A DNA stretch of 64,000 nucleotides from NCBI RefSeq assembly GCF_003172895.1, contig NZ_QGKL01000042.1, positions 682,001 to 746,000 on the forward strand, read 5' to 3'. Below, piece by piece: positions 1 through 64,000 of the stretch. Made by a program: the position numbers and the translations under genes. Positions within the stretch are counted from its first letter, which is position 1; every line of letters starts with the position of its first letter. Source of the stretch: Leucothrix arctica (GTDB lineage: Bacteria > Pseudomonadota > Gammaproteobacteria > Thiotrichales > Thiotrichaceae). The notes beneath the pieces are model-generated. The model saw nothing but the letters and a program-made list of their open reading frames with translations, searched no databases and had not been told where the DNA came from.

Positions 1-464
1 TCCACTGAAAGATTGTCAAAAGAAATATCTTCTTCTTTGTGGATACCATGAGAAATAAAGTTAACAAGGTCCAAACGAGTCATCTCTTGCTTAGCAAGAT
101 AATAAACCGCATGTGATTCTGTTTCGCCAAAAATGGCTACAAGAATACTATCACCTGTTACTTCTTCTTTAGCCGACGCTTGAACATGGTATACCGCACG
201 CTGTAAAACGCGCTGAAAGCCGATTGTAGGACGACTTTCTCGTCCATCATCTTCCACTAAGATCGGTGTACTTTCTTCAATGTGACTTTCTAGATCTTGC
301 TGCAGTAATGGAATATTAATACCACACGCTCGCAAGGTATCTGCTGCCGAAGGGTTCTTTGTCATCGCCAATAGTAAATGTTCCACAGTCACAAATTCGT
401 GATGCTTCTCATTGGCTTCCCTAAATAGGCTATTTATCGAGTATTCAACTTCTGGACTCAGCAT
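1..464 (-). CDS. clpA: ATP-dependent Clp protease ATPase subunit ClpA (N-terminal part, cut by window edge)
   Basis: Only the first ~154 codons are present; the gene runs off the left edge. The translation begins MLSPEVEYSINSLF and continues with HEFVTVEHLLLAMTKNP, the start of the ClpA N-domain, which binds ClpS and substrates. A second repeat of the N-domain begins near RPTIGFQRVLQRAV. The AAA+ modules lie outside the window. ClpA unfolds proteins and feeds them into the ClpP peptidase in the cytoplasm. It lies 12 bp downstream of clpS on the same strand, the usual clpS-clpA order, so the two are probably co-transcribed. The start is the ATG at 464, the natural beginning of the domain. Confidence 0.95.
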   Translation of the reverse strand, partial: MLSPEVEYSINSLFREANEKHHEFVTVEHLLLAMTKNPSAADTLRACGINIPLLQQDLESHIEESTPILVEDDGRESRPTIGFQRVLQRAVYHVQASAKEEVTGDSILVAIFGETESHAVYYLAKQEMTRLDLVNFISHGIHKEEDISFDNLSV

Positions 465-476
465 AACTTAGTCTCC

Positions 477-797
477 TTAGGCCTCTTCCATGGTACATAA
501 CAAAGGGTGCTGGGACTCACGAGCATGCTCGTTCACCATAACGACTTTGGTTTCTGCAATCTCCCTAGTGAAGACTCCACAAACGCCTTTGCCTTTTTGG
601 TGCACGTTTAGCATGACTCGTGTAGAAGCCTCATGATCAAGACTAAAGAACACCATTAGTACCTCCACGACGAACTCCATAGGAGTAAAGTCGTCATTCA
701 CTAGTATAACGCTATAACGCTTTGGTTCTTTAACTTCTGGGCGGGATTCCTCTACCGCCAAACCAGAATCGTCATCTATCTCATGCTTATCTGCCAT
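477..797 (-). CDS. clpS: ClpAP adaptor protein ClpS
   Basis: 106 residues, the usual ClpS length. A charged, flexible N-terminal tail (about residues 1-25) is followed by the folded domain [20 protein letters not shown]. The N-D-D stretch and the later HQKGKGVCG segment correspond to the pocket that recognises N-end-rule residues and the face that docks on the ClpA N-domain. The family delivers N-degron substrates to ClpAP and blocks SsrA-tagged substrates. The gene sits immediately upstream of clpA and 28 bp downstream of icd on the same strand, so a shared transcript with either is possible. Confidence 0.97.
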
Positions 798-825
798 CGT
801 TCTTCCCAGCTCTCCGGAACTTTAT

Positions 826-2082
826 TTACATATTATCGATAATGCGATCACCGAACTCTGCAGTTGTTTGAACTATTGCATCATCCATTTCGTTCGCAAA
901 ATCGAAGGTTACTGTTTTTGCGGTTATAGCGCCAGAAATACCTTTTACTACAAGGTCAGCAGCTTCTAACCAGCCCATGTGGCGCAACATCATTTCAGCA
1001 GACAGAACAATAGACCCAGGATTTGCTATATTTTGCCCAGCAATCATAGGTGCAGTTCCGTGAGTAGCTTCAAATACAGCTATATTGTCAGACAAGTTAG
1101 CACCTGGTGCGATACCGATACCACCAACCTGAGCTGCTAGCGCATCTGAGATGTAATCACCATTCAAGTTCAGTGTAGCAACAACTGAGTACTTCTCAGG
1201 ATATAACAAGATATTCTGTAAGAACGCATCTGCAATCACATCATTAAGGATGATATCTTTACCAGTATTGGGGTTCTTAAAGGATAACCAAGGCCCACCG
1301 TCTAATAATGTCGCACCAAATTCTTTAACAGCAAGATCAACACCCCAAGCCTTGAATCCACCTTCAGTGAATTTCATTATATTGCCTTTGTGTACTATTG
1401 TAACAACTTCACGGTCATTATCGATAGCATACTGAAAAGCCTTACGCACTAAACGCTCTGTTCCTTCTCTAGAAACCGGCTTTACACCAATACCTGAAGT
1501 CTCCGGGAAACGAATCTTAGTGACACCCATTTCTTCTTGAAGGAATTTAATAACTTTCTCAGCTTCTGGTGTACCTTGCTCCCACTCAATACCTGCATAG
1601 ATATCTTCTGAGTTTTCACGGAAGATCATCATATTAGTTTGAGTCGGGTCTTTCAGTGGGCTCGGCGTACCTTCATAATAACGTACAGGGCGTAGACAAG
1701 TATAAAGATCCAACGTTTGACGAATCGTTACATTTAAAGAGCGCATACCGCCGCCAACAGGCGTAGTAAGTGGTCCTTTAATAGAAACAACATAATCTTT
1801 AATGACATCCAACGTCTCTTCAGGTAACCAAGTGTCACCACCGTATAGATTATTTGCCTTCTCACCCGCAAAAATCTCCATCCATTCGATCTTGCGATTG
1901 CCGCCATATGCTTTTGCTATAGAAGCGTCAATTACCTTCTTCATAACAGGGGTAACATCAGCACCGATTCCATCACCCTCTATAAAAGGAATAACGGGGT
2001 TGCTTGGTACGTTTAGTGAAAAGTCTGCGTTTGTTGTAATTTTTTCGCCTTGAGCAGGCGCAATAATATGCTGAAATCCCAT
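826..2082 (-). CDS. icd: NADP-dependent isocitrate dehydrogenase
   Basis: 418 residues, very close to E. coli Icd (416). It oxidises and decarboxylates isocitrate to 2-oxoglutarate with NADP in the TCA cycle. Visible landmarks are RSLNVTIRQ, whose Ser matches the regulatory phospho-serine of E. coli Icd, the [14 protein letters not shown] block, [14 protein letters not shown], the metal-binding region [18 protein letters not shown], and [18 protein letters not shown] near the cofactor site. The start ATG at 2082 follows a good AGGAG. Next to clpS, as in many gammaproteobacteria. If an AceK-type kinase exists in this genome the conserved Ser would allow control of flux into the glyoxylate shunt; aceK is not in this window. 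Confidence 0.98.
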
Positions 2083-2306
2083 CTTATACTCCTAATTGTC
2101 TATTAAAATTCATTTCGCGAAAACCCTCGCTACAGAGACTAAGCCAACCCCCTAAAGTATCGCACAATGAATCCCCGTCATTATTTGTATTACTGATACT
2201 TATTCTGACTCTTATAATAAAATTCAATCATAAAACTAATCGTTTATATGACGGCATAATGCTTTAATATAGTCCCCCATTCACAAAATTCAATAGAGAA
2301 AAGAAT

Positions 2307-3299
2307 ATGAGTTATCACGTTTACGGCATTGGTAATGCACTTGTTGACATGGAATTTGAAGTAGAAGAAAGCTTTTTACAGGAAAATAACATCGAAAAAG
2401 GCTTAATGACGCTAATTGATGAAGAACAAAAATTAAAAATATCAGCGAATTTAACATCATCTTATGGCGTTAAAAAGCGTACAGGTGGCGGTTCAGCAGC
2501 AAATACCATCGTTGCCGTGAGTAACTTAGGTGGAAACTCTTTTTACGCGTGTAAGGTTGCAGACGATATTGACGGTAACTTCTACAAAGAAAACTTGGAA
2601 GAAGCGGGCGTTACAACAGCGCTAGGTGCGGTTAAGTCTCAAGGTATCACCGGTAATTGTGTTGTGATGGTGACACCTGACGCTGAAAGAACAATGAACA
2701 CGTTCCTAGGAATCACTTCAGACTTCTCTGCAGATGAACTAGACCTAGATGCACTTAAGAAATCTGAGTACATTTATGTTGAAGGCTACTTAGTTACGTC
2801 AGACACTTCTCGCAACGCAGTTATGGCTGCACGTAAAGTAGCGAAAGAGAATGGCGTTAAAACAGCAATCACTTTCTCTGACCCTGCAATGGTGACTTAC
2901 TTCAAGGATGGCGTGACTGAAATTCTTGACGGTGGTGTTGATGTTCTTTTCAGTAATGAAGAAGAAGCAACAACATACACAGGCAAAGATAACCTTGATG
3001 ACGCTATCGCTGAACTAGAGAAACTAGCAGGTACATTAGTACTTACACTTGGTGACAAGGGTGCTGTAATCATTAAAAACGGCGAGCGTGTTAAAATTGC
3101 TTCTGTTCCAACAACAGCTGTTGACACTAATGGTGCGGGCGATATGTTTGCAGGTGCTTACATGTTTGGTCTAACACACGGCTTTAGTGATCTACACTCG
3201 GGTAACCTAGCAAGCGAAGCAGCTTCAATTATTGTTTCTCGCTTCGGTACACGCCTTGAGAAAGCAGAGCAACAAACTCTGATCGCAAAATACTGCTGA
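2307..3299 (+). CDS. PfkB-family carbohydrate kinase, adenosine kinase-like
   Basis: 330 residues with the full PfkB (ribokinase) fold signature. The N-terminal motif [17 protein letters not shown] lies near residue 60 and the C-terminal motif [16 protein letters not shown] near residue 275, where the Asp of GAGD is the catalytic base. The opening [19 protein letters not shown] resembles bacterial proteins annotated as adenosine kinase rather than fructokinase, but substrate cannot be told from the motifs alone. It would act in the cytoplasm, phosphorylating a nucleoside or sugar with ATP. Divergent from icd across a 224-bp AT-rich gap. It lies 43 bp upstream of metG on the same strand and may share its transcript. 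Confidence 0.9.
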
Positions 3300-3342
3300 T
3301 ATACTCCAACAGATACAAGCCGAAACAACACGGATATTGAAA

Positions 3343-5379
3343 ATGACTCGTAAAATTCTTGTAACCAGCGCACTTCCTTATGCAAATGGCCCGATACACA
3401 TTGGCCATATGGTTGAATATATTCAAACTGATATTTGGGCACGCTTCCAACGCTTGCGCGGCAATCACTGCTACTACGTGTGTGCGGATGATGCACATGG
3501 CACACCGATTATGCTGCGCGCTCAACAGGAAGGCATCACGCCTCAAGAATTGATTGATAATATGAATACGGAACACCGCGCGGATTTTGCGGGTTTCAAT
3601 ATCCAGTTCGATAACTACCACACGACTCACTCGGAAGAGAACCGTATTCTTTCAGAGCAGGTATACCTCGCGGCAAAAGAAGCAGGTCATATCGACACAC
3701 GTGTGATTAAGCAGGCTTACGACCCTGAAGCTGAAATGTTCCTACCCGATCGTTTCATCAAAGGTGAATGCCCTAAGTGTGGCGCAAAAGATCAGTACGG
3801 TGATAACTGTGAGGTCTGTGGTGCGACTTATTCGAATACCGAAGTTGTAAACCCATACTCTGTTGTGACAGGCGCAACACCGATTGAAAAAGACAGTGAG
3901 CATTACTTCTTCAAGCTAAGCAACTTTAAAGAGTTTTTAGAGAAGTGGCTAGCCAGCGGCTCAGTACAGAAAGAAGTCGTTAATAAAATGAATGAATGGG
4001 TTGAAGATGGCCTTTCTGATTGGGATATTTCTCGTGACGCGCCTTACTGGGGTTTCAAAATCCCGGGCACTGAAGACAAGTACTTTTATGTATGGCTAGA
4101 CGCGCCAATTGGCTACCTAGCTTCATTTAAGAACCTGTGCGACAAGAACGGCGAAAACTTCGATGACTACTGGGCGAAAGACTCAACAGCTGAAGTTCAT
4201 CACTTCATCGGTAAAGATATCGCTTATTTCCATACATTATTTTGGCCAGCACAGCTTGAAGCAGCGGGTTACCGTTTACCTACAAGCGTAAACTGCCACG
4301 GTTTCTTGAAAGTGAATGGCGAGAAGATGTCTAAGTCTCGCGGTACGTTCATTCAAGCACGTGTGTTCTTGAATCACTTACCTGCGGAACAACTTCGTTA
4401 TTACTTTGCTTCAAAGCTAAATAATACGATTGATGATCTTGATCTAAACCTAGAAGACTTCCAGCAGCGCGCTAACAGCGACCTAGTGGGTAAGGTTGTC
4501 AATATCGCTTCTCGTTGTGCTAGCTTCATCAACAAGAAGTTTGACAGCAAACTATCAGCTGAGCTACCAGACCCTAAGCTATATGCAAAATTCACAGCAG
4601 CTAGCGATGAAATTGCAGAAAGCTATGAGTCACGTCAGTACAGCCGAGCAATGCGTCAAATCATGGCATTGGCAGATCTTGCTAATCAGTACATTGATGA
4701 GAACAAGCCTTGGGTATTAATCAAGGACGAAGAAACTAAAGATCAAGTACAAGGTATCTGCACACAAGGTGTGAACATGTTCCGCGCCCTGCTTTGCTAC
4801 CTTAAACCTGTATTGCCTGAGCTTGCAGAAAACGCTGAAAAGTTTTTGAATGCAGGTGAAATGGATTGGACGTCAGCTCAATCACCATTGCTTAATCATG
4901 AGCTTGGAAAGTTTAAAGCACTAATGACGCGTATTGAACCTACACAGATTGAAGCGATGCTCGACGAGAACAAGCAAGTGTTGGAAGCGATTCAAGCGGC
5001 AGCAGCTGACAAACCTGAACTTAGCAAGCATTTGACTGATGACCAGATCAAACCTGAAATCACCTATGAAGATTTCGATAAGGTTGACCTTCGTATAGCA
5101 ACAATCGAAAAAGCTGATCACGTAAAAGGTGCTGATAAGCTACTTTGCTTAACGTTAGATATCGGTGGTGAGAAACGCCAAGTGTTTGCTGGTATTAAGT
5201 CAGCTTACGACCCTGAGTCATTAGTTGGCAAGCAAACAGTCATGGTGGCTAACTTAGCCCCGCGTAAAATGCGTTTTGGCATGTCAGAAGGCATGGTTCT
5301 AGCTGCAGGCCCTGGAGGAAGTGACCTATTTATACTTCAACCAGACCCTGGCGCTGAAGCAGGTATGAGAGTTAAGTAA
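3343..5379 (+). CDS. metG: Methionyl-tRNA synthetase
   Basis: 678 residues from the ATG at 3343 ([20 protein letters not shown]). An in-frame TTG two codons upstream is less likely. The class I signatures are the HIGH motif in PIHIGHM near residue 20 and KMSKSRGT near residue 331. A zinc knuckle with two Cys pairs (CPKC and CEVC) lies near residues 143-158. The last ~100 residues are a tRNA-binding OB domain starting [18 protein letters not shown], so this is the full-length dimeric form. It charges tRNA-Met in the cytoplasm. A perfect 10-bp terminator stem follows. Confidence 0.98.
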
Positions 5380-5413
5380 AACGACTGAGAATATCTTAGT
5401 CATTTATCTTTAT

Positions 5414-5450
5414 AGGGCTAGAGTGCTGACAAAGCCTCTAGCCCTCTTTG
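5414..5450 (+). terminator. Intrinsic terminator after metG
   Basis: A perfect 10-bp inverted repeat, AGGGCTAGAG (5414-5423) against CTCTAGCCCT (5436-5445), is followed by a short T-rich stretch. It lies between metG and the convergent gene ending at 5475, so it may serve both directions. Confidence 0.75.
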
Positions 5451-5474
5451 ATTGTGATAAGCACTAAAGAACGA

Positions 5475-6101
5475 CTACTTAACTTTCTTCTTTTTAGCAC
5501 TAAGCTGCTCAAAACGCTCCAAGTCACTTCTATACCGCTTCTTTATCTTAGTTTTCTCGATAAGGTTCTCAGTAATCGCCTGCTGATAGACATGAAGATC
5601 ATCCAAAATAGTGTCTATTTTAATACCCAACATATTCTTAGTATTAGGGTTCACCATTCTTTCGTATCGCGCTTCTATATCAGATAACTTCTCCGATAAT
5701 TTTTTATGTCTAGTCTTCAAAATAGCAACACTGCCATCAGTCATCTCTAGTTTACTTTCGTAAATTTTAATTAACTCTTCTGTACTCGCAAACATAGCAA
5801 GTAACTGAGTATCTCTCATTTCTTGCAAGTCTTTACGTCTCTGCTCTTCCTTCTCAACCGCATCACGCGCTAACTTGATTTGATCGAGTTTGATTTTACG
5901 CTTGCGAGCTTCAGCTGATTCAATTGTTTCTGCGACCATTCCATTCTGGCGCAGCTTAGTATGACCACTCTGTGCCACATCAGGTGGGACCACATCGCTA
6001 TAGTAAACCTTGCCATCAGCATCCACCCAGCGATACAAGCCAGAATGTACAGGCAAAGAAGCGAGCATAATTAGTGCTGTTGTTAAATAAAGAATTTTCA
6101 T
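5475..6101 (-). CDS. Exported DUF4124-type coiled-coil protein (copy 2 of a tandem pair)
   Basis: 208 residues from the ATG at 6101. The signal peptide MKILYLTTALIMLASLPVHS is followed at once by GLYRWVDADGKVYYSDVVPP, the short DUF4124 domain (W-x-D-x-G-x-V-x-Y-S-D) that begins many gammaproteobacterial periplasmic proteins. The rest is highly charged (Lys, Glu, Arg rich) and reads as long helices or coiled coil, ending in a run of Lys. Function unknown. It is a paralogue of the gene just upstream (6136-6753), with the same architecture and 34 bp between the genes, so a tandem duplication in one operon is inferred. A TTG at 6125 is in frame but would place charged residues before the signal peptide. 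Confidence 0.85.
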   Translation of the reverse strand: MKILYLTTALIMLASLPVHSGLYRWVDADGKVYYSDVVPPDVAQSGHTKLRQNGMVAETIESAEARKRKIKLDQIKLARDAVEKEEQRRKDLQEMRDTQLLAMFASTEELIKIYESKLEMTDGSVAILKTRHKKLSEKLSDIEARYERMVNPNTKNMLGIKIDTILDDLHVYQQAITENLIEKTKIKKRYRSDLERFEQLSAKKKKVK

Positions 6102-6135
6102 TATAATTATTTTTATTAGCGACAAGACTGCGAAA

Positions 6136-6753
6136 TTATTCGCTTGCTTGTGTTAAGTCATCAAAACGTGAAAGCGTAGTTTTATACTGCTTTGTCAGTA
6201 TTTTCTTATCTGTTCTATTCAACAGTATAAGCGCTCTATAATCCGCCAACGTACTCTCTGCATTATCAATCTGGAGTGACAATGTCATCCGGTTCATTTC
6301 GCTCTTTGACGCTTTATGCTTCCTATGAAGTCTTTTCAGCTTCTGCACCAAGTTCTCTTCTCTAGCCGTAGAGATCTCAACACTCTGATCAATCAGTGAT
6401 AATTTGTTATTAAACGCACGCATTAACTCTCCGCGTGAGTCATACGTTGAAAGTAACATGTCATCTTTCTTTTTTTGTTCTTCTTCGACTAGCATAGCTG
6501 CCGTTTTTTCAGTCTCAATTTCTTTTTTCTTTTCGTGTACTTCTTGCTGACGCTTTAACTCTGCAGAAGAGCTAACCACTTCAGATTCGATACCATGCTT
6601 GTTTAAAGAGGTATGTCCTTTTTGAGCAATGGATGGTGGAATTTTGTCAGAAAAATGCACCTTCCCACTCTCATCAACCCAGCGAAATAAACTAGCATCA
6701 GCAGCAGAGCTAGCAAGTATAAAAATTAAAGCAGTAAGCTTAATAGAAGTCAT
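6136..6753 (-). CDS. Exported DUF4124-type coiled-coil protein (copy 1 of a tandem pair)
   Basis: 205 residues. The signal peptide MTSIKLTALIFILASSAADA precedes SLFRWVDESGKVHFSDKIPP, the DUF4124 domain, and then GHTSLNKHGIESE, which matches the GHTKLRQNGMVAE segment of the downstream copy. The remaining ~130 residues are charged helix. No enzymatic motif is visible. DUF4124 proteins are usually predicted periplasmic with unknown role. The two copies have diverged strongly outside the first 60 residues. The gene is divergent from uvrB, with a 105-bp gap. Confidence 0.85.
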   Translation of the reverse strand: MTSIKLTALIFILASSAADASLFRWVDESGKVHFSDKIPPSIAQKGHTSLNKHGIESEVVSSSAELKRQQEVHEKKKEIETEKTAAMLVEEEQKKKDDMLLSTYDSRGELMRAFNNKLSLIDQSVEISTAREENLVQKLKRLHRKHKASKSEMNRMTLSLQIDNAESTLADYRALILLNRTDKKILTKQYKTTLSRFDDLTQASE

Positions 6754-6814
6754 GATAATGGGGGGTTATAATTGTTAGTATTACGTTCCATCCTATCAAT
6801 AGAGACAGATTGGG

Positions 6815-6840
6815 TCATGCATATTCCGACGAATGCATGA
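6815..6840 (+). promoter_or_regulatory. Inverted repeat in the uvrB 5' region
   Basis: A perfect 8-bp inverted repeat, TCATGCAT (6815-6822) and ATGCATGA (6833-6840), ends 18 bp before the uvrB start. Its loop contains TCCGA (6825-6829), complementary to TCGGA at 6847-6851, which holds the likely ribosome-binding purines (GGAAAA). The two pairings could not both form in full, so this may be a small RNA switch or simply a DNA operator. No LexA-type site was seen here. Confidence 0.4.
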
Positions 6841-6858
6841 GCGCTATCGGAAAACCCT

Positions 6859-8874
6859 ATGACAACACGATTTGACCTGCACACAGATTTTCAGCCTGCT
6901 GGCGACCAGCCAACAGCTATAGCATCACTTGTGGATGGGCTTAATGACGGTCTTCTGCATCAAACATTATTAGGTGTTACAGGCTCAGGTAAAACATTTA
7001 CCATTGCCAATATCATTGAGCAAACACAGCGCCCCACCATCCTAATGGCTCACAATAAAACGCTAGCCGCACAGCTTTACGGGGAAATGAAAGAATTCTT
7101 CCCCAACAATGCTGTGGAATACTTTGTTTCTTACTACGACTACTACCAACCAGAAGCCTATGTCCCTGCTTCTGGTGTCTTTATTGAAAAAGATGCGTCG
7201 ATAAATGAACACATTGAGCAAATGCGGCTGTCCGCAACAAAGGCCTTAATAGAACGCAAAGACGTAATTATCGTTGCAACGGTCTCCGCCATCTATGGTT
7301 TGGGTAACCCTGACTCATATTTGAAGATGATACTCCACCTTGATCGCGGTGAAAAAATCGATCAGCGAAGCATCCTACGACGCCTCGCAGAATTACAGTA
7401 CACACGAAACGACATAGAACTGTCTCGTGGTACCTACCGCGTGCGTGGGGAAGTCATCGACGTCCACCCTGCTGACTCAGACATTGAAGCGGTCCGCATT
7501 GAACTATTTGATGATGAAGTTGAGAACTTAAGCTACTTTGATCCATTAACAGGAGAAGTGCTACGCAAAGTCCCTCGCCTCACTATCTACCCTAAGACTC
7601 ACTATGTAACCCCCCGTGAAACTTTAGTAGGTGCCGTAGATAAGATAAAGGATGAATTAAGAGAACGTCTTAAGGTACTTCATGCCAATGGACGTCTAGT
7701 GGAAGCACAGCGACTGCAAGAACGTACCCTTTATGATATTGAGATGATCATGGAAGTAGGTTATTGCTCAGGTATCGAAAACTACTCTCGCTACCTCTCA
7801 GGAAGACCTCCCGGCTCACCTCCACCGTGTTTATTCGACTACCTACCTGAAGAGGCTTTGGTTGTAATAGACGAGTCTCATGCGACCGTCCCGCAAATAG
7901 GGGCAATGTATAAAGGCGATCGATCAAGGAAGAATAACTTAGTTGAATATGGTTTCAGATTACCGTCTGCCTTAGATAACCGTCCCTTACAATTTGAAGA
8001 GTTTGAACGTTTAATACCTCAAGCTGTTCATGTATCAGCGACACCCGGTAACTATGAAAACGAACACAGTGACAATGTAGCAGAGCAAGTAGTCAGACCG
8101 ACCGGTTTGATTGACCCAACCATAGAAATTCGTCCTGTAGACTCTCAAGTTGATGATGTGATGTCAGAGATCAATATACGTGCGGCTAAAAATGAACGAA
8201 CGTTAATTACCACGTTAACTAAACGAATGGCTGAGGATCTTACCGACTACTTAATGGAACATGACATTAAGGTACGTTACTTACATGCGGACATTGATAC
8301 AGTAGAGCGAACAGAGATCATACGTGACTTACGCCTTGGTGAGTTTGACGCCTTAGTCGGTATTAACTTACTCCGTGAGGGTTTGGACATGCCCGAAGTG
8401 ACCCTTGTCGCCATTCTAGATGCAGATAAAGAAGGCTTCCTTCGCTCTGAACGATCTTTAATTCAAACCATCGGTCGTGCAGCACGTAATTCAGAAGGTC
8501 GGGCAATCTTATACGCCAACCGCATTACCAACTCAATGCAGAAAGCCATTGATGAAACAGATCGTCGTCGTGAGAAACAGATCGCGCACAACACAGCCAA
8601 TAACATCACGCCTAAAACTATCCATAAGCGCGTTGCTGACATCATGGAAGGCGCCTATAGCAAAGGTCGCTCTGGTGGCCGTTCGGATAAAGGCAAGAAA
8701 GTCGCTGAGTCAGAAACAGACTACCGGGCACTCACTCCTGCAAAAGCCATCAAGCTGATAGCCAAGTTAGAAAAGGATATGTTTAAGCATGCTAAAAACC
8801 TAGAGTTTGAAGAAGCGGCTAGAACGCGTGATGAGATCACCAAACTTCGAGAGCAAACCTTGTTAAGCGGCTAA
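6859..8874 (+). CDS. uvrB: Excinuclease ABC subunit UvrB
   Basis: 671 residues, normal for UvrB. The Walker A motif is [10 protein letters not shown] near residue 40. The damage-probing beta-hairpin region follows ([16 protein letters not shown], about residues 88-103). Helicase-like motifs include [16 protein letters not shown] and the late QTIGRAARN block. The C-terminal UVR domain ([19 protein letters not shown]) contacts UvrC. UvrB is loaded by UvrA at bulky DNA lesions and recruits UvrC for dual incision. In E. coli uvrB is LexA-controlled; no CTG-N10-CAG site is evident in the 105-bp upstream gap. A strong stem-loop follows the stop. Confidence 0.98.
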
Positions 8875-8895
8875 CTTTAAACAACACTTTCTAGC

Positions 8896-8941
8896 AGTAT
8901 GACTAAAGCTGATCACGCCACGGCTTTAGTCATGCTTTACC
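8896..8941 (+). terminator. Terminator-like stem-loop after uvrB
   Basis: A long inverted repeat has a perfect 11-bp core, ATGACTAAAGC (8899-8909) against GCTTTAGTCAT (8923-8933), extendable by three more pairs including one G-T. The T run that follows is weak (CTTTACC), so efficiency is uncertain. Confidence 0.6.
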
Positions 8942-9114
8942 CCACCTATAGTCAATAAAACAAAACAGATGAAGATTAGTGGTCAATCCGTTCATCTTGG
9001 AATCATTTACAATATCAACCCGTAAATCCTATTATTAGATCTCTAGTAAAGACTAGAGCTGGTAATAAAGTTACATAAAAATAATAATAACCCCCCTACA
9101 ATATGGACCCAACC

Positions 9115-9711
9115 ATGAAAACTATAAAAAAAATTGGTTTAGCAGTTGCTCTAATTCCTCTACTTGGTGCGATGTCAGCACACGCAAATATCTTTGAAGT
9201 GAACAACGCTAGCACTCAAGGTGGTGAATTCTTTGAAGACGTATTCTTTGGTGGCGCATTTGGCCAATCAGAAGCTGATGACTACTGTGGTACATCATCT
9301 AGCTGCACTGAAGACGACACATCTTGGAAAATATACGGTGGTTACAAGATTAATGACATGATCGATGCTGAAGTCGCTTATAACAGCATTGGCGATCTAA
9401 ACCGTGAAGGCGAAGCAGGAAGAGAAACGGCTGAAATCGATGCGCTATCTATCTCTGCGGTTGGTAAGTATGAAATTAATGACTCTGTTGAAGCATTAGG
9501 AAAGATCGGCGCAACGCGCTGGACTAGCAATAACAGCGACGGTGACGAAGATGGCTTCAGCATCAACTACGGCTTTGGCGCAAAAGTACGTCTAAACGAA
9601 ACAATGAAACTTCGTGCTGAGTGGGAGTCAATCTCTGACGTTGAGACAGCAGGTGGTAGAAAAACAGACGTTACAACAATGAGCCTAGGTATTGAGCTAG
9701 AAACACTATAA
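9115..9711 (+). CDS. Small outer-membrane beta-barrel protein (OmpA-like/OmpW-like porin fold)
   Basis: 198 residues from the ATG at 9115 (MKTIKKIGLAVALIPLL), with a clear signal peptide ending near SAHA. The mature part alternates short polar and aromatic strands: FFGGAFGQSEADDYC, WKIYGGYKINDMIDAEVAYN, SISAVGKYEINDSVEALGKIG, FSINYGFGAKVRLNETMKLR, then MSLGIELETL with a C-terminal beta strand. This is the pattern of an 8-strand OmpA/Opa-type membrane barrel without the peptidoglycan-binding domain. Two close Cys residues (YCGTSSSC) could form a disulfide in an outer loop. Function unknown beyond an outer-membrane location. An upstream in-frame ATG at 9103 only adds four residues. It is monocistronic, with a good terminator. 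Confidence 0.85.
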   Translation: MKTIKKIGLAVALIPLLGAMSAHANIFEVNNASTQGGEFFEDVFFGGAFGQSEADDYCGTSSSCTEDDTSWKIYGGYKINDMIDAEVAYNSIGDLNREGEAGRETAEIDALSISAVGKYEINDSVEALGKIGATRWTSNNSDGDEDGFSINYGFGAKVRLNETMKLRAEWESISDVETAGGRKTDVTTMSLGIELETL

Positions 9712-9730
9712 AACTCATTTGACCGATATT

Positions 9731-9767
9731 AAGAAAGGCAGCCTAAATGGTTGCCTTTCTTGTTTTT
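9731..9767 (+). terminator. Intrinsic terminator after the beta-barrel gene
   Basis: Stem AAGAAAGGCAGCC (9731-9743) pairs with GGTTGCCTTTCTT (9749-9761), with one G-T pair and a TAAAT loop, followed by GTTTTTG. It has the shape and position of a Rho-independent terminator. Confidence 0.88.
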
Positions 9768-9834
9768 GTCTATGCAACAAGCTGCTATTTCTAGTACATT
9801 ATCATTCTTTTGAAAAATGCTAGGAATGACTACC

Positions 9835-10533
9835 ATGGCACGCCAAATCGATCTTATCTCCCCTTCTATTCTTTCCGCTGACTTTGCTCGTCTTGGTGAA
9901 GAAGTTGATAATGTTTTACGCTCAGGTGCTGACATCGTGCATTTTGATGTCATGGACAACCACTACGTTCCTAACTTAACCATTGGGCCATTAGTGTGTG
10001 AAGCACTACGCAAGCACGGTGTAACAGCCGATATTGATGTCCACCTCATGGTGAAACCTGTCGACAGAATCATTCCTGACTTTGCTAACGCGGGCGCAAG
10101 CTACATTACCTTCCACCCAGAATCTTCTGAGCACGTTGACCGTACACTACAGCTCATCAAGAGCCATGGTTGTAAAGCAGGTTTAGTCTTTAACCCTGCA
10201 ACATCACTAGATGTACTTGACTATGTAATGGATAAGGTAGACATGATTCTACTAATGTCAGTTAACCCAGGTTTTGGCGGTCAATCTTTCATACCGGGTA
10301 CGCTTGATAAACTAAGACAAGCACGTAAGCGTATTGATGATTCAGGTTTAGATATTAGACTGGAAATTGATGGTGGCGTTAAGATAGACAATATTGCTGA
10401 AATAAAAGCCGCTGGTGCGGATACTTTTGTTGCAGGTTCTGCTATTTTTGGTGCAGCAGATAAGACTGATCCAAACCACTACGACACTGTTTGTCGTCAG
10501 CTTAGAGAGCAGCTAGCAACAGTCAGTTCATAG
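9835..10533 (+). CDS. rpe: Ribulose-phosphate 3-epimerase
   Basis: 232 residues from the ATG at 9835 ([20 protein letters not shown]). Two upstream in-frame ATGs exist at 9817 and 9826, but the AGGA at 9822-9825 is best spaced for 9835. TIM-barrel landmarks are [27 protein letters not shown] (metal-binding His and Asp), [21 protein letters not shown] and LEIDGGVK with the catalytic Asp. It interconverts ribulose 5-phosphate and xylulose 5-phosphate in the pentose phosphate pathway. In relatives rpe is often followed by gph and then trpE; here gph is absent and the trp leader follows directly. Confidence 0.97.
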
Positions 10534-10613
10534 AGGCATAAACAAACACGATTTACAGGCAAGACCCATAGGCGATTATCCCCGTGACAACATTAATCGG
10601 AAAAGTTAGACTC

Positions 10614-10676
10614 ATGTCAAATCAACTCGGAAAACATATGATGTTATTAGATCTGTACAAGCATTGGCGATGGTGA
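10614..10676 (+). CDS. trpL: Putative trp operon leader peptide (20 codons)
   Basis: A 20-codon ORF between rpe and trpE begins ATG TCA AAT and ends LYKHWRW-stop, so two of its last three codons are TGG. Trp is rare, and a short ORF ending in Trp codons just before trpE is the hallmark of a transcription-attenuation leader. A GGAAAAG stretch lies 9 bp before its ATG. A weak promoter (TTTACA at 10552, GATTAT at 10574, 16-bp spacing) lies upstream. The second TGG and the stop are part of a stem with TTCACC (10696-10701). The ORF lies entirely within the 199-bp rpe-trpE gap. The name is inferred from position and Trp codons; the sequence does not resemble E. coli TrpL. Confidence 0.65.
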   Translation: MSNQLGKHMMLLDLYKHWRW

Positions 10677-10701
10677 AGCTCGACTAGCGCGAACTTTCAC
10701 C
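10672..10701 (+). promoter_or_regulatory. Stem-loop overlapping the Trp codon and stop of the trp leader
   Basis: GGTGAAGCTCG (10672-10682) can pair with CGAACTTTCACC (10690-10701), with one mismatch and one bulge, around a 7-nt loop. The left arm contains the last Trp codon and the stop of the leader ORF, so ribosome position there would decide whether it forms. No clear U-tract follows; the nearest T run is at 10714-10718. A classic terminator/antiterminator pair is therefore not obvious by eye. Confidence 0.5.
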
Positions 10702-10732
10702 CAAATACACATGTTTTTACAGGTTTATACTT

Positions 10733-12232
10733 ATGTTAAGAGATACTTTTCAGGCTTGCGTTGCGCAAGGCTACGACAAAATCCCATTAGTTCGTGAAGT
10801 ACTAGCGGATTTAGACACCCCATTAAGCACCTACCTTAAGCTAGCTAATGCGCCTTATAGCTACTTGTTTGAATCCGTTCAAGGTGGCGAAAAATGGGGT
10901 CGTTATTCCATTATTGGGCTGCCTGCTCGTGAGACTATCCACATTCACGAAAAAGAAATCGATATTCAAATTGACGGTGTTAGCCGTGAGAAATTTACGG
11001 TTGAAGACCCGCTTGCGTGGATTGAAGATCGTCAAAATGCCTCTAAAGTTGCAGAAATCCCAGAGCTACCGCGTTTCACGGGTGGCTTAGTCGGTTATTT
11101 CGGCTATGAAACGATTGGTTACATTGAGCCAAAGCTTGCCGCTTTTAAAAAAGAAGATCCTATCAACACACCTGACATCCTATTGATGGTGTCAGATGAG
11201 GTGGTTGTCTTTGATAATTTAGCCGGCAAACTATATCTCGTCGTTCATGCTGATGCGGATGGTTACGATCAAGCACAAACAAGGCTGCAAGAACTTTACG
11301 AGAAGCTGCGTGAGCCAATGGTCTATCCTCTTGATCGTGCCGAACACTATACACAGGTTAAAGAAGAAGACTTCGTTTCTGAGTTCCCAGAAGAGTTGTT
11401 TAAAGCAGCAGTGAGCAAAGGTCGCGAGTACATCTGTGAAGGCGACATCATGCAGGTAGTTTTGTCCCAGCGCTTGAGCATTCCATTCAAAGCACGCCCT
11501 TTGGACTTATACCGCACGCTACGCAGTTTAAACCCTTCTCCTTATATGTACTTTTTACAACTGGATAGCTTCCAAATTGTAGGCTCATCACCTGAGATTT
11601 TAGTGCGTTTAGAAGATGATGAAGTAACGGTTCGCCCTATTGCCGGCACTCGTAGACGAGGTGTTGATAAGGCACAAGATATTGCACTTGAGAAAGATCT
11701 ATTATCTGACCCTAAAGAAATCGCAGAACATGTGATGCTGATCGATCTCGGTCGAAATGATGCAGGTAGAGTCAGTGAAATAGGCACCGTAGAACTGACT
11801 GAGAACATGCTAGTAGAACGTTATTCGCACGTTATGCATATCGTATCTAACGTCAACGGTAAGCTGAAAGACGGCATGAGTGCTATGGATGTACTCCGTG
11901 CAACCTTCCCTGCAGGAACGGTTAGTGGCGCGCCAAAGATTCGTGCGATGGAAATTATTGCCGAGCAAGAGCCAACTAAACGCGGTATTTACTCTGGCGC
12001 AGTCGGTTACCTCTCATGGAACGGCAATATGGATACGGCCATTGCTATCCGTACTGCGGTCATTAAAGACGAAATGCTGTATGTCCAAGCCGGTGCAGGT
12101 ATCGTTTATGACTCTGTACCTCAGTCCGAGTGGGATGAAACAATGAATAAGGCACGAGCTATTTTCTCAGCCGTTAGCGAAGTATCTGCAGGCTTAGATA
12201 ATGCCGAAAAAAATGAAGGAGAAATCTCATGA
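10733..12232 (+). CDS. trpE: Anthranilate synthase component I
   Basis: 499 residues. It converts chorismate to anthranilate, using ammonia delivered by TrpG, the first step of tryptophan synthesis. The N-terminal half carries the Trp feedback pocket: [18 protein letters not shown] contains the LFES element equivalent to LLES in enteric TrpE. The chorismate-binding half shows [54 protein letters not shown] and the late [10 protein letters not shown]. The stop overlaps the trpG start (ATGA), indicating translational coupling. It follows a probable Trp-codon leader, so control by tryptophanyl-tRNA supply is inferred in addition to feedback inhibition. Confidence 0.98.
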
Positions 12233-12816
12233 TTTTGATGCTAGATAATTATGACTCATTCACCTATAACCTTGTTCAATACCTAGGCGAGCTAGGCGCG
12301 GATGTTGAAGTACACCGTAACGACCAAATCACGGTCGATGACATTAAAGCAATGGCGCCTGAACGTATTATGCTTTCACCGGGTCCGGGTACACCGTCTG
12401 GTGCAGGTATTTGCTTAGAAACGATTGAAACCTTTGCTGGCAAGATTCCATTATTTGGCGTGTGCTTGGGTCATCAAGCCATTGGTCAAGCATTTGGCGG
12501 AAACGTTATTCGTGCAAAACAAATCATGCACGGTAAGACATCCTTGATGCACCACACTGACAAAGGTGTATTTAAAGGTTTAAATAACCCTTATACGGCA
12601 ACGCGTTATCACTCATTAGTCATTGAGGCTGCAACACTCCCAGACTGTTTGGAAGTGACTGCTTGGACCGAAAATGAAGATGGCTCAATGGATGAGATCA
12701 TGGGTATTCGTCATAAAACGCTAAATATTGAAGGCGTGCAATTTCACCCAGAGTCTATTTTGAGTGAACACGGCCATGACATGCTTAAAAACTTCTTAAC
12801 AGCCGAGACACGCTAA
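12229..12816 (+). CDS. trpG: Anthranilate synthase component II (glutamine amidotransferase)
   Basis: 195 residues, a class I glutamine amidotransferase. The catalytic triad is visible: the nucleophile Cys in [16 protein letters not shown] (near residue 79) and the His-x-Glu pair in [10 protein letters not shown] near residue 170. The oxyanion strand is [12 protein letters not shown]. It hydrolyses glutamine and passes ammonia to TrpE; such proteins often also serve PabB in folate synthesis (pabA role). It starts inside the trpE stop codon and its own stop shares one base with the next gene. trpD and trpC do not follow, unlike the common trpGDC arrangement. Confidence 0.97.
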
Positions 12817-13256
12817 TGGATCCAGCCTACCCACCCGCTAGCTTTGTTAAGCGCCTTTGCGCCATGTTTTACGACGCATTATTAGCACTGTCTTTTGTGT
12901 TGGTGTTTGGCTTTTTCAGCATGGTAATCGTACAAAGCGTTTTTGGTCTTGAGAACGTAGAAGCAGGCTCGAAAACTGCCAAAATATTCTTCGTTTACAT
13001 TATGGTCTTATGCTTTGTGTTTTACGCATGGTTCTGGACGCATGGCGGTCAAACGCTCGGCATGCGCGCTTGGAAAATTAAACTAGTACAAGACAACGGC
13101 TTACCTGTTACATGGACTCAGGCTTTCTTTCGATTTTTTTATTCCTTGATTAGCTGGATTCCATGCGGTGCTGGCTACCTATGGATGCTCGTCGATAAGA
13201 ACAAACGTACTTGGCACGATAAGGCCTCTCACTCAAATATTATCGACATTAAGTAA
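12816..13256 (+). CDS. RDD family membrane protein
   Basis: 146 residues. It starts within the trpG stop (TAATG) and has the RDD pattern: PPASFVKRLCAMFYDALLAL at the N terminus (the R and D of the family name), a second hydrophobic segment FVYIMVLCFVFYAWFW, the conserved GGQTLGMRAWKIKLV loop, and a last membrane stretch ending with TWHDKASHSNIID. Three to four membrane segments in the inner membrane. Molecular role is unknown for most members; a few have been linked to ion or osmotic stress. Its position in a chain of one-base overlaps with trpEG and the next gene suggests cotranscription, not a tryptophan function. Confidence 0.88.
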   Translation: MDPAYPPASFVKRLCAMFYDALLALSFVLVFGFFSMVIVQSVFGLENVEAGSKTAKIFFVYIMVLCFVFYAWFWTHGGQTLGMRAWKIKLVQDNGLPVTWTQAFFRFFYSLISWIPCGAGYLWMLVDKNKRTWHDKASHSNIIDIK

Positions 13257-13987
13257 TGGATCAAAACACTGCACCAGCGCCGAGTATTCCACTTTGGCAA
13301 ACTATCGTGTTTACCTTATTGACGCTGGTTGTTTTTCTCTTTGCTCAAACCTCAGCACTGCAACACTATACTGACTCTCAAATGGCCAACTTTCCAGAAA
13401 TGGAAAGGTCTGCGCTATTAAAAATCATGAGTTCTGATGCCACTGCGGTTAGTTTGGTTAGTATCATCGGTGCCATCACTGCTACGGCATTTTTACTGTT
13501 GATTATTCATCTACGCAGTTTGAGCATAAAACAGTATCTATCACTTTACTCGTACACCAAAAGAGATCTGATTAACTGGCAGCTAGTGATGATCGCCTTT
13601 ATCGCCATCACGAGCCTATTTGCTTATGTCATTTCGCATGAAACGTCTGACTTCATGAAGAGACTATGGGAAAGCTGTGACAACGTTGTGTTACTGCTGA
13701 TTGCCGTGGTTATTGCCGCACCCATTTTTGAAGAATGTTTGTTTCGTGGCTTCCTTTTTTCAGGACTACAACAAAGCCACCTCGGTACAGGGGCAGCAAT
13801 TGTTTTTAGTGCAGCCGCATGGGCCGTGATACACACCCAATACGGCACATTTGACCTGATCACTGTCTTCGTTTTCGGCATTATATTAGCCGTCGCGCGT
13901 ATAGCCAGTCACTCACTCTTATTACCTATCACACTACACGGTACATTTAACTTTTTTGCCGTGCTAGAAATGGCCATATTCAACTAA
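13256..13987 (+). CDS. CPBP-family intramembrane metalloprotease
   Basis: 243 residues with about six to seven hydrophobic segments. The three CPBP (Abi/CAAX protease) motifs are present in order: EECLFRGFLFSGL (the EExxxR motif, about residues 161-173), AAWAVIHTQYG (the F/WxxxH motif) and ITLHGTFNFFAVLE (the HxxxN motif). The family cleaves within or near the membrane; roles range from prenyl-protein processing to bacteriocin self-immunity. Starts with a one-base overlap to the RDD gene. No obvious substrate gene lies nearby. The 49-bp gap to pepA contains a weak CATGGC/GCCATG stem. Confidence 0.9.
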   Translation: MDQNTAPAPSIPLWQTIVFTLLTLVVFLFAQTSALQHYTDSQMANFPEMERSALLKIMSSDATAVSLVSIIGAITATAFLLLIIHLRSLSIKQYLSLYSYTKRDLINWQLVMIAFIAITSLFAYVISHETSDFMKRLWESCDNVVLLLIAVVIAAPIFEECLFRGFLFSGLQQSHLGTGAAIVFSAAAWAVIHTQYGTFDLITVFVFGIILAVARIASHSLLLPITLHGTFNFFAVLEMAIFN

Positions 13988-14036
13988 AACATGGCACAAT
14001 AAGCGCCATGCTAACAACAAATAAAACGGATACCGA

Positions 14037-15503
14037 ATGAACTACTCAGTTACAAGTAACCTTTCTGCAAAGGATGCCGCTGGCGATTGCTTATTAATCG
14101 CGATCTACAAAGACAAGCAACTGTCTGCTGCTGCAAAATCTATTGATGAAGCATCAAACGGCGCGATTTCTGAACTACTTGCGTTTGGTGATTTCACAGG
14201 TAAAGCAGAACAAGTTCACACACTTTATAGCGTTGCAGGTGTTACTGCTAAACGCGTTGTATTAGTCGGATGTGGTGAGCAAAAAGCTTTTGATGCTTTC
14301 GCACTTAAGAAATGTGTTAGTGCGGCGATTGCAGCACTACCTACTGATTCTATTACAAGCGCAACTAGCTTCTTAGGTGATGATTTAGCAAGTGATTCAG
14401 CTGCAGCAGTCACGCAAGCGATTCTTGCAGTCGCTGATAAGCAATACACGTTTAACATTCATAAGTCAGAGCAAAGTAAGCCATCATTACTAGTATCGAT
14501 GACGATTGCTTTTAGTGGTGACGTTGCCAATACAGATACCGCGCTTACGCAAGCAACCGCTATGGCGCATGGCTCTAAATTATCTCGCGATCTATCCAAC
14601 CAACCAGGTAATGTTTGCACACCGACTTACCTTGCTGAAACAGCATTAGGTATGGCTAAAGAGTTTGACGCACTGGATGTTGAGATTCTTGAAGAAGCTG
14701 ACATGGAAAAGCTTGGAATGGGCTCTTTCTTATCAGTAGGTCATGGTAGTGATCAACCATCAAAACTGGTTGTATTCAAATACAACGGTGCTGGTGATGA
14801 TTCAGCACCCGTTGCACTTGTTGGTAAGGGCGTGACATTTGATACGGGTGGTATTTCAATTAAGCCCGGCGCAAACATGGACGAAATGAAATTCGACATG
14901 ATTGGTGCTGCTAGTGTTACCGGTACTATCCAAGCAATTGCAGAGATGAAGCTACCTATTAACGTCATTGGTATTTTAGCAGCGGCTGAAAACATGCCTA
15001 GTGCACGCGCGACTAAGCCAGGTGACATCGTTAAATCAATGTCTGGTAAAACAATCGAAGTATTGAATACAGATGCTGAAGGTCGTTTAGTGCTTTGTGA
15101 TGCACTGACTTATGCAGGCAAGTACAAGCCTCGTTTAGTGATTGATATTGCAACGCTAACAGGTGCTTGTATTGTCGCTCTAGGTCACGAGATCTGCGCC
15201 CTACTTGCTAATGATCAGTCACTTGCTGATGAGATCATGGTGTCAGGTAAAAGTATTGGCGACCAAGCTTGGCAATTACCAATGAACGATGAGTACAAGA
15301 AGCTACTGAAGAGTGAGCACGCTGACATTGGCAACATCGGTGGACGTACTGCCGGTACAATTACTGCGGCATGCTTCCTAAGTCACTTTACTGAAGACTA
15401 TCGTTGGGCTCACCTAGACATTGCTGGTACAGCATGGACAGGTAAAGCAGCCTCTGGACGCCCTGTTCCACTACTGACTCAATTCTTAATTGATCAGGCC
15501 TAA
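14037..15503 (+). CDS. pepA: Leucyl (cytosol) aminopeptidase PepA
   Basis: 488 residues, an M17 family aminopeptidase. The signature NTDAEGRLVLCDAL lies near residue 340, metal and catalytic residues are in VGKGVTFDTGGISIKPG (Lys and Asp) and the bicarbonate-site Arg is in AEGR. The variable N-terminal domain (about residues 1-165) is that of the E. coli PepA type. The enzyme removes N-terminal residues from peptides in the cytoplasm as a hexamer; E. coli PepA also binds DNA in carAB control and Xer recombination. Start ATG at 14037. It overlaps holC by one base, the conserved pepA-holC-valS order. Confidence 0.97.
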   Translation: MNYSVTSNLSAKDAAGDCLLIAIYKDKQLSAAAKSIDEASNGAISELLAFGDFTGKAEQVHTLYSVAGVTAKRVVLVGCGEQKAFDAFALKKCVSAAIAALPTDSITSATSFLGDDLASDSAAAVTQAILAVADKQYTFNIHKSEQSKPSLLVSMTIAFSGDVANTDTALTQATAMAHGSKLSRDLSNQPGNVCTPTYLAETALGMAKEFDALDVEILEEADMEKLGMGSFLSVGHGSDQPSKLVVFKYNGAGDDSAPVALVGKGVTFDTGGISIKPGANMDEMKFDMIGAASVTGTIQAIAEMKLPINVIGILAAAENMPSARATKPGDIVKSMSGKTIEVLNTDAEGRLVLCDALTYAGKYKPRLVIDIATLTGACIVALGHEICALLANDQSLADEIMVSGKSIGDQAWQLPMNDEYKKLLKSEHADIGNIGGRTAGTITAACFLSHFTEDYRWAHLDIAGTAWTGKAASGRPVPLLTQFLIDQA

Positions 15504-15922
15504 TGACAGAAATTAGTTTTTATGTCGGTAAGCAAGACAATCTACACGGTAGGCTTTTTTTAGCCTGCCGTGTGGCACAAAAAGCATACGACCGTGGCTA
15601 CCATATCCACATCCACACAGACTCTCTTATCACGTCTCGTCAACTGGATGATTTACTGTGGAGCTTCAGTCCTACCAGTTTTATTCCGCATGCCATTATC
15701 GAAAATGCAGACAAGGAACGCATAATAATTTCTCATGATTATGAACCTCATGAGGACTGTGACTACTTAATTAATCTATCGAATGAACAACCCAAGTTTT
15801 TCTCCCGCTTTACAAAGATGGCAGAGATTCTTGATCAAACCCCCGATATTTTAACCGATGGTCGTAAAAGATATGCCTATTATCGAGATAGAGGCTATAA
15901 TTTGCAGTACTATCAACTGTAG
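15503..15922 (+). CDS. holC: DNA polymerase III chi subunit
   Basis: 139 residues, typical of HolC. The N terminus TEISFYVGKQDNLHGRLFLACRVAQKAYDRGYHIHIHTD matches the chi fold that links the clamp loader (via psi) to SSB. Later landmarks are LDDLLWSFSPTSFIPHAII and the acidic C-terminal part ending GYNLQYYQL. It shares one base with the pepA stop. The order pepA-holC-valS is standard for gammaproteobacteria, so identity is supported by both sequence and neighbours. Confidence 0.93.
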   Translation: MTEISFYVGKQDNLHGRLFLACRVAQKAYDRGYHIHIHTDSLITSRQLDDLLWSFSPTSFIPHAIIENADKERIIISHDYEPHEDCDYLINLSNEQPKFFSRFTKMAEILDQTPDILTDGRKRYAYYRDRGYNLQYYQL

Positions 15923-15934
15923 GAAGTTATAGAG

Positions 15935-16231
15935 ATGTCGAATCCCCCGTCGAAAGCATCCGAGTACATTCCAGTTGTGTCAGACCTTGTTGTCCCAGGT
16001 AACCCTGAGCTTCGTCAACAGTCTAATGCTGCCGGAAAATCAAAGAACAGAAATTACGTTGATGACCTAAATTCACGAATCGATGAATTAGAATCAGCAA
16101 TTGGCCAAGATACAATGGGATCACAAAGCCGCGCCCATGCTATCCGTGCTGAAGCCAGTAGAACAAGAACACCACCTGTTAAGAGAATCAAAGGCAATAA
16201 AACCCCCAGTAAAAACAAAGAACTCTCTTAA
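15935..16231 (+). CDS. Small charged protein of unknown function between holC and valS
   Basis: 98 residues, no signal peptide or membrane segment. The middle (NRNYVDDLNSRIDELESAIG) reads as a short coiled coil and the C terminus is rich in Lys, Arg, Pro and Thr (PVKRIKGNKTPSKNKELS), a basic tail that could bind nucleic acid. AGGAAG lies about 9 bp before the ATG and 12 bp separates it from holC, so it is probably translated in the same operon. I do not recognise a family. The position beside a replication gene is only suggestive. Confidence 0.7.
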   Translation: MSNPPSKASEYIPVVSDLVVPGNPELRQQSNAAGKSKNRNYVDDLNSRIDELESAIGQDTMGSQSRAHAIRAEASRTRTPPVKRIKGNKTPSKNKELS

Positions 16232-16291
16232 TTTTTAAGTACGTCACTTATACATTTAAAAGAATCAATACACGATAACCCAAATGCGAAT

Positions 16292-16326
16292 AATCACTGC
16301 ATCTATGCAGTGATTCGGGCTATAAT
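16292..16326 (+). promoter_or_regulatory. Candidate valS promoter with a perfect inverted repeat
   Basis: AATCACTGCAT (16292-16302) and ATGCAGTGATT (16305-16315) form a perfect 11-bp inverted repeat directly before TATAAT at 16321-16326, a consensus -10 box 36 bp before valS. The repeat could be an operator over the -35 region or a terminator stem for the pepA operon; no T run follows it, which favours the former. Confidence 0.45.
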
Positions 16327-16361
16327 TTCATCTTTCAAGATGACTATCAGACTGTATTCGC

Positions 16362-19145
16362 ATGGATAAAACGTATAACCCACAGGACATCGAGCAACGT
16401 TGGTATAAGCACTGGGAATCTCAGGGCTACTTTCAACCGTCTGGCACAGGTGATCCTTACTGCATCATGATCCCACCTCCGAATGTTACTGGCACGCTAC
16501 ATATGGGCCACGCATTCCAAGATACGATCATGGATTCGCTGATTCGTTATCACCGCATGAAAGGTGATAATACGCTTTGGCAGCCAGGTACAGACCATGC
16601 GGGTATATCTACACAGATGGTCGTCGAACGCCAACTAAATGCTGAAGGCAAAACGCGTCATGACTTAGGTCGTGATAAGTTTGTTGAGCGTGTTTGGGAC
16701 TGGAAAGAAGAGTCTGGTGGTGAAATTACACAACAGCTACGTCGCCTAGGTGCTTCACCTGACTGGTCTCGTGAACGCTTTACTATGGATGATGGTTTAT
16801 CTGACTCTGTTGGTAACGTATTCGAACAGTTATTCGACGAAGGTCTTATCTATCGTGGTAAGCGCCTAGTTAACTGGGACACAGTACTTCACACTGCATT
16901 GTCAGATATCGAAGTACTAAACGAAGAAGAAAACGGTCACATGTGGCACTTCCGTTACCCGCTTGCAGATGAGCAAGGTAACGCGACAGATGAGCACCTG
17001 ATTGTTGCAACGACTCGCCCAGAGACAATGCTTGGTGATAGTGGTGTTGCAGTCCACCCTGACGATGAGCGCTATCAGCACCTTATTGGTAAGTTCATCA
17101 AACTACCGCTAGTAGGTCGTTTGATCCCTATCGTTGGCGATGACTATGCTGACCCTGAAAAAGGTACCGGTTGCGTTAAGATCACCCCTGCTCATGACTT
17201 CAATGACTATGAAGTTGGCGCACGTCACAACCTTGAAGTTATCAATATCTTTGATGATAGCGCTAAGATGAATGACACAGTACCGGAAGCTTATATCGGT
17301 ATGGATCGTTTCGATGCTCGTAAGAAAATCGTTACTGACTTAGATGCGCTTGGCTTACTTGATGTTGTTAAAGATCATAAATTAATGGTTCCACGTGGTG
17401 ATCGCTCAGGTACGGTAATCGAGCCTTACATGACAGATCAGTGGTACGTAAAAGTTGCGCCACTCGCTGGCCCTGCGATCGAAGCGGTTGAATCTGGTCG
17501 TATTAAGTTCGTACCTGATAACTACAAAAATATGTACTTCAGTTGGATGACCGATGTCCAAGACTGGTGTATTTCTCGTCAAATCTGGTGGGGACATAGA
17601 ATCCCAGCATGGTTCGACGATTCTGGTAAAGTTTACGTTGGTAAAGACGAAGCCGCTGTTCGTGAAAAGTATTCACTTGGTTCTGAGTTAGCACTGCGTC
17701 AAGACACTGACGTGCTAGATACTTGGTTCTCATCAGCACTTTGGCCTTTCTCTACACTAGGCTGGCCAAACAAAACTGAAGCCCTTCAAACATGGTACCC
17801 AACAAACGTATTGGTTACTGGCTTTGACATCATTTTCTTCTGGGTTGCCAGAATGATTATGTTTGGTCTGAAGTTTATGGATGGTGAAGTACCATTCAAA
17901 GAAGTCTACATGCACGGTCTAGTCCGTGACGCTGAAGGACAGAAGATGTCCAAGTCTAAGGGTAATGTAATTGACCCACTAGACGTTATCGAAGGTATCA
18001 CCCTTGATGACTTGCTAGAGAAGCGCACCAAAAATCTAATGCAGGATCACACGCGCGATAGCATTGCAAAAGCAACGCTTAAGCAGTTCCCTGATGGTAT
18101 CCCAGCGTTTGGTACTGATGCATTGCGCTTTAGCTTTGCAGCACTTGCGTCGACTGGTCGTGACATCCGTTTTGACCTGCAACGTATCGAAGGTTACAGA
18201 AACTTCTGTAACAAGCTTTGGAACGGTGCGCGTTATGTAATGATGCAGACTGAAGACAAAGATATTGGTCTAGATAATCCAAACCGTGAGTTATCTCAAG
18301 CAGATCGCTGGATTGTATCTCGCCTTCAAAAGACCTCTGCTGAAGTTGCTGAGCACTTTGAGAAGTATCGTTTTGACCTTGCGGCAAAAGCACTGTATGA
18401 GTTCACATGGCACGAGTATTGCGATTGGTACCTAGAGCTATCTAAGCCAGTATTGTTTGCAGATGACGTAAGTGATTCTGCTAAGCACGGTACACGCTAC
18501 ACATTGGTCACTGTATTCGAATCTATTCTTCGTTTACTACACCCAATCATGCCGTATATCACTGAAGAAATTTGGCAAGACATCAAGCCGCTACTAGCGA
18601 TCACTGATGACACCATCATGCTACAAAGCTATCCAGTTGCTGACAATAGTTTGGATGATGCTGAAGCTGAAAGTGGTATGACATGGGCTCAAGACTTTAT
18701 TGTCGGCATTCGTAAGATTCGTTCAGAAATGGACATTAAGCCGGGCAAAGTTTTACCTATCTTAATTGCTAACTGGACGGAACAAGATCAAGCGTTGTAT
18801 GCAAGCTGTACCCGTGAAATCCTGTCCCTAGCGAAGATAGAGCCTGTGAAGTGGCTAACTAGCGATGAGACTGCACCGGAGTCGGCAACGGCCCTCGTTG
18901 GTGATATGCAGATCTTAATCCCGTTAGCTGGATTGATTGATAAGGACGCTGAAATAAAGCGACTGAATCGTGAAATCGAGAAGATCAACACGAGCTTACA
19001 AGGTGTATTGGGACGTTTAAATAACCCAGCATTTACTGACAAAGCACCTGAGAATGTTGTCGCTCAAGTTCAAAAGCAAGCTGATGAACAGCAAGCAGCA
19101 CTTGATCAACTTCAGCAGCAATTGGTAAAGATTGAAGCGATGTAA
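16362..19145 (+). CDS. valS: Valyl-tRNA synthetase
   Basis: 927 residues, class I synthetase of normal length. The HIGH-type motif is [14 protein letters not shown] near residue 40 and the KMSKS motif is in [16 protein letters not shown] near residue 527. The editing domain lies between them ([17 protein letters not shown]). The anticodon-binding domain carries [15 protein letters not shown]-terminal coiled-coil arm ([20 protein letters not shown] to the end) is typical of ValRS. It charges tRNA-Val and edits Thr. A consensus-like -10 and inverted repeat precede it, and a strong terminator follows. Confidence 0.98.
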
Positions 19146-19167
19146 TTTATTGTTTCAATAGGCATTA

Positions 19168-19199
19168 AAAAGGCCCAGCATTTGCTGGGCCTTTTTTGT
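19168..19199 (+). terminator. Intrinsic terminator after valS
   Basis: AAAAGGCCCAGC (19168-19179) pairs perfectly with GCTGGGCCTTTT (19184-19195), loop ATTT, with the T run continuing to 19197. The A run on the other side means it could also stop transcripts of the convergent gene ending at 19245. Confidence 0.93.
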
Positions 19200-19244
19200 T
19201 TCTGATCATTCAACGTTACCGTCTATGCTAAGTAGTATCTCTAC

Positions 19245-21476
19245 CTACTTAGCACCACGAGTAATTAAATAAGCAGCCACTCTATCCTTTCGAAGCGAAA
19301 TAGCCATATCTAACGCAGTTTGACCATTGGGCGCTTTAGCATTAACAATCGCACCTTTAGCAAGAAGTAGCTTACAAAGATTTAGACTACCGCCACGTGC
19401 TGCGACATGTAACAAACTCCAACCATTACCTTGCTTGAGATTCGCTGAAACACCAACAGATAGGCAATTTTTAACATAAGCAAGATTTCCTAAAGACGCT
19501 TGCTTAAGTATCTTTCCACCAATCGTACAGTCATCGGTAATGCCTTTGATGCGTGAAATTTTCTGCTGCTTTAAAACCTGCAACCTCTTACGCTCTGCTT
19601 GCTTTGCCACCAATGGATCAACAGGTGCTTTTACAACTGCAGGCACTTGTACCGCTGGTGTCGCTTCAACCGGCGCAGAAACACCCGCTTGTGCCAAAAT
19701 TTGGGCTTCTTTAACACTGACTGTCGCAGTTTCTTCAGTCGCTTGAGTAGCAGAAGTATCACCACTTTCGTTAGTAACCACAGAAGCAGGAAGAGGCTTT
19801 TCTCCATCAACCGCGGCAACCGTTTCTTTAACGTCCGAAGTAGCCGCTGGAGTGCTATTGACTTCTTCAGCCTCACCGACTTTACTCTTATCAACCGCTT
19901 TGAGTGCTGGACTAGCAGGATCAGTAGTATTATCTACATCAACTTTTTCAACAGCAGTCTTTTTGGCAAAGGCCTCCTGTCCATTTAGTAACGCCTGTAT
20001 CACAGCCTTATCTAAATCATTGTGTAAAACCGCTTTGCTTTCCTTTGCGGCAGTCGTTACTTTAAAGTTCTCACTACCCGTATCCAACGCTTTACTAATA
20101 ACACGCTGTAAGTCATCTACAGTCTCATCTCCTAAAACCTCTTTCTCTGTCGTTTTTGGTGATGGTGTTTCTAGCTGCTTTGATACTTCTACTTGATTTG
20201 ATACTTCTACTTGATTTGATTCTTCTTTCTCAGTAACAGCTTCAGCTGGTGAAGGAGAAACAGAAGCACTGTCAACGCCAGAAGCTACAGTCTCTACCTT
20301 AATAACATCGGTAGACACAGCAGTTGCAGTAGGTACACTTTGCGTAACAGCAGGAGTAGAAGTTGGCGCAAGCACAATTGAAACTGGCACGACAACAGGC
20401 GCAGCTTCTTTTTGAGCATCAAGCCCAAAATACTGAGGATAATTAACTGCGGTATAAGCAGCAGCTCCACCAGTAACAAACAAAACACCTAGCCAAACTA
20501 AACCCTTTTTACTACCGGAGCGCTGCTTCGTCGCTCTAATAGAAGTCACAATAGCTTCTTCGTCCTCTTCCGGCTCATCAGAAAAAGGTGTCGTAATCAC
20601 AACTCGCTTCTGTGGTGGTGGCTTCGGTGGCTCAGCGGCCTGTGCTTCCTGTAACTGCGAAATAAATGCACGACACGACTTATAACGGTCTGTCGGTTTA
20701 CGCTTCATCGCTTTTGCTAACACGTCAGACACTGACTTTAATTCAGGACGGTGTGCGGTTAACAAAGGAGAGACATGAGTCGCTACCTGCATACGATAGT
20801 CTTCACCCCCTTTGGTGCGAGCAAAAGGCACTTTACCTGCCAACGCTTCATAAACCATGGTAGCTAGTAGATATTGATCGTAATTTGCAGTGTAAGCACT
20901 CTTGAGGTACTCAGGTGACAAGTACTGATCTACGTTTAACGTAGTAATACCGTTTTTGAACTTACCCATTAACTGAAGGGCATATTCAGTAATGAAGTCA
21001 CCCATCAAAATTTTCTGTGAACCGATAAATACAGAAGAAGGTTTCAAGCTACCATGAACATAACCAGACTCATGTAACTCATCCAAAGTACTAGCTAAGG
21101 GGGTTGCCCAATCTAGTACTGAGTCCATATCAACTTTCGTTTCAGAAATACGTTTTCGCCCTAGTACGTGCTCCAATGTCTCATCCGTGACATATTGCAG
21201 CACAGCATAAGGCTGTGAATTGTATTCGCCATGCCCAAGCACTTTAAGTAGCCCTGGGAAAGACGATCTCATTAATTTCACACAGACTTCATCAAAAGCG
21301 GGTGTGAAGTCTGGTAGGATTAGTAACTCAATACGGGGTAGTGAGAGCATCACTAAGCGGTTACTATTTTCAGTGTCTTCCGCGAGATAGCACGAATTAA
21401 AGGTGTTATCGTGAATCTTCTTTTGTATCTGATATCGGTGACTTATAACCGTGCCTGCGCTAATCGGTTGTTGCAT
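19245..21476 (-). CDS. Membrane-spanning pseudokinase with C-terminal ankyrin repeats
   Basis: 743 residues. Residues ~14-275 have a PknB-type Ser/Thr kinase fold: AVLQYV hinge, HESGYVHGSLKPSS catalytic loop, GDFI, YLSPEY and YDQYLLATMVYEALAGKVPF. Key catalytic residues are missing: the Gly-rich loop has no Gly (KIHDNTFNS), the VAIK Lys is replaced (VMLSL, Ser45), HRD is HGS (141-143), the following Asn is Ser148, and DFG is DFI (160-162). A single membrane segment follows (about 325-343), then ~320 low-complexity residues rich in Val, Ala, Glu and Thr with a short direct repeat (NQVEVSNQVEVS), a basic patch, and two ankyrin-type repeats (GWSLLHVAARGGSLNLCKLL and GQTALDMAISLRKD). Predicted topology: pseudokinase inside, ankyrin repeats in the periplasm. 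It is divergent from a DUF1800/DUF1501 pair. Confidence 0.88.
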   Translation of the reverse strand: MQQPISAGTVISHRYQIQKKIHDNTFNSCYLAEDTENSNRLVMLSLPRIELLILPDFTPAFDEVCVKLMRSSFPGLLKVLGHGEYNSQPYAVLQYVTDETLEHVLGRKRISETKVDMDSVLDWATPLASTLDELHESGYVHGSLKPSSVFIGSQKILMGDFITEYALQLMGKFKNGITTLNVDQYLSPEYLKSAYTANYDQYLLATMVYEALAGKVPFARTKGGEDYRMQVATHVSPLLTAHRPELKSVSDVLAKAMKRKPTDRYKSCRAFISQLQEAQAAEPPKPPPQKRVVITTPFSDEPEEDEEAIVTSIRATKQRSGSKKGLVWLGVLFVTGGAAAYTAVNYPQYFGLDAQKEAAPVVVPVSIVLAPTSTPAVTQSVPTATAVSTDVIKVETVASGVDSASVSPSPAEAVTEKEESNQVEVSNQVEVSKQLETPSPKTTEKEVLGDETVDDLQRVISKALDTGSENFKVTTAAKESKAVLHNDLDKAVIQALLNGQEAFAKKTAVEKVDVDNTTDPASPALKAVDKSKVGEAEEVNSTPAATSDVKETVAAVDGEKPLPASVVTNESGDTSATQATEETATVSVKEAQILAQAGVSAPVEATPAVQVPAVVKAPVDPLVAKQAERKRLQVLKQQKISRIKGITDDCTIGGKILKQASLGNLAYVKNCLSVGVSANLKQGNGWSLLHVAARGGSLNLCKLLLAKGAIVNAKAPNGQTALDMAISLRKDRVAAYLITRGAK

Positions 21477-21834
21477 GCTTCATCCTTGATATGCAGTAAA
21501 TCGGGGGTGAGATTAACATATTTTAATCATAGCTTTCTAAACCGTAACAGAAAAAAAAGCGTTTTATTGTTAGTATCCTTGCAAGTTTGGTAGGTAGCAG
21601 AGAATATAGGTTCATATATATTGTAGCTATTTGTTTTTATTAGGTATACAAAATTTATTGCCTACATTGTACACAATTTTTAAAAACATTAATATGTTTA
21701 AAAATAAATCATATCGATTCATTAGGTGCTATAAACATCACTTCAACCTACACAATATATAATTTACCAATGAACCAATTTAATCAGTTACTGTCTGACA
21801 AGGACAATAACAAAAATAATGCGAGCGTTATAAA
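21477..21834. other. Divergent intergenic region, pseudokinase / DUF1800
   Basis: This 358-bp AT-rich gap contains no supported gene. It must hold the promoters of both flanking genes. A small dyad, ATTGT-AC-ACAAT (21666-21677), lies near its centre and could be a regulator site. No terminator or RNA structure was seen. Confidence 0.5.
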
Positions 21835-23130
21835 ATGGGGAAACTAGGCTTAGTTAAAGCCCGGCACTTGGTATCTAGAACAGGTATGGGTGCAGAATGG
21901 GCAACTATCCAACGATATAAAAACTTAACAATGAACGACGCTGTCGCTCATACGCTAAGTTATGTCGACTACACACTTCCAAGACCACCAAGAACGTCGT
22001 CTTGGACAAAAACTGTTGGAAACCGAAAGTCAGTCAGCAGACAGCGCAACATGATGCGCATGTCGAAAAATGAAGGTGCCGCACTACAAACCTGGTGGGC
22101 GAATCATATGCTGACAACCAAAACACCATTCCTTGAGCGAATGACACTGTTTTGGAGTAACCACTTTCCGTCTACCATCGCAGGCACAAAGCAACCGAGC
22201 GCACTGTATCATCAAAATGTGATGCTCCGTAAAAATGCACTGGGTAACTACGGCAACATGTTAATGGCCGTATCGAAAGACCCTGCAATGCTTATTTACC
22301 TTGATGGTTACAGCAACATTAAAGACGATCCAAATGAAAACTTTGCGCGTGAAGTACTAGAGCTGTTCACCATGGGTGGCACAGTTTACTACTCTGAAAA
22401 CGACATCAAAAACGCTGCACGTGCTTTTACTGGCTGGAGCATTGATGATCGCACGGGTAAGTTCATTAATCGTCCAGAGCAACATGATACGGGTGTTAAA
22501 ACCTTTATGGGTAAGCGTGGCAACTTTAACGGCGACGATATCCTTAAGATTTTGTTACAACACCCGCGCACAGCAGAAACTATTGCTGAGAAAATGTGGA
22601 AAGAGTTCATCAACACGTCGCGACCAAACCCTGGTTATACACGTAAATGGGCACACATTTTCCGCACATCAAATTACGACATCAAAACACTGCTCACAGC
22701 CGTGTTAACGAGTGATGTATTTTGGCATCCGGCAAATATGGGTGGACTGATCAAGTCACCCGTAGAGCTTGCGATCGGTACCATGAGAACGCTTCCATAC
22801 CGTCTACGTAAAAACAACCTTGCACATAACTTATCGTTAATGGGTCAGTCGTTGTTTGCTCAGCCAAGTGTTAAAGGCTGGGATGGCGGTGAGTCATGGA
22901 TCAGTACACAATCATTAATGCGCCGAAGCGGCCTAATGACCAATTTAACCCGCGGTAACTTGCGAGGGAAACACGACCCGCTATTCATGAGGCATATGCC
23001 TGAGTGTAGCGACGAGGAGCTTATGGCGTGGTTAATACCTGTTAAGCCACTGCATCCCCTCCCAACACAGCCTGGTCGTCAACGTCTCGTTAGAGCGTTA
23101 GTACTAGACCCTGCTTATCAAGTTAGTTAA
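21835..23130 (+). CDS. DUF1800 family protein
   Basis: 431 residues with the DUF1800 pattern: an N-terminal HLVSRTGMGA, the FWSNHFP segment (TLFWSNHFPSTIAGTKQ), PAMLIYLDGYSN, NENFAREVLELFTMG, the AARAFTGWSIDD block and the distal LMGQSLFAQPSVKGWDGG. The family's biochemical role is unsettled; its members are nearly always paired with DUF1501 proteins, as here (17 bp to the next gene). No signal peptide is visible at the chosen ATG (MGKLGLVKARHL), which is shorter than many relatives. Export together with its Tat-signal partner is one explanation; a missed upstream start is unlikely because the preceding sequence is AT-rich and not coding-like. Confidence 0.88.
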   Translation: MGKLGLVKARHLVSRTGMGAEWATIQRYKNLTMNDAVAHTLSYVDYTLPRPPRTSSWTKTVGNRKSVSRQRNMMRMSKNEGAALQTWWANHMLTTKTPFLERMTLFWSNHFPSTIAGTKQPSALYHQNVMLRKNALGNYGNMLMAVSKDPAMLIYLDGYSNIKDDPNENFAREVLELFTMGGTVYYSENDIKNAARAFTGWSIDDRTGKFINRPEQHDTGVKTFMGKRGNFNGDDILKILLQHPRTAETIAEKMWKEFINTSRPNPGYTRKWAHIFRTSNYDIKTLLTAVLTSDVFWHPANMGGLIKSPVELAIGTMRTLPYRLRKNNLAHNLSLMGQSLFAQPSVKGWDGGESWISTQSLMRRSGLMTNLTRGNLRGKHDPLFMRHMPECSDEELMAWLIPVKPLHPLPTQPGRQRLVRALVLDPAYQVS

Positions 23131-23147
23131 CTGCTGAGGTATATATT

Positions 23148-24308
23148 ATGGATCGTAGAGAATTTTTAAAATACTCAAGTCTAATGTCAGCAGCTGGACT
23201 AGCACCTGAGTTAGCATTTTCGGCAAATGGCAGTATTCCTGAAAAAATCGTTGTTTTAGTTGAACTAAAAGGCGGTAATGATGGTTTCAATACACTGGTA
23301 CCTTATAGAGACCCAGCGTACAAAAAACTGCGCCCGACTATCCACATTCCTGAAAAGCGCGTACTAACGCTTGCTCAAGGCAATATGGGTATGCACCCTA
23401 ACCTGACCGAACTGATGAAAGTTTGGAATCAAGGTGATATGGCATGGGTTCAAGGCCTAGGCTATCAGGGTGCTGTGTTGTCCCACTTCCGCTCAATGGA
23501 TATTTGGGATTCAGGCTCGAACGCCAACCAATTCATCTCGGATGGCTGGTTGTCGCAAGTACTACCTAATTATAAAGCAGGCCTGCATGGCATTTGTGTG
23601 AGTCCAGATGGCAGCAGCCTCGGACCGCTTCAAAGCGCAAACATGAATAGTGTTGCTATGCAAAGCCCGCGAATGTTCGTGAACCAATCACGTTCAATAC
23701 AAGATGTTACCCCCGTAAATTCCACTGCCGCACTGGCCCACCTGACGACGACGCAACATCAGTTATTTCAGGCAGGCCAGCAGCTTCGTGAGAAAATGAC
23801 TCGTAGCTTAAAGCAGAAAACTAGAAGTAATTCGAAAGGTGCTTTTGGGCACAGCCTAAACTCTGTTGCTCAAATGATTACCGCTGGTATTGATTGCCCT
23901 GTTTACAAGGTTACTCAAGATGGTTTTGATATGCACTCTGGTCAAACTGGAAGACATAACAATAACCTTTACCAAGTTAACCATTCGCTAGGTCAATTCG
24001 TACACAAGATGAAGCAACAAGGCTTGTGGGATCGTATTGTTATCATGAGTTATTCTGAGTTTGGTCGTCGTGCTGCTGAAAATCGCGCTGGTGGAACCGA
24101 CCATGGAACAGCTTCTGCCCAGTTTGTTATGGGTGGTGGTATTCGTGGTGGACTCTATGGACAACACCCGAACATGGAACAACTAGATCCTAACGGTAAC
24201 GTTGCTCATACGACAGACTTCCGTCAAATGTATGCGACGATGGCTCAACGTGTCTGGCGTCAAGGTAATCACCCTTGGCAAGGTCACAAGACCATCCCAT
24301 TTGTTTGA
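23148..24308 (+). CDS. DUF1501 family protein with Tat-type signal
   Basis: 386 residues. The N terminus MDRREFLKYSSLMSAAGLAP has the twin-arginine pattern (RREFLK) and a hydrophobic stretch, so Tat export to the periplasm is predicted. The DUF1501 core follows: VLVELKGGNDGFNTLVPY near residue 37, the YQGAVLSHFRSMDIWDSG block, FDMHSGQTGRHNNN, MSYSEFGRRAAENRAGGTDHGTA and a late VWRQGNHPWQG. These His/Asp/Asn-rich motifs resemble the alkaline phosphatase/sulfatase superfamily metal sites, so a metalloenzyme is possible but unproven. It forms a two-gene operon with the DUF1800 gene and is closed by a good terminator. Confidence 0.9.
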   Translation: MDRREFLKYSSLMSAAGLAPELAFSANGSIPEKIVVLVELKGGNDGFNTLVPYRDPAYKKLRPTIHIPEKRVLTLAQGNMGMHPNLTELMKVWNQGDMAWVQGLGYQGAVLSHFRSMDIWDSGSNANQFISDGWLSQVLPNYKAGLHGICVSPDGSSLGPLQSANMNSVAMQSPRMFVNQSRSIQDVTPVNSTAALAHLTTTQHQLFQAGQQLREKMTRSLKQKTRSNSKGAFGHSLNSVAQMITAGIDCPVYKVTQDGFDMHSGQTGRHNNNLYQVNHSLGQFVHKMKQQGLWDRIVIMSYSEFGRRAAENRAGGTDHGTASAQFVMGGGIRGGLYGQHPNMEQLDPNGNVAHTTDFRQMYATMAQRVWRQGNHPWQGHKTIPFV

Positions 24309-24330
24309 TTAAGTTTTAAGATACGATTTA

Positions 24331-24359
24331 AAAAGTGCCACATTGTTGGCACTTTTTTT
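24331..24359 (+). terminator. Intrinsic terminator after the DUF1501 gene
   Basis: AAAAGTGCCA (24331-24340) pairs perfectly with TGGCACTTTT (24347-24356), with a 6-nt loop and the T run extending to 24359. Confidence 0.92.
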
Positions 24360-24418
24360 AGCTCAAAAACGCTAAAGATAAGGTATACTTCGCCTTTTTG
24401 CATCTTACCTAAAGTGCC

Positions 24419-25615
24419 ATGAATTCTGATCTTAGCCGTCTCCAGCCATACCCCTTCGAAAAGATAGCGATTCTGAAAAAAGGCGTCCAGCCTAACCCAG
24501 AACTAACTCCGCTATCATTATCCATTGGTGAACCAAAACATCCGACACCCACTCTCATCTTAGATAGCTTGCGTGAAAGTATTGTTGAGATTGCCAGCTA
24601 CCCAGGCACGAAAGGCAAACCAGAGCTACGCAAAGCATTTGCTGACTGGTTAATTAAGCGCTTTAACTTGCCAGAGAATGGTGTTGACCAAGAAACACAG
24701 ACACTGCCAGTAAACGGCACGCGTGAAGCACTGTTTGCAATTACACAATGCCTGATTGAGCGTAAGCCTAATGCCAAGGTGTTAATGCCGAATCCTTTTT
24801 ATCAGATATATGAAGGCGCAGCATTGTTAGCAGGCGCAGAACCTGTTTACCTAAATTGCACGGAAGAGAATGGCTTTTTACCCGACCTAGATGCAATTGA
24901 CGAACAAACATGGCAAGACTGCCAACTTTTCTTCATGTGCACACCGGGTAACCCGACAGGCACCGTCGCACCTGCAAGTGAAATCAAAAAGCTACTAGTA
25001 CTTGCTGAAAAATATGACTTTACTATCGTTTCTGACGAATGCTATTCAGAGATTTATCTAGACGAAAGTAAGCCGCCAATAGGATTACTCGAAGTCGCTC
25101 ACAGTGTTGGAAATGATGACTACAAACACTGCTTGGTGTTTCATAGTTTATCTAAGCGCTCAAATGCACCGGGCTTACGCTCGGGTTTTGTTGCGGGTAA
25201 TGCTGCGCTCATTAAAGCTTTCTTATTGTATAGAACGTACCATGGCGGCGCGATGCCTCCACACACCCAAACGACCAGCATCGTTGCATGGGGTGATGAA
25301 AAACACGTAGAAGAAAACCGTCGTCTATATCGTGAAAAGTTCGCAGCCGTGTTGGAAATACTATCACCAGTAATGGACATACCGACACCTCACGCGAGCT
25401 TCTACCTCTGGGCAAAAACACCTATTGATGATGTGCAATTCACTCGTGACCTCTTCGAACAGCAAAACCTAAATGTTGTTCCTGGCAGCTACCTGTCCTG
25501 TGAAGCTAACGGCATTAACCCCGGTAAAAATAGAATTCGTCTAGCACTGGTTGCTGAGACACAGCAGTGCATTGAAGCTGCAAAACGTATTAGAACTTTT
25601 ATTGAGTCGCTGTAA
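24419..25615 (+). CDS. dapC: Succinyldiaminopimelate aminotransferase (DapC-type)
   Basis: 398 residues, fold-type I PLP aminotransferase. Landmarks: LSIGEPKHPTPTLI near the N terminus, SYPGTKGKPELRKAFADW, the Asn in MCTPGNPTGT, the Asp/Tyr in VSDECYSEIYLD, and the PLP Lys in HSLSKRSNAPGLRSGF near residue 243. The C-terminal substrate Arg is in GKNRIRLALV. The family makes N-succinyl-LL-diaminopimelate in the succinylase branch of lysine and peptidoglycan synthesis. The next gene on the strand is dapD, which supports DapC rather than another aminotransferase. Confidence 0.92.
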   Translation: MNSDLSRLQPYPFEKIAILKKGVQPNPELTPLSLSIGEPKHPTPTLILDSLRESIVEIASYPGTKGKPELRKAFADWLIKRFNLPENGVDQETQTLPVNGTREALFAITQCLIERKPNAKVLMPNPFYQIYEGAALLAGAEPVYLNCTEENGFLPDLDAIDEQTWQDCQLFFMCTPGNPTGTVAPASEIKKLLVLAEKYDFTIVSDECYSEIYLDESKPPIGLLEVAHSVGNDDYKHCLVFHSLSKRSNAPGLRSGFVAGNAALIKAFLLYRTYHGGAMPPHTQTTSIVAWGDEKHVEENRRLYREKFAAVLEILSPVMDIPTPHASFYLWAKTPIDDVQFTRDLFEQQNLNVVPGSYLSCEANGINPGKNRIRLALVAETQQCIEAAKRIRTFIESL

Positions 25616-25723
25616 CTACACACAAGCCTTACTCAACTATTTAGCTCAGTATTTAGCATCGTGTACCGCTAGACAGTATACTTTGCCGCAACTATTTAAA
25701 TAATCAAACAAAGAGAACAGACA

Positions 25724-26620
25724 ATGACAATCAAGCGTATCGGACATCGTTATACAGACTCAAACACTGGAAAAGTACTAGATGTATGGTTCCCACGTTC
25801 AAACAAAGAAATCGCACGTAATTGCTTGGCACTTAAAGTGGGCGCAATCAAAAGTGATTTCGTTGTAGTAGAACTAGAAATTAATGATGCACCGAAGTCT
25901 GCTGAAGATGCATACCTACGTTTACACCTACTATCTGAGTGTGCGGTACAGCCTAATAAGATCAACCTAGATGGCGTGTTTGGCTTGCTAAACAACGTTG
26001 CATGGACATCTGCTGGCCCAGTACTAGCAACAGACGTTGAAAGCCTACGTGAGTTGATTGCTGGCGAAGAACACCACCTAAACGTAACGTCTATCGATAA
26101 ATTCCCTCGTATGACTGACTACGTGATTCCTGAAGGCGTTCGTATTGGTAATGCTGACCGTGTTCGTCTCGGTGCACACCTTGCATCTGGCACAACCGTT
26201 ATGCACGAAGGTTTTGTTAACTTCAACGCAGGTACATTAGGTGGCTCAATGGTTGAAGGCCGCATCAGCGCAAGTGTTGTTGTTGGTGACGGTTCTGATA
26301 TCGGTGGTGGTGCGTCTATCATGGGTACACTGTCTGGCGGTGGTAAGCAGGTTATCTCAATTGGTGAAAGAAACCTATTGGGCGCTAACGCTGGCTTGGG
26401 TATTTCGTTGGGTAATGATTGCATTGTTGAAGCAGGTCTATACCTTACTGCTGGAACGAAAGTTAAAGCACCAGATGGCGGCATTGTTGCAGCACGTGAC
26501 CTTTCAGGTCAGTCAGGCTTGTTATTCCGTCGTAACAGCATCTCTGGTCAAGTAGAAGCATCTGTCAGCAATTCATCTACTTGGGGCGGCTTAAACACTG
26601 CGCTTCATAGTAACGACTAA
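25724..26620 (+). CDS. dapD: Tetrahydrodipicolinate N-succinyltransferase
   Basis: 298 residues. The C-terminal half is a left-handed beta-helix of hexapeptide repeats: VIPEGVRIGNADRVRLGAHL, GTTVMHEGFVNFNAGTLGGS, MVEGRISASVVVGDGSDIGG and LGANAGLGISLGNDCIVEAG. This is the longer DapD form found in actinobacteria and in some gammaproteobacteria rather than the 274-residue E. coli form. It succinylates tetrahydrodipicolinate in the lysine/meso-DAP pathway, producing the precursor of the DapC substrate. It follows dapC after 108 bp and is closed by a terminator. Confidence 0.93.
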   Translation: MTIKRIGHRYTDSNTGKVLDVWFPRSNKEIARNCLALKVGAIKSDFVVVELEINDAPKSAEDAYLRLHLLSECAVQPNKINLDGVFGLLNNVAWTSAGPVLATDVESLRELIAGEEHHLNVTSIDKFPRMTDYVIPEGVRIGNADRVRLGAHLASGTTVMHEGFVNFNAGTLGGSMVEGRISASVVVGDGSDIGGGASIMGTLSGGGKQVISIGERNLLGANAGLGISLGNDCIVEAGLYLTAGTKVKAPDGGIVAARDLSGQSGLLFRRNSISGQVEASVSNSSTWGGLNTALHSND

Positions 26621-26641
26621 ATATTAAATTTATATCGCCTA

Positions 26642-26675
26642 GGCCGCTATTCTTAAAAGGATAACGGCCTTTTTT
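26642..26675 (+). terminator. Intrinsic terminator after dapD
   Basis: GGCCGCTATTC (26642-26652) pairs with GGATAACGGCC (26659-26669), with one mismatch, followed by a run of six T. Confidence 0.85.
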
Positions 26676-26735
26676 ACGCTTATTACATTACAGCTTTTAC
26701 GCTTAATCTAATAATTCGACTGAATAGTCTTGCAC

Positions 26736-27755
26736 TCAAACAAACAAGCTCAAGCCAGCAAGTACAAACCCCACAATGAATACCGTTTCTAAGACGATCA
26801 ACAATACCGCTTGCCCACCGACATCTAACATTCGGCGTAAAGATGTTTTCATACCAACAGCGGCAATCGCGATCAACAACGCCCAGCGCGATACATCACT
26901 GAAAAACTGCGCGACACTTTCTGGTATAAGTCCTAGCGAGTTAATTGTCGCTAATATTAAGAAGCCAATAATAAAACTCGGCACTAGCGGTGGTCGACTA
27001 CCTTCAGAATTATCTTCAAGCCCTTTAGCGCGTATCACTATAGCAAACAATAAAACGACTGGTGCAAGCATGCACACTCGTATTAACTTTACTAAAGTCG
27101 CGGTATCGCCTGTCTCTTGTGACACACTAAAACCCGCACCAACGACTTGGGCGACATCATGAATCGTTCCTCCCAAGAATACCCCTGTTGCAACAGGACT
27201 AAGCGCTAAAGATTCTGCAATGATTGGGTAAAGCACCATCGCAAAAGTACTAAGCAAGGTGACGCTTAATACGGTAAAGACCAAGTTGCGCTCTGAGTAT
27301 TGGTTTTTAGGTAATACTGCAGCGATAGCCATCGCAGCAGAAGCACCACAAATAGCCACAGAACCTCCAGTCAACAGCCCAAGACGCCAGTTTCTACCTA
27401 ACAGTTTAGCAATCACAAAACCTAGACCAATCGTTAAAAAGACACCGACTATGATCATACCAATGAGCTCAGGCCCTAGGCCCACAATAAGCTCAGCACT
27501 AATGCGAACACCTAACAACGCTACCCCAAACCGCAACACTGTTTTTGCGGTAAAACTAATACCATGAACGCAATTACCTTCTTCTGAGAGAAAGTTGAAA
27601 GCGATACCTAATAGTAACGCCATGAGCATGGCAGGAGCGCCATAGTGTTCAGAAAAAAACTGTGCTGTCACCGCAACAATGGCAGATACCGCAAAACCAG
27701 CAAACAGCTTATTCCACTGAGCCACTCGTTTATCGATAATCGGAGAAATAGTCAT
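26736..27755 (-). CDS. YeiH-family putative sulfate exporter / UPF0324 membrane protein
   Basis: 339 residues from the ATG at 27755 (MTISPIIDKRVAQWNKLFAG); an ATG at 27824 would add 23 residues with no better ribosome site. About ten membrane segments. Family landmarks are LRFGVALLGVRIS, the pore-like LTGGSVAICGASAAMAIAAVLP, VFLGGTIHDVAQVVGAG, and AIAAVGMKTSLRRML. The E. coli relative YeiH is of uncertain substrate; related proteins have been linked to sulfate or sulfonate-derived anion export. No LysR-type regulator or sulfur gene is adjacent. Transcribed toward dapD. Confidence 0.87.
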   Translation of the reverse strand: MTISPIIDKRVAQWNKLFAGFAVSAIVAVTAQFFSEHYGAPAMLMALLLGIAFNFLSEEGNCVHGISFTAKTVLRFGVALLGVRISAELIVGLGPELIGMIIVGVFLTIGLGFVIAKLLGRNWRLGLLTGGSVAICGASAAMAIAAVLPKNQYSERNLVFTVLSVTLLSTFAMVLYPIIAESLALSPVATGVFLGGTIHDVAQVVGAGFSVSQETGDTATLVKLIRVCMLAPVVLLFAIVIRAKGLEDNSEGSRPPLVPSFIIGFLILATINSLGLIPESVAQFFSDVSRWALLIAIAAVGMKTSLRRMLDVGGQAVLLIVLETVFIVGFVLAGLSLFV

Positions 27756-27824
27756 GTAGGCGTACCCAATATTACTTAGTTGATTGGAAGAAATAGGAGT
27801 ACCGACTGCCACAAATAGCTTCAT

Positions 27825-28161
27825 GATTAAGACTGTGCCCTATGAGCAAACACCCTAAACTCCTTCTAAACGCATCATGCGCTTAAGCTTAAACCGCAAC
27901 CAATGGATATATCTGATATAGGCATAAGCCTAACTAATAAGTAACACTTATCACAAAAACCAATATAATTTATTCCACTCTTGTCAACTAATAATTTTTG
28001 TTTTGTGTTGATTTCAGCGTTTGCTTTATAGCTTTAGGGACTTATGCGTGAAGACTGCTTTAGCTCAATCAAAGAAATGATTAGCTGAATGGTGCACAGT
28101 AAAGCGGTGATACTATAAATTGCATCACCGCTACTTTACTTGGAATATCTTTAGAGTGACT
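27825..28161. other. Intergenic region between yeiH-like gene and peroxiredoxin gene
   Basis: This 337-bp stretch holds no supported gene. It must contain the yeiH-like promoter. Near its right end is a perfect stem (28104-28131), described separately. Confidence 0.5.
28101..28137 (-). terminator. Terminator-like stem after the peroxiredoxin gene
   Basis: GCGGTGAT (28104-28111) pairs perfectly with ATCACCGC (28124-28131), extendable through AAA/TTT at the base with a small bulge. It lies just past the stop of the minus-strand gene ending at 28162. The T run on the minus strand is short (TTTACTG). Confidence 0.55.
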
Positions 28162-28812
28162 TTAGTCTAACTGTTTTAAGGCATCGATAATGTCTTGTGG
28201 CTCTGAACGTGTACGGTAATCAACATCAACAAAACGCCATGCAACAACACCATCTTGCCCGATGACAAACGTAGCAGGAATCGGGAGTATATTTGCATTT
28301 CCGTTATTGATGGCTTCTAGATCAAGTCCACGGTCTACTTTCATGTGCTCTAACAAATACTCAGGCACCTCCCACGCAACACCGTACTCTGACGCAACTT
28401 TTGCACTTTGGTCAGACAATACAACAAAGTCCATTCCACTAATTTCATCTTTTGTCAGAGAGTCATCAGGGACTTGAGGGCTAATTGCCACTAACTCAGC
28501 ACCAAGCGCATTAATGTCGGCTAGACGAGCTTGTAGTGCTTTCAGCTGTAGGTTGCAGTAAGGACACCAGCTACCACGATAAAATGTAACGACTACAGGG
28601 CCTTTATTGAGTAATTCAGTTAACGAAACCGACTTACCTTCTGCGCTTGATAGGTTGAAGTCTGGTGTTTTCTGACCCACTTCCAAGGCTTCACTGCCTT
28701 GTTGAAAAGCTTTTGCCTTGGCAATCTCCTCATCAACGCCTTTCATAAACTCAGGATTACCTTTGCGCCCTGCTGCCACTTTAGCATCAGTTTGTTCTTT
28801 TAAACTTGTCAT
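28162..28812 (-). CDS. Peroxiredoxin-like AhpC/TSA family protein
   Basis: 216 residues from the ATG at 28812, chosen because AGAGG sits 6 bp upstream; an ORF extension to 28896 is not needed. A helical N-terminal part (about residues 1-50) precedes a thioredoxin-fold domain: KTPDFNLSSAEGKSVSL, then VVTFYRGSWCPYCNLQLKAL with a CPYC pair at the peroxidatic position, AELVAISPQVPDDS, and IPATFVIGQDGVVAWRFVD. The CxxC arrangement is more thioredoxin-like than in typical 2-Cys peroxiredoxins. Likely a cytoplasmic thiol peroxidase or reductase acting on peroxides; the electron donor is not evident from neighbours. Confidence 0.9.
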   Translation of the reverse strand: MTSLKEQTDAKVAAGRKGNPEFMKGVDEEIAKAKAFQQGSEALEVGQKTPDFNLSSAEGKSVSLTELLNKGPVVVTFYRGSWCPYCNLQLKALQARLADINALGAELVAISPQVPDDSLTKDEISGMDFVVLSDQSAKVASEYGVAWEVPEYLLEHMKVDRGLDLEAINNGNANILPIPATFVIGQDGVVAWRFVDVDYRTRSEPQDIIDALKQLD

Positions 28813-29029
28813 GTTTTGCCTCTTGTTTGGGTAGCCGTAAATATGTGTATTTAAACGAATATTGAGGTGTTGTAGATGCGGTGATTTAAGCCCCATTCAA
28901 ATACTTAGTCAAGGCAGAGACACATTTAGCAGCAGTCAAAGAATTACTATCTATTCATGACATTGATGGTACGACTAAGCTTTCGAGCAATGATAAGCCA
29001 ACTACAATTGCTGTAGTCGGCTTTATTAT

Positions 29030-29608
29030 TTAGCAACCGCAGTCAGAATATTCTGGGAAGTATTCCGTTTGAAGGTCATCATTTACAGCAACAGTACTTG
29101 TATCCGTTTCAACGAAAGTGTCAGCACTCGCACTATCTGTCGTCGATGAGTCAGTTTTACTTACTGGCTCATTTGGCACGTCGTAGCCATCTAAAGTCGT
29201 CACACCAAAATACGCTTCGACCTTTTTTCTATGACCTAGAACTACATCAGCCCCAGCCGTTAAGTAGTTACCCGTCACACCACCCGTAAGAAGCGCCTTT
29301 CGCTCTTGCAAACTATATCCAGCACCATAGGTGTATTGGACATCTTCATCACCCGTGACACCTTCAACTTTAAGCTTATCGATACCTTCGTGAGGTGCGT
29401 ATGACGCGCTCGCTTGCCAACCACTAACATCACCATCAGTTTCAACGTCAACTGAGCGGTAACCCACTAACACATCTGGCTTCAATGATTTATCGCCAAA
29501 CGTCCACTGTAGAGCTGCGAATGGATTTTTCTCTTCGACAGAGTAACCCCAAGCGCTACTAGCGAATGTTAGCGTCACTGCGCAAGTTATTAACTTCCAT
29601 GTTTTCAT
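29030..29608 (-). CDS. Exported protein of unknown function, probable beta-rich envelope protein
   Basis: 192 residues from the ATG at 29608, preceded by AGAGGA at good distance. Signal peptide MKTWKLITCAVTLTFASSAW. The mature part has alternating strands with aromatic ends (FAALQWTFGDKSLKPDVLVG, GWQASASYAP, VQYTYGAGYSL, GADVVLGHRKKVEAYFGV), which suggests a small beta-barrel or beta-sandwich. The C-terminal ~50 residues are acidic and rich in Ser, Thr and Asp, ending in DCGC, a terminal Cys pair that could bind metal or form a disulfide. No family recognised. Confidence 0.72.
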   Translation of the reverse strand: MKTWKLITCAVTLTFASSAWGYSVEEKNPFAALQWTFGDKSLKPDVLVGYRSVDVETDGDVSGWQASASYAPHEGIDKLKVEGVTGDEDVQYTYGAGYSLQERKALLTGGVTGNYLTAGADVVLGHRKKVEAYFGVTTLDGYDVPNEPVSKTDSSTTDSASADTFVETDTSTVAVNDDLQTEYFPEYSDCGC

Positions 29609-29779
29609 TACGTCATCCTCTTTCTGAGTTATAGAAATTGCCTGTAATGGCAATTTTCATAGTAGTTCAGAATATTGAGGTGATGATGACGGTTCGACTG
29701 CCTAACACGACCTTTCATAGGATTACTAAAACTCGCTCACAGTGTCGGAAGCGACTAGTCTACTTACGCCTTACTTTAC

Positions 29780-30061
29780 TTAGTCGCCAGTTACAAAATA
29801 ATGATGAATAAAATAAATCTCTCGAACTAGAAAGCTAACTCTAACTTTTAAGCCTTTGTACCTAGTGGTAGGAGTTGGTGAGGAAAAAGCATCAATACCC
29901 AAAACTTCTGCCATCATGATTGCACGCTTCATATGCAGTGGTTCACTGACGATAATCGCAGAATTAAGGTTATTTTCCTGTATTATTTTATGGGTGTAGT
30001 AGAGGTGTTTCTGGATCGTTCGAGAGTTAACATCCTTTTTTGGAACAAAATGGATGACAAT
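29780..30061 (-). pseudogene. Remnant of a YdcF/SanA-family (DUF218) gene, C-terminal half only
   Basis: The minus strand is open for 93 codons without a start and reads DVNSRTIQKHLYYTHKII, then SAIIVSEPLHMKRAIMMAE, IDAFSSPTPTTRYKGLK and FLVREIYFIHHYFVTGD-stop. These match in order the C-terminal half of DUF218 proteins (the SDPLHMKRA and PTPTTRY motifs and the REVYFYHHY end). An in-frame stop lies directly upstream (30062-30064) and the N-terminal ~100 residues, with the GGG and nucleotide-like motifs, are missing. I infer a truncated, inactive gene. The plus-strand ORF over the same bases is a shadow. Confidence 0.75.
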
Positions 30062-30085
30062 TTAACGCTGCTCATTAATTTTTAT

Positions 30086-30202
30086 TTATCTTCCATACAC
30101 AGCCTTGTGTCTTTCTTCTAGAGCATTTTCAACAACATCAAATACCGTTATAAACCTAGCACACCACTTAAAAGAGTCAGCCTCTAGTTGTTTAGACCCT
30201 AG
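30086..30202 (-). other. Short open stretch between two gene remnants, origin unknown
   Basis: Thirty-eight codons open on the minus strand, reading FKWCARFITVFDVVENALEE near the middle and KAVYGR before the stop. It has no start codon in range and stops upstream (TGA TGA). The composition looks protein-like, so it may be the tail of a third broken gene. I do not recognise a family; chance cannot be excluded. Confidence 0.3.
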
Positions 30203-30473
30203 TCATCATTGTCTGTTTAAATTTGGTAAACACCGTCTTGCTAGAGAAGTGACGCTGACGCTTAATCAATATATGAAGACCTATAATGACCACATTATAC
30301 AGCGAAACTTAGCGCACTTAACGCCCGTGTAAGCAATGAAAAAGTGGTACCGTGAAAAGCCCGAACTGTTTAGAAAAAGAATTTATGAACAGACGGGTCT
30401 TGACACCTACTCGCTAGTAAGTGCGAGAAAAGGTATAAACATCAAACAGCCTACTAAAAGAAATACCCTATAG
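30201..30473 (+). pseudogene. 3' remnant of an IS481-type transposase with a premature stop
   Basis: The plus-strand frame reads REVTLTLNQYMKTYNDHI, IQRNLAHLTPV-stop, then AMKKWYREKPELFRKRIY and EQTGLDT to a stop at 30471-30473. This is the characteristic C-terminal end of IS481-group transposases (YN...PQ.AL...TP..AL..W....P.LF....YN.TGLD). The TAA at 30330-30332 sits where the family usually has a Gln codon, so one C-to-T change (CAA to TAA) explains it. The DDE catalytic domain and terminal inverted repeats are not present. A dead, truncated copy. Confidence 0.75.
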
Positions 30474-30522
30474 ACGAGCATCACTGTCATTTACAGGTTC
30501 TTGAATAATCTAAATTTATGAG

Positions 30523-30969
30523 TCAAAGTGAACCCTCAGATAAGCCACCAGAACGCTTTCGGTGTTTACCTAAAAGTATCAAAAATAGCGGAAGTAATAT
30601 CGGTATCCAACTTGGAACCCCTACCCAAAAAATTGGCGTAGGTTTTGCGCTGTTGATATACCAAAAGCCAAGCCGGTTCCAAACTGTAGCAGAGTCAGGA
30701 AGTGGCTTAACAGGCTTGAGTAATGCACTCGCAGGGTCGAGCTTTTCTAACTTACGGTTTGGATTCGCACTTGTTTGATGGCTTCCATAACCTACCCAAA
30801 CCGAACCATGCCCTGTCCAGTTGAGTCGATAGTAGTAATGTAAAACACCTGACTCGACTTGCTGATCGTGGTCTATACCAATGGCGGAGTGATGGGTATA
30901 GCTGCTTAGCCAAAGAACGGTAAAAACCAATAAGGACGCATACAGAACAGTGTTATAAATTATTTTCAT
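30523..30969 (-). CDS. Small membrane protein of unknown function with two membrane segments
   Basis: 148 residues. An N-terminal hydrophobic segment (IIYNTVLYASLLVFTVLWLS) and a second near the C terminus (WVGVPSWIPILLPLFLILLG) flank a ~75-residue extracytoplasmic region with several Trp and Tyr (YYYRLNWTGHGSVWVGYG). It ends in a basic tail (KHRKRSGG), giving an N-in, C-in topology. The pattern (aromatic loop, then PxWxPxLLPxFLxLLxxRxRxR) recurs in short uncharacterised bacterial proteins. No function can be assigned. Same direction as the following small genes, but with a 37-bp gap. Confidence 0.65.
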   Translation of the reverse strand: MKIIYNTVLYASLLVFTVLWLSSYTHHSAIGIDHDQQVESGVLHYYYRLNWTGHGSVWVGYGSHQTSANPNRKLEKLDPASALLKPVKPLPDSATVWNRLGFWYINSAKPTPIFWVGVPSWIPILLPLFLILLGKHRKRSGGLSEGSL

Positions 30970-31006
30970 TTATCGACTATGGAAGCAATTGTTAGCATTT
31001 TTAAAC

Positions 31007-31228
31007 TCACCCCGAAGCAGACTCAACCATCGCCTTAATTTTTACTGCTTTCTCAAAATGATCCAACTCATGCGTCTTGATCCACCACTCAGCTGCTTCC
31101 ATCAACAGCGCAGGATCATCATTTTTATTCGCGAAAAATGCGTAAAAAGACAAGCCAACGTTCGTACCTTTCTTCTCTATCTTTTCATCACACACTTTGA
31201 TGATTTTCTCTTTTAAGCTCGCTCTCAT
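31007..31228 (-). CDS. Small cytoplasmic protein, possibly DUF6500 family
   Basis: 73 residues, no signal or membrane segment. Mostly helical and charged: MRASLKEKIIKVCDEKIEKK, GLSFYAFFANKNDDP, LLMEAAEWWIKTHELDHFEK. I recall a conserved small family (DUF6500) with this sequence pattern, but cannot confirm the assignment here. Function unknown. It begins one base before the end of the gene upstream (31230), so the two are close enough for cotranslation. Confidence 0.7.
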   Translation of the reverse strand: MRASLKEKIIKVCDEKIEKKGTNVGLSFYAFFANKNDDPALLMEAAEWWIKTHELDHFEKAVKIKAMVESASG

Positions 31229-31229
31229 G

Positions 31230-31808
31230 TTACTTAACTAACTTTTTGGCAGCGCTACCTTGAGAAAATATTTGAGAACCAACTTTATTGTTAACGGGTT
31301 TAACAGGCAATACAGGGACAACAGGCTCCAGAGTGACGCACGTTTCAAGCAATGCCGCTTGCTGCTCTGTGACAGTAAACGGCTGAGCGCTACATGCACC
31401 AAGCTGCAAAGTCATACCCGTTGTTCCATCCGGTTTTACTAAAAAGTACCCACTCGTTTTACTTTCTGGTAAACGCGCACACCAACTGGCAATGCAGGAA
31501 GTAGTTATGCGCAACTTGGCACCCTTAACCTCTCGCTTTCCAGCTTTATCGCTAATGCTCCCCGTAAACAAATAATCGGCAACGGCTGGGCCTTTACTAC
31601 CCACCACACCCTGCTTTGTTTCTTGAGAAATAACCTTATCCAAGCGCAACTCGCCATTCACCAACACTGGGTTTTGTTGTGACTCTTGCATCAACTGACA
31701 CATCTGAACAGGGTCAGGTCGCATACAACTCAATGCGTGAGCTTGGTAGCTTGTCATTAAAAGTATAGTACCTACAAAAGCACTGGCAGTTTTACGCTGG
31801 ATATTCAT
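31230..31808 (-). CDS. Exported cysteine-containing protein of unknown function
   Basis: 192 residues. Signal peptide MNIQRKTASAFVGTILLMTS ending near QAHA. The mature protein starts LSCMRPDPVQMCQLMQESQQ and contains six Cys in total (two near the N terminus, two in ITTSCIASWCARLP, two later), consistent with disulfides in the periplasm. The middle (YLFTGSISDKAGKREVKG, LRITTSC, SGYFLVKPDG) reads as a beta-rich domain with some likeness to OB/TIMP-like secreted domains, which is a guess. The C-terminal tail is Pro/Val-rich. Between a MATE transporter and a small unknown gene on the same strand. Confidence 0.72.
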   Translation of the reverse strand: MNIQRKTASAFVGTILLMTSYQAHALSCMRPDPVQMCQLMQESQQNPVLVNGELRLDKVISQETKQGVVGSKGPAVADYLFTGSISDKAGKREVKGAKLRITTSCIASWCARLPESKTSGYFLVKPDGTTGMTLQLGACSAQPFTVTEQQAALLETCVTLEPVVPVLPVKPVNNKVGSQIFSQGSAAKKLVK

Positions 31809-31825
31809 AATTATTTCCTCTTTTA

Positions 31826-33169
31826 TTAAAGCACTACGTAACTATTTAACGTCCGCATCAACGTCTTTCTAAACTTGTAAAACTTCATCATCTCATCAAA
31901 CAAAATGATGCTAAACACCATCAATAATGGCGCATCCAAATAGATCAACAACGCCCCCGTTGGCAATGCAATCAGCCATAACGTCACGAAGTTTATTCTC
32001 ACAATACTGTAACTCTCACCCATCGCCCTGATCATGTTTCCACAGAACATATTACTCGTACGGAAGATTGGAATAAGTATGTATGAAGGCGCGATAATAG
32101 CCAATGCTGTGATCGTTTCAGGTGACAAATTATTGTAAATATGCGGAAGCGACTGACTAAACAGGAAGTAACAAAACATCATGACAATAGACATGAGTGT
32201 TGCAACAAGACTCGACTGCAACACAAAAGGTTTGATGCTTTTCACATCCCCTTTACCGATAAACTGACTCACAAAAATGGTGCTAGCTTTGGCCCAGGAG
32301 TTTACAAATAAACCACCGATTTTTATCCAAGGCATGATCAAAGTGATCGCTGCAAAAGCAGAGACTGACAGCTGTGCAAACAACACTTGGAACATCATTT
32401 GTCCCGTTAATAACACTGCAAAATTAGAGACAACGGGTGTCACTTCAAGCAGGTGTAACTTAGTGGCAGCATAGTTAACCGCACCAAAACCACCGACGCG
32501 TCCTTTATCCACTTCTTGCTTAAAACGGTACGCCAAGTAACCAAAACGAATGAAAATTGCAGCAACACTTCCCCAAGCCGCGCCAGCTAACCCCATCTCT
32601 GGTGCGCCCCATAAACCATAAATCAGTATTGCGCTGCACACGACATTAAACGGTATTTCCAATAAGAAACCGTAAAGGGGGATGCGGGTGTTTTTATAAG
32701 AGTTGAAGTACACCACGATCACTTGAGAGAACGATGAAAATATCAGTAAGCACAACGATATTTCAATATAACTAGTGGCCTGCACCGCAACCGATTCATC
32801 GGCAATAATGGCTCTAACCAACGGGTCTGCACCGAATAATAGCAGCAACATTGCCAGCAATGAAAAGGCCAGATTAACGATCCATGCCGCGGCTACTTCT
32901 ACACCGACTTTTTTAATATCACCAGCACCGATAGCACGCGATAAAACAAACTGCGTGCCGCTCGCGATGGCAACTTGAATACCTATAATAAAGGTAACAA
33001 TCGCGCCAGCAACACCGAAGGCCGCTAACGACACCTCGCCCAATGACGCAATTAGAAGGAGATCAATAAGAGTGACTGACTGTAATAAAACCGCATTGAA
33101 AGCCATTGGCCATGCGAGTGAAGTTATGTCGAATACTGTTTTTCTGGTGAGGTTTTTGAAGGCTTGCAT
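31826..33169 (-). CDS. MATE family multidrug/toxin efflux transporter
   Basis: 447 residues from the ATG at 33169 (MQAFKNLTRKTVFDITSLAW); the longer ORF start at 33235 adds 22 basic residues without support. Twelve hydrophobic segments in two homologous halves; the N-terminal LAWPMAFNAVLLQSVTLIDL and GVAGAIVTFIIGIQVAIASG match the DinF/NorM-like MATE fold. MATE proteins export cationic drugs or metabolites in exchange for Na+ or H+. The substrate is not inferable. It ends 18 bp before the exported Cys-protein gene, so these may form one transcript. Confidence 0.92.
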   Translation of the reverse strand: MQAFKNLTRKTVFDITSLAWPMAFNAVLLQSVTLIDLLLIASLGEVSLAAFGVAGAIVTFIIGIQVAIASGTQFVLSRAIGAGDIKKVGVEVAAAWIVNLAFSLLAMLLLLFGADPLVRAIIADESVAVQATSYIEISLCLLIFSSFSQVIVVYFNSYKNTRIPLYGFLLEIPFNVVCSAILIYGLWGAPEMGLAGAAWGSVAAIFIRFGYLAYRFKQEVDKGRVGGFGAVNYAATKLHLLEVTPVVSNFAVLLTGQMMFQVLFAQLSVSAFAAITLIMPWIKIGGLFVNSWAKASTIFVSQFIGKGDVKSIKPFVLQSSLVATLMSIVMMFCYFLFSQSLPHIYNNLSPETITALAIIAPSYILIPIFRTSNMFCGNMIRAMGESYSIVRINFVTLWLIALPTGALLIYLDAPLLMVFSIILFDEMMKFYKFRKTLMRTLNSYVVL

Positions 33170-33334
33170 GTTGTTCCGAGGTCTTAGCTGTTTAACACGT
33201 AGAGAGAATAATGCCCCTCTTAAAGCGCAAATCACAACCTAATTTGACGATTACCTCACCTATGGCTTCAAATTATCAACACCTTACAGCACTCACAACA
33301 AGTAAGCTGCTTAGCCTAGTATTACGCCAATCTA

Positions 33335-33820
33335 TTAAATGACAACCTTAGCGCTATCGAGCGTCACTTCTTTTCCGTTGTTTTCTAAAAAATCGATACG
33401 GCTAAGTAACGGAATACGGTTAGAAGCAATATCAGCAATAGTTACTTCATCAAGTACATCCATAAATGCGTTAGTCGCTTCTTGAATTTTCTTAGATAGC
33501 TTACAAATACCAATCAATGGGCAGGTATTTTCCTCAGGATTAAAGCACTCAACAATATCTAACGGCCCTTCTGTTAGCCGAATAATGTCGCCGACAATAA
33601 TCTCTTCAGCTGGACGGTTTAAACGAAACCCACCACCGCGGCCACGCACTGTCTCTAAGTAGCCAGCTTTACCCAGCTGATGAACTACCTTAACAATGTT
33701 TGGACGCGACACGCTGTGAATAAACGCCACATCATCAACCCGCACAAGCTCTGGACTTTTGAGCGCAGCCAACTGCAAGCAACGCATTGCATAATTGGTA
33801 TAGCTGGTTAACTTCATCAA
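33335..33820 (-). CDS. Rrf2-family iron-sulfur transcriptional regulator, NsrR-like
   Basis: 161 residues. A winged helix at the N terminus (KLTSYTNYAMRCLQLAAL; VSRPNIVKVVHQLGKAGYLE; RGRGGGFRLNRPAEEI) matches the NsrR branch of Rrf2. Three Cys in ECFNPEENTCPLIGICKL (spacing 7 and 5, near residues 91-106) are the cluster ligands. Counting from the second Met, residue 8 is Asn, where E. coli and S. coelicolor NsrR have Asp, the fourth ligand in the latter. NsrR proteins sense nitric oxide through the Fe-S cluster and repress NO-defence genes. The gene is divergent from cioAB and palindromes resembling the NsrR consensus lie before both units. The start could be either of two adjacent ATGs. Confidence 0.88.
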   Translation of the reverse strand: MMKLTSYTNYAMRCLQLAALKSPELVRVDDVAFIHSVSRPNIVKVVHQLGKAGYLETVRGRGGGFRLNRPAEEIIVGDIIRLTEGPLDIVECFNPEENTCPLIGICKLSKKIQEATNAFMDVLDEVTIADIASNRIPLLSRIDFLENNGKEVTLDSAKVVI

Positions 33821-33862
33821 AAATCCTCCCCACCTTTTTAGAATATTTATTCTTGCACTTAT

Positions 33863-33885
33863 AAAGTATATATTAAATATACCTT
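33863..33885 (-). promoter_or_regulatory. Candidate NsrR-type operator upstream of the Rrf2 gene
   Basis: A 23-bp near-palindrome; on the minus strand the first half is AAGGTATATTT, 9 of 11 matches to the NsrR half-site AAGATGYATTT as I remember it, and the second half ATATATACTTT is weaker (about 7 of 11). It lies 43 bp before the regulator's start, in an AT-rich promoter-like stretch, and would allow autorepression. Confidence 0.5.
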
Positions 33886-34192
33886 ATAATATAACTAAGC
33901 AGCCTAACCAAACTGGCCAAAAGCCTTACGCCTAGCCGTAAAAACTACTTTCATTGATTACTCATGATTCACCATTAACTACACAAGCAATATTTATAAT
34001 GGGTCTCAAGCAATAACCTCTTATTTGTTGATGCTATCAAGGGTGGATTTGAAAATACATTTATAATATCTCTAGATTCTCTGAAGCCCATACTACAACC
34101 CACAAGGGTACACTTCACGGTGATAACACTACTAAAATTTAAGTAACAGTTTATCATCAGATACTTTATAAGAGTTGTCTGATTCCAACTTA
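33886..34192. other. Central part of the regulator-cioA intergenic region
   Basis: This is the middle of a 448-bp gap between the divergent Rrf2 gene and cioA. No gene is supported in it; one minus-strand ORF here (33975-34157) has no recognisable features. It is expected to carry the start sites of both units. Confidence 0.45.
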
Positions 34193-34215
34193 AAGCTATA
34201 TTTAAAATATTACTT
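34193..34215 (+). promoter_or_regulatory. Candidate NsrR-type operator upstream of cioA
   Basis: A 23-bp near-palindrome with halves AAGCTATATTT and AAATATTACTT around a single central A. Compared with the remembered NsrR consensus (11-1-11), 17 of 22 defined positions agree and the spacing is exact; nine of eleven positions are symmetric. It ends 53 bp before the cioA start, where a repressor would block the promoter. Confidence 0.6.
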
Positions 34216-34268
34216 TAAATTGCGATTAGCTTACAAAATTCAAATTAAACTTTAATGAGTACTTAATT

Positions 34269-35690
34269 ATGTTGGACACATTCACAGCGGAGACTCTTGC
34301 GCGGATACAGTTCGCGTTTACCATCTCCTTTCATATTATTTTTCCCGCCTTCTCGATTGGTGTGGCCAGTTACTTGGCTGTGCTAAATGGTCTATGGCTA
34401 AAAACTCGAAATCAAACCTATCTTCAATTATTTAATTATTGGAAAAAAATCTTTGCCGTTGCCTTTGGAATGGGTGTTGTTTCAGGCATCGTTATGTCCT
34501 ACCAATTTGGCACCAACTGGTCCGTGTTTGCTGAAAAAACAGGCCCTGTCCTCGGTCCACTCATGGCGTATGAAGTGCTCTCCGCATTCTTCCTAGAAGC
34601 GGGTTTCTTGGGTGTCGCCTTGTTTGGACGAGAGCGTGTTGGCGATAAACTACACATGTTTGCCGTTGCGATGGTTGCGTTTGGAACCTTGCTCTCAGCC
34701 ACTTGGATATTATCCGTTAACTCTTGGATGCAAACACCCGCGGGTTACAGCATCAATGAGCTTGGACAATTCATTCCAGAAGATTGGTGGCAAATAGTTT
34801 TTAACCCATCATTTCCGTACCGCTTGGTACACATGGTATTAGCCGCATACCTGACGACTGCGTTGGTTGTCGGTGGTGTCGGTGCATTACACCTGTTACG
34901 CAACAAAGCTGACGCTGCTGCACGCAAAATGTTTTCTATGGCAATGTGGATGCTCATTATTGTTGCCCCGCTACAGATTACCGTCGGCGACTTTCACGGA
35001 ATCAATACTTTGGAGCACCAACCCGTCAAAGTTATGGCAATGGAGGGACATTATGACAGTCACCCTGACGGCGCTCCGCTCATATTATTTGGCATACCAA
35101 ACGCTGAAGAAAAGCGTATCGACTACGCTATTCAGATACCTAAACTCTCGAGTTTAATTTTGAAGCATGACTTAAATGCACCGCTAGCAGGACTAGATAC
35201 TATTCCAGATGAGGACGAACCACCTGTTGTTATCGTTTTCTGGAGTTTCCGCATTATGGTTGCATTAGGATTTGCCATGTTAGGGCTAGGCGTATGGAGC
35301 CTTTGGAGACGTCTTCGTGGAAAACTATACGATGACTCATGGCTAAAACGCGCAGCCATTGTGATGGCACCCATGGGGTTTGTGGCAGTGCTAGCAGGCT
35401 GGGTCACCACTGAAGTAGGACGCCAACCCTTTACGGTTTACGGGCTGCTTCGCACATCAGACAGCTTAGCGCCTGTCGCAGCACCCGCAGTAGCAGCGTC
35501 TCTAATCGCATTTATTATCGTGTACTTCTTTGTATTTGGTGCAGGTACGTTCTATATCTTACGCATGATGAACAAAAACGCATCAACACCACACCTTGGT
35601 TTAAAAGATGGCCCTATCCGTACGGCTAGTCCGTCATTAGTCGCAACAATTGGTTCAGATGACGCATCAGGAGATAAGCATGGACATTGA
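34269..35690 (+). CDS. cioA: Cytochrome bd-type (cyanide-insensitive) quinol oxidase subunit I
   Basis: 473 residues with nine or so membrane segments. Haem ligand regions are visible: SFHIIFPAFS (His near residue 21), YRLVHMVLAAYLTTA (His for b558) and a Met-containing segment in the later membrane helix. The GRQPFTVYGLLRT segment near residue 395 and the short periplasmic Q loop are features of the CioA branch rather than E. coli CydA, which has a longer loop. The enzyme oxidises ubiquinol and reduces oxygen to water in the inner membrane; bd oxidases tolerate cyanide and NO. The stop overlaps cioB by 11 bp. An NsrR-like site precedes it. Confidence 0.95.
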   Translation: MLDTFTAETLARIQFAFTISFHIIFPAFSIGVASYLAVLNGLWLKTRNQTYLQLFNYWKKIFAVAFGMGVVSGIVMSYQFGTNWSVFAEKTGPVLGPLMAYEVLSAFFLEAGFLGVALFGRERVGDKLHMFAVAMVAFGTLLSATWILSVNSWMQTPAGYSINELGQFIPEDWWQIVFNPSFPYRLVHMVLAAYLTTALVVGGVGALHLLRNKADAAARKMFSMAMWMLIIVAPLQITVGDFHGINTLEHQPVKVMAMEGHYDSHPDGAPLILFGIPNAEEKRIDYAIQIPKLSSLILKHDLNAPLAGLDTIPDEDEPPVVIVFWSFRIMVALGFAMLGLGVWSLWRRLRGKLYDDSWLKRAAIVMAPMGFVAVLAGWVTTEVGRQPFTVYGLLRTSDSLAPVAAPAVAASLIAFIIVYFFVFGAGTFYILRMMNKNASTPHLGLKDGPIRTASPSLVATIGSDDASGDKHGH

Positions 35691-36684
35691 ATTATCATTT
35701 ATTTGGGCGATCATCATCGCGTTTGCGGTACTCACTTATGTGATGTTAGATGGTTTTGATCTCGGCATTGGTATCCTGTTTCCATTCGCTGACTCCGAGC
35801 AAGACAAGTCAGTCATGATGAACAGTATCGCCCCAGTCTGGGATGGCAATGAGACCTGGTTAGTGTTGGGTGGCGGTGGGCTGTTCGCAGTTTTCCCGCT
35901 AGCCTACGCGGTCATTATGCCAGCATTGTATATGCCTATTACCTTGATGTTGCTAGCACTGATATTTCGTGGCGTAGCGTTTGAATATCGCTGGAGAACC
36001 GTCTCTTGGAAACCGGTGTGGGACGCAGCTTTTTTTGGTGGCTCAATCGTCGCTGCATTCACCCAAGGAATCGCGTTAGGGGCAATGGTACAAGGCATCA
36101 AAGTCGTGGACCGTGCTTACGCTGGCGGTTGGTGGGATTGGTTAACGCCATTCTCAATACTCACTGGTTTTGCCGTTATTGTGGGTTATGGCTTACTTGG
36201 TTCAACATGGTTAATCCTTAAAACAGAAGGTGAGCTACAGTCTAAAATGCGAGGTTATGCAAAATGGTTAGGCATAGGCACCTTAGGGTTCCTTGGTCTC
36301 GTCAGCATACTCACGCCTTTTCAGGACGCCGCCTACTTCCAACGTTGGTTCAGTTTACCAGGCAGTATCTTTAGCGTACTTGTGCCGAGCTTAGTGGGAC
36401 TGTGTACTTGGTTACTCTTCACAGGACTGAAAAACAAAAAGGAAATACAGCCTTTTCTAGCGTCTTTGAGTCTGTTTATCCTTAGCTTTATCGGTATTGT
36501 TATTAGCTTTTATCCCAATATCGTTCCGCCAAGTCTAACGATTGTGGAAGCAGCTGCGCCAGACTCTAGTTTGAAATTTACATTAGCGGGTACGATATTT
36601 TTAGTACCACTTATTTTGATTTACACCGCGTATTCTTACTGGGTATTTAGAGGTAAGGTAAATCCTGACGAGGGCTATCACTAA
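35680..36684 (+). CDS. cioB: Cytochrome bd-type (cyanide-insensitive) quinol oxidase subunit II
   Basis: 334 residues from the ATG at 35680 (MDIELSFIWAIIIAF), with AGGAG 7 bp upstream inside the end of cioA. Subunit II landmarks: YVMLDGFDLGIGILFPF, SIAPVWDGNETWLVLGGGGLFAVFPLAYA, FRGVAFEYRW and a C-terminal IYTAYSYWVFRGKV. It pairs with CioA in the membrane oxidase and stabilises the haems; it binds none itself in the known structures. Its stop codon shares one base with the start of a 35-residue membrane protein gene, the likely third subunit. Confidence 0.96.
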   Translation: MDIELSFIWAIIIAFAVLTYVMLDGFDLGIGILFPFADSEQDKSVMMNSIAPVWDGNETWLVLGGGGLFAVFPLAYAVIMPALYMPITLMLLALIFRGVAFEYRWRTVSWKPVWDAAFFGGSIVAAFTQGIALGAMVQGIKVVDRAYAGGWWDWLTPFSILTGFAVIVGYGLLGSTWLILKTEGELQSKMRGYAKWLGIGTLGFLGLVSILTPFQDAAYFQRWFSLPGSIFSVLVPSLVGLCTWLLFTGLKNKKEIQPFLASLSLFILSFIGIVISFYPNIVPPSLTIVEAAAPDSSLKFTLAGTIFLVPLILIYTAYSYWVFRGKVNPDEGYH

Positions 36685-36791
36685 TGGCTAACAAACAATC
36701 AAAGCAGCTAGTGTGGTTTATTGCCTTATGGGTTGCTGGCGTCGTTGTACTTAGCGTTGTTGCTATGGCTATCAAAATGGTAGTTCTGTAG
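36684..36791 (+). CDS. Short single-span protein, CydX-like third subunit (DUF2474-type)
   Basis: 35 codons beginning in the cioB stop (TAATG). The protein MANKQSKQLVWFIALWVAGV continues with a hydrophobic helix (VVLSVVAMAIKMVVL) to the stop at 36789-36791. A basic N terminus, one membrane span and a W-F-x-A-L-W-V-A-G motif match the short proteins (CydX, CydZ, or DUF2474) that follow cydB/cioB genes and are needed for haem stability in cytochrome bd. Overlap with cioB indicates translational coupling. It is too short for standard gene callers and is often missed. The family name DUF2474 is from memory. Confidence 0.8.
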   Translation: MANKQSKQLVWFIALWVAGVVVLSVVAMAIKMVVL

Positions 36792-36836
36792 TAAACAAAG
36801 TCATTCACTTTATATAAGCACCTGAGACCGACTAAT

Positions 36837-36878
36837 GAGGCACTTTTTATTTAATTAAGAAGTGCCTCAGTATTTTCT
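36837..36878 (+). terminator. Terminator-like stem after the cio operon
   Basis: GAGGCACTT (36837-36845) pairs perfectly with AAGTGCCTC (36860-36868); the T-rich stretch after it is weak (AGTATTTTC). It closes the cioAB-small-subunit operon, 46 bp past the last stop. Confidence 0.6.
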
Positions 36879-37073
36879 AGCACGTTATAAATTAACCTTT
36901 AGTCACACTCTACCCACCCTTACTAAGCACTGATATTATGTGCTCGCAGTTCAAGAGGACCGCTTCAAATTGATCTGTAAAATTATTTTCTAAGTCATTC
37001 CATAATCATTATAACTGCCCTATTCAAGGTTAGGTGTTGTGCCTACCTAGGGCCAAACTCAAAGTAATTAACT

Positions 37074-37808
37074 ATGAATTCTAACAAATCTCGCATCGGT
37101 ACTATCCTGCTACTTTTAGCAGTCGTTGCACTTTTGGCTATAGCAGTAATGATGTGCGGCGCACGTTTTGGTCTTTGGGAGCCAGTCGTTGGCTTCGGTA
37201 TGGTTCGTACTTACATGAATCCTATTGGTTATGCCGTGACTGGTTTAAGCATTTTAGGGTTTATATACCTCGTTGTGTGCGGCAAGGAAGGCGTGCTTAA
37301 AGCCATTATCGCGAGCTTCATTGGTCTAGGTCTTCTTACACCAATGATACTGTCATTCGTTAATCCACCCGTTCACGCACCAGCGATACATGACATAACG
37401 ACCAATACTACTAACCCACCCTTATTTTTAGTACTGGATGAAACACGTCCGGGCGCACGAAACACACTTGAGTACGGTGGCCCTGACATTGCAGCACAAC
37501 AAAAGAAAACTTACCCTGACGTCGCTCCGATTCAATCTAAGCTAGCAGCAAGCGATGCTTTCACAGAAGCACTTCGTGTGGGTCAAGCAATGGGTTGGGA
37601 AATCGTCGCACAAGACAAAGAAGCGTTACGCTTTGAGGCAACAGCACGTACCCCTGTATATCAATTTGCGGATGACGTGGTGGTTGTAGTCACTGCAGAA
37701 GGCGCAGCAAGTCGCGTTGATATCAGAAGTGTCTCTCGTATTGGACGTGGAGATAGAGGGGCTAATGCTGCCCGTATCATGGACTTTATTGGACGTTTTG
37801 CTAAGTGA
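37074..37808 (+). CDS. DUF1499 domain membrane protein
   Basis: 244 residues. Three hydrophobic segments at the N terminus (ILLLLAVVALLAIAVMMCGA; GYAVTGLSILGFIYLVVCG; AIIASFIGLGLLTPMILSFV) precede the DUF1499 domain, from about residue 95: AIHDITTNTTNPPLF, DVAPIQSKLAASDAF, MGWEIVAQDKEALRFEATA, FADDVVVVVT and SRVDIRSVSRIGRGDRGANA. The family is widespread in proteobacteria without a known activity; the conserved Arg/Ser/Gly-rich end suggests ligand binding. It stands alone between the cio operon and a convergent terminator. Confidence 0.88.
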   Translation: MNSNKSRIGTILLLLAVVALLAIAVMMCGARFGLWEPVVGFGMVRTYMNPIGYAVTGLSILGFIYLVVCGKEGVLKAIIASFIGLGLLTPMILSFVNPPVHAPAIHDITTNTTNPPLFLVLDETRPGARNTLEYGGPDIAAQQKKTYPDVAPIQSKLAASDAFTEALRVGQAMGWEIVAQDKEALRFEATARTPVYQFADDVVVVVTAEGAASRVDIRSVSRIGRGDRGANAARIMDFIGRFAK

Positions 37809-37885
37809 TCATCAGAATTCTTTGCTGACAACTTCTCCATCTCTGACAAGCTAATACACCGCATAATCGAAAGAACTTAACAAAA

Positions 37886-37915
37886 AAAGCCCCAACAACC
37901 TAATGTTGGGGCTTT
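37886..37915 (-). terminator. Intrinsic terminator after the phytase-like gene
   Basis: AAAGCCCCAACA (37886-37897) pairs perfectly with TGTTGGGGCTTT (37904-37915). On the minus strand the stem is followed by a run of T (37882-37888 complement), as expected for the gene ending at 37965; it may also act on the plus strand. Confidence 0.9.
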
Positions 37916-37964
37916 CACCGAGCAACCTTCATCGCCATCAATATTTTGTAGTTGTTAGCTAAGT

Positions 37965-40133
37965 TTACTTAACCTTCCCAACCGACCAAAAGAAAGTTTC
38001 CCCAGAGCTATCATCCACACCATCATTGTCCGTAGAAACAAACATTTCTCCAGTCACATCAACTGCTAACCCCTCAACTTTATCCTGCACATAACCATTA
38101 AATGACTTCAAATCAGGCACTAAATCACGCACCAACGCCTTCTTAACAACAGGCAGCTGACCACCGAGCTTCGCAGGCTTCATATCCGCCAATGCAACTT
38201 TATAGATCCTCTTAGTGACTGCCGCATCACCAAGCTGATTATCACGCTCAATTATATAAGCATAATCACCATGTGCCGTTATCTCAGAAAGTCCAACCCA
38301 GCCCTGCTTAGACTGAGCGACAGGATAGTGAACCGCACCCCACTCCTCAGTTTTAGTATTGTAAGCCACCAATTTCACATGGTGCTTAGGGTCATCTTTC
38401 CACTCACGCTGCACCGCCATCCACAGTGTGTCGCCAACCTTAGTGATACCCTCAAAACCAAAGCGCTTCTCAACCTCCATCAACGCTGTAGGTAAACCCA
38501 CTTCAGCAGTAATCTCGCCTTTAGCGTTAACGTTATATAGCGCATGAGGAATCTCACGGTCAGAACGACCTTCCGAAGCAATCCAGAAGCCGCCCTTACC
38601 GTCTGAAGTAATTCCTTCCATATCTAACTTCTGAGCGGGTAACCCGTCACGCGTCACAAGAATTGCGTTAGTAATTAGTGCTGGTTTTTGCGTTGCATTA
38701 ATCTCAAAAATCGTAGGCTGCATACTATAAAAACTGTCATTTACGGCATAAACCTTGCCAGACTGTTTAGCGTCAGCAACCATGCCTGAAATCGCACCCC
38801 AACCAATTAACTCATCCGCACCTGCCGAGGTTAATTGTGGGTAGTTCGCTGGCGCATCCTGATATTGATAAACCATTACATGAGCACGTACACCGCCATC
38901 CTCGACAAGGTCTTTCTCGTTAGCCGTCACCAACAAATTACGTGAAGGAATCGCAACCACGCCCTCTGGCGCAATACCAGATGGCAACATCTGCTTTAAC
39001 ACTGGCTTTGCAGGGTTACTCATGTCGTAAACTGCAACCGCTGAACCACGCTCAGAGCCAATAAAGGCTAGAGTCTTACCCTCAAAAACACCTGTTTCAG
39101 CAGACTCAGGCTCGCCACCTTTTTTGCCCGAACGCTTTTCAGGATAGTGACCAATCTGTACTAACGCATGCTCAAAGGTAGAGTTACTTTCATAAACAAC
39201 TGAGCCGTCTTTATTAAACACTGTCCAGCTTCGTGAACCACCTTTGTAGTCGCCTTCATTTGCCGTTATGAAGTGCTCATCATCCATCCATTTTACTGAG
39301 TCAGGCTCACGTAAACGGCCTTTTTGTGTCTTATCAAACGTCAATGCACCATCACGTTTAAGATCTACTTCCACGAGATCAACGCTACCCGCTGAGAAGT
39401 GCTTCATCACCTTGCCGTCTTTATCGAGAATGACTATGTGGTTGTTCTCTTGAAGCGTGACCACGGTTTCACCAAGCCCATTAATTGACACAAACTCTGG
39501 CTCTGGGTCGGTTGGAGCAACCTCTGAAAGCCCTGTTAGGTCTATCACCTTTTTAGAGCCGCAATTAATTCTGTCATCTGCAACGGTAAACATCACCACG
39601 TTACCCGCTGGCATCTGTGGCATTTCACCATCGTTTAAGTCTTCGTCTCGCTCATTTTCAATCGCAACAACAACGAAAGTTCCGTCTTTAGCCACAGCAA
39701 CCGAGTCTGGCTGCCCTCCAATATCACACCGTGCTAGTTCCTCTTTGGTTGTTATATCGATAACTTTCAGCATACCTGAAGGTTTTACGTAGCTCTCTGA
39801 AGTGTTCACGCCTACAAAAGCGTTATTACCAATAAGCGCAACCGATGTTGGCTCGCCACCTAATGAGATATTACCTAATGGCTTGGGTGAATTTGCATCG
39901 GTTAAGTCGATTAGACCTAAAGATTCTAACGGGCTATCCGTATAAACCAGTGTCATACCGTCTGCTGTTACTGCAATAATTTCTGGTGAGGTTTCACGCT
40001 TAGTATCCTCACCAGCCGCCATATTAGTTGGCGTTGCGAATGATGCGATACGATTGAAATTCATTTCTGCCATTGCAGGTGCAGAAGCGATAAGTGCGGC
40101 GACGGAACATGCCGAAAGAAGTGTGCGAATCAT
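37965..40133 (-). CDS. Exported esterase-like/phytase-family beta-propeller protein
   Basis: 722 residues. Signal peptide MIRTLLSACSVAALIASAPAMA. The N-terminal ~400 residues form beta-propeller-like blades (TDSPLESLGLIDLTDANSPK, GGQPDSVAVAKDGTFVVVA, REPDSVKWMDDEHFITANEG, KTLAFIGSERGSAVAVYDM). The C-terminal third (LDMEGITSDGKGGFWIASEG, HALYNVNAKGEI, GFEGITKVGDTLWMAVQREW, DKVEGLAVDVTGEMFVSTDN) matches the esterase-like activity of phytase domain. Members act on phosphate esters outside the cytoplasm or are structurally related proteins of unknown substrate. Location is periplasmic or secreted. It is monocistronic. Confidence 0.88.
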   Translation of the reverse strand: MIRTLLSACSVAALIASAPAMAEMNFNRIASFATPTNMAAGEDTKRETSPEIIAVTADGMTLVYTDSPLESLGLIDLTDANSPKPLGNISLGGEPTSVALIGNNAFVGVNTSESYVKPSGMLKVIDITTKEELARCDIGGQPDSVAVAKDGTFVVVAIENERDEDLNDGEMPQMPAGNVVMFTVADDRINCGSKKVIDLTGLSEVAPTDPEPEFVSINGLGETVVTLQENNHIVILDKDGKVMKHFSAGSVDLVEVDLKRDGALTFDKTQKGRLREPDSVKWMDDEHFITANEGDYKGGSRSWTVFNKDGSVVYESNSTFEHALVQIGHYPEKRSGKKGGEPESAETGVFEGKTLAFIGSERGSAVAVYDMSNPAKPVLKQMLPSGIAPEGVVAIPSRNLLVTANEKDLVEDGGVRAHVMVYQYQDAPANYPQLTSAGADELIGWGAISGMVADAKQSGKVYAVNDSFYSMQPTIFEINATQKPALITNAILVTRDGLPAQKLDMEGITSDGKGGFWIASEGRSDREIPHALYNVNAKGEITAEVGLPTALMEVEKRFGFEGITKVGDTLWMAVQREWKDDPKHHVKLVAYNTKTEEWGAVHYPVAQSKQGWVGLSEITAHGDYAYIIERDNQLGDAAVTKRIYKVALADMKPAKLGGQLPVVKKALVRDLVPDLKSFNGYVQDKVEGLAVDVTGEMFVSTDNDGVDDSSGETFFWSVGKVK

Positions 40134-40196
40134 AGTTAGCCCAAGTTGTTAAATTTGACGGTAACATACAAAGGATATGTGACAAGGTAATGACAC

Positions 40197-40234
40197 AATA
40201 AAAAATACCCCTATTCGGCAAAACCAAATAAGGG
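40197..40234 (-). terminator. Intrinsic terminator after the 675-residue lipoprotein gene
   Basis: On the minus strand CCCTTATTTGG (40234-40224) pairs with CCGAATAGGGG (40218-40208), with minor mismatch, followed by TATTTTTTATT. It sits 29 bp past the stop at 40263. Confidence 0.82.
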
Positions 40235-40262
40235 CACTTTCGGTTTACATCAGGTAACTAGA

Positions 40263-42290
40263 TTAACGCTCTTCTGATTGGTAATACCATTTATCACTAT
40301 CAATCAATCCACCAGTGAAATCATCATAAACACCACCGCTGGTGCTGAACTCATCTAAGTGAACTGTGATGAGGCCACTGTCATCAACTTTCGTGACATT
40401 GTAAGCTTCAACTCTGAATCTAACGCTTTGAAATAGAGCTGGGTTAAACGTATAACCACCAGCTGCAACAACTTCTTCGTTTGAGGTAAAACTAGCAAGT
40501 GGTGTACTACCTACTTCAACACCATCAATACTAAAGTCAAAGGATGAAGAATCACTATCCCAAGCCATTTCCATTGTGTGGTTACCTGTGAAGTCTGTAT
40601 CAAGTGTTACCGTTTCAATCACTTCAACCTCAGTAACAAGCTCACTTGCCAAGATAAACCTTGCTGTTACTTCTTCGCCGTAATAGCGCAAACGTAAAGA
40701 CACTGAAAGACTAAGATCCTCATTATTTGGGAACTGATAATAAGCGTACATACGTGTTTCCAAGCCTGCGCTACTATCTACTCCACGTTGAAGGGATGTT
40801 GCTGATTCATCAATCTTAAACGTTGCCTTAAACGAGCTAGGTGCCTCAGTGTCAACATCATCTGTTAGAAGTCTAGTTCTGTAGTCATCTTCAATCTCTA
40901 TACCATAGCCCTCATTCGCAGCAATATCAGAAGCATAATGCTTTTGTGCGACAAGCTTAGCGGTATTCGCAGGTGCATTATCATTCGCAAAAACACGATC
41001 CAAATAGTTTCTACGTGCACTATCTTCATCCTCTGCTTCGTTACTAATAGCTAACTGATTATTGACGACTTCATAGCCTGGCTCATACACATCACAATTA
41101 TCACCCTCTTCTAACACTTCGCAGTCTAAACCGAAGCGATTGTATTGCTTTTCAGAAATTACCTTTATTTCAGTTTTACCCTCATTAACCAAAGTAGTGT
41201 AAGTACCTACGTCTAAATTAGTATCGTAATCATCACCCTCTGACCCATAGTCGACGTAAAAGAAGTAACCAGCACTAGTAGCGCTTCCCTTAGTAAAGAA
41301 TAGTAAATTTTTTGCGTCACGGTTCTCCCATAAACCATCAATAGGTGAGTCCGTTGCTTCTAGCTTATCAAAGCCAAAATCACCATCTTCTGGCACTGAA
41401 AAGACTAACTGTCCTTCATCAGAAAAGGAATAACCCCAAACTCCGGGCTCTATACCATTAGACCCATCGCAAAGCACGCCTCTATCTTCATCACAAGTAA
41501 GCGCATACCCATCATTATTTTCACGAGTAACAAAAGTTATACTACCGTCGGTGGCAGTGTAAGTACCGTACTCAAAACCTTCTGAACCATTTACCTCTTC
41601 CCACTGCATAGCTAGGTAACGACCATCAGGCAAAAAGTGAAAGATTACCGCTTCTTCACCTGTTAACTGCCATGAGCCAGTTAGTGTATTAAACGTGACA
41701 CCACTATCTGCAAGCGTATCTTCAAAATGAGCAACTGCCTCAGCAGCACTAACAAGCTCTGTCGGCTCATCATCTTGACCACCACTAGTAATCAACGTTT
41801 GAACTGATGCTGAAAAGTCTTCGTCTGAAACATTAAATGAATCAATCGGACTAGCAACTGCTTTTGCAGTATCTGTAATCTCAATCCCGTTACTTGGGTC
41901 TCCATCCTTGTCCAATGTTTGAAGCAAGCGAATCATATTCACTGCTTCGGTATCATTAGGGTCATCAGTATCTGCAATATCTAACGGTGTTACCGTCGCG
42001 GCAGCAGCCACGGGCGGAAACTCTAAAGCACCAATTGAGAAGACAACAGTCTCTCCCGCTTCGTAATCGTATTTACCATCGATATCTGTTACGCCAGACC
42101 TAGTTTCAACATCACCGTCAAAGGTTTTATAGTCGATGTTAGCAACGGGGCTATCTAAAAAAACCCCCGTCAATGTGGGTGGGTCTATGATTTCAACTTC
42201 ATCACTCGAATTACTACTACCTCCGCAACCATGTAACAACAAAGCTGCTGTGATCAAAGCAATATGTTTTGATAATTTCCTCTGTCTCAT
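40263..42290 (-). CDS. Large acidic lipoprotein with beta-sandwich domains
   Basis: 675 residues. Lipobox LLLHGC places the lipidated Cys at residue 22, followed by a Gly/Ser spacer (GGSSNSSDE). The first domain (GVFLDSPVANIDYKTFDGD, VTDIDGKYDYEAGETVVFSI) is a repeat-like beta module often seen in gammaproteobacterial lipoproteins. Two related modules follow, each with a GxW start, a GTYT strand and a CDE/CE cysteine pair (LTGSWQLTGEEAVIFHF; IDGLWENRDAKNLLFF). The C-terminal ~180 residues resemble a concanavalin/LamG-type sandwich. Surface or periplasmic binding, or adhesion, is likely. It lies 87 bp downstream of the SUMF1-like gene and sigma factor, so it may be their target. Confidence 0.8.
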   Translation of the reverse strand: MRQRKLSKHIALITAALLLHGCGGSSNSSDEVEIIDPPTLTGVFLDSPVANIDYKTFDGDVETRSGVTDIDGKYDYEAGETVVFSIGALEFPPVAAAATVTPLDIADTDDPNDTEAVNMIRLLQTLDKDGDPSNGIEITDTAKAVASPIDSFNVSDEDFSASVQTLITSGGQDDEPTELVSAAEAVAHFEDTLADSGVTFNTLTGSWQLTGEEAVIFHFLPDGRYLAMQWEEVNGSEGFEYGTYTATDGSITFVTRENNDGYALTCDEDRGVLCDGSNGIEPGVWGYSFSDEGQLVFSVPEDGDFGFDKLEATDSPIDGLWENRDAKNLLFFTKGSATSAGYFFYVDYGSEGDDYDTNLDVGTYTTLVNEGKTEIKVISEKQYNRFGLDCEVLEEGDNCDVYEPGYEVVNNQLAISNEAEDEDSARRNYLDRVFANDNAPANTAKLVAQKHYASDIAANEGYGIEIEDDYRTRLLTDDVDTEAPSSFKATFKIDESATSLQRGVDSSAGLETRMYAYYQFPNNEDLSLSVSLRLRYYGEEVTARFILASELVTEVEVIETVTLDTDFTGNHTMEMAWDSDSSSFDFSIDGVEVGSTPLASFTSNEEVVAAGGYTFNPALFQSVRFRVEAYNVTKVDDSGLITVHLDEFSTSGGVYDDFTGGLIDSDKWYYQSEER

Positions 42291-42377
42291 GTTCTCTCCT
42301 TGTATCTATTGAGGGATTCCTCAATACCAAGTAACAAATGAAAATAGAAAACTTAAGGGGTAGTTATTAAAAATATT

Positions 42378-43640
42378 TTATTTATTCGGATTTTGCCAAT
42401 CGCTAGCAACACGAAAGCCATACAAATTACTTCTATCGTGAATTGCTCCCTTACTACGAATCGCTGAACGAATACCTGCTGCATTCATATCCCAGGAGCC
42501 ACCGCGACGGACTTTTTGACTGTTATTATTGCAAACTTCCCAAGCACTACCATCCACCGGTGCACCATCATAAGTATCGTGCCAGCAGTCTTGAACCCAT
42601 TCCCAAAGATTCCCAGAGGTATCTTGCACGGAGAACTTATTAGCAGGAAATTGACCAACAGGTGAAGCAAACTTCCATAGGTCCTTGCCAGATTCACCGC
42701 TATAGTTCGCCTGATTATTGTTAGCGACAGAGCCCCAATGATAAGCTGTCGCCTTACCGCCTCGAGCAGCGTGCTCCCACTCTGATTCAGAAGGTAGACG
42801 GTAGCTTGTCTTGGTTTCTTTACTTAGCCATGCAATATAGTTTTGAGCATCACTCCAACTCACGCATGTAACAGGATAGCTATCATCTTGATAATAGCCC
42901 GGTGACTCCCACGTCAGTTCTGGCTTCATCACAAAAGGACCTCCAGGCTTAGTTGTATCTTCATGTACACAACCTCTATTTTCCCGCTCCGCATCGGTAA
43001 TGTACTTAGCCGCAGCGATAAACTTTCTAAACTGGCCGTAAGTCACTTCATGCTGTGATATTAGAAAAGGCTCAACCGTAACAGCGTGTGGAGGAAACTC
43101 GGTGGGCCTACAGCCACCAGCAAGGTCGTCCCAACCCTTAGAGCATCCCTTGTTAGTAACACCACCCGGTATTAACAACATATTAGGCAAAGTGCCTACA
43201 TTTTCATTTTCATTCAGAGCAGGATAATCAGAGAAGTTTAAATGTGAATGATCTGCCAACTCCGACTCAGAGGTTCTGTTACCCACACCATAAGTCAGCA
43301 GCAATGCGTAAACAGAAAGTCCACCAATTAAAATGCCCACACCATACGTTTTAAAAACATTTCGCCAAGAAGTACCACCTCTGCGTTTTGCTTCTTCAAC
43401 CGTTCTTCTATAAATGACTCTCGCTTCTTCTGCGGAGATTGTGTCTAGGTACTCATCATCGACGCTATTAACCGCCGTGACCTCATCACGCGTCAGTAAA
43501 TAACTCCGTATTTTGGCAGCATTGATATGATTTTTATTATCGGCATCAGGCGCTATCTCGCCATGCAGAACTTTGTACCACTGCTCTTTATCATCCTTGG
43601 CGATTAATGTTTGATCTTGATCATTATCTTTTTGCGACAT
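42378..43640 (-). CDS. Membrane-anchored SUMF1/FGE-like protein next to an ECF sigma factor
   Basis: 420 residues from the ATG at 43640, with AGGAG upstream. The N-terminal ~105 residues are cytoplasmic, charged and helical (EQWYKVLHGEIAPDADNKNH; EEARVIYRRTVEEAKRRGG). One membrane span (YGVGILIGGLSVYALLLTYG) leads to a periplasmic formylglycine-enzyme-like (SUMF1) domain: FLISQHEVTYGQFRKFIA, YPVTCVSWSDAQNYIAWLS, RLPSESEWEHAARGG, VQDTSGNLWEWVQDCWHD, VRRGGSWDMNAAGIRSAIR and GFRVASDW. The catalytic Cys pair of true FGE near the RGGSW region is absent, so sulfatase activation is unlikely. Placement 7 bp after the sigma gene suggests an anti-sigma or sensor role; this is inference. Confidence 0.85.
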   Translation of the reverse strand: MSQKDNDQDQTLIAKDDKEQWYKVLHGEIAPDADNKNHINAAKIRSYLLTRDEVTAVNSVDDEYLDTISAEEARVIYRRTVEEAKRRGGTSWRNVFKTYGVGILIGGLSVYALLLTYGVGNRTSESELADHSHLNFSDYPALNENENVGTLPNMLLIPGGVTNKGCSKGWDDLAGGCRPTEFPPHAVTVEPFLISQHEVTYGQFRKFIAAAKYITDAERENRGCVHEDTTKPGGPFVMKPELTWESPGYYQDDSYPVTCVSWSDAQNYIAWLSKETKTSYRLPSESEWEHAARGGKATAYHWGSVANNNQANYSGESGKDLWKFASPVGQFPANKFSVQDTSGNLWEWVQDCWHDTYDGAPVDGSAWEVCNNNSQKVRRGGSWDMNAAGIRSAIRSKGAIHDRSNLYGFRVASDWQNPNK

Positions 43641-43647
43641 ACATCTC

Positions 43648-44250
43648 CTAACAATGCTCAAGCACAAGATTGCTTAATTTCTTCTTGAGCAAACAAATGC
43701 GTTGTCCGATAGCGCCAACAGTTCGCTTAGAACGTTCCGATATTTCGGTATAACTGAGCCCAAATGCATAAAGTGTATAGAGCGTGATGTCAGACTTACC
43801 CGTTTTCTCGGACTCGATGACGCCAAACATTTTTTGCAAGCAGTCTAGTTGGTCCTGCATTCCTGTCTCTAACCCCTTACTTAAAATATAAGGAACACCA
43901 CAAGTAGTCGCTGTCTGTTCAGGGTCTTCATAGCCCGTAATAACAGAGCGCTGACCATTTCGCTTTCGGATGTGGTTGATACACTGGTTTCTCACGACGG
44001 TATAAACCCATGCTTTTGTACAGTTATCCCTTACTTTTTCTCCGTGACATATCAACTTTAAAGACACTTCTTGATGAATTTCTTGTCTATCATGAAAGTC
44101 TAAATTGCAGTAAACACTAGAGAAGTGGTGTATGTACCGTTCAACCATACTCAAGATAGCCGCCCCACTATCATTTGTCTGATCAAGCAAATTACATAGC
44201 ATTTGTGAACAACTGTCAGCCTTAGTCGTATCAACAGCCTGTTTATTCAT
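43648..44250 (-). CDS. ECF-type RNA polymerase sigma factor
   Basis: 200 residues, the size of group 4 (ECF) sigma factors. Region 2 lies near residues 35-105 (FHDRQEIHQEVSLKLI, AWVYTVVRNQCINHIRKRNG) and region 4 near 145-195 (ITLYTLYAFGLSYTEISERS, TVGAIGQRICLLKKKL), a helix-turn-helix for the -35 box. It is followed after 7 bp by a membrane-anchored SUMF1-like protein, the place where an anti-sigma factor is normally encoded. ECF factors are released by their membrane partner on an envelope signal and usually activate their own operon. The 193-bp upstream gap would hold that promoter. Confidence 0.88.
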   Translation of the reverse strand: MNKQAVDTTKADSCSQMLCNLLDQTNDSGAAILSMVERYIHHFSSVYCNLDFHDRQEIHQEVSLKLICHGEKVRDNCTKAWVYTVVRNQCINHIRKRNGQRSVITGYEDPEQTATTCGVPYILSKGLETGMQDQLDCLQKMFGVIESEKTGKSDITLYTLYAFGLSYTEISERSKRTVGAIGQRICLLKKKLSNLVLEHC

Positions 44251-44443
44251 GATTGCCTTATATCATTATTAACAATCAATAATAATACAGTAAGGGAGTT
44301 TTTATTGAGACAAATTAAGCTATTTAATATTCCAATATAGATAGTAAAATAAACAAAATAGGCTTTATTTTAATAAATCACATTTCTACTAAATACTAAA
44401 AATTGTAATAAACACTAAACTTCTTAGTGTTATTTGATGACGA

Positions 44444-45169
44444 CTATATTTTTTTTTGATGATTTTCAGGTCGTCTTCTAATACCAAAACCTATTGGCTT
44501 CATGGCATTACCCGGATGCTCTTTGTTGCTACCCCAAATTGCTTGGTAAGTATCAACCGCCATCTGTTTAGACTGGCAATAAGCAAATACAATAATCAAC
44601 ATCATCCACCAGCCCAGCAGCCCAATCCACATCCAAACTGGCGCATTCGATCGCCACATTCCAGTCAAAATAGCGGCGGCTGATAGCAGCAATACTGAGT
44701 ACCCAACAAACTTATGATAGTACTCAAACACCTTGCGGTAAGTGGTCATTTCATAATGATCGCCATGCATCGAGCCATCTTCCGCAACATCCGTTGGACC
44801 ACCTTTCGTGCCGCGCATCCAACCAGATATAATTTGAGCGACACCCATCAAACTTACAGCCCATCCTAAGTACCAATGTATGAAATCATCTGTTGAAGGA
44901 TCAGGTTTATTTAAGATAAGCAGTAAACCTATTAACATCATAACACTGCCACTGATTTGCAGCCTCAAGTGCCACAGCCACCAAAACTTATTGTCGAGTT
45001 CATTTGGCCAGTCTTGCTTAAGCGTTATTTTTAGAAAGCGTGCCACTAAAATACCTAGTGGTAGCAGCACACCCCAAGACAGCACCATGAACCGACCATG
45101 CCAAGACACGATGAATGATACATCGTGTGCTCGGCTTGGATCGATCGATGCAAGGAGCCAATCAATCAC
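44444..45169 (-). CDS. Cytochrome b561-domain membrane protein coupled to ABC importer genes
   Basis: 241 residues with about five membrane segments. His residues expected as haem ligands lie in VSWHGRFMVLSWGVLL, KFWWLWHLRLQISG, DDFIHWYLGWAVSLMG and YYHKFVGYSVLLLSAAA. This is the eukaryote-like cytochrome b561 (PF03188-type) arrangement, used for transmembrane electron transfer. The C-terminal tail is basic. The start is GTG, overlapping the stop of the upstream sugar-ABC permease (GTGA), so the two are translationally coupled. An electron-transfer protein in a sugar importer operon is unusual; it may serve a periplasmic sugar dehydrogenase encoded elsewhere. No terminator was recognised. Confidence 0.85.
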   Translation of the reverse strand: MIDWLLASIDPSRAHDVSFIVSWHGRFMVLSWGVLLPLGILVARFLKITLKQDWPNELDNKFWWLWHLRLQISGSVMMLIGLLLILNKPDPSTDDFIHWYLGWAVSLMGVAQIISGWMRGTKGGPTDVAEDGSMHGDHYEMTTYRKVFEYYHKFVGYSVLLLSAAAILTGMWRSNAPVWMWIGLLGWWMMLIIVFAYCQSKQMAVDTYQAIWGSNKEHPGNAMKPIGFGIRRRPENHQKKI

Positions 45170-46035
45170 CCTTTAACAGCTCCAGCAGTCATTCCAGTAA
45201 TGATTTGCTTAGAAGCAAGGAAGGTAAAGATGATCGGTGGAACAGCCAACAACATACCCGTTGCCATGATTACGCCCCAGTCAATGTCATGCTCAGTCAG
45301 AGAGTTAACGATGGTCACGGGAACGGTACGTGTGTTTCTGTCTAACAAGGCATTGGCGAGTAAGAACTCATTCCATGCGATACGGAAAGTGAAGATCGCT
45401 GCCGCTGCAAGGCCGGGCTTGATCACGGGTAGTACTACTAAGAAGAACACCTGCAATGGACTTGCGCCATCCATTTTAGCCGCCTCTTCCAGCTGTATGG
45501 GCACTTGGATAATAAAGCTCTGCAAAATCCAAATAACAAACGGTAAGTTCATCGCCACATAGACAAGGACAATACCGGTGAAGGTGCCATCTAAACCATA
45601 TTGGAATGTCCAGATACCAAATACTGGTACTAGCAATACCGCTGGTGGGACCATACGCATCATTAGCGTTGACATAGAAATCGTGCCACGTCCCATAAAG
45701 CGGAAACGTACCAACGCGTAAGCTGCCATACAGCCAACAATCAACGTGATGACGGTTGACACTAAGGCAACAATTAACGAGTTACCGAGTGATCGTGCAA
45801 AGCTAGGGTTACAATAATCTACATGCTCTGGCGTATACCAAAGGACATTACACAAGACCGTCTCGTAGTTCTTCATGGTTGGCATAAAGAAGAACGATGA
45901 TGAGTCACTCATGATATCGACATTTAACTGCAACGAGGTAGACAGCATCAGAATGATTGGTCCAAGGGACATCATGATCAATGCGGCTATCAGTGCATAA
46001 AATGCAGGGTTTTGACGTTTATAAGTGGTACTCAT
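45166..46035 (-). CDS. Carbohydrate ABC transporter permease (MalG-like, CUT1)
   Basis: 289 residues, six membrane segments. The EAA loop contacting the ATPase is QLEEAAKMDGASPLQVFFLV near residue 190. The N-terminal membrane segment is followed by a periplasmic stretch and the core (LVALVSTVITLIVGCMAAYA; MMRMVPPAVLLVPVFGIW). The C-terminal end is ASKQIITGMTAGAVKG, typical of MalG-type permeases. It forms the membrane pore with the permease encoded just upstream (one-base gap). The gene ends inside the start of the b561 gene. Confidence 0.95.
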   Translation of the reverse strand: MSTTYKRQNPAFYALIAALIMMSLGPIILMLSTSLQLNVDIMSDSSSFFFMPTMKNYETVLCNVLWYTPEHVDYCNPSFARSLGNSLIVALVSTVITLIVGCMAAYALVRFRFMGRGTISMSTLMMRMVPPAVLLVPVFGIWTFQYGLDGTFTGIVLVYVAMNLPFVIWILQSFIIQVPIQLEEAAKMDGASPLQVFFLVVLPVIKPGLAAAAIFTFRIAWNEFLLANALLDRNTRTVPVTIVNSLTEHDIDWGVIMATGMLLAVPPIIFTFLASKQIITGMTAGAVKG

Positions 46036-46036
46036 T

Positions 46037-46951
46037 TTAAGCCTCCTCTGCTACTTTGCGAATGCGCGCCGCGCGGTTTTCTTGTATTTTGTTGTAGATA
46101 AACATACCAACGGTTAAAACAAATAATAACAATAACAGCAGGTTGGACATCGCAGCGGCGACGCCTAGCTCTCTAAACTCAGAGGCTGTTCTTGCGATAC
46201 GTAATGACATAATCTCTGTTGAAAGTCCTGGGCCACCATTAGTCATGACCAAGATAACTTCTAGTACTTTAAACGCGTCGATCAAACGAAGCAGCGCTGT
46301 CACAATCAACACAGGCATCATTAGCGGTATCTTGATGTAGAAAATCTGCTGCCAACCTGTAGCACCGTCAATACGAGCAGCTTCAAGCGCTGAACGTGGT
46401 AATGACTGTAATGCGGCTAAGGCTAAAATAAAGATAAAGGGTGTCCACTGCCAAATGTCAGCAATGATGATTGATATTAGTGACCAATTTGAGTCTGAAA
46501 GCCATGGTATCGGCTCAAAACCCCAACTTTTCAATGTTTGGTTAAATATACCCACGGTTGGGTGATACATGTATCGCCACATTAGACCTACAACAATAGG
46601 CGCTATCATCATTGGTAAGATGAAGATGGTACGCAGCATCGACATGCCTCGGATATTTCTATCCAGCAGCAGCGCCAGACCTACACCGATTATCATTTCC
46701 AATGTTACAACAGCAAATGCAAACTTAATGGTGACGAAAAACGACTCGCGAAAGCTTTCATCTTGTAACAAATTCGCATAGTTTCGCAGACCAACCCAGT
46801 CAGCTTCACCGATGCGTTGGCTTGGGTTCCAGTCTAAGAAACTGGCGTACACCATATATCCAATGGGGTACAGTAACGCAAACGCCATGATGATCGCAGC
46901 GGGTGCCAAGAACATATAAGGGGTCATGCGGTTCGGATTGATTCGCAACAT
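46037..46951 (-). CDS. Carbohydrate ABC transporter permease (MalF/UgpA-like, CUT1)
   Basis: 304 residues from the ATG at 46951 (MLRINPNRMTPYMFLAPAAI); the ORF is open to 46987. Six membrane segments. The EAA loop is ALEAARIDGATGWQQIFYIK near residue 205; LLLDRNIRGMSMLRTIFILP and APIVVGLMWRYMYHP are typical of the MalF/UgpA branch. It pairs with the next permease. A perfect 11-bp stem lies between this gene and the binding-protein gene upstream. Confidence 0.94.
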   Translation of the reverse strand: MLRINPNRMTPYMFLAPAAIIMAFALLYPIGYMVYASFLDWNPSQRIGEADWVGLRNYANLLQDESFRESFFVTIKFAFAVVTLEMIIGVGLALLLDRNIRGMSMLRTIFILPMMIAPIVVGLMWRYMYHPTVGIFNQTLKSWGFEPIPWLSDSNWSLISIIIADIWQWTPFIFILALAALQSLPRSALEAARIDGATGWQQIFYIKIPLMMPVLIVTALLRLIDAFKVLEVILVMTNGGPGLSTEIMSLRIARTASEFRELGVAAAMSNLLLLLLFVLTVGMFIYNKIQENRAARIRKVAEEA

Positions 46952-47001
46952 ACTAAAAACTATCCTGATTAACTGATTAAGACACATTACTTATTGATAA
47001 G

Positions 47002-47033
47002 TTAGGGGCAGAACACTGAGGCTCTGCCCCTAA
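47002..47033 (-). other. Intercistronic stem-loop between binding-protein and permease genes
   Basis: TTAGGGGCAGA (47002-47012) pairs perfectly with TCTGCCCCTAA (47023-47033) around a 10-nt loop. No T run follows on the minus strand, so it is better explained as a 3'-end stabiliser or partial stop that keeps binding-protein mRNA more abundant than permease mRNA, as known for malE-malF, than as a full terminator. Confidence 0.65.
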
Positions 47034-47045
47034 ACAGGTGCTAAA

Positions 47046-48374
47046 TTACTTCCAGGTGTTGTAACCCGCCTGATCCATAATCTTCTTGGTACGCTCTGCC
47101 ACACCGTCAAGTGCTTCTTTGATATCTAGGTCTTCTGTCAATACTTTTGACAAGGCTGTTCCTAGATCAGCATTGATCTTGCCCCATACTGGAATGATTG
47201 GACGCCAGTCAGGATCAGCATATTTTAATGCCTCACCAAACACTTTCATGTGTGGGTATTTTTCATTAACTTCAGCATCATTATGCGTCGAATAACGAGA
47301 TGGGTTACCACCCGCTAATGCAATTAAACGATCAGCCTTTTTTGAAGTAAGCCACTGAAGCAATAAGAATGCTGCTTCTTTGTTTTGTGCATTTTTAGGA
47401 ATAGCAATACCAAAGCCACCTGTCTGAGAACCACGACGTGTGCCCGCAGGATGTGCTGCCCAACCTACTTTACCAACGACTTTTGACTTACTAGCATCGT
47501 TTACCTGACCCGCAAATACTGTGGAGTCTAGGAACATTGCAGTACGGCCTTGTAAGAATGCTGCACCTGCTTCGGCAAAACCGAAAGTACGCGCACCTTC
47601 AGGCCCGCAATCAACAATCTTCTTTAGCGCTTGAGCCGCTTTAACACCTGCTTCGTTATTAACGATGGGATTCCACTCATCGTCAAAGATACGACCGCCT
47701 AGTGGCGCAAGGTGTAATAAGAACGCATGACTTGCATGGTGACCAGATGCTGCACGAGACGATAATCCACCCATACCCGGCTCTAGCTGAGGAATCTTGC
47801 ATGCAAGATCCAACAGCTCATCGTAGTTTTCAGGGACTTTTAAGTTGTGCTTTTCAAAGATATCTTTGCGATAACCTAAGATCGATGTTTCCGAACCAAA
47901 AGGCATACCATACAGAGAACCTGTTGGGCCCGGTAAATAACCTTTCTCTCCGCCAGCAACACCGATATTACCTATATAACCATCGATGATATCGCTAGCA
48001 TCATAGCTAGGATCAGACAGTTTTGGGTTCATAAAATAACGCGCTAAATTTTCTAGCTGATCGGCATATACATAATCCGCTTTAGAAAAGACCACGTAAG
48101 CCAGAAGGTCATAATCACCTTTTGATTTCGTTAACTCCAAGGTCTGCTTTTCACGCATTTTCAGGTATTGTAGTTGGTCAACTTCTACCTTAATTCCTGT
48201 TTCTTTCGTGAACTCAGGAAGGACCTTCATCACCGCGTTATAATGCGGATGTGCAGGGAAATTTACCACCAACGTATCACCCTTATAAGGTGCATACGGA
48301 TTTGCAAGTGCCACACTTGCAGTCAGTGATAGTGCAGCAACGGATGTTGCAGCGATTTTAATAGCATTTATCAT
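47046..48374 (-). CDS. Sugar-type ABC transporter substrate-binding protein
   Basis: 442 residues from the ATG at 48374, chosen for the strong GGAGG 7 bp upstream. Signal peptide MINAIKIAATSVAALSLTAS ending at VALA. The mature protein is a family 1 extracellular solute-binding protein: LVVNFPAHPHYNAVMKVLPE, the hinge-side ETGIKVEVDQLQYLKMREKQ, YDLLAYVVFSKADYVYADQL, LYGMPFGSETSILGYRKDIF and a late GGFGIAIPKNAQNKEAAFLL. It captures the ligand in the periplasm for the two permeases. The ligand is unknown; the cluster's enzymes point to an aldonate, ketoaldonate or lactone. Confidence 0.93.
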   Translation of the reverse strand: MINAIKIAATSVAALSLTASVALANPYAPYKGDTLVVNFPAHPHYNAVMKVLPEFTKETGIKVEVDQLQYLKMREKQTLELTKSKGDYDLLAYVVFSKADYVYADQLENLARYFMNPKLSDPSYDASDIIDGYIGNIGVAGGEKGYLPGPTGSLYGMPFGSETSILGYRKDIFEKHNLKVPENYDELLDLACKIPQLEPGMGGLSSRAASGHHASHAFLLHLAPLGGRIFDDEWNPIVNNEAGVKAAQALKKIVDCGPEGARTFGFAEAGAAFLQGRTAMFLDSTVFAGQVNDASKSKVVGKVGWAAHPAGTRRGSQTGGFGIAIPKNAQNKEAAFLLLQWLTSKKADRLIALAGGNPSRYSTHNDAEVNEKYPHMKVFGEALKYADPDWRPIIPVWGKINADLGTALSKVLTEDLDIKEALDGVAERTKKIMDQAGYNTWK

Positions 48375-48414
48375 ATCGTTTCCTCCAAAATCAAACAAAT
48401 AAATATCTTAGGGT

Positions 48415-49506
48415 TTAAAGTCTTACCCCGGACTTTTTGTCAAACATCATAATGTCTTCAGGTTTAACGCTAAACGTCATTTCCTGACCACCTGGAATAG
48501 GTGATGCACTCTGAACTTCGACCAATACATCTTGTTTACAACAGCGTGTAACAAGGACCGACTGCGCACCTAAATATTCTGAAACAACAGTCGTTAACTT
48601 AATTTCATCAACACCATCACCATTACCTTGGGACAGCTCAAAACAGGAAGGTCGAATGCCGAGCGTGACGTCCTTGCTCGACAACGTATTAATAATACTC
48701 GCCATATCAGGGTTCAGCTTTAATGAAAAGCCTTCTCCTTTGGCGATAAGGTCGCCTGACTCTTCAACAATAAAAGCGTCAAGGAAGTTCATTGATGGAC
48801 TTCCAATGAAACCAGCAACAAACTTATTAGCGGGTGATTTGAATAGCTCTTCAGGTGACCCCTGCTGCTGGATCAAACCATTGGCCATTACTACAATACG
48901 ATCACCGAGCGTCATTGCCTCAACCTGATCGTGTGTCACGTAAACCATATTTTTGTTTAAGGTGTTTCGCATCTCAGCGAGCTCTGTTCGCATCTTTGCG
49001 CGAAGCTTGGCATCAAGGTTAGACAGTGGTTCATCAAACAAAAAAGTTGATGAGTCTCTTACCATCGCACGTCCCATCGCCACACGTTGACGCTGTCCAC
49101 CAGACAATTCACCGGGCTTACGCGTCAATAGATTATGAATACCTAAAATCTCAGCGACGTTTTCAACTTTCTTCTTAATTTCTGGCTTCGGTACTTTCTG
49201 TAACTTCAACGCAAAGGACATATTTTGCGCAATATTCATATGTGGGTAAAGTGCGTAATCCTGAAATACCATGGCGATATCTCGGTCTTTAGGTTCTAGG
49301 TGACTTATCTTTTTCTCGTCAAATAAAATTTGTCCGCTGGATAAATCTTCTAAGCCCGCCAACATTCTTAGGGTTGTTGATTTACCGCAACCAGATGGGC
49401 CTACTAGCACAGTAAATTCACCATCGTTTAACTTCATGTCAAAAGCGGGTAATACCTCTATTTCCCCATAACTTTTACTGACACCATCAAAGCGTATTTC
49501 TGGCAC
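48415..49506 (-). CDS. Sugar ABC transporter ATPase (MalK/UgpC-like)
   Basis: 363 residues from a GTG at 49506, which has a perfect GGAGGAG five bases upstream; the open frame extends further but the extra residues do not match the family. Walker A GPSGCGKSTT near residue 38, signature LSGGQRQRVAMGRAMVRD, Walker B TFLFDEPLSNLDAKLR and switch His in VYVTHDQVEAMTLGD are all intact. The C-terminal ~120 residues form the MOI-type regulatory OB domain. It energises the CUT1 importer. First gene of the operon; a repressor operator overlaps its predicted -10. Confidence 0.96.
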   Translation of the reverse strand: MPEIRFDGVSKSYGEIEVLPAFDMKLNDGEFTVLVGPSGCGKSTTLRMLAGLEDLSSGQILFDEKKISHLEPKDRDIAMVFQDYALYPHMNIAQNMSFALKLQKVPKPEIKKKVENVAEILGIHNLLTRKPGELSGGQRQRVAMGRAMVRDSSTFLFDEPLSNLDAKLRAKMRTELAEMRNTLNKNMVYVTHDQVEAMTLGDRIVVMANGLIQQQGSPEELFKSPANKFVAGFIGSPSMNFLDAFIVEESGDLIAKGEGFSLKLNPDMASIINTLSSKDVTLGIRPSCFELSQGNGDGVDEIKLTTVVSEYLGAQSVLVTRCCKQDVLVEVQSASPIPGGQEMTFSVKPEDIMMFDKKSGVRL

Positions 49507-49528
49507 GTTGTCTCCTCCGAGAGATTTA

Positions 49529-49544
49529 ATGTTATCGATAACAT
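49529..49544. promoter_or_regulatory. GntR-like operator 1 (perfect palindrome)
   Basis: ATGTTATCGATAACAT is a perfect 16-bp palindrome between the divergent ABC operon and the LacI-family gene. It fits the ATGTTA-N4-TAACAT element described for E. coli GntR (from memory). It overlaps the predicted -10 of the ABC operon, so binding would repress it. Two close copies occur at 51711 and 55127. Confidence 0.82.
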
Positions 49545-49568
49545 AATACATAGGATTGACTGATGCAA
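49540..49568 (-). promoter_or_regulatory. Predicted promoter of the ABC importer operon
   Basis: On the minus strand TTGCAT (49568-49563) and TATGTT (49545-49540) are separated by 17 bp, with the -10 lying inside operator 1. The transcript would have a short leader before the GTG at 49506. Confidence 0.5.
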
Positions 49569-49584
49569 CTTGTTTATGATTTTT

Positions 49585-49613
49585 TTGACAAGTCATAAGC
49601 AGATGCGTAAATT
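49585..49613 (+). promoter_or_regulatory. Predicted promoter of the LacI-family regulator
   Basis: TTGACA (49585-49590) is the consensus -35; TAAATT (49608-49613) follows at 17 bp. The regulator starts at 49731, giving a leader of about 110 bases. Confidence 0.55.
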
Positions 49614-49625
49614 GTCGTTCATTAA

Positions 49626-49642
49626 ATTGTTAACATAACAAT
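49626..49642. promoter_or_regulatory. Second inverted repeat in the regulator leader
   Basis: ATTGTTA-ACA-TAACAAT is a perfect 7-3-7 inverted repeat just downstream of the predicted regulator promoter. The inner TGTTA/TAACA resembles the operator half-sites but with 3 instead of 4 central bases, so it may be a weaker autoregulatory site or another protein's site. Confidence 0.4.
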
Positions 49643-49730
49643 GACAATATAACGGCGCATGAACAGTGATCACGCAATAACCCCGTTATCGCTAACACAT
49701 TGAAGATTGAAAGCCACACCAAGGAAAAAT

Positions 49731-50765
49731 ATGCCACGAAGCAAACCACCTACAATGTCTGATGTCGCCAAGCTTGCAGGCGTCTCGCCGATGACGGTAT
49801 CTCGCGCTTTGCGCCCTAATGCGTCGGCCTCAGAAAGCACACGTAAGAAAATTCGTGAAGCAGCAGACCAACTAGGTTATGTACTCGACAGCACTGCAGC
49901 TGGCTTGTCATCTCGTAAAACAGGATTCGTGGCGGTCACCATCCCATCCATTAATAACGCCAACTTCGCTAATACCATCCGTGGACTAAATGAAGGCTTA
50001 CAGGACTCTGGCCTACAGGTATTATTGGGCTTCACCGATTACAACATCAAAGAAGAAGAGCGATTGGTTGAGGCATTTTTACGGCGTCGACCTGAAGCCA
50101 TTGTTGTTACAGGTGGTGTTCACACTGAGCGTTGTCGACGTTACTTAGCAGCCAGCGGCGTACCAGTGATTGAAATTTGGGACTTACCAAGCTCACCTAT
50201 CGAACACTCAGTTGGTTTTTCTAATGTAAAAGCGGGTCGAGCCATGGCCAACTACCTTGTCGATAAAGGCTATAAAAATATTGGCTTTATTGGTGGTAAC
50301 ACCAAACAAGATGCCCGTGGATCTGATCGATGCGAAGGTTTCGCGGAAGTCCTAGAAGAAAGAGGCCTAAGTACTGAGCGCTTAAGAATATCTGAAGAGC
50401 CTGTTAGAAATATGGCTCAAGGTGCAGCAGCCATGGATTATTTAATAGACAAACATCCAGACACTCAAGCAGTAATGTGCGCATCGGATTTATCGGCATT
50501 CGGGGCGATGATGAGTTGCCAACGCAGAGGACTAAAAGTGCCCGAGGATATTGCTATTGCAGGTTTTGGTGGTTATGACATATCAGCAAATGCAATACCT
50601 CAAATCACTACCTTAGAGGCCGGCGACTATCAAATTGGGACCGAGACTGCCAAAGTGATACTTAGCCAACTTGCTGATGATAATGACGAAACAGAAGAAA
50701 GAGCACCGCAACGTATTAAAATCGCAACGCAATTGCTCGAGCGAGAAAGTACCTCACCCAAGTAG
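49731..50765 (+). CDS. LacI-family repressor, GntR (gluconate)-like
   Basis: 344 residues from the ATG at 49731, with AAGGA five bases upstream. The helix-turn-helix is TMSDVAKLAGVSPMTVSRAL followed by the hinge GYVLDSTAAGLSS. The sensor domain has a periplasmic-binding-protein fold (VAVTIPSINNANFANTIRGL, KGYKNIGFIGG, VPEDIAIAGFGGYDI). The VEIWDLPSSPIEHSVGFSN-type segment and the GFGGYDI end resemble E. coli GntR/IdnR. It is proposed to bind the three ATGTTATCGATAACAT-like sites in this cluster and to be released by a sugar acid such as gluconate or idonate. Divergent from the ABC operon. Confidence 0.9.
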   Translation: MPRSKPPTMSDVAKLAGVSPMTVSRALRPNASASESTRKKIREAADQLGYVLDSTAAGLSSRKTGFVAVTIPSINNANFANTIRGLNEGLQDSGLQVLLGFTDYNIKEEERLVEAFLRRRPEAIVVTGGVHTERCRRYLAASGVPVIEIWDLPSSPIEHSVGFSNVKAGRAMANYLVDKGYKNIGFIGGNTKQDARGSDRCEGFAEVLEERGLSTERLRISEEPVRNMAQGAAAMDYLIDKHPDTQAVMCASDLSAFGAMMSCQRRGLKVPEDIAIAGFGGYDISANAIPQITTLEAGDYQIGTETAKVILSQLADDNDETEERAPQRIKIATQLLERESTSPK

Positions 50766-50782
50766 CGCGCACGTATAAAGTA

Positions 50783-51685
50783 TTAGGGTCGCTGTATGCC
50801 CTGACGATTTAAAGTGATGGTATAAACAGACGTTGATGCAGTAATAAAGAGCTGGTGTTTAGCACGTCCGCCGAAGCAGATATTGGACACTAGCTCTGGC
50901 ACTAACACCTTCCCCAGCAGCTCGCCTTCTGGGCTAATACAATGCACGCCATCCGCAGCAGATGACCACAAGTTGTCATCGCTATCTATCCGAAAGCCAT
51001 CCGCACATCCGGGATTAATCACGTGAAAGACCTCTCCGCCTGACAAGCTACCGTCATCAGTTACATCAAACACACGAATATGACGCTCGGCAGCTTCATC
51101 AAACATCTTTCCTGTATCTGCGACATAAAGACGTGTTTCATCATGATTAAACACCAAACCGTTAGGTCCCGCAAAGTCAGATAACATTAAGTCGATTTTC
51201 CCTGTGGATGGGTCAACTCGGTAAACCTGACAAGGCAGTTCTTGCTCGGCGACAAAACCTTCGTAGTTAGTCATGATGCCGTAGTGCGGGTCAGAAAACC
51301 AAATCGTACCATCTGACTTAACGACAACATCGTTAGGTGAATTCAGACGTTTACCATCAAAACTATCGGCAATAACAGTAATAGAACCGTCTAACTCTGT
51401 GCGTGTTACCCGTCTCGTTCCGTGCTCACAAGACACTAAACGCCCTTCTCTATCGCGTGTATGACCATTGGCATAATTAGATGGCTCCCGAAATACGCTT
51501 ACACCGACATTAGGTGTCCAACGCATGATTCGATTATTCGGAATATCGGAGAACAGCAAACACCCTGCATCACCAAACCAAACAGGCCCTTCAACCCAGT
51601 CAAAGCCAGTTGCGATCTGCTTTACTGGCGCGTTTCCTAAAACATAGGTTGAAAACTTGGGATGAATGGCTTCAATAAATGACAT
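50783..51685 (-). CDS. SMP-30/gluconolactonase-family protein
   Basis: 300 residues, six-bladed beta-propeller of the SMP-30/regucalcin/gluconolactonase family. Landmarks: FDWVEGPVWFGDAGCLLFSD (metal Glu in EGPVW), SNYANGHTRDREGRLVSCEH, LNSPNDVVVKSDGTIWFSDP (metal Asn, Asp), FAGPNGLVFNHDETRLYVAD and CADGFRIDSDDNLWSSAADG (catalytic/metal Asp). It would hydrolyse a sugar lactone to the aldonic acid. No signal peptide, so cytoplasmic. Convergent with the repressor gene and divergent from the GlcG-like gene across operator 2, so probably under the same repressor. Confidence 0.92.
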   Translation of the reverse strand: MSFIEAIHPKFSTYVLGNAPVKQIATGFDWVEGPVWFGDAGCLLFSDIPNNRIMRWTPNVGVSVFREPSNYANGHTRDREGRLVSCEHGTRRVTRTELDGSITVIADSFDGKRLNSPNDVVVKSDGTIWFSDPHYGIMTNYEGFVAEQELPCQVYRVDPSTGKIDLMLSDFAGPNGLVFNHDETRLYVADTGKMFDEAAERHIRVFDVTDDGSLSGGEVFHVINPGCADGFRIDSDDNLWSSAADGVHCISPEGELLGKVLVPELVSNICFGGRAKHQLFITASTSVYTITLNRQGIQRP

Positions 51686-51710
51686 GCTTACCTACAGTAT
51701 TGGATTGATA

Positions 51711-51726
51711 ATGTTATCGATAACGT
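51711..51726. promoter_or_regulatory. GntR-like operator 2
   Basis: ATGTTATCGATAACGT differs by one base from operator 1. It lies in the 88-bp gap between the divergent SMP-30 gene (start 51685) and the GlcG-like gene (start 51774), close enough to both to control them together. Confidence 0.78.
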
Positions 51727-51773
51727 ATAGCATTTATTAAGCTTTTGCAACCCACATTTAAGGACGAATTATC

Positions 51774-52196
51774 ATGAGACTTTTTGAAAATAAACCACAA
51801 CTAACCCACCAAGCGGTAATGCTTATGCTAACTGCTGCGATTAAAGAAGCAGAATCTCAAGAACAACCACAATGCATTGTTATTGTTGATACTAGTGGAG
51901 AGCTATTAGGTGAAATTCGCATGAGTGGTGCAAAGTTTTTGAGCCGTAAGAGTGCGCTTGCTAAAGCACTGACTAGCGCCTCAGTTGGCAAAGCTAGCAA
52001 TGAAATACCAGAACAAGTACGCCCTGCTATTGCCGCAGCTACTGAAGGTTGTATTACAGGCTTACCCGGTGGTTTACCTATCTGGTTTAAAGGTAGCTTA
52101 TTAGGAGGTATCGGTATCGGCTCAGGCACAGGTGATCAAGATATCGCAGTAGCAAGAGCAGCGCTACTAGCTATAAACGCCGAGACTTCTTTATGA
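51774..52196 (+). CDS. GlcG/HbpS-family (DUF336) protein
   Basis: 140 residues, the whole length being one GlcG/HbpS domain: VMLMLTAAIKEAESQEQPQC, IVIVDTSGELLGEIRMSGAK, SRKSALAKALTSASVGKAS, a Gly-rich ITGLPGGLPIW turn and GSLLGGIGIGSGTGDQDIAV. The fold is a small alpha/beta sandwich; some members bind haem or cobalamin and some act with FAD- or sugar-acid-metabolising enzymes, but the role is not settled. It overlaps the downstream dehydrogenase start by 4 bp (ATGA), so translational coupling is likely. Confidence 0.87.
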   Translation: MRLFENKPQLTHQAVMLMLTAAIKEAESQEQPQCIVIVDTSGELLGEIRMSGAKFLSRKSALAKALTSASVGKASNEIPEQVRPAIAAATEGCITGLPGGLPIWFKGSLLGGIGIGSGTGDQDIAVARAALLAINAETSL

Positions 52197-53068
52197 TTGT
52201 GGCGCTGTTAGGCACAGGCCTTATGGGCACGCCAATGACTAGACGGCTCAGCACTGCGGGGCATGATGTCCATGTATGGAACAGAAGCCCTGAAAAAGCG
52301 CAAGCACTATCAGATGTAGCAACGGTTCATGAATCGCCTAACGAGGCGGTCAAAACCGCTGAAATCGTTATCAGTATGTTGGCTGATGGAGAAATCACCC
52401 GCAATGTTTTAGATAAACAAAAGGTTATCGATAGCGCACCTGATGACGCCACCATTATCAATATGGGCTCTGTGGAACCCGAATGTGATAAATACCTTGC
52501 TGAGCTGGCGCTAAGAAAAAACAAACGCTACTTAGATGCACCTGTTTCTGGTGGTGTTAAAGGCGCAGAAGAAGCAACATTGACGATACTAGTCGGTGGT
52601 AACAAAGAAGACTTGGAAGCGGCACGACCTGTTTTAGAAGCAATGGGTAGGCCTAACTTACTTGGCCCTATTGGCGCTGGGCAAACGGCCAAGTTAGCGA
52701 ACCAGTTGATTGTAGCTATCACTATTGGCGCAGTGTCGGAGGCGTTTAAACTAGCGGACAGTGCGGGCTGCGATATAGCCGTATTACAACAGGCACTTCA
52801 AGGTGGGTTTGCGGATAGTCGTATACTGGAGCTGCATGGTAAGCGTATGGTAGAGAGAGATTATGAGCCTGGTGGGCGTTGCCAGTCACAATTAAAAGAC
52901 TTGAATAATGCAATGGCCTTGTCGGCGAAGAACAAGCTGTCGCTACCACTGGCAAGTAGTGTGCAGGCAAGCTTTAAAAACTTGGTTGAAGAACATGATG
53001 GTGGTGAGCTAGACCATTCGGCCTACTACCTTTGGCTGCATTCACAGACCACTCAGCAAGCCAAGTGA
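52193..53068 (+). CDS. NAD(P)-dependent beta-hydroxyacid dehydrogenase (HIBADH family), copy A
   Basis: 291 residues. Rossmann motif LLGTGLMGTPMTRRLSTAGH at the N terminus; the substrate signature DAPVSGGVKGAEEATLTILV near residue 118; the catalytic Lys in GAGQTAKLANQLIVA near residue 168; and the C-terminal helical domain (KDLNNAMALSAKNKLSLPLA). The family includes 3-hydroxyisobutyrate, tartronate semialdehyde and 6-phosphogluconate-like enzymes. Paired with a GlcG-like protein under operator 2. A second family member (56462-57349) sits in the same cluster, so the two probably act on different hydroxyacids. Confidence 0.9.
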   Translation: MIVALLGTGLMGTPMTRRLSTAGHDVHVWNRSPEKAQALSDVATVHESPNEAVKTAEIVISMLADGEITRNVLDKQKVIDSAPDDATIINMGSVEPECDKYLAELALRKNKRYLDAPVSGGVKGAEEATLTILVGGNKEDLEAARPVLEAMGRPNLLGPIGAGQTAKLANQLIVAITIGAVSEAFKLADSAGCDIAVLQQALQGGFADSRILELHGKRMVERDYEPGGRCQSQLKDLNNAMALSAKNKLSLPLASSVQASFKNLVEEHDGGELDHSAYYLWLHSQTTQQAK

Positions 53069-53099
53069 TCTGTTGAAGCATGATCTGTTATGTCATCGC

Positions 53100-54137
53100 T
53101 TAGGCGGTGGCAAAACTGATTTGTGTTTTCATGGCTTGTTCACGATCGTTAGCAATAGTAAATGCCTCAATCGCTTGGTCTATTGGCAACGAATGAGAAA
53201 TTAACGGCTTCACATCGACCAAACCCGACTTCATTAACGATACTGCAATTTCAAACTCTTCATGAAAACGGAAGGAGCCTCGAATCTCTAGTTCTTTTGC
53301 AGTAATCGCCATCATAGGCACAGGCATATCACCACTTAAGCCCAACTGCATAATGACACTGCGAGGACGTAAAGTGGGGATAGCACCTGCTAGGGCATGA
53401 TGAGACCCTGTACACTCAAATAAGACATCAAAATAGCCTTTCCCTTCGGTATAGGAGGACAAACCGTCGGGATCACTAGCCATATTGACAACCTTATCTG
53501 CACCTGCTTTTTTGGCATAGTCCAAAGCGTTATCGACCAAGTCCGTCACTACAATCTCAGAAGCACCTGCTGCACGCGCAGCAACAACCGCTAAGGCACC
53601 AATCGGACCACAACCTGTTACTAGTACACGCTTACCGAGCAATTCACCCGCACGTCGAGCAGCGTGTAAGCAGACCGAAAAAGGTTCCGCCATCGCTGCT
53701 TCACCTGGGGTTAAACCGGTAGCATCAACACATTGCTTAGCATCGACAATCAACTCTTCTTGAAAGGCGCCTTGGATATGAGGGAACGGCATCGCCGAGC
53801 CATAAAAGCGCATATTCAAACAGTGGTTTCGTAGCCCTTCGTCACAATACTCACAGTCACCACAAGGGCGCGATGGACAAATGACTACTAACTGGCCTTT
53901 TTCCAAGCCTGTTACGCCCTCACCTAGCTCTTCAACAAACCCTGAGAACTCGTGACCCGGCACCATTGGCTCTTTAAGTCGTACCGTACCAAAACCCGCA
54001 TTATTATAATAATGCAAATCAGAACCACAGATACCACCACTTGCTACTCGAATTTTTACTTGGCCAGCGATTGGAGCTGGGACTGCACGCTCTTCGATCC
54101 GAAGATCTTTTGCGTCATGAATTACTAGTGCACGCAT
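53100..54137 (-). CDS. idnD: L-idonate 5-dehydrogenase-like zinc alcohol dehydrogenase
   Basis: 345 residues, medium-chain dehydrogenase. Catalytic zinc residues: Cys and His in GGICGSDLHYYNNAGFG and MVPGHEFSGFVEEL. Structural zinc: four Cys in CPSRPCGDCEYCDEGLRNHC. Rossmann motif VTGCGPIGALAVVAARAAG. The segments MRFYGSAMPFPHIQGAF and GSFRFHEEFEIAVSLM match E. coli IdnD closely. It oxidises L-idonate to 5-keto-D-gluconate. It ends convergently with dehydrogenase copy A and is encoded just downstream of a 2-hydroxyacid dehydrogenase, starting 9 bp after it. Confidence 0.9.
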   Translation of the reverse strand: MRALVIHDAKDLRIEERAVPAPIAGQVKIRVASGGICGSDLHYYNNAGFGTVRLKEPMVPGHEFSGFVEELGEGVTGLEKGQLVVICPSRPCGDCEYCDEGLRNHCLNMRFYGSAMPFPHIQGAFQEELIVDAKQCVDATGLTPGEAAMAEPFSVCLHAARRAGELLGKRVLVTGCGPIGALAVVAARAAGASEIVVTDLVDNALDYAKKAGADKVVNMASDPDGLSSYTEGKGYFDVLFECTGSHHALAGAIPTLRPRSVIMQLGLSGDMPVPMMAITAKELEIRGSFRFHEEFEIAVSLMKSGLVDVKPLISHSLPIDQAIEAFTIANDREQAMKTQISFATA

Positions 54138-54146
54138 ACTATTTTC

Positions 54147-55094
54147 TCACAAAACGGGTGTTAGTAGGTCTTTTCCAGCGAAGTGTGCTACCAAATTCTC
54201 TCGAACCAAGCCACCCATCGCCTTTCGTGTTTCATAGGTCCCAGAAGCTTGATGAGGCTGTAACAACACATTATCCAGCGCTAAAAATCTAGGGTTAAGT
54301 GCAGGCTCGCCTTCAAAGACATCCAAAGCAGCTGAACCTAATGCACCACTTTCCAATGCATCTAACAACGCTTCTTCATCAATGTTAGCTGCACGACTGA
54401 CGTTAATCACCATGCCTGTTTTACCAAGGGCTTCAATCACTTCCTTATTTACTATATGGCGTGTCTCTGCACTCGCCGCTAAAGTTACAAATAAGAAGTC
54501 ACATGACTCTGCTAATGCCACAGGGTCTTGAATAAAGTTCCAGTCTGGCGCGTAGTCTTTAGCACTGACATCGGAATAGCTAATCTCCATATCAAAGCCA
54601 GTCAGTCTTTTTGCGACCTCAAAACCGATACGACCCAAGCCCAAAACACCCACACGCTTACCATGAATACGTGACGTTAAAGGAAAGTTTCCTGTATTTT
54701 TCCAGTTACCCGAGCGAACCCATTCAGAGCCTCCGATCACTTGACGAGATAACGATAACATCATTGCTAACCCAAAATCAGCGACATCATTTGTCAGCAC
54801 ATCAGGGGTATTGGTAACGCGAATGTTTCGCTCTTTAGCTGCCGCTAAATCAACCGCATCATAACCAACGCCATACACTGAAATAACTTCTAGTGATGGT
54901 AGTGACTCGATAAGTGCTCGATCTGCCCCAAGCTCCCCACGCGTGGCTATTCCTTTTATCTTAGCACCATGCTGCTTTAGATAAGCAGACTTATCCTCAA
55001 TCTCAAAATATCGATGCATGTTGAAAAGGTCGTTTAGCACAACCTCATCCCATTCTGGGTAAGCTCCCACTTGAAGAATTTCTGGCTTATTCAC
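54147..55094 (-). CDS. D-2-hydroxyacid dehydrogenase (2-ketogluconate/hydroxypyruvate reductase-like)
   Basis: 315 residues from a GTG at 55094 (VNKPEILQVGAYPEWD read as Met), with AAGGA upstream. NAD-binding motif GVLGLGRIGFEVAKRLTGFD near residue 150. Catalytic Arg in INVSRAANIDEEALLDAL near 235, Glu in LDVFEGEPALNPRFL, and His in LQPHQASGTYETRKAMG near 290. GhrB-type enzymes reduce 2-keto-D-gluconate and hydroxypyruvate. Beside idnD and a gluconate 5-dehydrogenase-like gene, the 2-ketogluconate role is favoured but not shown. Divergent from the SDR gene across operator 3. Confidence 0.88.
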   Translation of the reverse strand: MNKPEILQVGAYPEWDEVVLNDLFNMHRYFEIEDKSAYLKQHGAKIKGIATRGELGADRALIESLPSLEVISVYGVGYDAVDLAAAKERNIRVTNTPDVLTNDVADFGLAMMLSLSRQVIGGSEWVRSGNWKNTGNFPLTSRIHGKRVGVLGLGRIGFEVAKRLTGFDMEISYSDVSAKDYAPDWNFIQDPVALAESCDFLFVTLAASAETRHIVNKEVIEALGKTGMVINVSRAANIDEEALLDALESGALGSAALDVFEGEPALNPRFLALDNVLLQPHQASGTYETRKAMGGLVRENLVAHFAGKDLLTPVL

Positions 55095-55126
55095 ATTCTA
55101 TCCTTTAATCGTAGTTGACATTTTCA

Positions 55127-55142
55127 GTGTTATCGATATCAT
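55127..55142. promoter_or_regulatory. GntR-like operator 3
   Basis: GTGTTATCGATATCAT has 14 of 16 matches to operator 1. It is located between the divergent 2-hydroxyacid dehydrogenase gene (start 55094) and the SDR gene (start 55188), so it could control both the idnD pair and the idnO-gntK chain. Confidence 0.7.
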
Positions 55143-55187
55143 TGATAAATGCAAGCGCTTAATCCTAAAAATTTACAGGAGTTCTTT

Positions 55188-55961
55188 TTGAACACTAAAA
55201 CGAATATTTTTGACTTATCAGGCAAACGTGCACTAATAACAGGATCAAGCCAAGGTATTGGCTTCATGCTTGCGAAAGGACTTTCCGAAGCGGGTGCAGA
55301 GGTTATCTTAAATGGTCGCAACGCTGAAAAACTGCAACAAGCTGCCAATGAGTTAAGTGCTTTAGGTATCGAAACCCATCAAATGCCTTTTGATGTTACC
55401 GACCATACTGCTGCCGCTGAAGCGGTCAATGCATTTGAGGCTTCTACAGGTTCAATCGATATATTAATCAACAATGCAGGCATGCAACATCGCGGTCCTT
55501 TAGAAGAGTTTGGCGCAGCTGACTTTGAGCGACTTATGCAAACTAACGTCAACTCAGTGTTTAACGTCGGCCAAGCCGTTGCTAAACATATGATCCCTCG
55601 CGGTGAAGGAAAAATCGTCAACATTGCCTCAGTACAAACAGCACTAGCGCGACCGGGCATAGCCCCTTACACTGCATCTAAAGGCGCAGTGGCTAACTTA
55701 ACAAAAGGCATGACAACAGACTGGGCCAAACACGGATTACAAATTAATGCTCTTGCTCCAGGCTACTTTGATACCCCATTAAACGCAGCCTTGGTCAACG
55801 ATCCCGAGTTCAGTGACTGGTTATGCAAGCGCACCCCGACTGGACGCTGGGGCCAATTAGAAGAACTGGTTGGCGCATGTGTATTTTTATCATCAAGCGC
55901 TTCGAGTTTTGTAAATGGACAAACAATCTACGTCGATGGAGGTATCACAGCCTGCATCTAA
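55188..55961 (+). CDS. idnO: Gluconate 5-dehydrogenase-like short-chain dehydrogenase
   Basis: 257 residues from a TTG at 55188, which has AGGAG six bases upstream; an ATG at 55149 is in frame but has no ribosome site and sits only 6 bp past operator 3. SDR motifs: GSSQGIGFMLAKGL (cofactor), LINNAGMQHRGP, catalytic Ser in IASVQTALARPG, Tyr and Lys in YTASKGAVANLT, then LAPGYFDTPLNAALV. The end WLCKRTPTGRWGQLEELVG is nearly that of E. coli IdnO. It reduces 5-keto-D-gluconate to D-gluconate. Its 3' end overlaps the gluconokinase gene by 47 bp in another frame. Confidence 0.88.
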   Translation: MNTKTNIFDLSGKRALITGSSQGIGFMLAKGLSEAGAEVILNGRNAEKLQQAANELSALGIETHQMPFDVTDHTAAAEAVNAFEASTGSIDILINNAGMQHRGPLEEFGAADFERLMQTNVNSVFNVGQAVAKHMIPRGEGKIVNIASVQTALARPGIAPYTASKGAVANLTKGMTTDWAKHGLQINALAPGYFDTPLNAALVNDPEFSDWLCKRTPTGRWGQLEELVGACVFLSSSASSFVNGQTIYVDGGITACI

Positions 55962-56472
55962 CACCCCTAAGCTACTGATTGTAATGGGTGTATCTGGTTC
56001 TGGTAAATCAACGATTGCGGAACACTTAGCGACAGCATTAAACGCTATTTTCTTGGATGCTGATGATTACCATCCGCAGAATAATATCGACAAGATGAGC
56101 AGAGGCGACGCCTTAACCGATGACGACCGCTGGCCTTGGTTAAAAACCTTTGGTGAAACCATGGCTGAGCAAACGACGGTTTGTGTTGGCGCGTGTTCTG
56201 CACTGAAACGTGTTTACAGAACACGCTTAACAGAGTCAGCAAAAGAACCCATCTTATTTGTATATTTAGATGGTGACAAAGCATTGTTAATGGAGCGTAT
56301 GTCGGGTCGTAAAGATCACTTTATGCCGACCACACTGCTCGAAAGTCAGCTTGCAACACTAGAAACACCAGATGCCGACGAATACGCAATCTCAGTAGAC
56401 ATCAATGGCTCGCCGGAGGTAATAATCTCGCGGATCAAGCAACAAATTGAGGAGTTAAATAATGACAAATAA
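55915..56472 (+). CDS. gntK: Gluconokinase (GntK/IdnK type)
   Basis: 185 residues. P-loop LLIVMGVSGSGKSTIAEHLA near residue 27; substrate and Mg regions FLDADDYHPQNNIDKMSRGD and LTDDDRWPWL; CSALKRVYRTRL; LID region MSGRKDHFMPTTLLESQLATLE. This is the small P-loop gluconokinase family. It phosphorylates D-gluconate to 6-phosphogluconate, which feeds the pentose phosphate or Entner-Doudoroff route. The start could be the ATG at 55915 or 55936; both lie inside the end of the SDR gene, so translation is coupled. Its stop overlaps the next gene by 11 bp. Confidence 0.95.
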   Translation: MDKQSTSMEVSQPASNTPKLLIVMGVSGSGKSTIAEHLATALNAIFLDADDYHPQNNIDKMSRGDALTDDDRWPWLKTFGETMAEQTTVCVGACSALKRVYRTRLTESAKEPILFVYLDGDKALLMERMSGRKDHFMPTTLLESQLATLETPDADEYAISVDINGSPEVIISRIKQQIEELNNDK

Positions 56473-57349
56473 AGTCGCACTGATAGGTGCCGGCGTTATG
56501 GGCGGGGCCATTGGGACCCGCCTACTAGAGACAGGCAATAGCTTAGCTGTTTCTGATCCAAGTGAAGAAAAAGTGGCAGTACTCACAGCCTTAGGTGCAA
56601 CCGCAGCGACTAGTGCTGCTGACGCTGCAGCGGATGCTGACTTCGTTATTCTCAGCTTAAACGCTAGCAAAGTGGTAGAGCATGTAGTCTTTGGCGAGAA
56701 CGGTGTCAGCAGTACAGCAAAAAACGGCACCATGATTATTGATATGTCATCCATCGACCCGGTGTCAACACAATCCTTTGCCGCTAAAGCTAAAGAAGCA
56801 GGTTTACGCTGGTTGGACTGCCCTCTTTCTGGCGGTGCGCCAAAGGCAGTACTTGGCACATTAGCAGTAATGGTTGGTGGTGATGAAACTGACTTTGAAG
56901 ACTCAAAAGCAGTGATGAATCACCTATGCAGTAACTACACATTGATGGGGCCATCTGGCGCTGGTCAAACAACAAAACTGATCAATCAAGTGTTGTGCGC
57001 ACTCAACTTTGTTGCGATTGCAGAGGCTACTAGACTGGCACAGGATGCTGGTGTCGATGCATCAAAAATTCCCGAAGCCTTAGCGGGTGGACGAGCAGAT
57101 AGCGCTATTTTGCAAGAGTACATGGCTAAGATGGCCGCAAACGACTACAGCCCAACCGGGAGAATCGATAACATGGTTAAGGACCTGAACGGTGTTCAAG
57201 ACCTTGCGCGTGCTACTCAAACATCGATGCCGTTAACCGCAGTCTGCGCTGAAATACATCGCGTATTTATGACCGCAGGACTAGGCGGTTTAGACAACGC
57301 TGCACTAATGAAATTTTACGAAGGTCCATCCAAAGGAGATTTATCATGA
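56462..57349 (+). CDS. NAD(P)-dependent beta-hydroxyacid dehydrogenase (HIBADH family), copy B
   Basis: 295 residues. Rossmann motif LIGAGVMGGAIGTRLLETGN at the N terminus. Substrate signature DCPLSGGAPKAVLGTLAVMV near residue 120, catalytic Lys in GAGQTTKLINQVLCALNFV near residue 172, and C-terminal NMVKDLNGVQDLARATQTSM. It shares the family with the gene at 52193 but the two are clearly different in sequence, not a recent duplication. Starts inside the gntK 3' end after GAGG, and its stop overlaps the following gene (ATGA). Possibly a reductase of a semialdehyde or ketoacid formed in this pathway. Confidence 0.9.
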   Translation: MTNKVALIGAGVMGGAIGTRLLETGNSLAVSDPSEEKVAVLTALGATAATSAADAAADADFVILSLNASKVVEHVVFGENGVSSTAKNGTMIIDMSSIDPVSTQSFAAKAKEAGLRWLDCPLSGGAPKAVLGTLAVMVGGDETDFEDSKAVMNHLCSNYTLMGPSGAGQTTKLINQVLCALNFVAIAEATRLAQDAGVDASKIPEALAGGRADSAILQEYMAKMAANDYSPTGRIDNMVKDLNGVQDLARATQTSMPLTAVCAEIHRVFMTAGLGGLDNAALMKFYEGPSKGDLS

Positions 57350-57693
57350 TCACTCGCTATGCAATATTTGAAGGTTCGATACACGAAGGTGATACCGAAG
57401 CATTTCGCCAAGCAGTCAACGATAACTTAGTGCCACTTTGGACACAGTTTACAGGCAACACTGAAGTACGTGTTATGTTTAGCGAAGAGCGCGATGAAGG
57501 AGCACCAGAGTACCCATTAATTTTGGGCATCACTTACCCTGATCGCGAAACAATGGAAAAAGCATTAGAGTGCAATGCTCGTTATGCTTCAAAGGAAGCA
57601 ACGGGTAAGATCGTTGAGCGTTATTTCACGGGTAAGATTCATCACCATGTAACTAAAATGAGTGAATATCCAGGTGGCATGTTGCACTTGTAA
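57346..57693 (+). CDS. Small protein, probable dimeric alpha/beta-barrel fold
   Basis: 115 residues, coupled to the preceding gene by an ATGA overlap and with AGGAG just upstream. The pattern MITRYAIFEGSIHEGDTEAF, ELVPLWTQF-type helix, TEVRVMFSEE, YPLILGITYPDRETMEKALE and a His pair in GKIHHHVTKMSEY suggests a ferredoxin-like dimeric alpha/beta barrel (EthD/monooxygenase-like) with possible ligand- or metal-binding His. No enzyme can be named. As the last gene of the operon, with a strong terminator after it, a role in the same sugar-acid pathway (for example lactone or aldose epimer handling) is inferred. Confidence 0.8.
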   Translation: MITRYAIFEGSIHEGDTEAFRQAVNDNLVPLWTQFTGNTEVRVMFSEERDEGAPEYPLILGITYPDRETMEKALECNARYASKEATGKIVERYFTGKIHHHVTKMSEYPGGMLHL

Positions 57694-57704
57694 GACTAAT
57701 TGTC

Positions 57705-57742
57705 AGTCGCTCTTTATGATTACATGATGAAGAGCGACTTTT
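57705..57742. terminator. Terminator between the convergent sugar-acid operon and chalcone-isomerase-like gene
   Basis: AGTCGCTCTT (57705-57714) pairs perfectly with AAGAGCGACT (57730-57739) and is followed by TTTTAT on the plus strand. It closes the idnO-gntK operon and may also act on the minus-strand gene ending at 57746. Confidence 0.85.
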
Positions 57743-57745
57743 ATA

Positions 57746-58249
57746 CTAGTTGGTTAAGCCAATCAATAACTGACGAACACCGGGTTGAGAAGTCTTTGGC
57801 GACAGCCAAATCGCTAAAAATGACTCACCAAACTTAGCATCATTCACCCCGCCTATATTCTTGCCGTTGTAACTAAAATTATTACTCCCATCTGCAGCAA
57901 TATTAAAGCCTAGTTTATCCCCTCGTTTAATTGATGGCCAAATAGAGCCTAGCTGCGTAATCCACTGCTGACGTTGTGCCATGCCAATACCGAGCCTTTG
58001 CCACTGATTATCTGTTGCTGTCAGCAAGTCTTGCTTATCAATATTTCGACGGTACAAGATATCTAGTGTTTGCGGGTATTGATTTTGTTGGTAACGCCCA
58101 TCTGCTGTTTTTAACTCCACCTGATACAGTGGAAACAACAACCAACGCATCTCAGCTTTCCCAACCGTTTTTAAATGATTAGTAGTGGCTGAAGCATTGA
58201 AACTGACTAGTAGAAATAACAAACTAGTTAATGTAAGTACGTATTTCAT
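57746..58249 (-). CDS. Exported chalcone isomerase-like family protein
   Basis: 167 residues. Signal peptide MKYVLTLTSLLFLLVSFNAS ending at ATT. The mature protein has the bacterial chalcone-isomerase-like pattern: GKAEMRWLLFPLYQVELKTA, QTLDILYRRNIDKQDLLTAT, LGSIWPSIKRGDKLGFNIAA, and the end FGESFLAIWLSPKTSQPGVR. The family is periplasmic in bacteria and is not known to isomerise flavonoids; its function is open. A second member lies at the right edge of the window. Alone on its strand here. Confidence 0.87.
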   Translation of the reverse strand: MKYVLTLTSLLFLLVSFNASATTNHLKTVGKAEMRWLLFPLYQVELKTADGRYQQNQYPQTLDILYRRNIDKQDLLTATDNQWQRLGIGMAQRQQWITQLGSIWPSIKRGDKLGFNIAADGSNNFSYNGKNIGGVNDAKFGESFLAIWLSPKTSQPGVRQLLIGLTN

Positions 58250-58379
58250 TGAGTTATCCTTTTATTCTTCGTTTTTGACCTTTACTTAATATTGTTCTTT
58301 CCAATGTCGATCAAACGTGAATATATTTTGCTAAAAGTCAGTTATAGTTTCAGCCATCAATACACCCAAAGGACTCGTA

Positions 58380-59030
58380 ATGAAGCAGTTTAAAGCAGCC
58401 ATTTTTGATATGGATGGACTTCTCATCGACAGTGAAAAGATCGCTGTTAAATTATTTAATGAGACCTGTGATCACTTTAAATTAGGTAATCATCACGATG
58501 TTGTTATCAGCTGCATTGGCACAAACGCAACGCTATCTAAAGAAATCATTCGCAAAGGATTACCTGAAGGCACAGATATAGATTTGTTCCATGAGCACTG
58601 GCATGCCACTTACAAACACCGACTGACGACACAACCCATCCCGGTAAAGCACGGTGCGCAGTTGTTATTAGAACACTTACGCTCTTTAGGTATCCCTATA
58701 GCCGTTGCTACATCGACCAAAACAGAGATGGCTAAAACAAAGCTTAGCGCCATTGAACTTATCGACTACTTCGACATTATTGTGGGCGGGGATCAGGTTG
58801 AACACAGCAAACCACGGCCCGAGATTTACCTCAGAGCAGCGTCTTTGCTAAATGTTGCTGCGACTGACTGCATTGCTTTTGAAGACTCGGCAAACGGTGT
58901 TAAAGCGGGAGTGGCTGCCAATATGACCGTCGTGCAAATACCTGACTTGATTGCACCAACTGAAGAGTTACTCGCACTGGGTCACCTAGTATTAGGAAGT
59001 TTGGAAGAAGTAATCTCATATAAATTCTAA
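58380..59030 (+). CDS. HAD-superfamily sugar phosphatase / phosphoglucomutase-like hydrolase
   Basis: 216 residues. HAD motif I FDMDGLLIDSEKIAV with the nucleophile Asp10 and Asp12; motif II in IAVATSTKTEMAK; motif III/IV in GGDQVEHSKPRPEIYL and IAFEDSANGVKAGVAANM. The helical cap after motif I is the beta-phosphoglucomutase/YniC type, so small phosphosugars are the likely substrates. The exact substrate cannot be told. Monocistronic, upstream of an unrelated lipoprotein gene. Confidence 0.9.
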   Translation: MKQFKAAIFDMDGLLIDSEKIAVKLFNETCDHFKLGNHHDVVISCIGTNATLSKEIIRKGLPEGTDIDLFHEHWHATYKHRLTTQPIPVKHGAQLLLEHLRSLGIPIAVATSTKTEMAKTKLSAIELIDYFDIIVGGDQVEHSKPRPEIYLRAASLLNVAATDCIAFEDSANGVKAGVAANMTVVQIPDLIAPTEELLALGHLVLGSLEEVISYKF

Positions 59031-59096
59031 TTATTTTTAACCTAACTACCGTTCGTCTCTACTCAACCATTAGTTTAATTAATAATGGGGTAACAA

Positions 59097-59762
59097 ATGA
59101 ACAACAGATTAAAGGCAATCATCGCGGCAGTATTGGTAACAACGGTTGTTGGGTGTACGTCTAACCCAGCAACACTAGACAGAAAAGCGCTGGGTGCAAA
59201 GAAAATATCAGTCATTGACCTCACGTCACAAGACTCACTAATAAATGTACCTAGCAGTAAGGGTTCAAGCACTATTGGTGGTCTAATCGGTGCCGGTATC
59301 GATGCAGCAGTCAATGCGCAGCGTAGAAGTACTATGGCACCCATCATTACTGGACTGGGCTCATACAACCCTCGTACGGCTTTTGCTAACAAGTTGAAAG
59401 GCATTGGCGGTAACAGCATCGCAAACAACGTGACCGTTAACTCAAGTACGACAGCGATTGAAAGTGCTGAGAACTCCCTAAATATAAAAGCAAACTACAT
59501 GCTTCACCCAGATCACCAGTCGGTAACGGTGAAAACAAACACTGCTTTGAAAACCAGCCCACAAGTAAAGATATACAAACGCAACTTCTCAGCGGTGTCT
59601 AAGATCGATATTGGGACAGTAGGTGCAGAGAAATTAAACGTTACAGAATACTTGAAAAAGAACCCTGCTAAGTTAAAGCAAGCTATTGAGTCAGCAATGG
59701 ACCAAGTAGTGAAGCAGATATCGAATGATATTAATGTGGGCGAGATGCCAGTAGCGAAGTAA
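59097..59762 (+). CDS. Lipoprotein of unknown function
   Basis: 221 residues. Lipobox TTVVGC puts the lipidated Cys at residue 20 (MNNRLKAIIAAVLVTTVVGC). The rest has alternating strands and helices with no catalytic motif: LDRKALGAKKISVIDLTSQD, TIGGLIGAGIDAAVNAQRRS, NVTVNSSTTAIESAENSLNI and a Lys-rich C-terminal helix (YLKKNPAKLKQAIESAMDQV). Outer-membrane attachment is likely (Thr at +2, not Asp). Convergent with the phosphate transporter gene. No family recognised. Confidence 0.78.
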   Translation: MNNRLKAIIAAVLVTTVVGCTSNPATLDRKALGAKKISVIDLTSQDSLINVPSSKGSSTIGGLIGAGIDAAVNAQRRSTMAPIITGLGSYNPRTAFANKLKGIGGNSIANNVTVNSSTTAIESAENSLNIKANYMLHPDHQSVTVKTNTALKTSPQVKIYKRNFSAVSKIDIGTVGAEKLNVTEYLKKNPAKLKQAIESAMDQVVKQISNDINVGEMPVAK

Positions 59763-59776
59763 AGCTTTATAACAAG

Positions 59777-59815
59777 TAAAAAAATGGCTGGCTACAACAT
59801 CATCGTAGCCAGCCG
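59777..59815 (-). terminator. Intrinsic terminator after the PiT transporter gene
   Basis: GGCTGGCTAC (59787-59796) pairs perfectly with GTAGCCAGCC (59806-59815); on the minus strand a run of T follows (complement of 59779-59785), fitting the gene that ends at 59843. Confidence 0.9.
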
Positions 59816-59842
59816 AGTTCAATCAAGACCTATCATTGCCTA

Positions 59843-61420
59843 TCAATAAGGCATCATAATTCCACGAATCATGTAGTACAAAATCGCCGCTAACAAGCCA
59901 GATGCAGGTACTGTAATCACCCAAGCCGCTGCAATCTTATAAACCATAGAGCGCTTAACTAGTTCTTCACGGTAAACTGCTTTCATCTGTTTACGATCAC
60001 TTTTGCCTAGTCCAATCACTGCTTTTTTCTGCGCTTTAAGATCGCTTAAAAATGCACCCTTATCTTTCAAAGGCGTGCTCTCAAACTCTAGTAAAGATGC
60101 TTCTACCAATGACGGATCAGTATCATCTGCATGATGCTCTTTGATCTCAGCAGACATACGCGCCATGTTTCCTTCGAAATACTCACGTAAGAAACCAACA
60201 CCAAATACACCACCGACGGCAATGTGTGTCGAACTAACTGGAAGTCCAAGCTGCGTTGCGATGATTACCGTGATAGAAGCTGCCATAGCGATACAGTATG
60301 CACGTGTTTTATCTAGCTCTGTGATCTCTGAGCCCACTGTTTTGATCAGTTTAGGGCCGTATAGCGCTAAACCAACCGCAATTCCAATCGCTCCAATGAT
60401 CATCACCCATATCGGGATGCCCGCTTTACTATTGACTGATCCTGAAACAATCGCATCGTTGATTGCCGCTAATGGCCCAATCGCGTTGGCAACATCATTT
60501 GCACCGTGAGCAAAACTCAATAGCGCAGCAGAAAAGATCAATGGGATAATGAACATTTCGTTCACGCCTTCACGGTCATTACCGATACGCGCTGAGATTT
60601 TCTTAACCAATGGCCGAGCAATAAACACAACGGCAACCGCTATCAATAAACCAACGATTGAGGCAGTTAAGAAGTCTGCTTTCCATAGTTTCTTAAGACC
60701 TTTTAGGATCAAATAAACACTAAATGCCCAAGCCATAATACCCACTAAAATGGGTATTATTTTTTGCGCTGCCGCTAGTTTGTCTTTTTGATGTATGACT
60801 TGCCGCTCTATGAAGTAGAGGAAGCCTGCTGCGATCAAACCACCGAGTACGGGTGAGATAATCCAACTTGCAGCGATTCCACCCATTGTCCCCCAGTTAG
60901 CAATTCCGAAACCACCTGCGGCGATACCAGCACCCAGCACCCCACCAACAATCGAGTGCGTCGTTGATACAGGCGCACCCAACATAGTCGCAGCATTTAG
61001 CCAGATTGCTGCCGCTAAAAGCGCTGCTAACATTAACCAAACGAAAACGTCAGGGTTACCAATCATGTTAGGGTCAATAATCCCCTTTTTGATGGTACTA
61101 ACAACACTACCACCCGCGATAAGCGCACCCGCAGCTTCGAAGATACCGGCAATAACAATGGCGCCCGTTAGACTGATTGCTTTAGAGCCAACCGCTGGAC
61201 CTACATTATTGGCAACATCATTTGCACCAATGTTCACCGCCATGTATCCACCTACCATAGAGGCGAATATTAGCGTCATACTGTTTGGGATACCGAACAC
61301 TTGCGATTTCACATAAAGCATGATGCCTATGATAAATGAAATCGAGATAGCGAGACGTATGACGTCCCCTCGGGATAGCTTTAAAAACCCTTTTCGGGCC
61401 TCGGATGATTCCATAGTCAT
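59843..61420 (-). CDS. PiT-family inorganic phosphate transporter
   Basis: 525 residues from the ATG at 61420 (MTMESSEARKGFLKLSRGD); the longer ORF to 61513 adds residues without support. Two copies of the PiT signature are present, GANDVANNVGPAVGSKAI near residue 65 and GANDVANAIGPLAAINDA near residue 335, each followed by a PVSTTHSIVGG or PVSSTHIAVGG motif. About 11-12 membrane segments. A ~95-residue charged cytoplasmic segment (EIKEHHADDTDPSLVEASLL to LKAQKKAVIG) precedes the last span. It imports phosphate with a cation. No phoU-like partner gene is adjacent. Confidence 0.93.
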   Translation of the reverse strand: MTMESSEARKGFLKLSRGDVIRLAISISFIIGIMLYVKSQVFGIPNSMTLIFASMVGGYMAVNIGANDVANNVGPAVGSKAISLTGAIVIAGIFEAAGALIAGGSVVSTIKKGIIDPNMIGNPDVFVWLMLAALLAAAIWLNAATMLGAPVSTTHSIVGGVLGAGIAAGGFGIANWGTMGGIAASWIISPVLGGLIAAGFLYFIERQVIHQKDKLAAAQKIIPILVGIMAWAFSVYLILKGLKKLWKADFLTASIVGLLIAVAVVFIARPLVKKISARIGNDREGVNEMFIIPLIFSAALLSFAHGANDVANAIGPLAAINDAIVSGSVNSKAGIPIWVMIIGAIGIAVGLALYGPKLIKTVGSEITELDKTRAYCIAMAASITVIIATQLGLPVSSTHIAVGGVFGVGFLREYFEGNMARMSAEIKEHHADDTDPSLVEASLLEFESTPLKDKGAFLSDLKAQKKAVIGLGKSDRKQMKAVYREELVKRSMVYKIAAAWVITVPASGLLAAILYYMIRGIMMPY

Positions 61421-61611
61421 GTAGGATTCCGCCTCGTTTGTTGGTGCGCAGGTTGGTAAAGAGCCGCCCAAAAAAATTAGGCGTGAAAAAATCTTTTTAT
61501 CCAACAATATCAATGAAGTACAAGTGGTTCCGTCTGATATACAAAACTATTCTTAATAATCCATCAATTTCATCAGTGTTAGGCCTGATTTAAATGTTTG
61601 TTGTAATGTCT

Positions 61612-62202
61612 TTATTCGCCCGAATCATTTGGCGGTGTCTGACGCCACTGAAAAGGATTACCTTTTTTAGCCGTTTGTTTTTTTGCAACCGTTGTTGCCG
61701 GTGCTGGCTTTTTTGGTGCTGGCTCTGGAATCACAGGTTCAATACCGTCGTGGTACTTCATCTGAACACCTTTTAGAAAATGACGTAAAATTTGGTCTTT
61801 ACAGCTGCGGTAATGCTTGTGAGAGTTTTTTCTGAAAAAGGCACTCAACTCATGCTTACTGATGGTTAAACCAGCCATGGTGATTAGCGCGATAATTTCT
61901 TCAGACTGCAAAGCAAGTGCAATTTTTAATTTCGCCAGAACAATATTGTTATTCATTTTAGTTTCTGGCGGAGGCGTTTGACCGTTTTTCTTACCGCGTT
62001 TTTCTACAATAAAACCGTTTAAAAATGTCGCCATTTGAGCGTCATTAATTTGTACAACTTCTGGATCTTCATCTTTCTTTAACCACGCACTAATTTCTGC
62101 ACGCGTTACAGTCACATCACAATGCTTAAAAAGCTTGATCATCGTTGAGTCATCTAGCTCAAAAGAGTAGCGCAGTCGTCGTAATACGTCGTTATTGTCC
62201 AT
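61612..62202 (-). CDS. DUF1456 (YehS-like) protein
   Basis: 196 residues. Two tandem DUF1456 units: NNDVLRRLRYSFELDDSTMI through EISAWLKKDEDPEVVQINDA, then NNNIVLAKLKIALALQSEEI through HELSAFFRKNSHKHYRSCKD. The matching LRFLKGVQ-type end follows (ILRHFLKGVQMKYH). A ~30-residue basic, Pro/Ala-rich tail (PAPKKPAPATTVAKKQTAKK) extends it beyond E. coli YehS. Cytoplasmic; function unknown. Alone on its strand, with a 251-bp gap before the next gene. Confidence 0.9.
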   Translation of the reverse strand: MDNNDVLRRLRYSFELDDSTMIKLFKHCDVTVTRAEISAWLKKDEDPEVVQINDAQMATFLNGFIVEKRGKKNGQTPPPETKMNNNIVLAKLKIALALQSEEIIALITMAGLTISKHELSAFFRKNSHKHYRSCKDQILRHFLKGVQMKYHDGIEPVIPEPAPKKPAPATTVAKKQTAKKGNPFQWRQTPPNDSGE

Positions 62203-62453
62203 GGGTAAGCCTAGGTTTAATAAGCGCGTAGGTTAACATTAATCATAATATTTTCCTAAGGACGATCTTTTAATTTACGCATCAATTTTAATGACTAATA
62301 GTTAGACATAATCCACTTATTTTTATAGATTTATAAGGCAAGCCACACAATAAAGCGTTCCAGTTGCTCTGGAAGTCGTCTTGAATATAAAAAGCTGCGA
62401 GTGAATCAAATCACTAACAGCTTTAAAAGATAGCGTAGTAGGAATTTATGAGG

Positions 62454-62843
62454 CTATTGCTTTAGCATAACAACTATCGCCTTGCCCCCATAACCATGAT
62501 CTTCACACTTCGCTCTAACCATCACTTGAGTCATCGCCTCAGGTATCACAACGCCACACAAACTACGGGTAAAGGGTTGCTCATTTTCATGTGGATGAGC
62601 CAGCATGCGATAGCCTAGCTGATTACCATTCATATCGAGTACCTCCCAACCGTCTGCGTAATGTTCCCAGCCTTCGTCGTTGTGGCGCACAGTAGTATTA
62701 AAACACCAGTTACCGTTAGCACTTTGAGTCGCTTCAACCTTAGTGACTTGAGCATAATCCAAAGACGTTTTAAATGTCTCAACATCGATTTTTGCTGCGT
62801 AAGCGCATGATGTCAGCAGCGTCAGTAGTAATAATTTTTTCAT
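62454..62843 (-). CDS. Exported protein of unknown function
   Basis: 129 residues. Signal peptide MKKLLLLTLLTSCAYA. The mature protein has beta-rich stretches with conserved-looking Trp, Cys and His: NGNWCFNTTVRHNDEGWEHY, DGWEVLDMNGNQLGYRMLAH, PHENEQPFTRSLCGVVIPEA and RAKCEDHGYGGKAIVVMLK. Three Cys in the mature part. The repeated polar/aromatic pattern resembles small periplasmic proteins of unknown role. It lies 14 bp after the DUF2798 gene on the same strand, so the two are probably cotranscribed. Confidence 0.8.
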   Translation of the reverse strand: MKKLLLLTLLTSCAYAAKIDVETFKTSLDYAQVTKVEATQSANGNWCFNTTVRHNDEGWEHYADGWEVLDMNGNQLGYRMLAHPHENEQPFTRSLCGVVIPEAMTQVMVRAKCEDHGYGGKAIVVMLKQ

Positions 62844-62857
62844 AAATACCTCGTGAG

Positions 62858-63097
62858 TTAGGCTTTCTCTTCCTCGTCATGCAACACATAAGCCACAAGC
62901 TTATGCACAAATGGCGCGACGACATATACGGTTGGGAAGGCAACTGCGAATGCGAAGACCCACGACTTAAGCCAAATAAAAATAATATTCTCGACCAAGC
63001 CTACGTTAAACACGCTGATAACGAAGGACATAATGCATGACATTAATAGTGCCATAAAAAAGGAAAATACTAGCTTTTGATGCTTACGTGAAACCAT
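62858..63097 (-). CDS. DUF2798 family small membrane protein
   Basis: 79 residues, two membrane segments (LVFSFFMALLMSCIMSFVIS; WVFAFAVAFPTVYVVAPFVH) with a basic N terminus (MVSRKHQK). The SFFMALLMSxxMS and WxxAFAVAFPxxxVVAP patterns are typical of DUF2798. Function unknown. First gene of a probable two-gene unit with the exported protein downstream. Confidence 0.88.
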   Translation of the reverse strand: MVSRKHQKLVFSFFMALLMSCIMSFVISVFNVGLVENIIFIWLKSWVFAFAVAFPTVYVVAPFVHKLVAYVLHDEEEKA

Positions 63098-63274
63098 TAT
63101 TGTTACCTAAAGTTAGCCTCTCGCGGCTACTTAATTATTAGAACTGGAGTGTTGACGCTGACTGTTTAATCACTTCAATAAACGTCTATTATGCACCTCA
63201 AACGTGCTGAGTGAAAACTGCTGTTACAACAAATTTTAACGGGTCTTTTGAGCGGTTGTGGTTTTAATAATTTA

Positions 63275-63311
63275 GACGCATGTACTAATAGAATCACATT
63301 AGTTAAGCGTC
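63275..63311. other. Imperfect stem-loop upstream of the YeiW-like gene
   Basis: GACGC (63275-63279) pairs with GCGTC (63307-63311) and, inside it, ACTAAT (63284-63289) with ATTAGT (63298-63303). It may be a small RNA structure or an operator; nothing else recognisable lies in the 63098-63365 gap. Confidence 0.3.
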
Positions 63312-63365
63312 CAAACTATTATCGTTAGTAGCTACTTGGCTGAAAATCCGCCACTGTTGCAGCCA

Positions 63366-63626
63366 ATGATATGCCGACCCAACTGCGGCGCCTGCTGTAT
63401 TGCTCCATCAATTTCTTCGCCTCTTCCAGGCATGCCAAACGGCAAGGAAGCTGGAGAACTGTGCATAAATCTCGACCCGACCACATTTACCTGTAGCGTC
63501 TGGGAAACCGAGCTATACCCAAAAGTATGCACCGATTTTAAGCCTAGCTTTGAGAGTTGCGGCAACAATAGGCAAGAAGCCTTAAACAGTTTAACCTTCT
63601 TTGAGATTGAAACTGATCCAAATTGA
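63366..63626 (+). CDS. yeiW: YkgJ/YeiW-type cysteine cluster protein (UPF0153)
   Basis: 86 residues from the ATG at 63366 (MICRPNCGACCIAPSISSPL); the open frame reaches a TTG at 63336. The Cys pattern C-x3-C-x2-CC at the start, a C in KEAGELCINLDP, FTCSVWE, PKVCTDFKPS and FESCGNNRQEAL match E. coli YeiW almost residue for residue. The conserved Cys suggest binding of a metal or iron-sulfur cluster in the cytoplasm. Biochemical role unknown. Convergent with the next gene. Confidence 0.9.
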   Translation: MICRPNCGACCIAPSISSPLPGMPNGKEAGELCINLDPTTFTCSVWETELYPKVCTDFKPSFESCGNNRQEALNSLTFFEIETDPN

Positions 63627-63704
63627 TTTTTTAAAATTCAACATGAAGCAGCTCCAACATGTAGAAACCACTTTTAGCCTTTCAACACTAAGTGCTTCAA
63701 CACA

Positions 63705-64000
63705 CTACATACCCAAAAGGCCAGCTCTCAACCTTAAATCAACTGCCGCATTAGTCAGCCACATTTTGAACAACGCATTTTTAAATACCGGCGAATGAAT
63801 AGCTAAAATTTTCTCGCTGTTTTTGAGAACATGTAAGCCATCACCTTCTACATTAATAATGTCAAAAACATCATTTACTGCAACGCCCTTTTCAAACACC
63901 GCAAGTATTTGGTCAACTTCAGTCTGAATCGGTGCCAAGTTGCCCTTGGTTGCTCTGTGTAAACCCTTTAGCATCGCCTGCTTCATTTTTGGTATGGTGA
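63705..64000 (-). CDS. Chalcone isomerase-like protein (C-terminal part; 5' end beyond the window)
   Basis: At least 98 codons are in the window and the frame stays open to the right edge, so the gene probably begins outside; an internal ATG at 63986 is not taken as the start. The C-terminal part matches the chalcone-isomerase-like family: LAPIQTEVDQILAVFEKGVA, NDVFDIINVEGDGLHVLKNS, and FKNALFKMWLTNAAVDLRLR ending RAGLLGM (the family's ALLxIWLGxxPVDxxLKxGLLG end). Function unknown, as for the gene at 57746. Confidence 0.8.
   Translation of the reverse strand, partial: TIPKMKQAMLKGLHRATKGNLAPIQTEVDQILAVFEKGVAVNDVFDIINVEGDGLHVLKNSEKILAIHSPVFKNALFKMWLTNAAVDLRLRAGLLGM

Follow-up and report, generated by a model that had tools for sequence, protein, structure and literature searches.

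Among described systems, the closest in layout to the locus analysed here is the RpoE-RseA type of sigma/anti-sigma pair. In this type, the sigma gene is followed by the gene for a single-span membrane protein, with a cytoplasmic N-domain of four helices and a periplasmic sensor. In the class I anti-sigma domain (ASDI), three bundled helices lie on sigma region 4, and there is a fourth helix (PMC7406223). In some ECF sigma factors, among them OrbS and CorE, cysteines at the C-terminus act as an on-board sensor of metal (PMC9023288). A second group of relatives concerns the periplasmic half of the protein described below. PvdO is a periplasmic protein needed for the last oxidation of pyoverdine; purified PvdO is inactive and contains no detectable cofactor (PMC6206403). 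The formylglycine-generating enzyme, FGE (SUMF1), has the same fold with a catalytic Cys pair. In the conflict systems of bacteria, FGS domains, i.e., members of PF03781, have been assigned the role of sensors (PMC8195603, PMC7159879). For these domains and for the DGR proteins (TvpA) of the same superfamily, the proposed use is binding rather than catalysis.

The window, a 64,000-nucleotide stretch (contig positions 682001-746000) of DNA from the filamentous marine bacterium Leucothrix arctica, belongs to a Leucothrix-group genome of 4.75 Mb in the family Thiotrichaceae. Its minus strand carries, at the positions given in a preliminary description, a sigma gene, a SUMF1 gene and a lipoprotein ORF. 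The features are as follows.

43648..44250, minus strand: ECF-type sigma factor, 200 aa, with a Pfam Sigma70_r2 match and 16 aligned homologues
43840..43842, minus strand: codon of sigma Cys137, at the start of region 4, invariant in 17/17
43651..43653, minus strand: codon of Cys200, the final residue of the sigma, likewise invariant in 17/17
43644..43649, minus strand: AGGAGA, the SUMF1 ribosome-binding site, which overlaps the stop codon of the sigma gene
42378..43640, minus strand: membrane protein of 420 aa (N-domain, transmembrane helix, SUMF1/PvdO-like domain)
43365..43598, minus strand: predicted cytoplasmic N-domain, residues 15-92, three predicted helices, candidate sigma-binding domain
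43284..43364, minus strand: predicted transmembrane helix region, residues 93-119, from hydropathy, flanking charge and a model helix at residues 92-116
42405..43190, minus strand: predicted periplasmic FGE-sulfatase/SUMF1 domain, residues 151-412, with six invariant Cys and no catalytic pair
40263-42290, minus strand: lipoprotein ORF with a signal peptide and the lipobox-like LLLHGCGG

Seven bases separate the sigma stop from the SUMF1 start. This start is almost surely the ATG at 43640, giving a protein of 420 aa, because AGGAGA precedes it and most SUMF1 homologues also start there. An ORF of 429 aa with a TTG start would run into the sigma gene. Since the AGGAGA overlaps the sigma stop codon, translation of the two genes is likely coupled.

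The sigma factor matches PF04542 (Sigma70_r2) with an E value of 1.2e-06 and 28.6 bits, above the cut-off of 24, and its length is consistent with the ECF type. Region 4 scores 19.2 bits against PF08281, below the cut-off of 25.7. The ECF assignment made earlier stands, and as the NCBIfam sigma70-ECF score (36.7 bits) is under the cut-off of 42.9, we read the protein as a divergent ECF. Cys137 and Cys200 are kept even in a paralogue at 24% identity, which is one of the 17. Because both cysteines are invariant, and because OrbS and CorE use C-terminal cysteines, it is quite possible that the sigma itself receives a redox or metal input. The analogy has its bounds: the OrbS and CorE cysteines are clustered, whereas the Leucothrix sigma has one terminal Cys and a second where region 4 begins, and, unlike OrbS and CorE, it is accompanied by a partner membrane protein. 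The promoter motif that the preliminary description had hoped to find did not emerge; upstream of 16 sigma genes, no shared word or dyad rose above shuffles.

A family-wide alignment search in Thiotrichaceae gave 17 strong sigma matches (E < 1e-70), and all 17 stand directly before a SUMF1 gene or what is left of one; the SUMF1 gene is broken in one case (L140) and in another (G006:C198) is cut by the contig end. The window genome has its closest relatives in Leucothrix, and the named loci include L. pacifica and Leucothrix MAGs. Full-length SUMF1 homologues, N-domain included, are present in Thiotrichaceae, and the ORF listing places a sigma of the same family directly upstream of nearly all of them. 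The L. arctica genome itself has three paralogous pairs of this kind. Distances between sigmas correlate with those between SUMF1 domains (Mantel r 0.84) and between N-domains (r 0.74); no permutation of 5000 reached either value. Operon inheritance alone would also produce such correlated distances. The pairing is well beyond chance and is conserved in Thiotrichaceae, so that the pair first noticed in a single window is real.

The pair also appears restricted in its distribution. When 369 genomes of the class and 398 of the phylum were searched with the sigma family, strong matches were confined to Thiotrichaceae, and a search with the N-domain outside the family again left strong matches in Thiotrichaceae alone. 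Outside Thiotrichaceae, the most closely related SUMF1 domains were examined at 75 loci, and none of these has an adjacent ECF gene, as judged by a home-made ECF profile that may miss distant ECFs; at one of them (L028), an ECF lies about 3.6 kb off. The search for ECF-SUMF1 pairs across genomes that had been suggested finds them in Thiotrichaceae and not at these 75 loci.

Within the family, a few loci depart from the rule. At L131, an intact SUMF1 gene lies beside a sigma remnant, and L133 has a SUMF1 gene without any sigma. The sigma is retained at L132, where helices 1 and 2 of the N-domain are gone, and is intact at L140, where the break in the SUMF1 gene has removed most of the N-domain. 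At L172, a related sigma is followed by a different transmembrane protein with no SUMF1 domain and an N-terminus that is loosely similar (hhalign probability 20%, a weak resemblance). This arrangement is expected if the outer sensor domain can be exchanged. No other homologue of the L172 membrane protein was found within Thiotrichaceae.

A single strongly hydrophobic segment occurs in the SUMF1 protein, at residues ~98-119 in the 420-aa numbering; five K/R flank it on the N-side and one on the other. This pattern predicts about 90 cytoplasmic N-terminal residues, a single transmembrane helix and a periplasmic SUMF1 domain, which agrees with the single-span topology proposed at the outset. In a model built from a shallow alignment, the N-domain has three main helices, at residues 15-25, 36-59 and 70-88, of which the first two reach pLDDT ~94. 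Its invariant residues are W21, G27, A41, L48, Y77 and R87. The N-domain matched nothing in Pfam above chance, the hit of one member to the anti-sigma family Sigma_reg_N being at E 0.21, and found no match among PDB sequences. Comparison of the model with PDB folds (Foldseek, VIA-align) gave nothing above chance, a weak test for a short helical model; for the same reason, the absence of solved anti-sigma domains from the fold matches says little.

By gene position and predicted topology, the SUMF1 protein stands where a transmembrane anti-sigma factor usually does, as had been suggested. The conserved adjacency to an ECF sigma gene that marks ASDI proteins is found here as well. In contrast to the RpoE-RseA type, however, the Leucothrix N-domain has three predicted helices and no recognised anti-sigma sequence, and a complete SUMF1/PvdO-like domain makes up the periplasmic part. 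The N-domain is a candidate anti-sigma domain, in the right place and of the right size.

The outer domain belongs to PF03781 (E 4.5e-53) and shares the FGE fold; the copper-binding catalytic Cys pair of FGE is absent. None of 18 homologues has a Cys between residues 376 and 400, the catalytic stretch, so all of them share the lack noted in the window. Invariant Cys do occur at six other residues (166, 177, 224, 259, 352 and 370) and would fit three periplasmic disulfides. The outer-domain model superimposes on PvdO (PDB 5hha) with Z 23.0 and rmsd 2.9, at 39% identity over 233 residues, and FGE structures come next at Z ~22. As these Z values are tied, the sequence score was preferred as the guide: the match to PvdO is 2e-39 and the next best is 3e-19. 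By this measure, the nearest relative of the outer domain is PvdO rather than a true FGE, although the curated PvdO equivalog model gives 151.1 bits, under its cut-off of 500. The label of a degenerate FGE is accordingly misleading, as the PvdO branch, a periplasmic one within the superfamily, lacks the pair too. In the alignment, PvdO has counterparts of the DCWH cysteine, of the cysteine in the following segment and of the VTC/GC pair; the cysteines of GC..GWDD..GGCR are extra in the Leucothrix domain. The Leucothrix protein further differs from PvdO in its predicted membrane anchor, its cytoplasmic domain and its sigma partner. Given the role of PvdO, and its lack of activity and cofactor when purified, the outer domain could bind or oxidise a small molecule.

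Conservation is 0.60-0.70 in the outer domain and 0.49 in the N-domain, and the mean over residues 376-412, 0.70, is unsurpassed elsewhere in the protein. DGR diversification of the outer domain was considered and ruled out, since this C-terminal segment is conserved rather than hypervariable. The same conservation, the predicted periplasmic location and the sigma pairing set the domain apart from the FGS conflict proteins and TvpA.

We think it fairly probable that the two genes form a signalling unit in which the SUMF1 protein is the transmembrane regulator of its co-encoded ECF sigma, most likely as an anti-sigma factor. The cytoplasmic helical N-domain would tether the sigma at the membrane and so hold it inactive. 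The PvdO-like domain in the periplasm, which no longer is an FGE, would bind a ligand or partner, whose presence would alter or abolish the grip of the N-domain; the freed sigma would then associate with RNA polymerase and serve its putative regulon. Regulation of the sigma by its neighbour is supported by the constant pairing, the three paralogous pairs, the distance correlation, the conserved cytoplasmic domain, the PvdO match and the swap of membrane protein at L172. Counting against the anti-sigma role are the want of an anti-sigma family match in the N-domain and the exceptions at L132, L140, L131 and L133; the weak L172 resemblance, operon inheritance and the lack of an autoregulatory promoter motif weigh on the same side.

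The kinship with PvdO, which is required for an oxidation step, and the higher conservation of the outer domain would also suit a membrane-anchored PvdO-like oxidoreductase in the periplasm that is merely co-transcribed with the sigma. The sigma would then control itself through its two invariant Cys, responding to metal or redox state in the manner of OrbS and CorE (PMC9023288). A pure enzyme, however, needs neither a conserved cytoplasmic domain nor a constant sigma partner, and no biosynthetic cluster lies beside the pairs. PvdO, moreover, was inactive once purified (PMC6206403), and the sigma cysteines are 63 residues apart rather than clustered. We hold this explanation to be unlikely. 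FecI requires FecR, and FecI-FecR pairs have the same gene order and topology as the pair described here. By this precedent, the SUMF1 protein would be a positive regulator whose N-domain is needed, once something occupies the outer domain, to activate or stabilise the sigma; the decay of the sigma next to an intact SUMF1 gene at L131 fits. Yet the N-domain has no FecR-type sequence match, and the L140 sigma has stayed intact after its partner lost most of the N-domain, although that copy may be decaying. Positive regulation is, on balance, distinctly improbable.

It is more improbable still that the pair is a conflict or defence alarm, with the SUMF1 fold as a lectin-like sensor of invaders (cf. 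Kaur et al.) and a sigma-driven response. FGS domains are known as conflict-system sensors (PMC8195603, PMC7159879), TIR and nSTAND1 genes lie downstream of three pairs, and a caspase gene adjoins the L172 paralogue. These genes are missing, however, from the locus in the window and from the majority of the other pairs, and an outer domain predicted to be periplasmic, with a conserved C-terminal part, does not resemble a hypervariable sensor of this kind. The anti-sigma reading is thus retained, and the system is most likely a lineage-restricted variant of the ECF/anti-sigma arrangement.

A pair of an ECF and a transmembrane regulator is of a kind already known; what is unusual here is the putative PvdO-like sensor. 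In the literature searched, which stops short of the main ECF reclassification, no ECF sigma is described as being under the control of a protein with the SUMF1/FGE fold. The system is still a candidate for an undescribed one, as proposed, a possible listing in that reclassification aside. If the reading is true, the FGE/PvdO fold joins the sensor domains that control sigma factors, as an example of an enzyme fold reused as a transmembrane signal receiver, and the N-domain may found a new class of anti-sigma domain. That all three elements hold together, i.e., a new anti-sigma domain that has no relatives by sequence, a periplasmic PvdO/FGE-fold sigma sensor and a redox- or metal-sensitive Cys pair in the sigma with the invariant C-terminal Cys as its second member, within one lineage-restricted system, is conceivable but doubtful. 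The pair, with at most three paralogous copies per genome, is compact and testable, and offers a way to learn which surface signals filamentous Thiotrichaceae receive.

The lipoprotein ORF, with its signal peptide and lipobox, was found 87 bp downstream as reported. Its proposed role as the effector was rejected: no homologue of it adjoins any other sigma-SUMF1 pair. In a search in 57 relatives, the best relative (G004, 41%, residues 203-675) is at 1.80 Mb, more than 500 kb from either sigma copy of that genome (2.35 and 5.02 Mb), and the remaining matches cover the N-terminal part only, in ORFs of other lengths. As it is not conserved with the pair, the lipoprotein is not counted as part of the system. 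The 87-bp gap between the SUMF1 and lipoprotein genes contains a perfect 8-bp inverted repeat (42307-42326).

Two cysteines of the sigma factor (codons at window 43840-43842 and 43651-43653, reverse strand) are kept without exception in all 17 homologues, the second being the final residue of the protein. Both are also kept in a paralogue that has no SUMF1 partner. A distant sigma paralogue (L172:3442-6038) likewise ends in Cys; the gene after it encodes a 240-aa TM protein that lacks a SUMF1 domain and whose N-terminus is loosely similar to that of the pair's SUMF1 protein, and a caspase-domain gene lies immediately upstream.

Decaying copies of the pair are found in L. pacifica. At L140:4263-4950 the SUMF1 gene is broken and the sigma gene retained; at L131:5504-5640 SUMF1 is retained, and only the last ~35 codons of sigma are left.

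Several kinds of genes lie near the pairs at related loci, as follows.

Genes near pairs (locus:coordinates)
Small secreted ankyrin-repeat gene: L134:5096-5935, L135:3191-4096, L136:3210-4082, L137:3267-4130, L139:8090-8938
127-157 aa gene, downstream: L010:10188-10601, L126:4652-5125, L127:1334-1765, L128:3395-3811, L129:6551-6934, L132:6431-6853
TIR-domain and nSTAND1 NTPase genes, downstream: L126:5919-8488, L127:2565-6000, L128:1-1818

The small ankyrin-repeat protein is a conserved neighbor in other Thiotrichaceae genera, with a gene fragment also present at L138. The third pair of the L. arctica genome has a larger secreted ankyrin protein, divergent to sigma (L011:5979-8237). The secreted ankyrin protein is a possible partner or target of the pair. 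Six pairs have the conserved 127-157 aa gene on their downstream side; it has the look of a transposase that was truncated or domesticated, and the copy scanned (L010) contains a DUF772 transposase N-terminal domain. The TIR and nSTAND1 NTPase genes, downstream of three pairs, form a conflict system-like module.

The large lipoprotein of the window (40263-42290, reverse strand) matches no Pfam family; its N-terminal 200 residues are similar to portions of many long proteins in relatives. Just upstream of its start lies a perfect 8-bp inverted repeat, TATTGAGG-4-CCTCAATA (42307-42326), with no further copy elsewhere in the window. A secreted phytase-like/choice-of-anchor I protein (37965-40133) adjoins the lipoprotein on the same strand.
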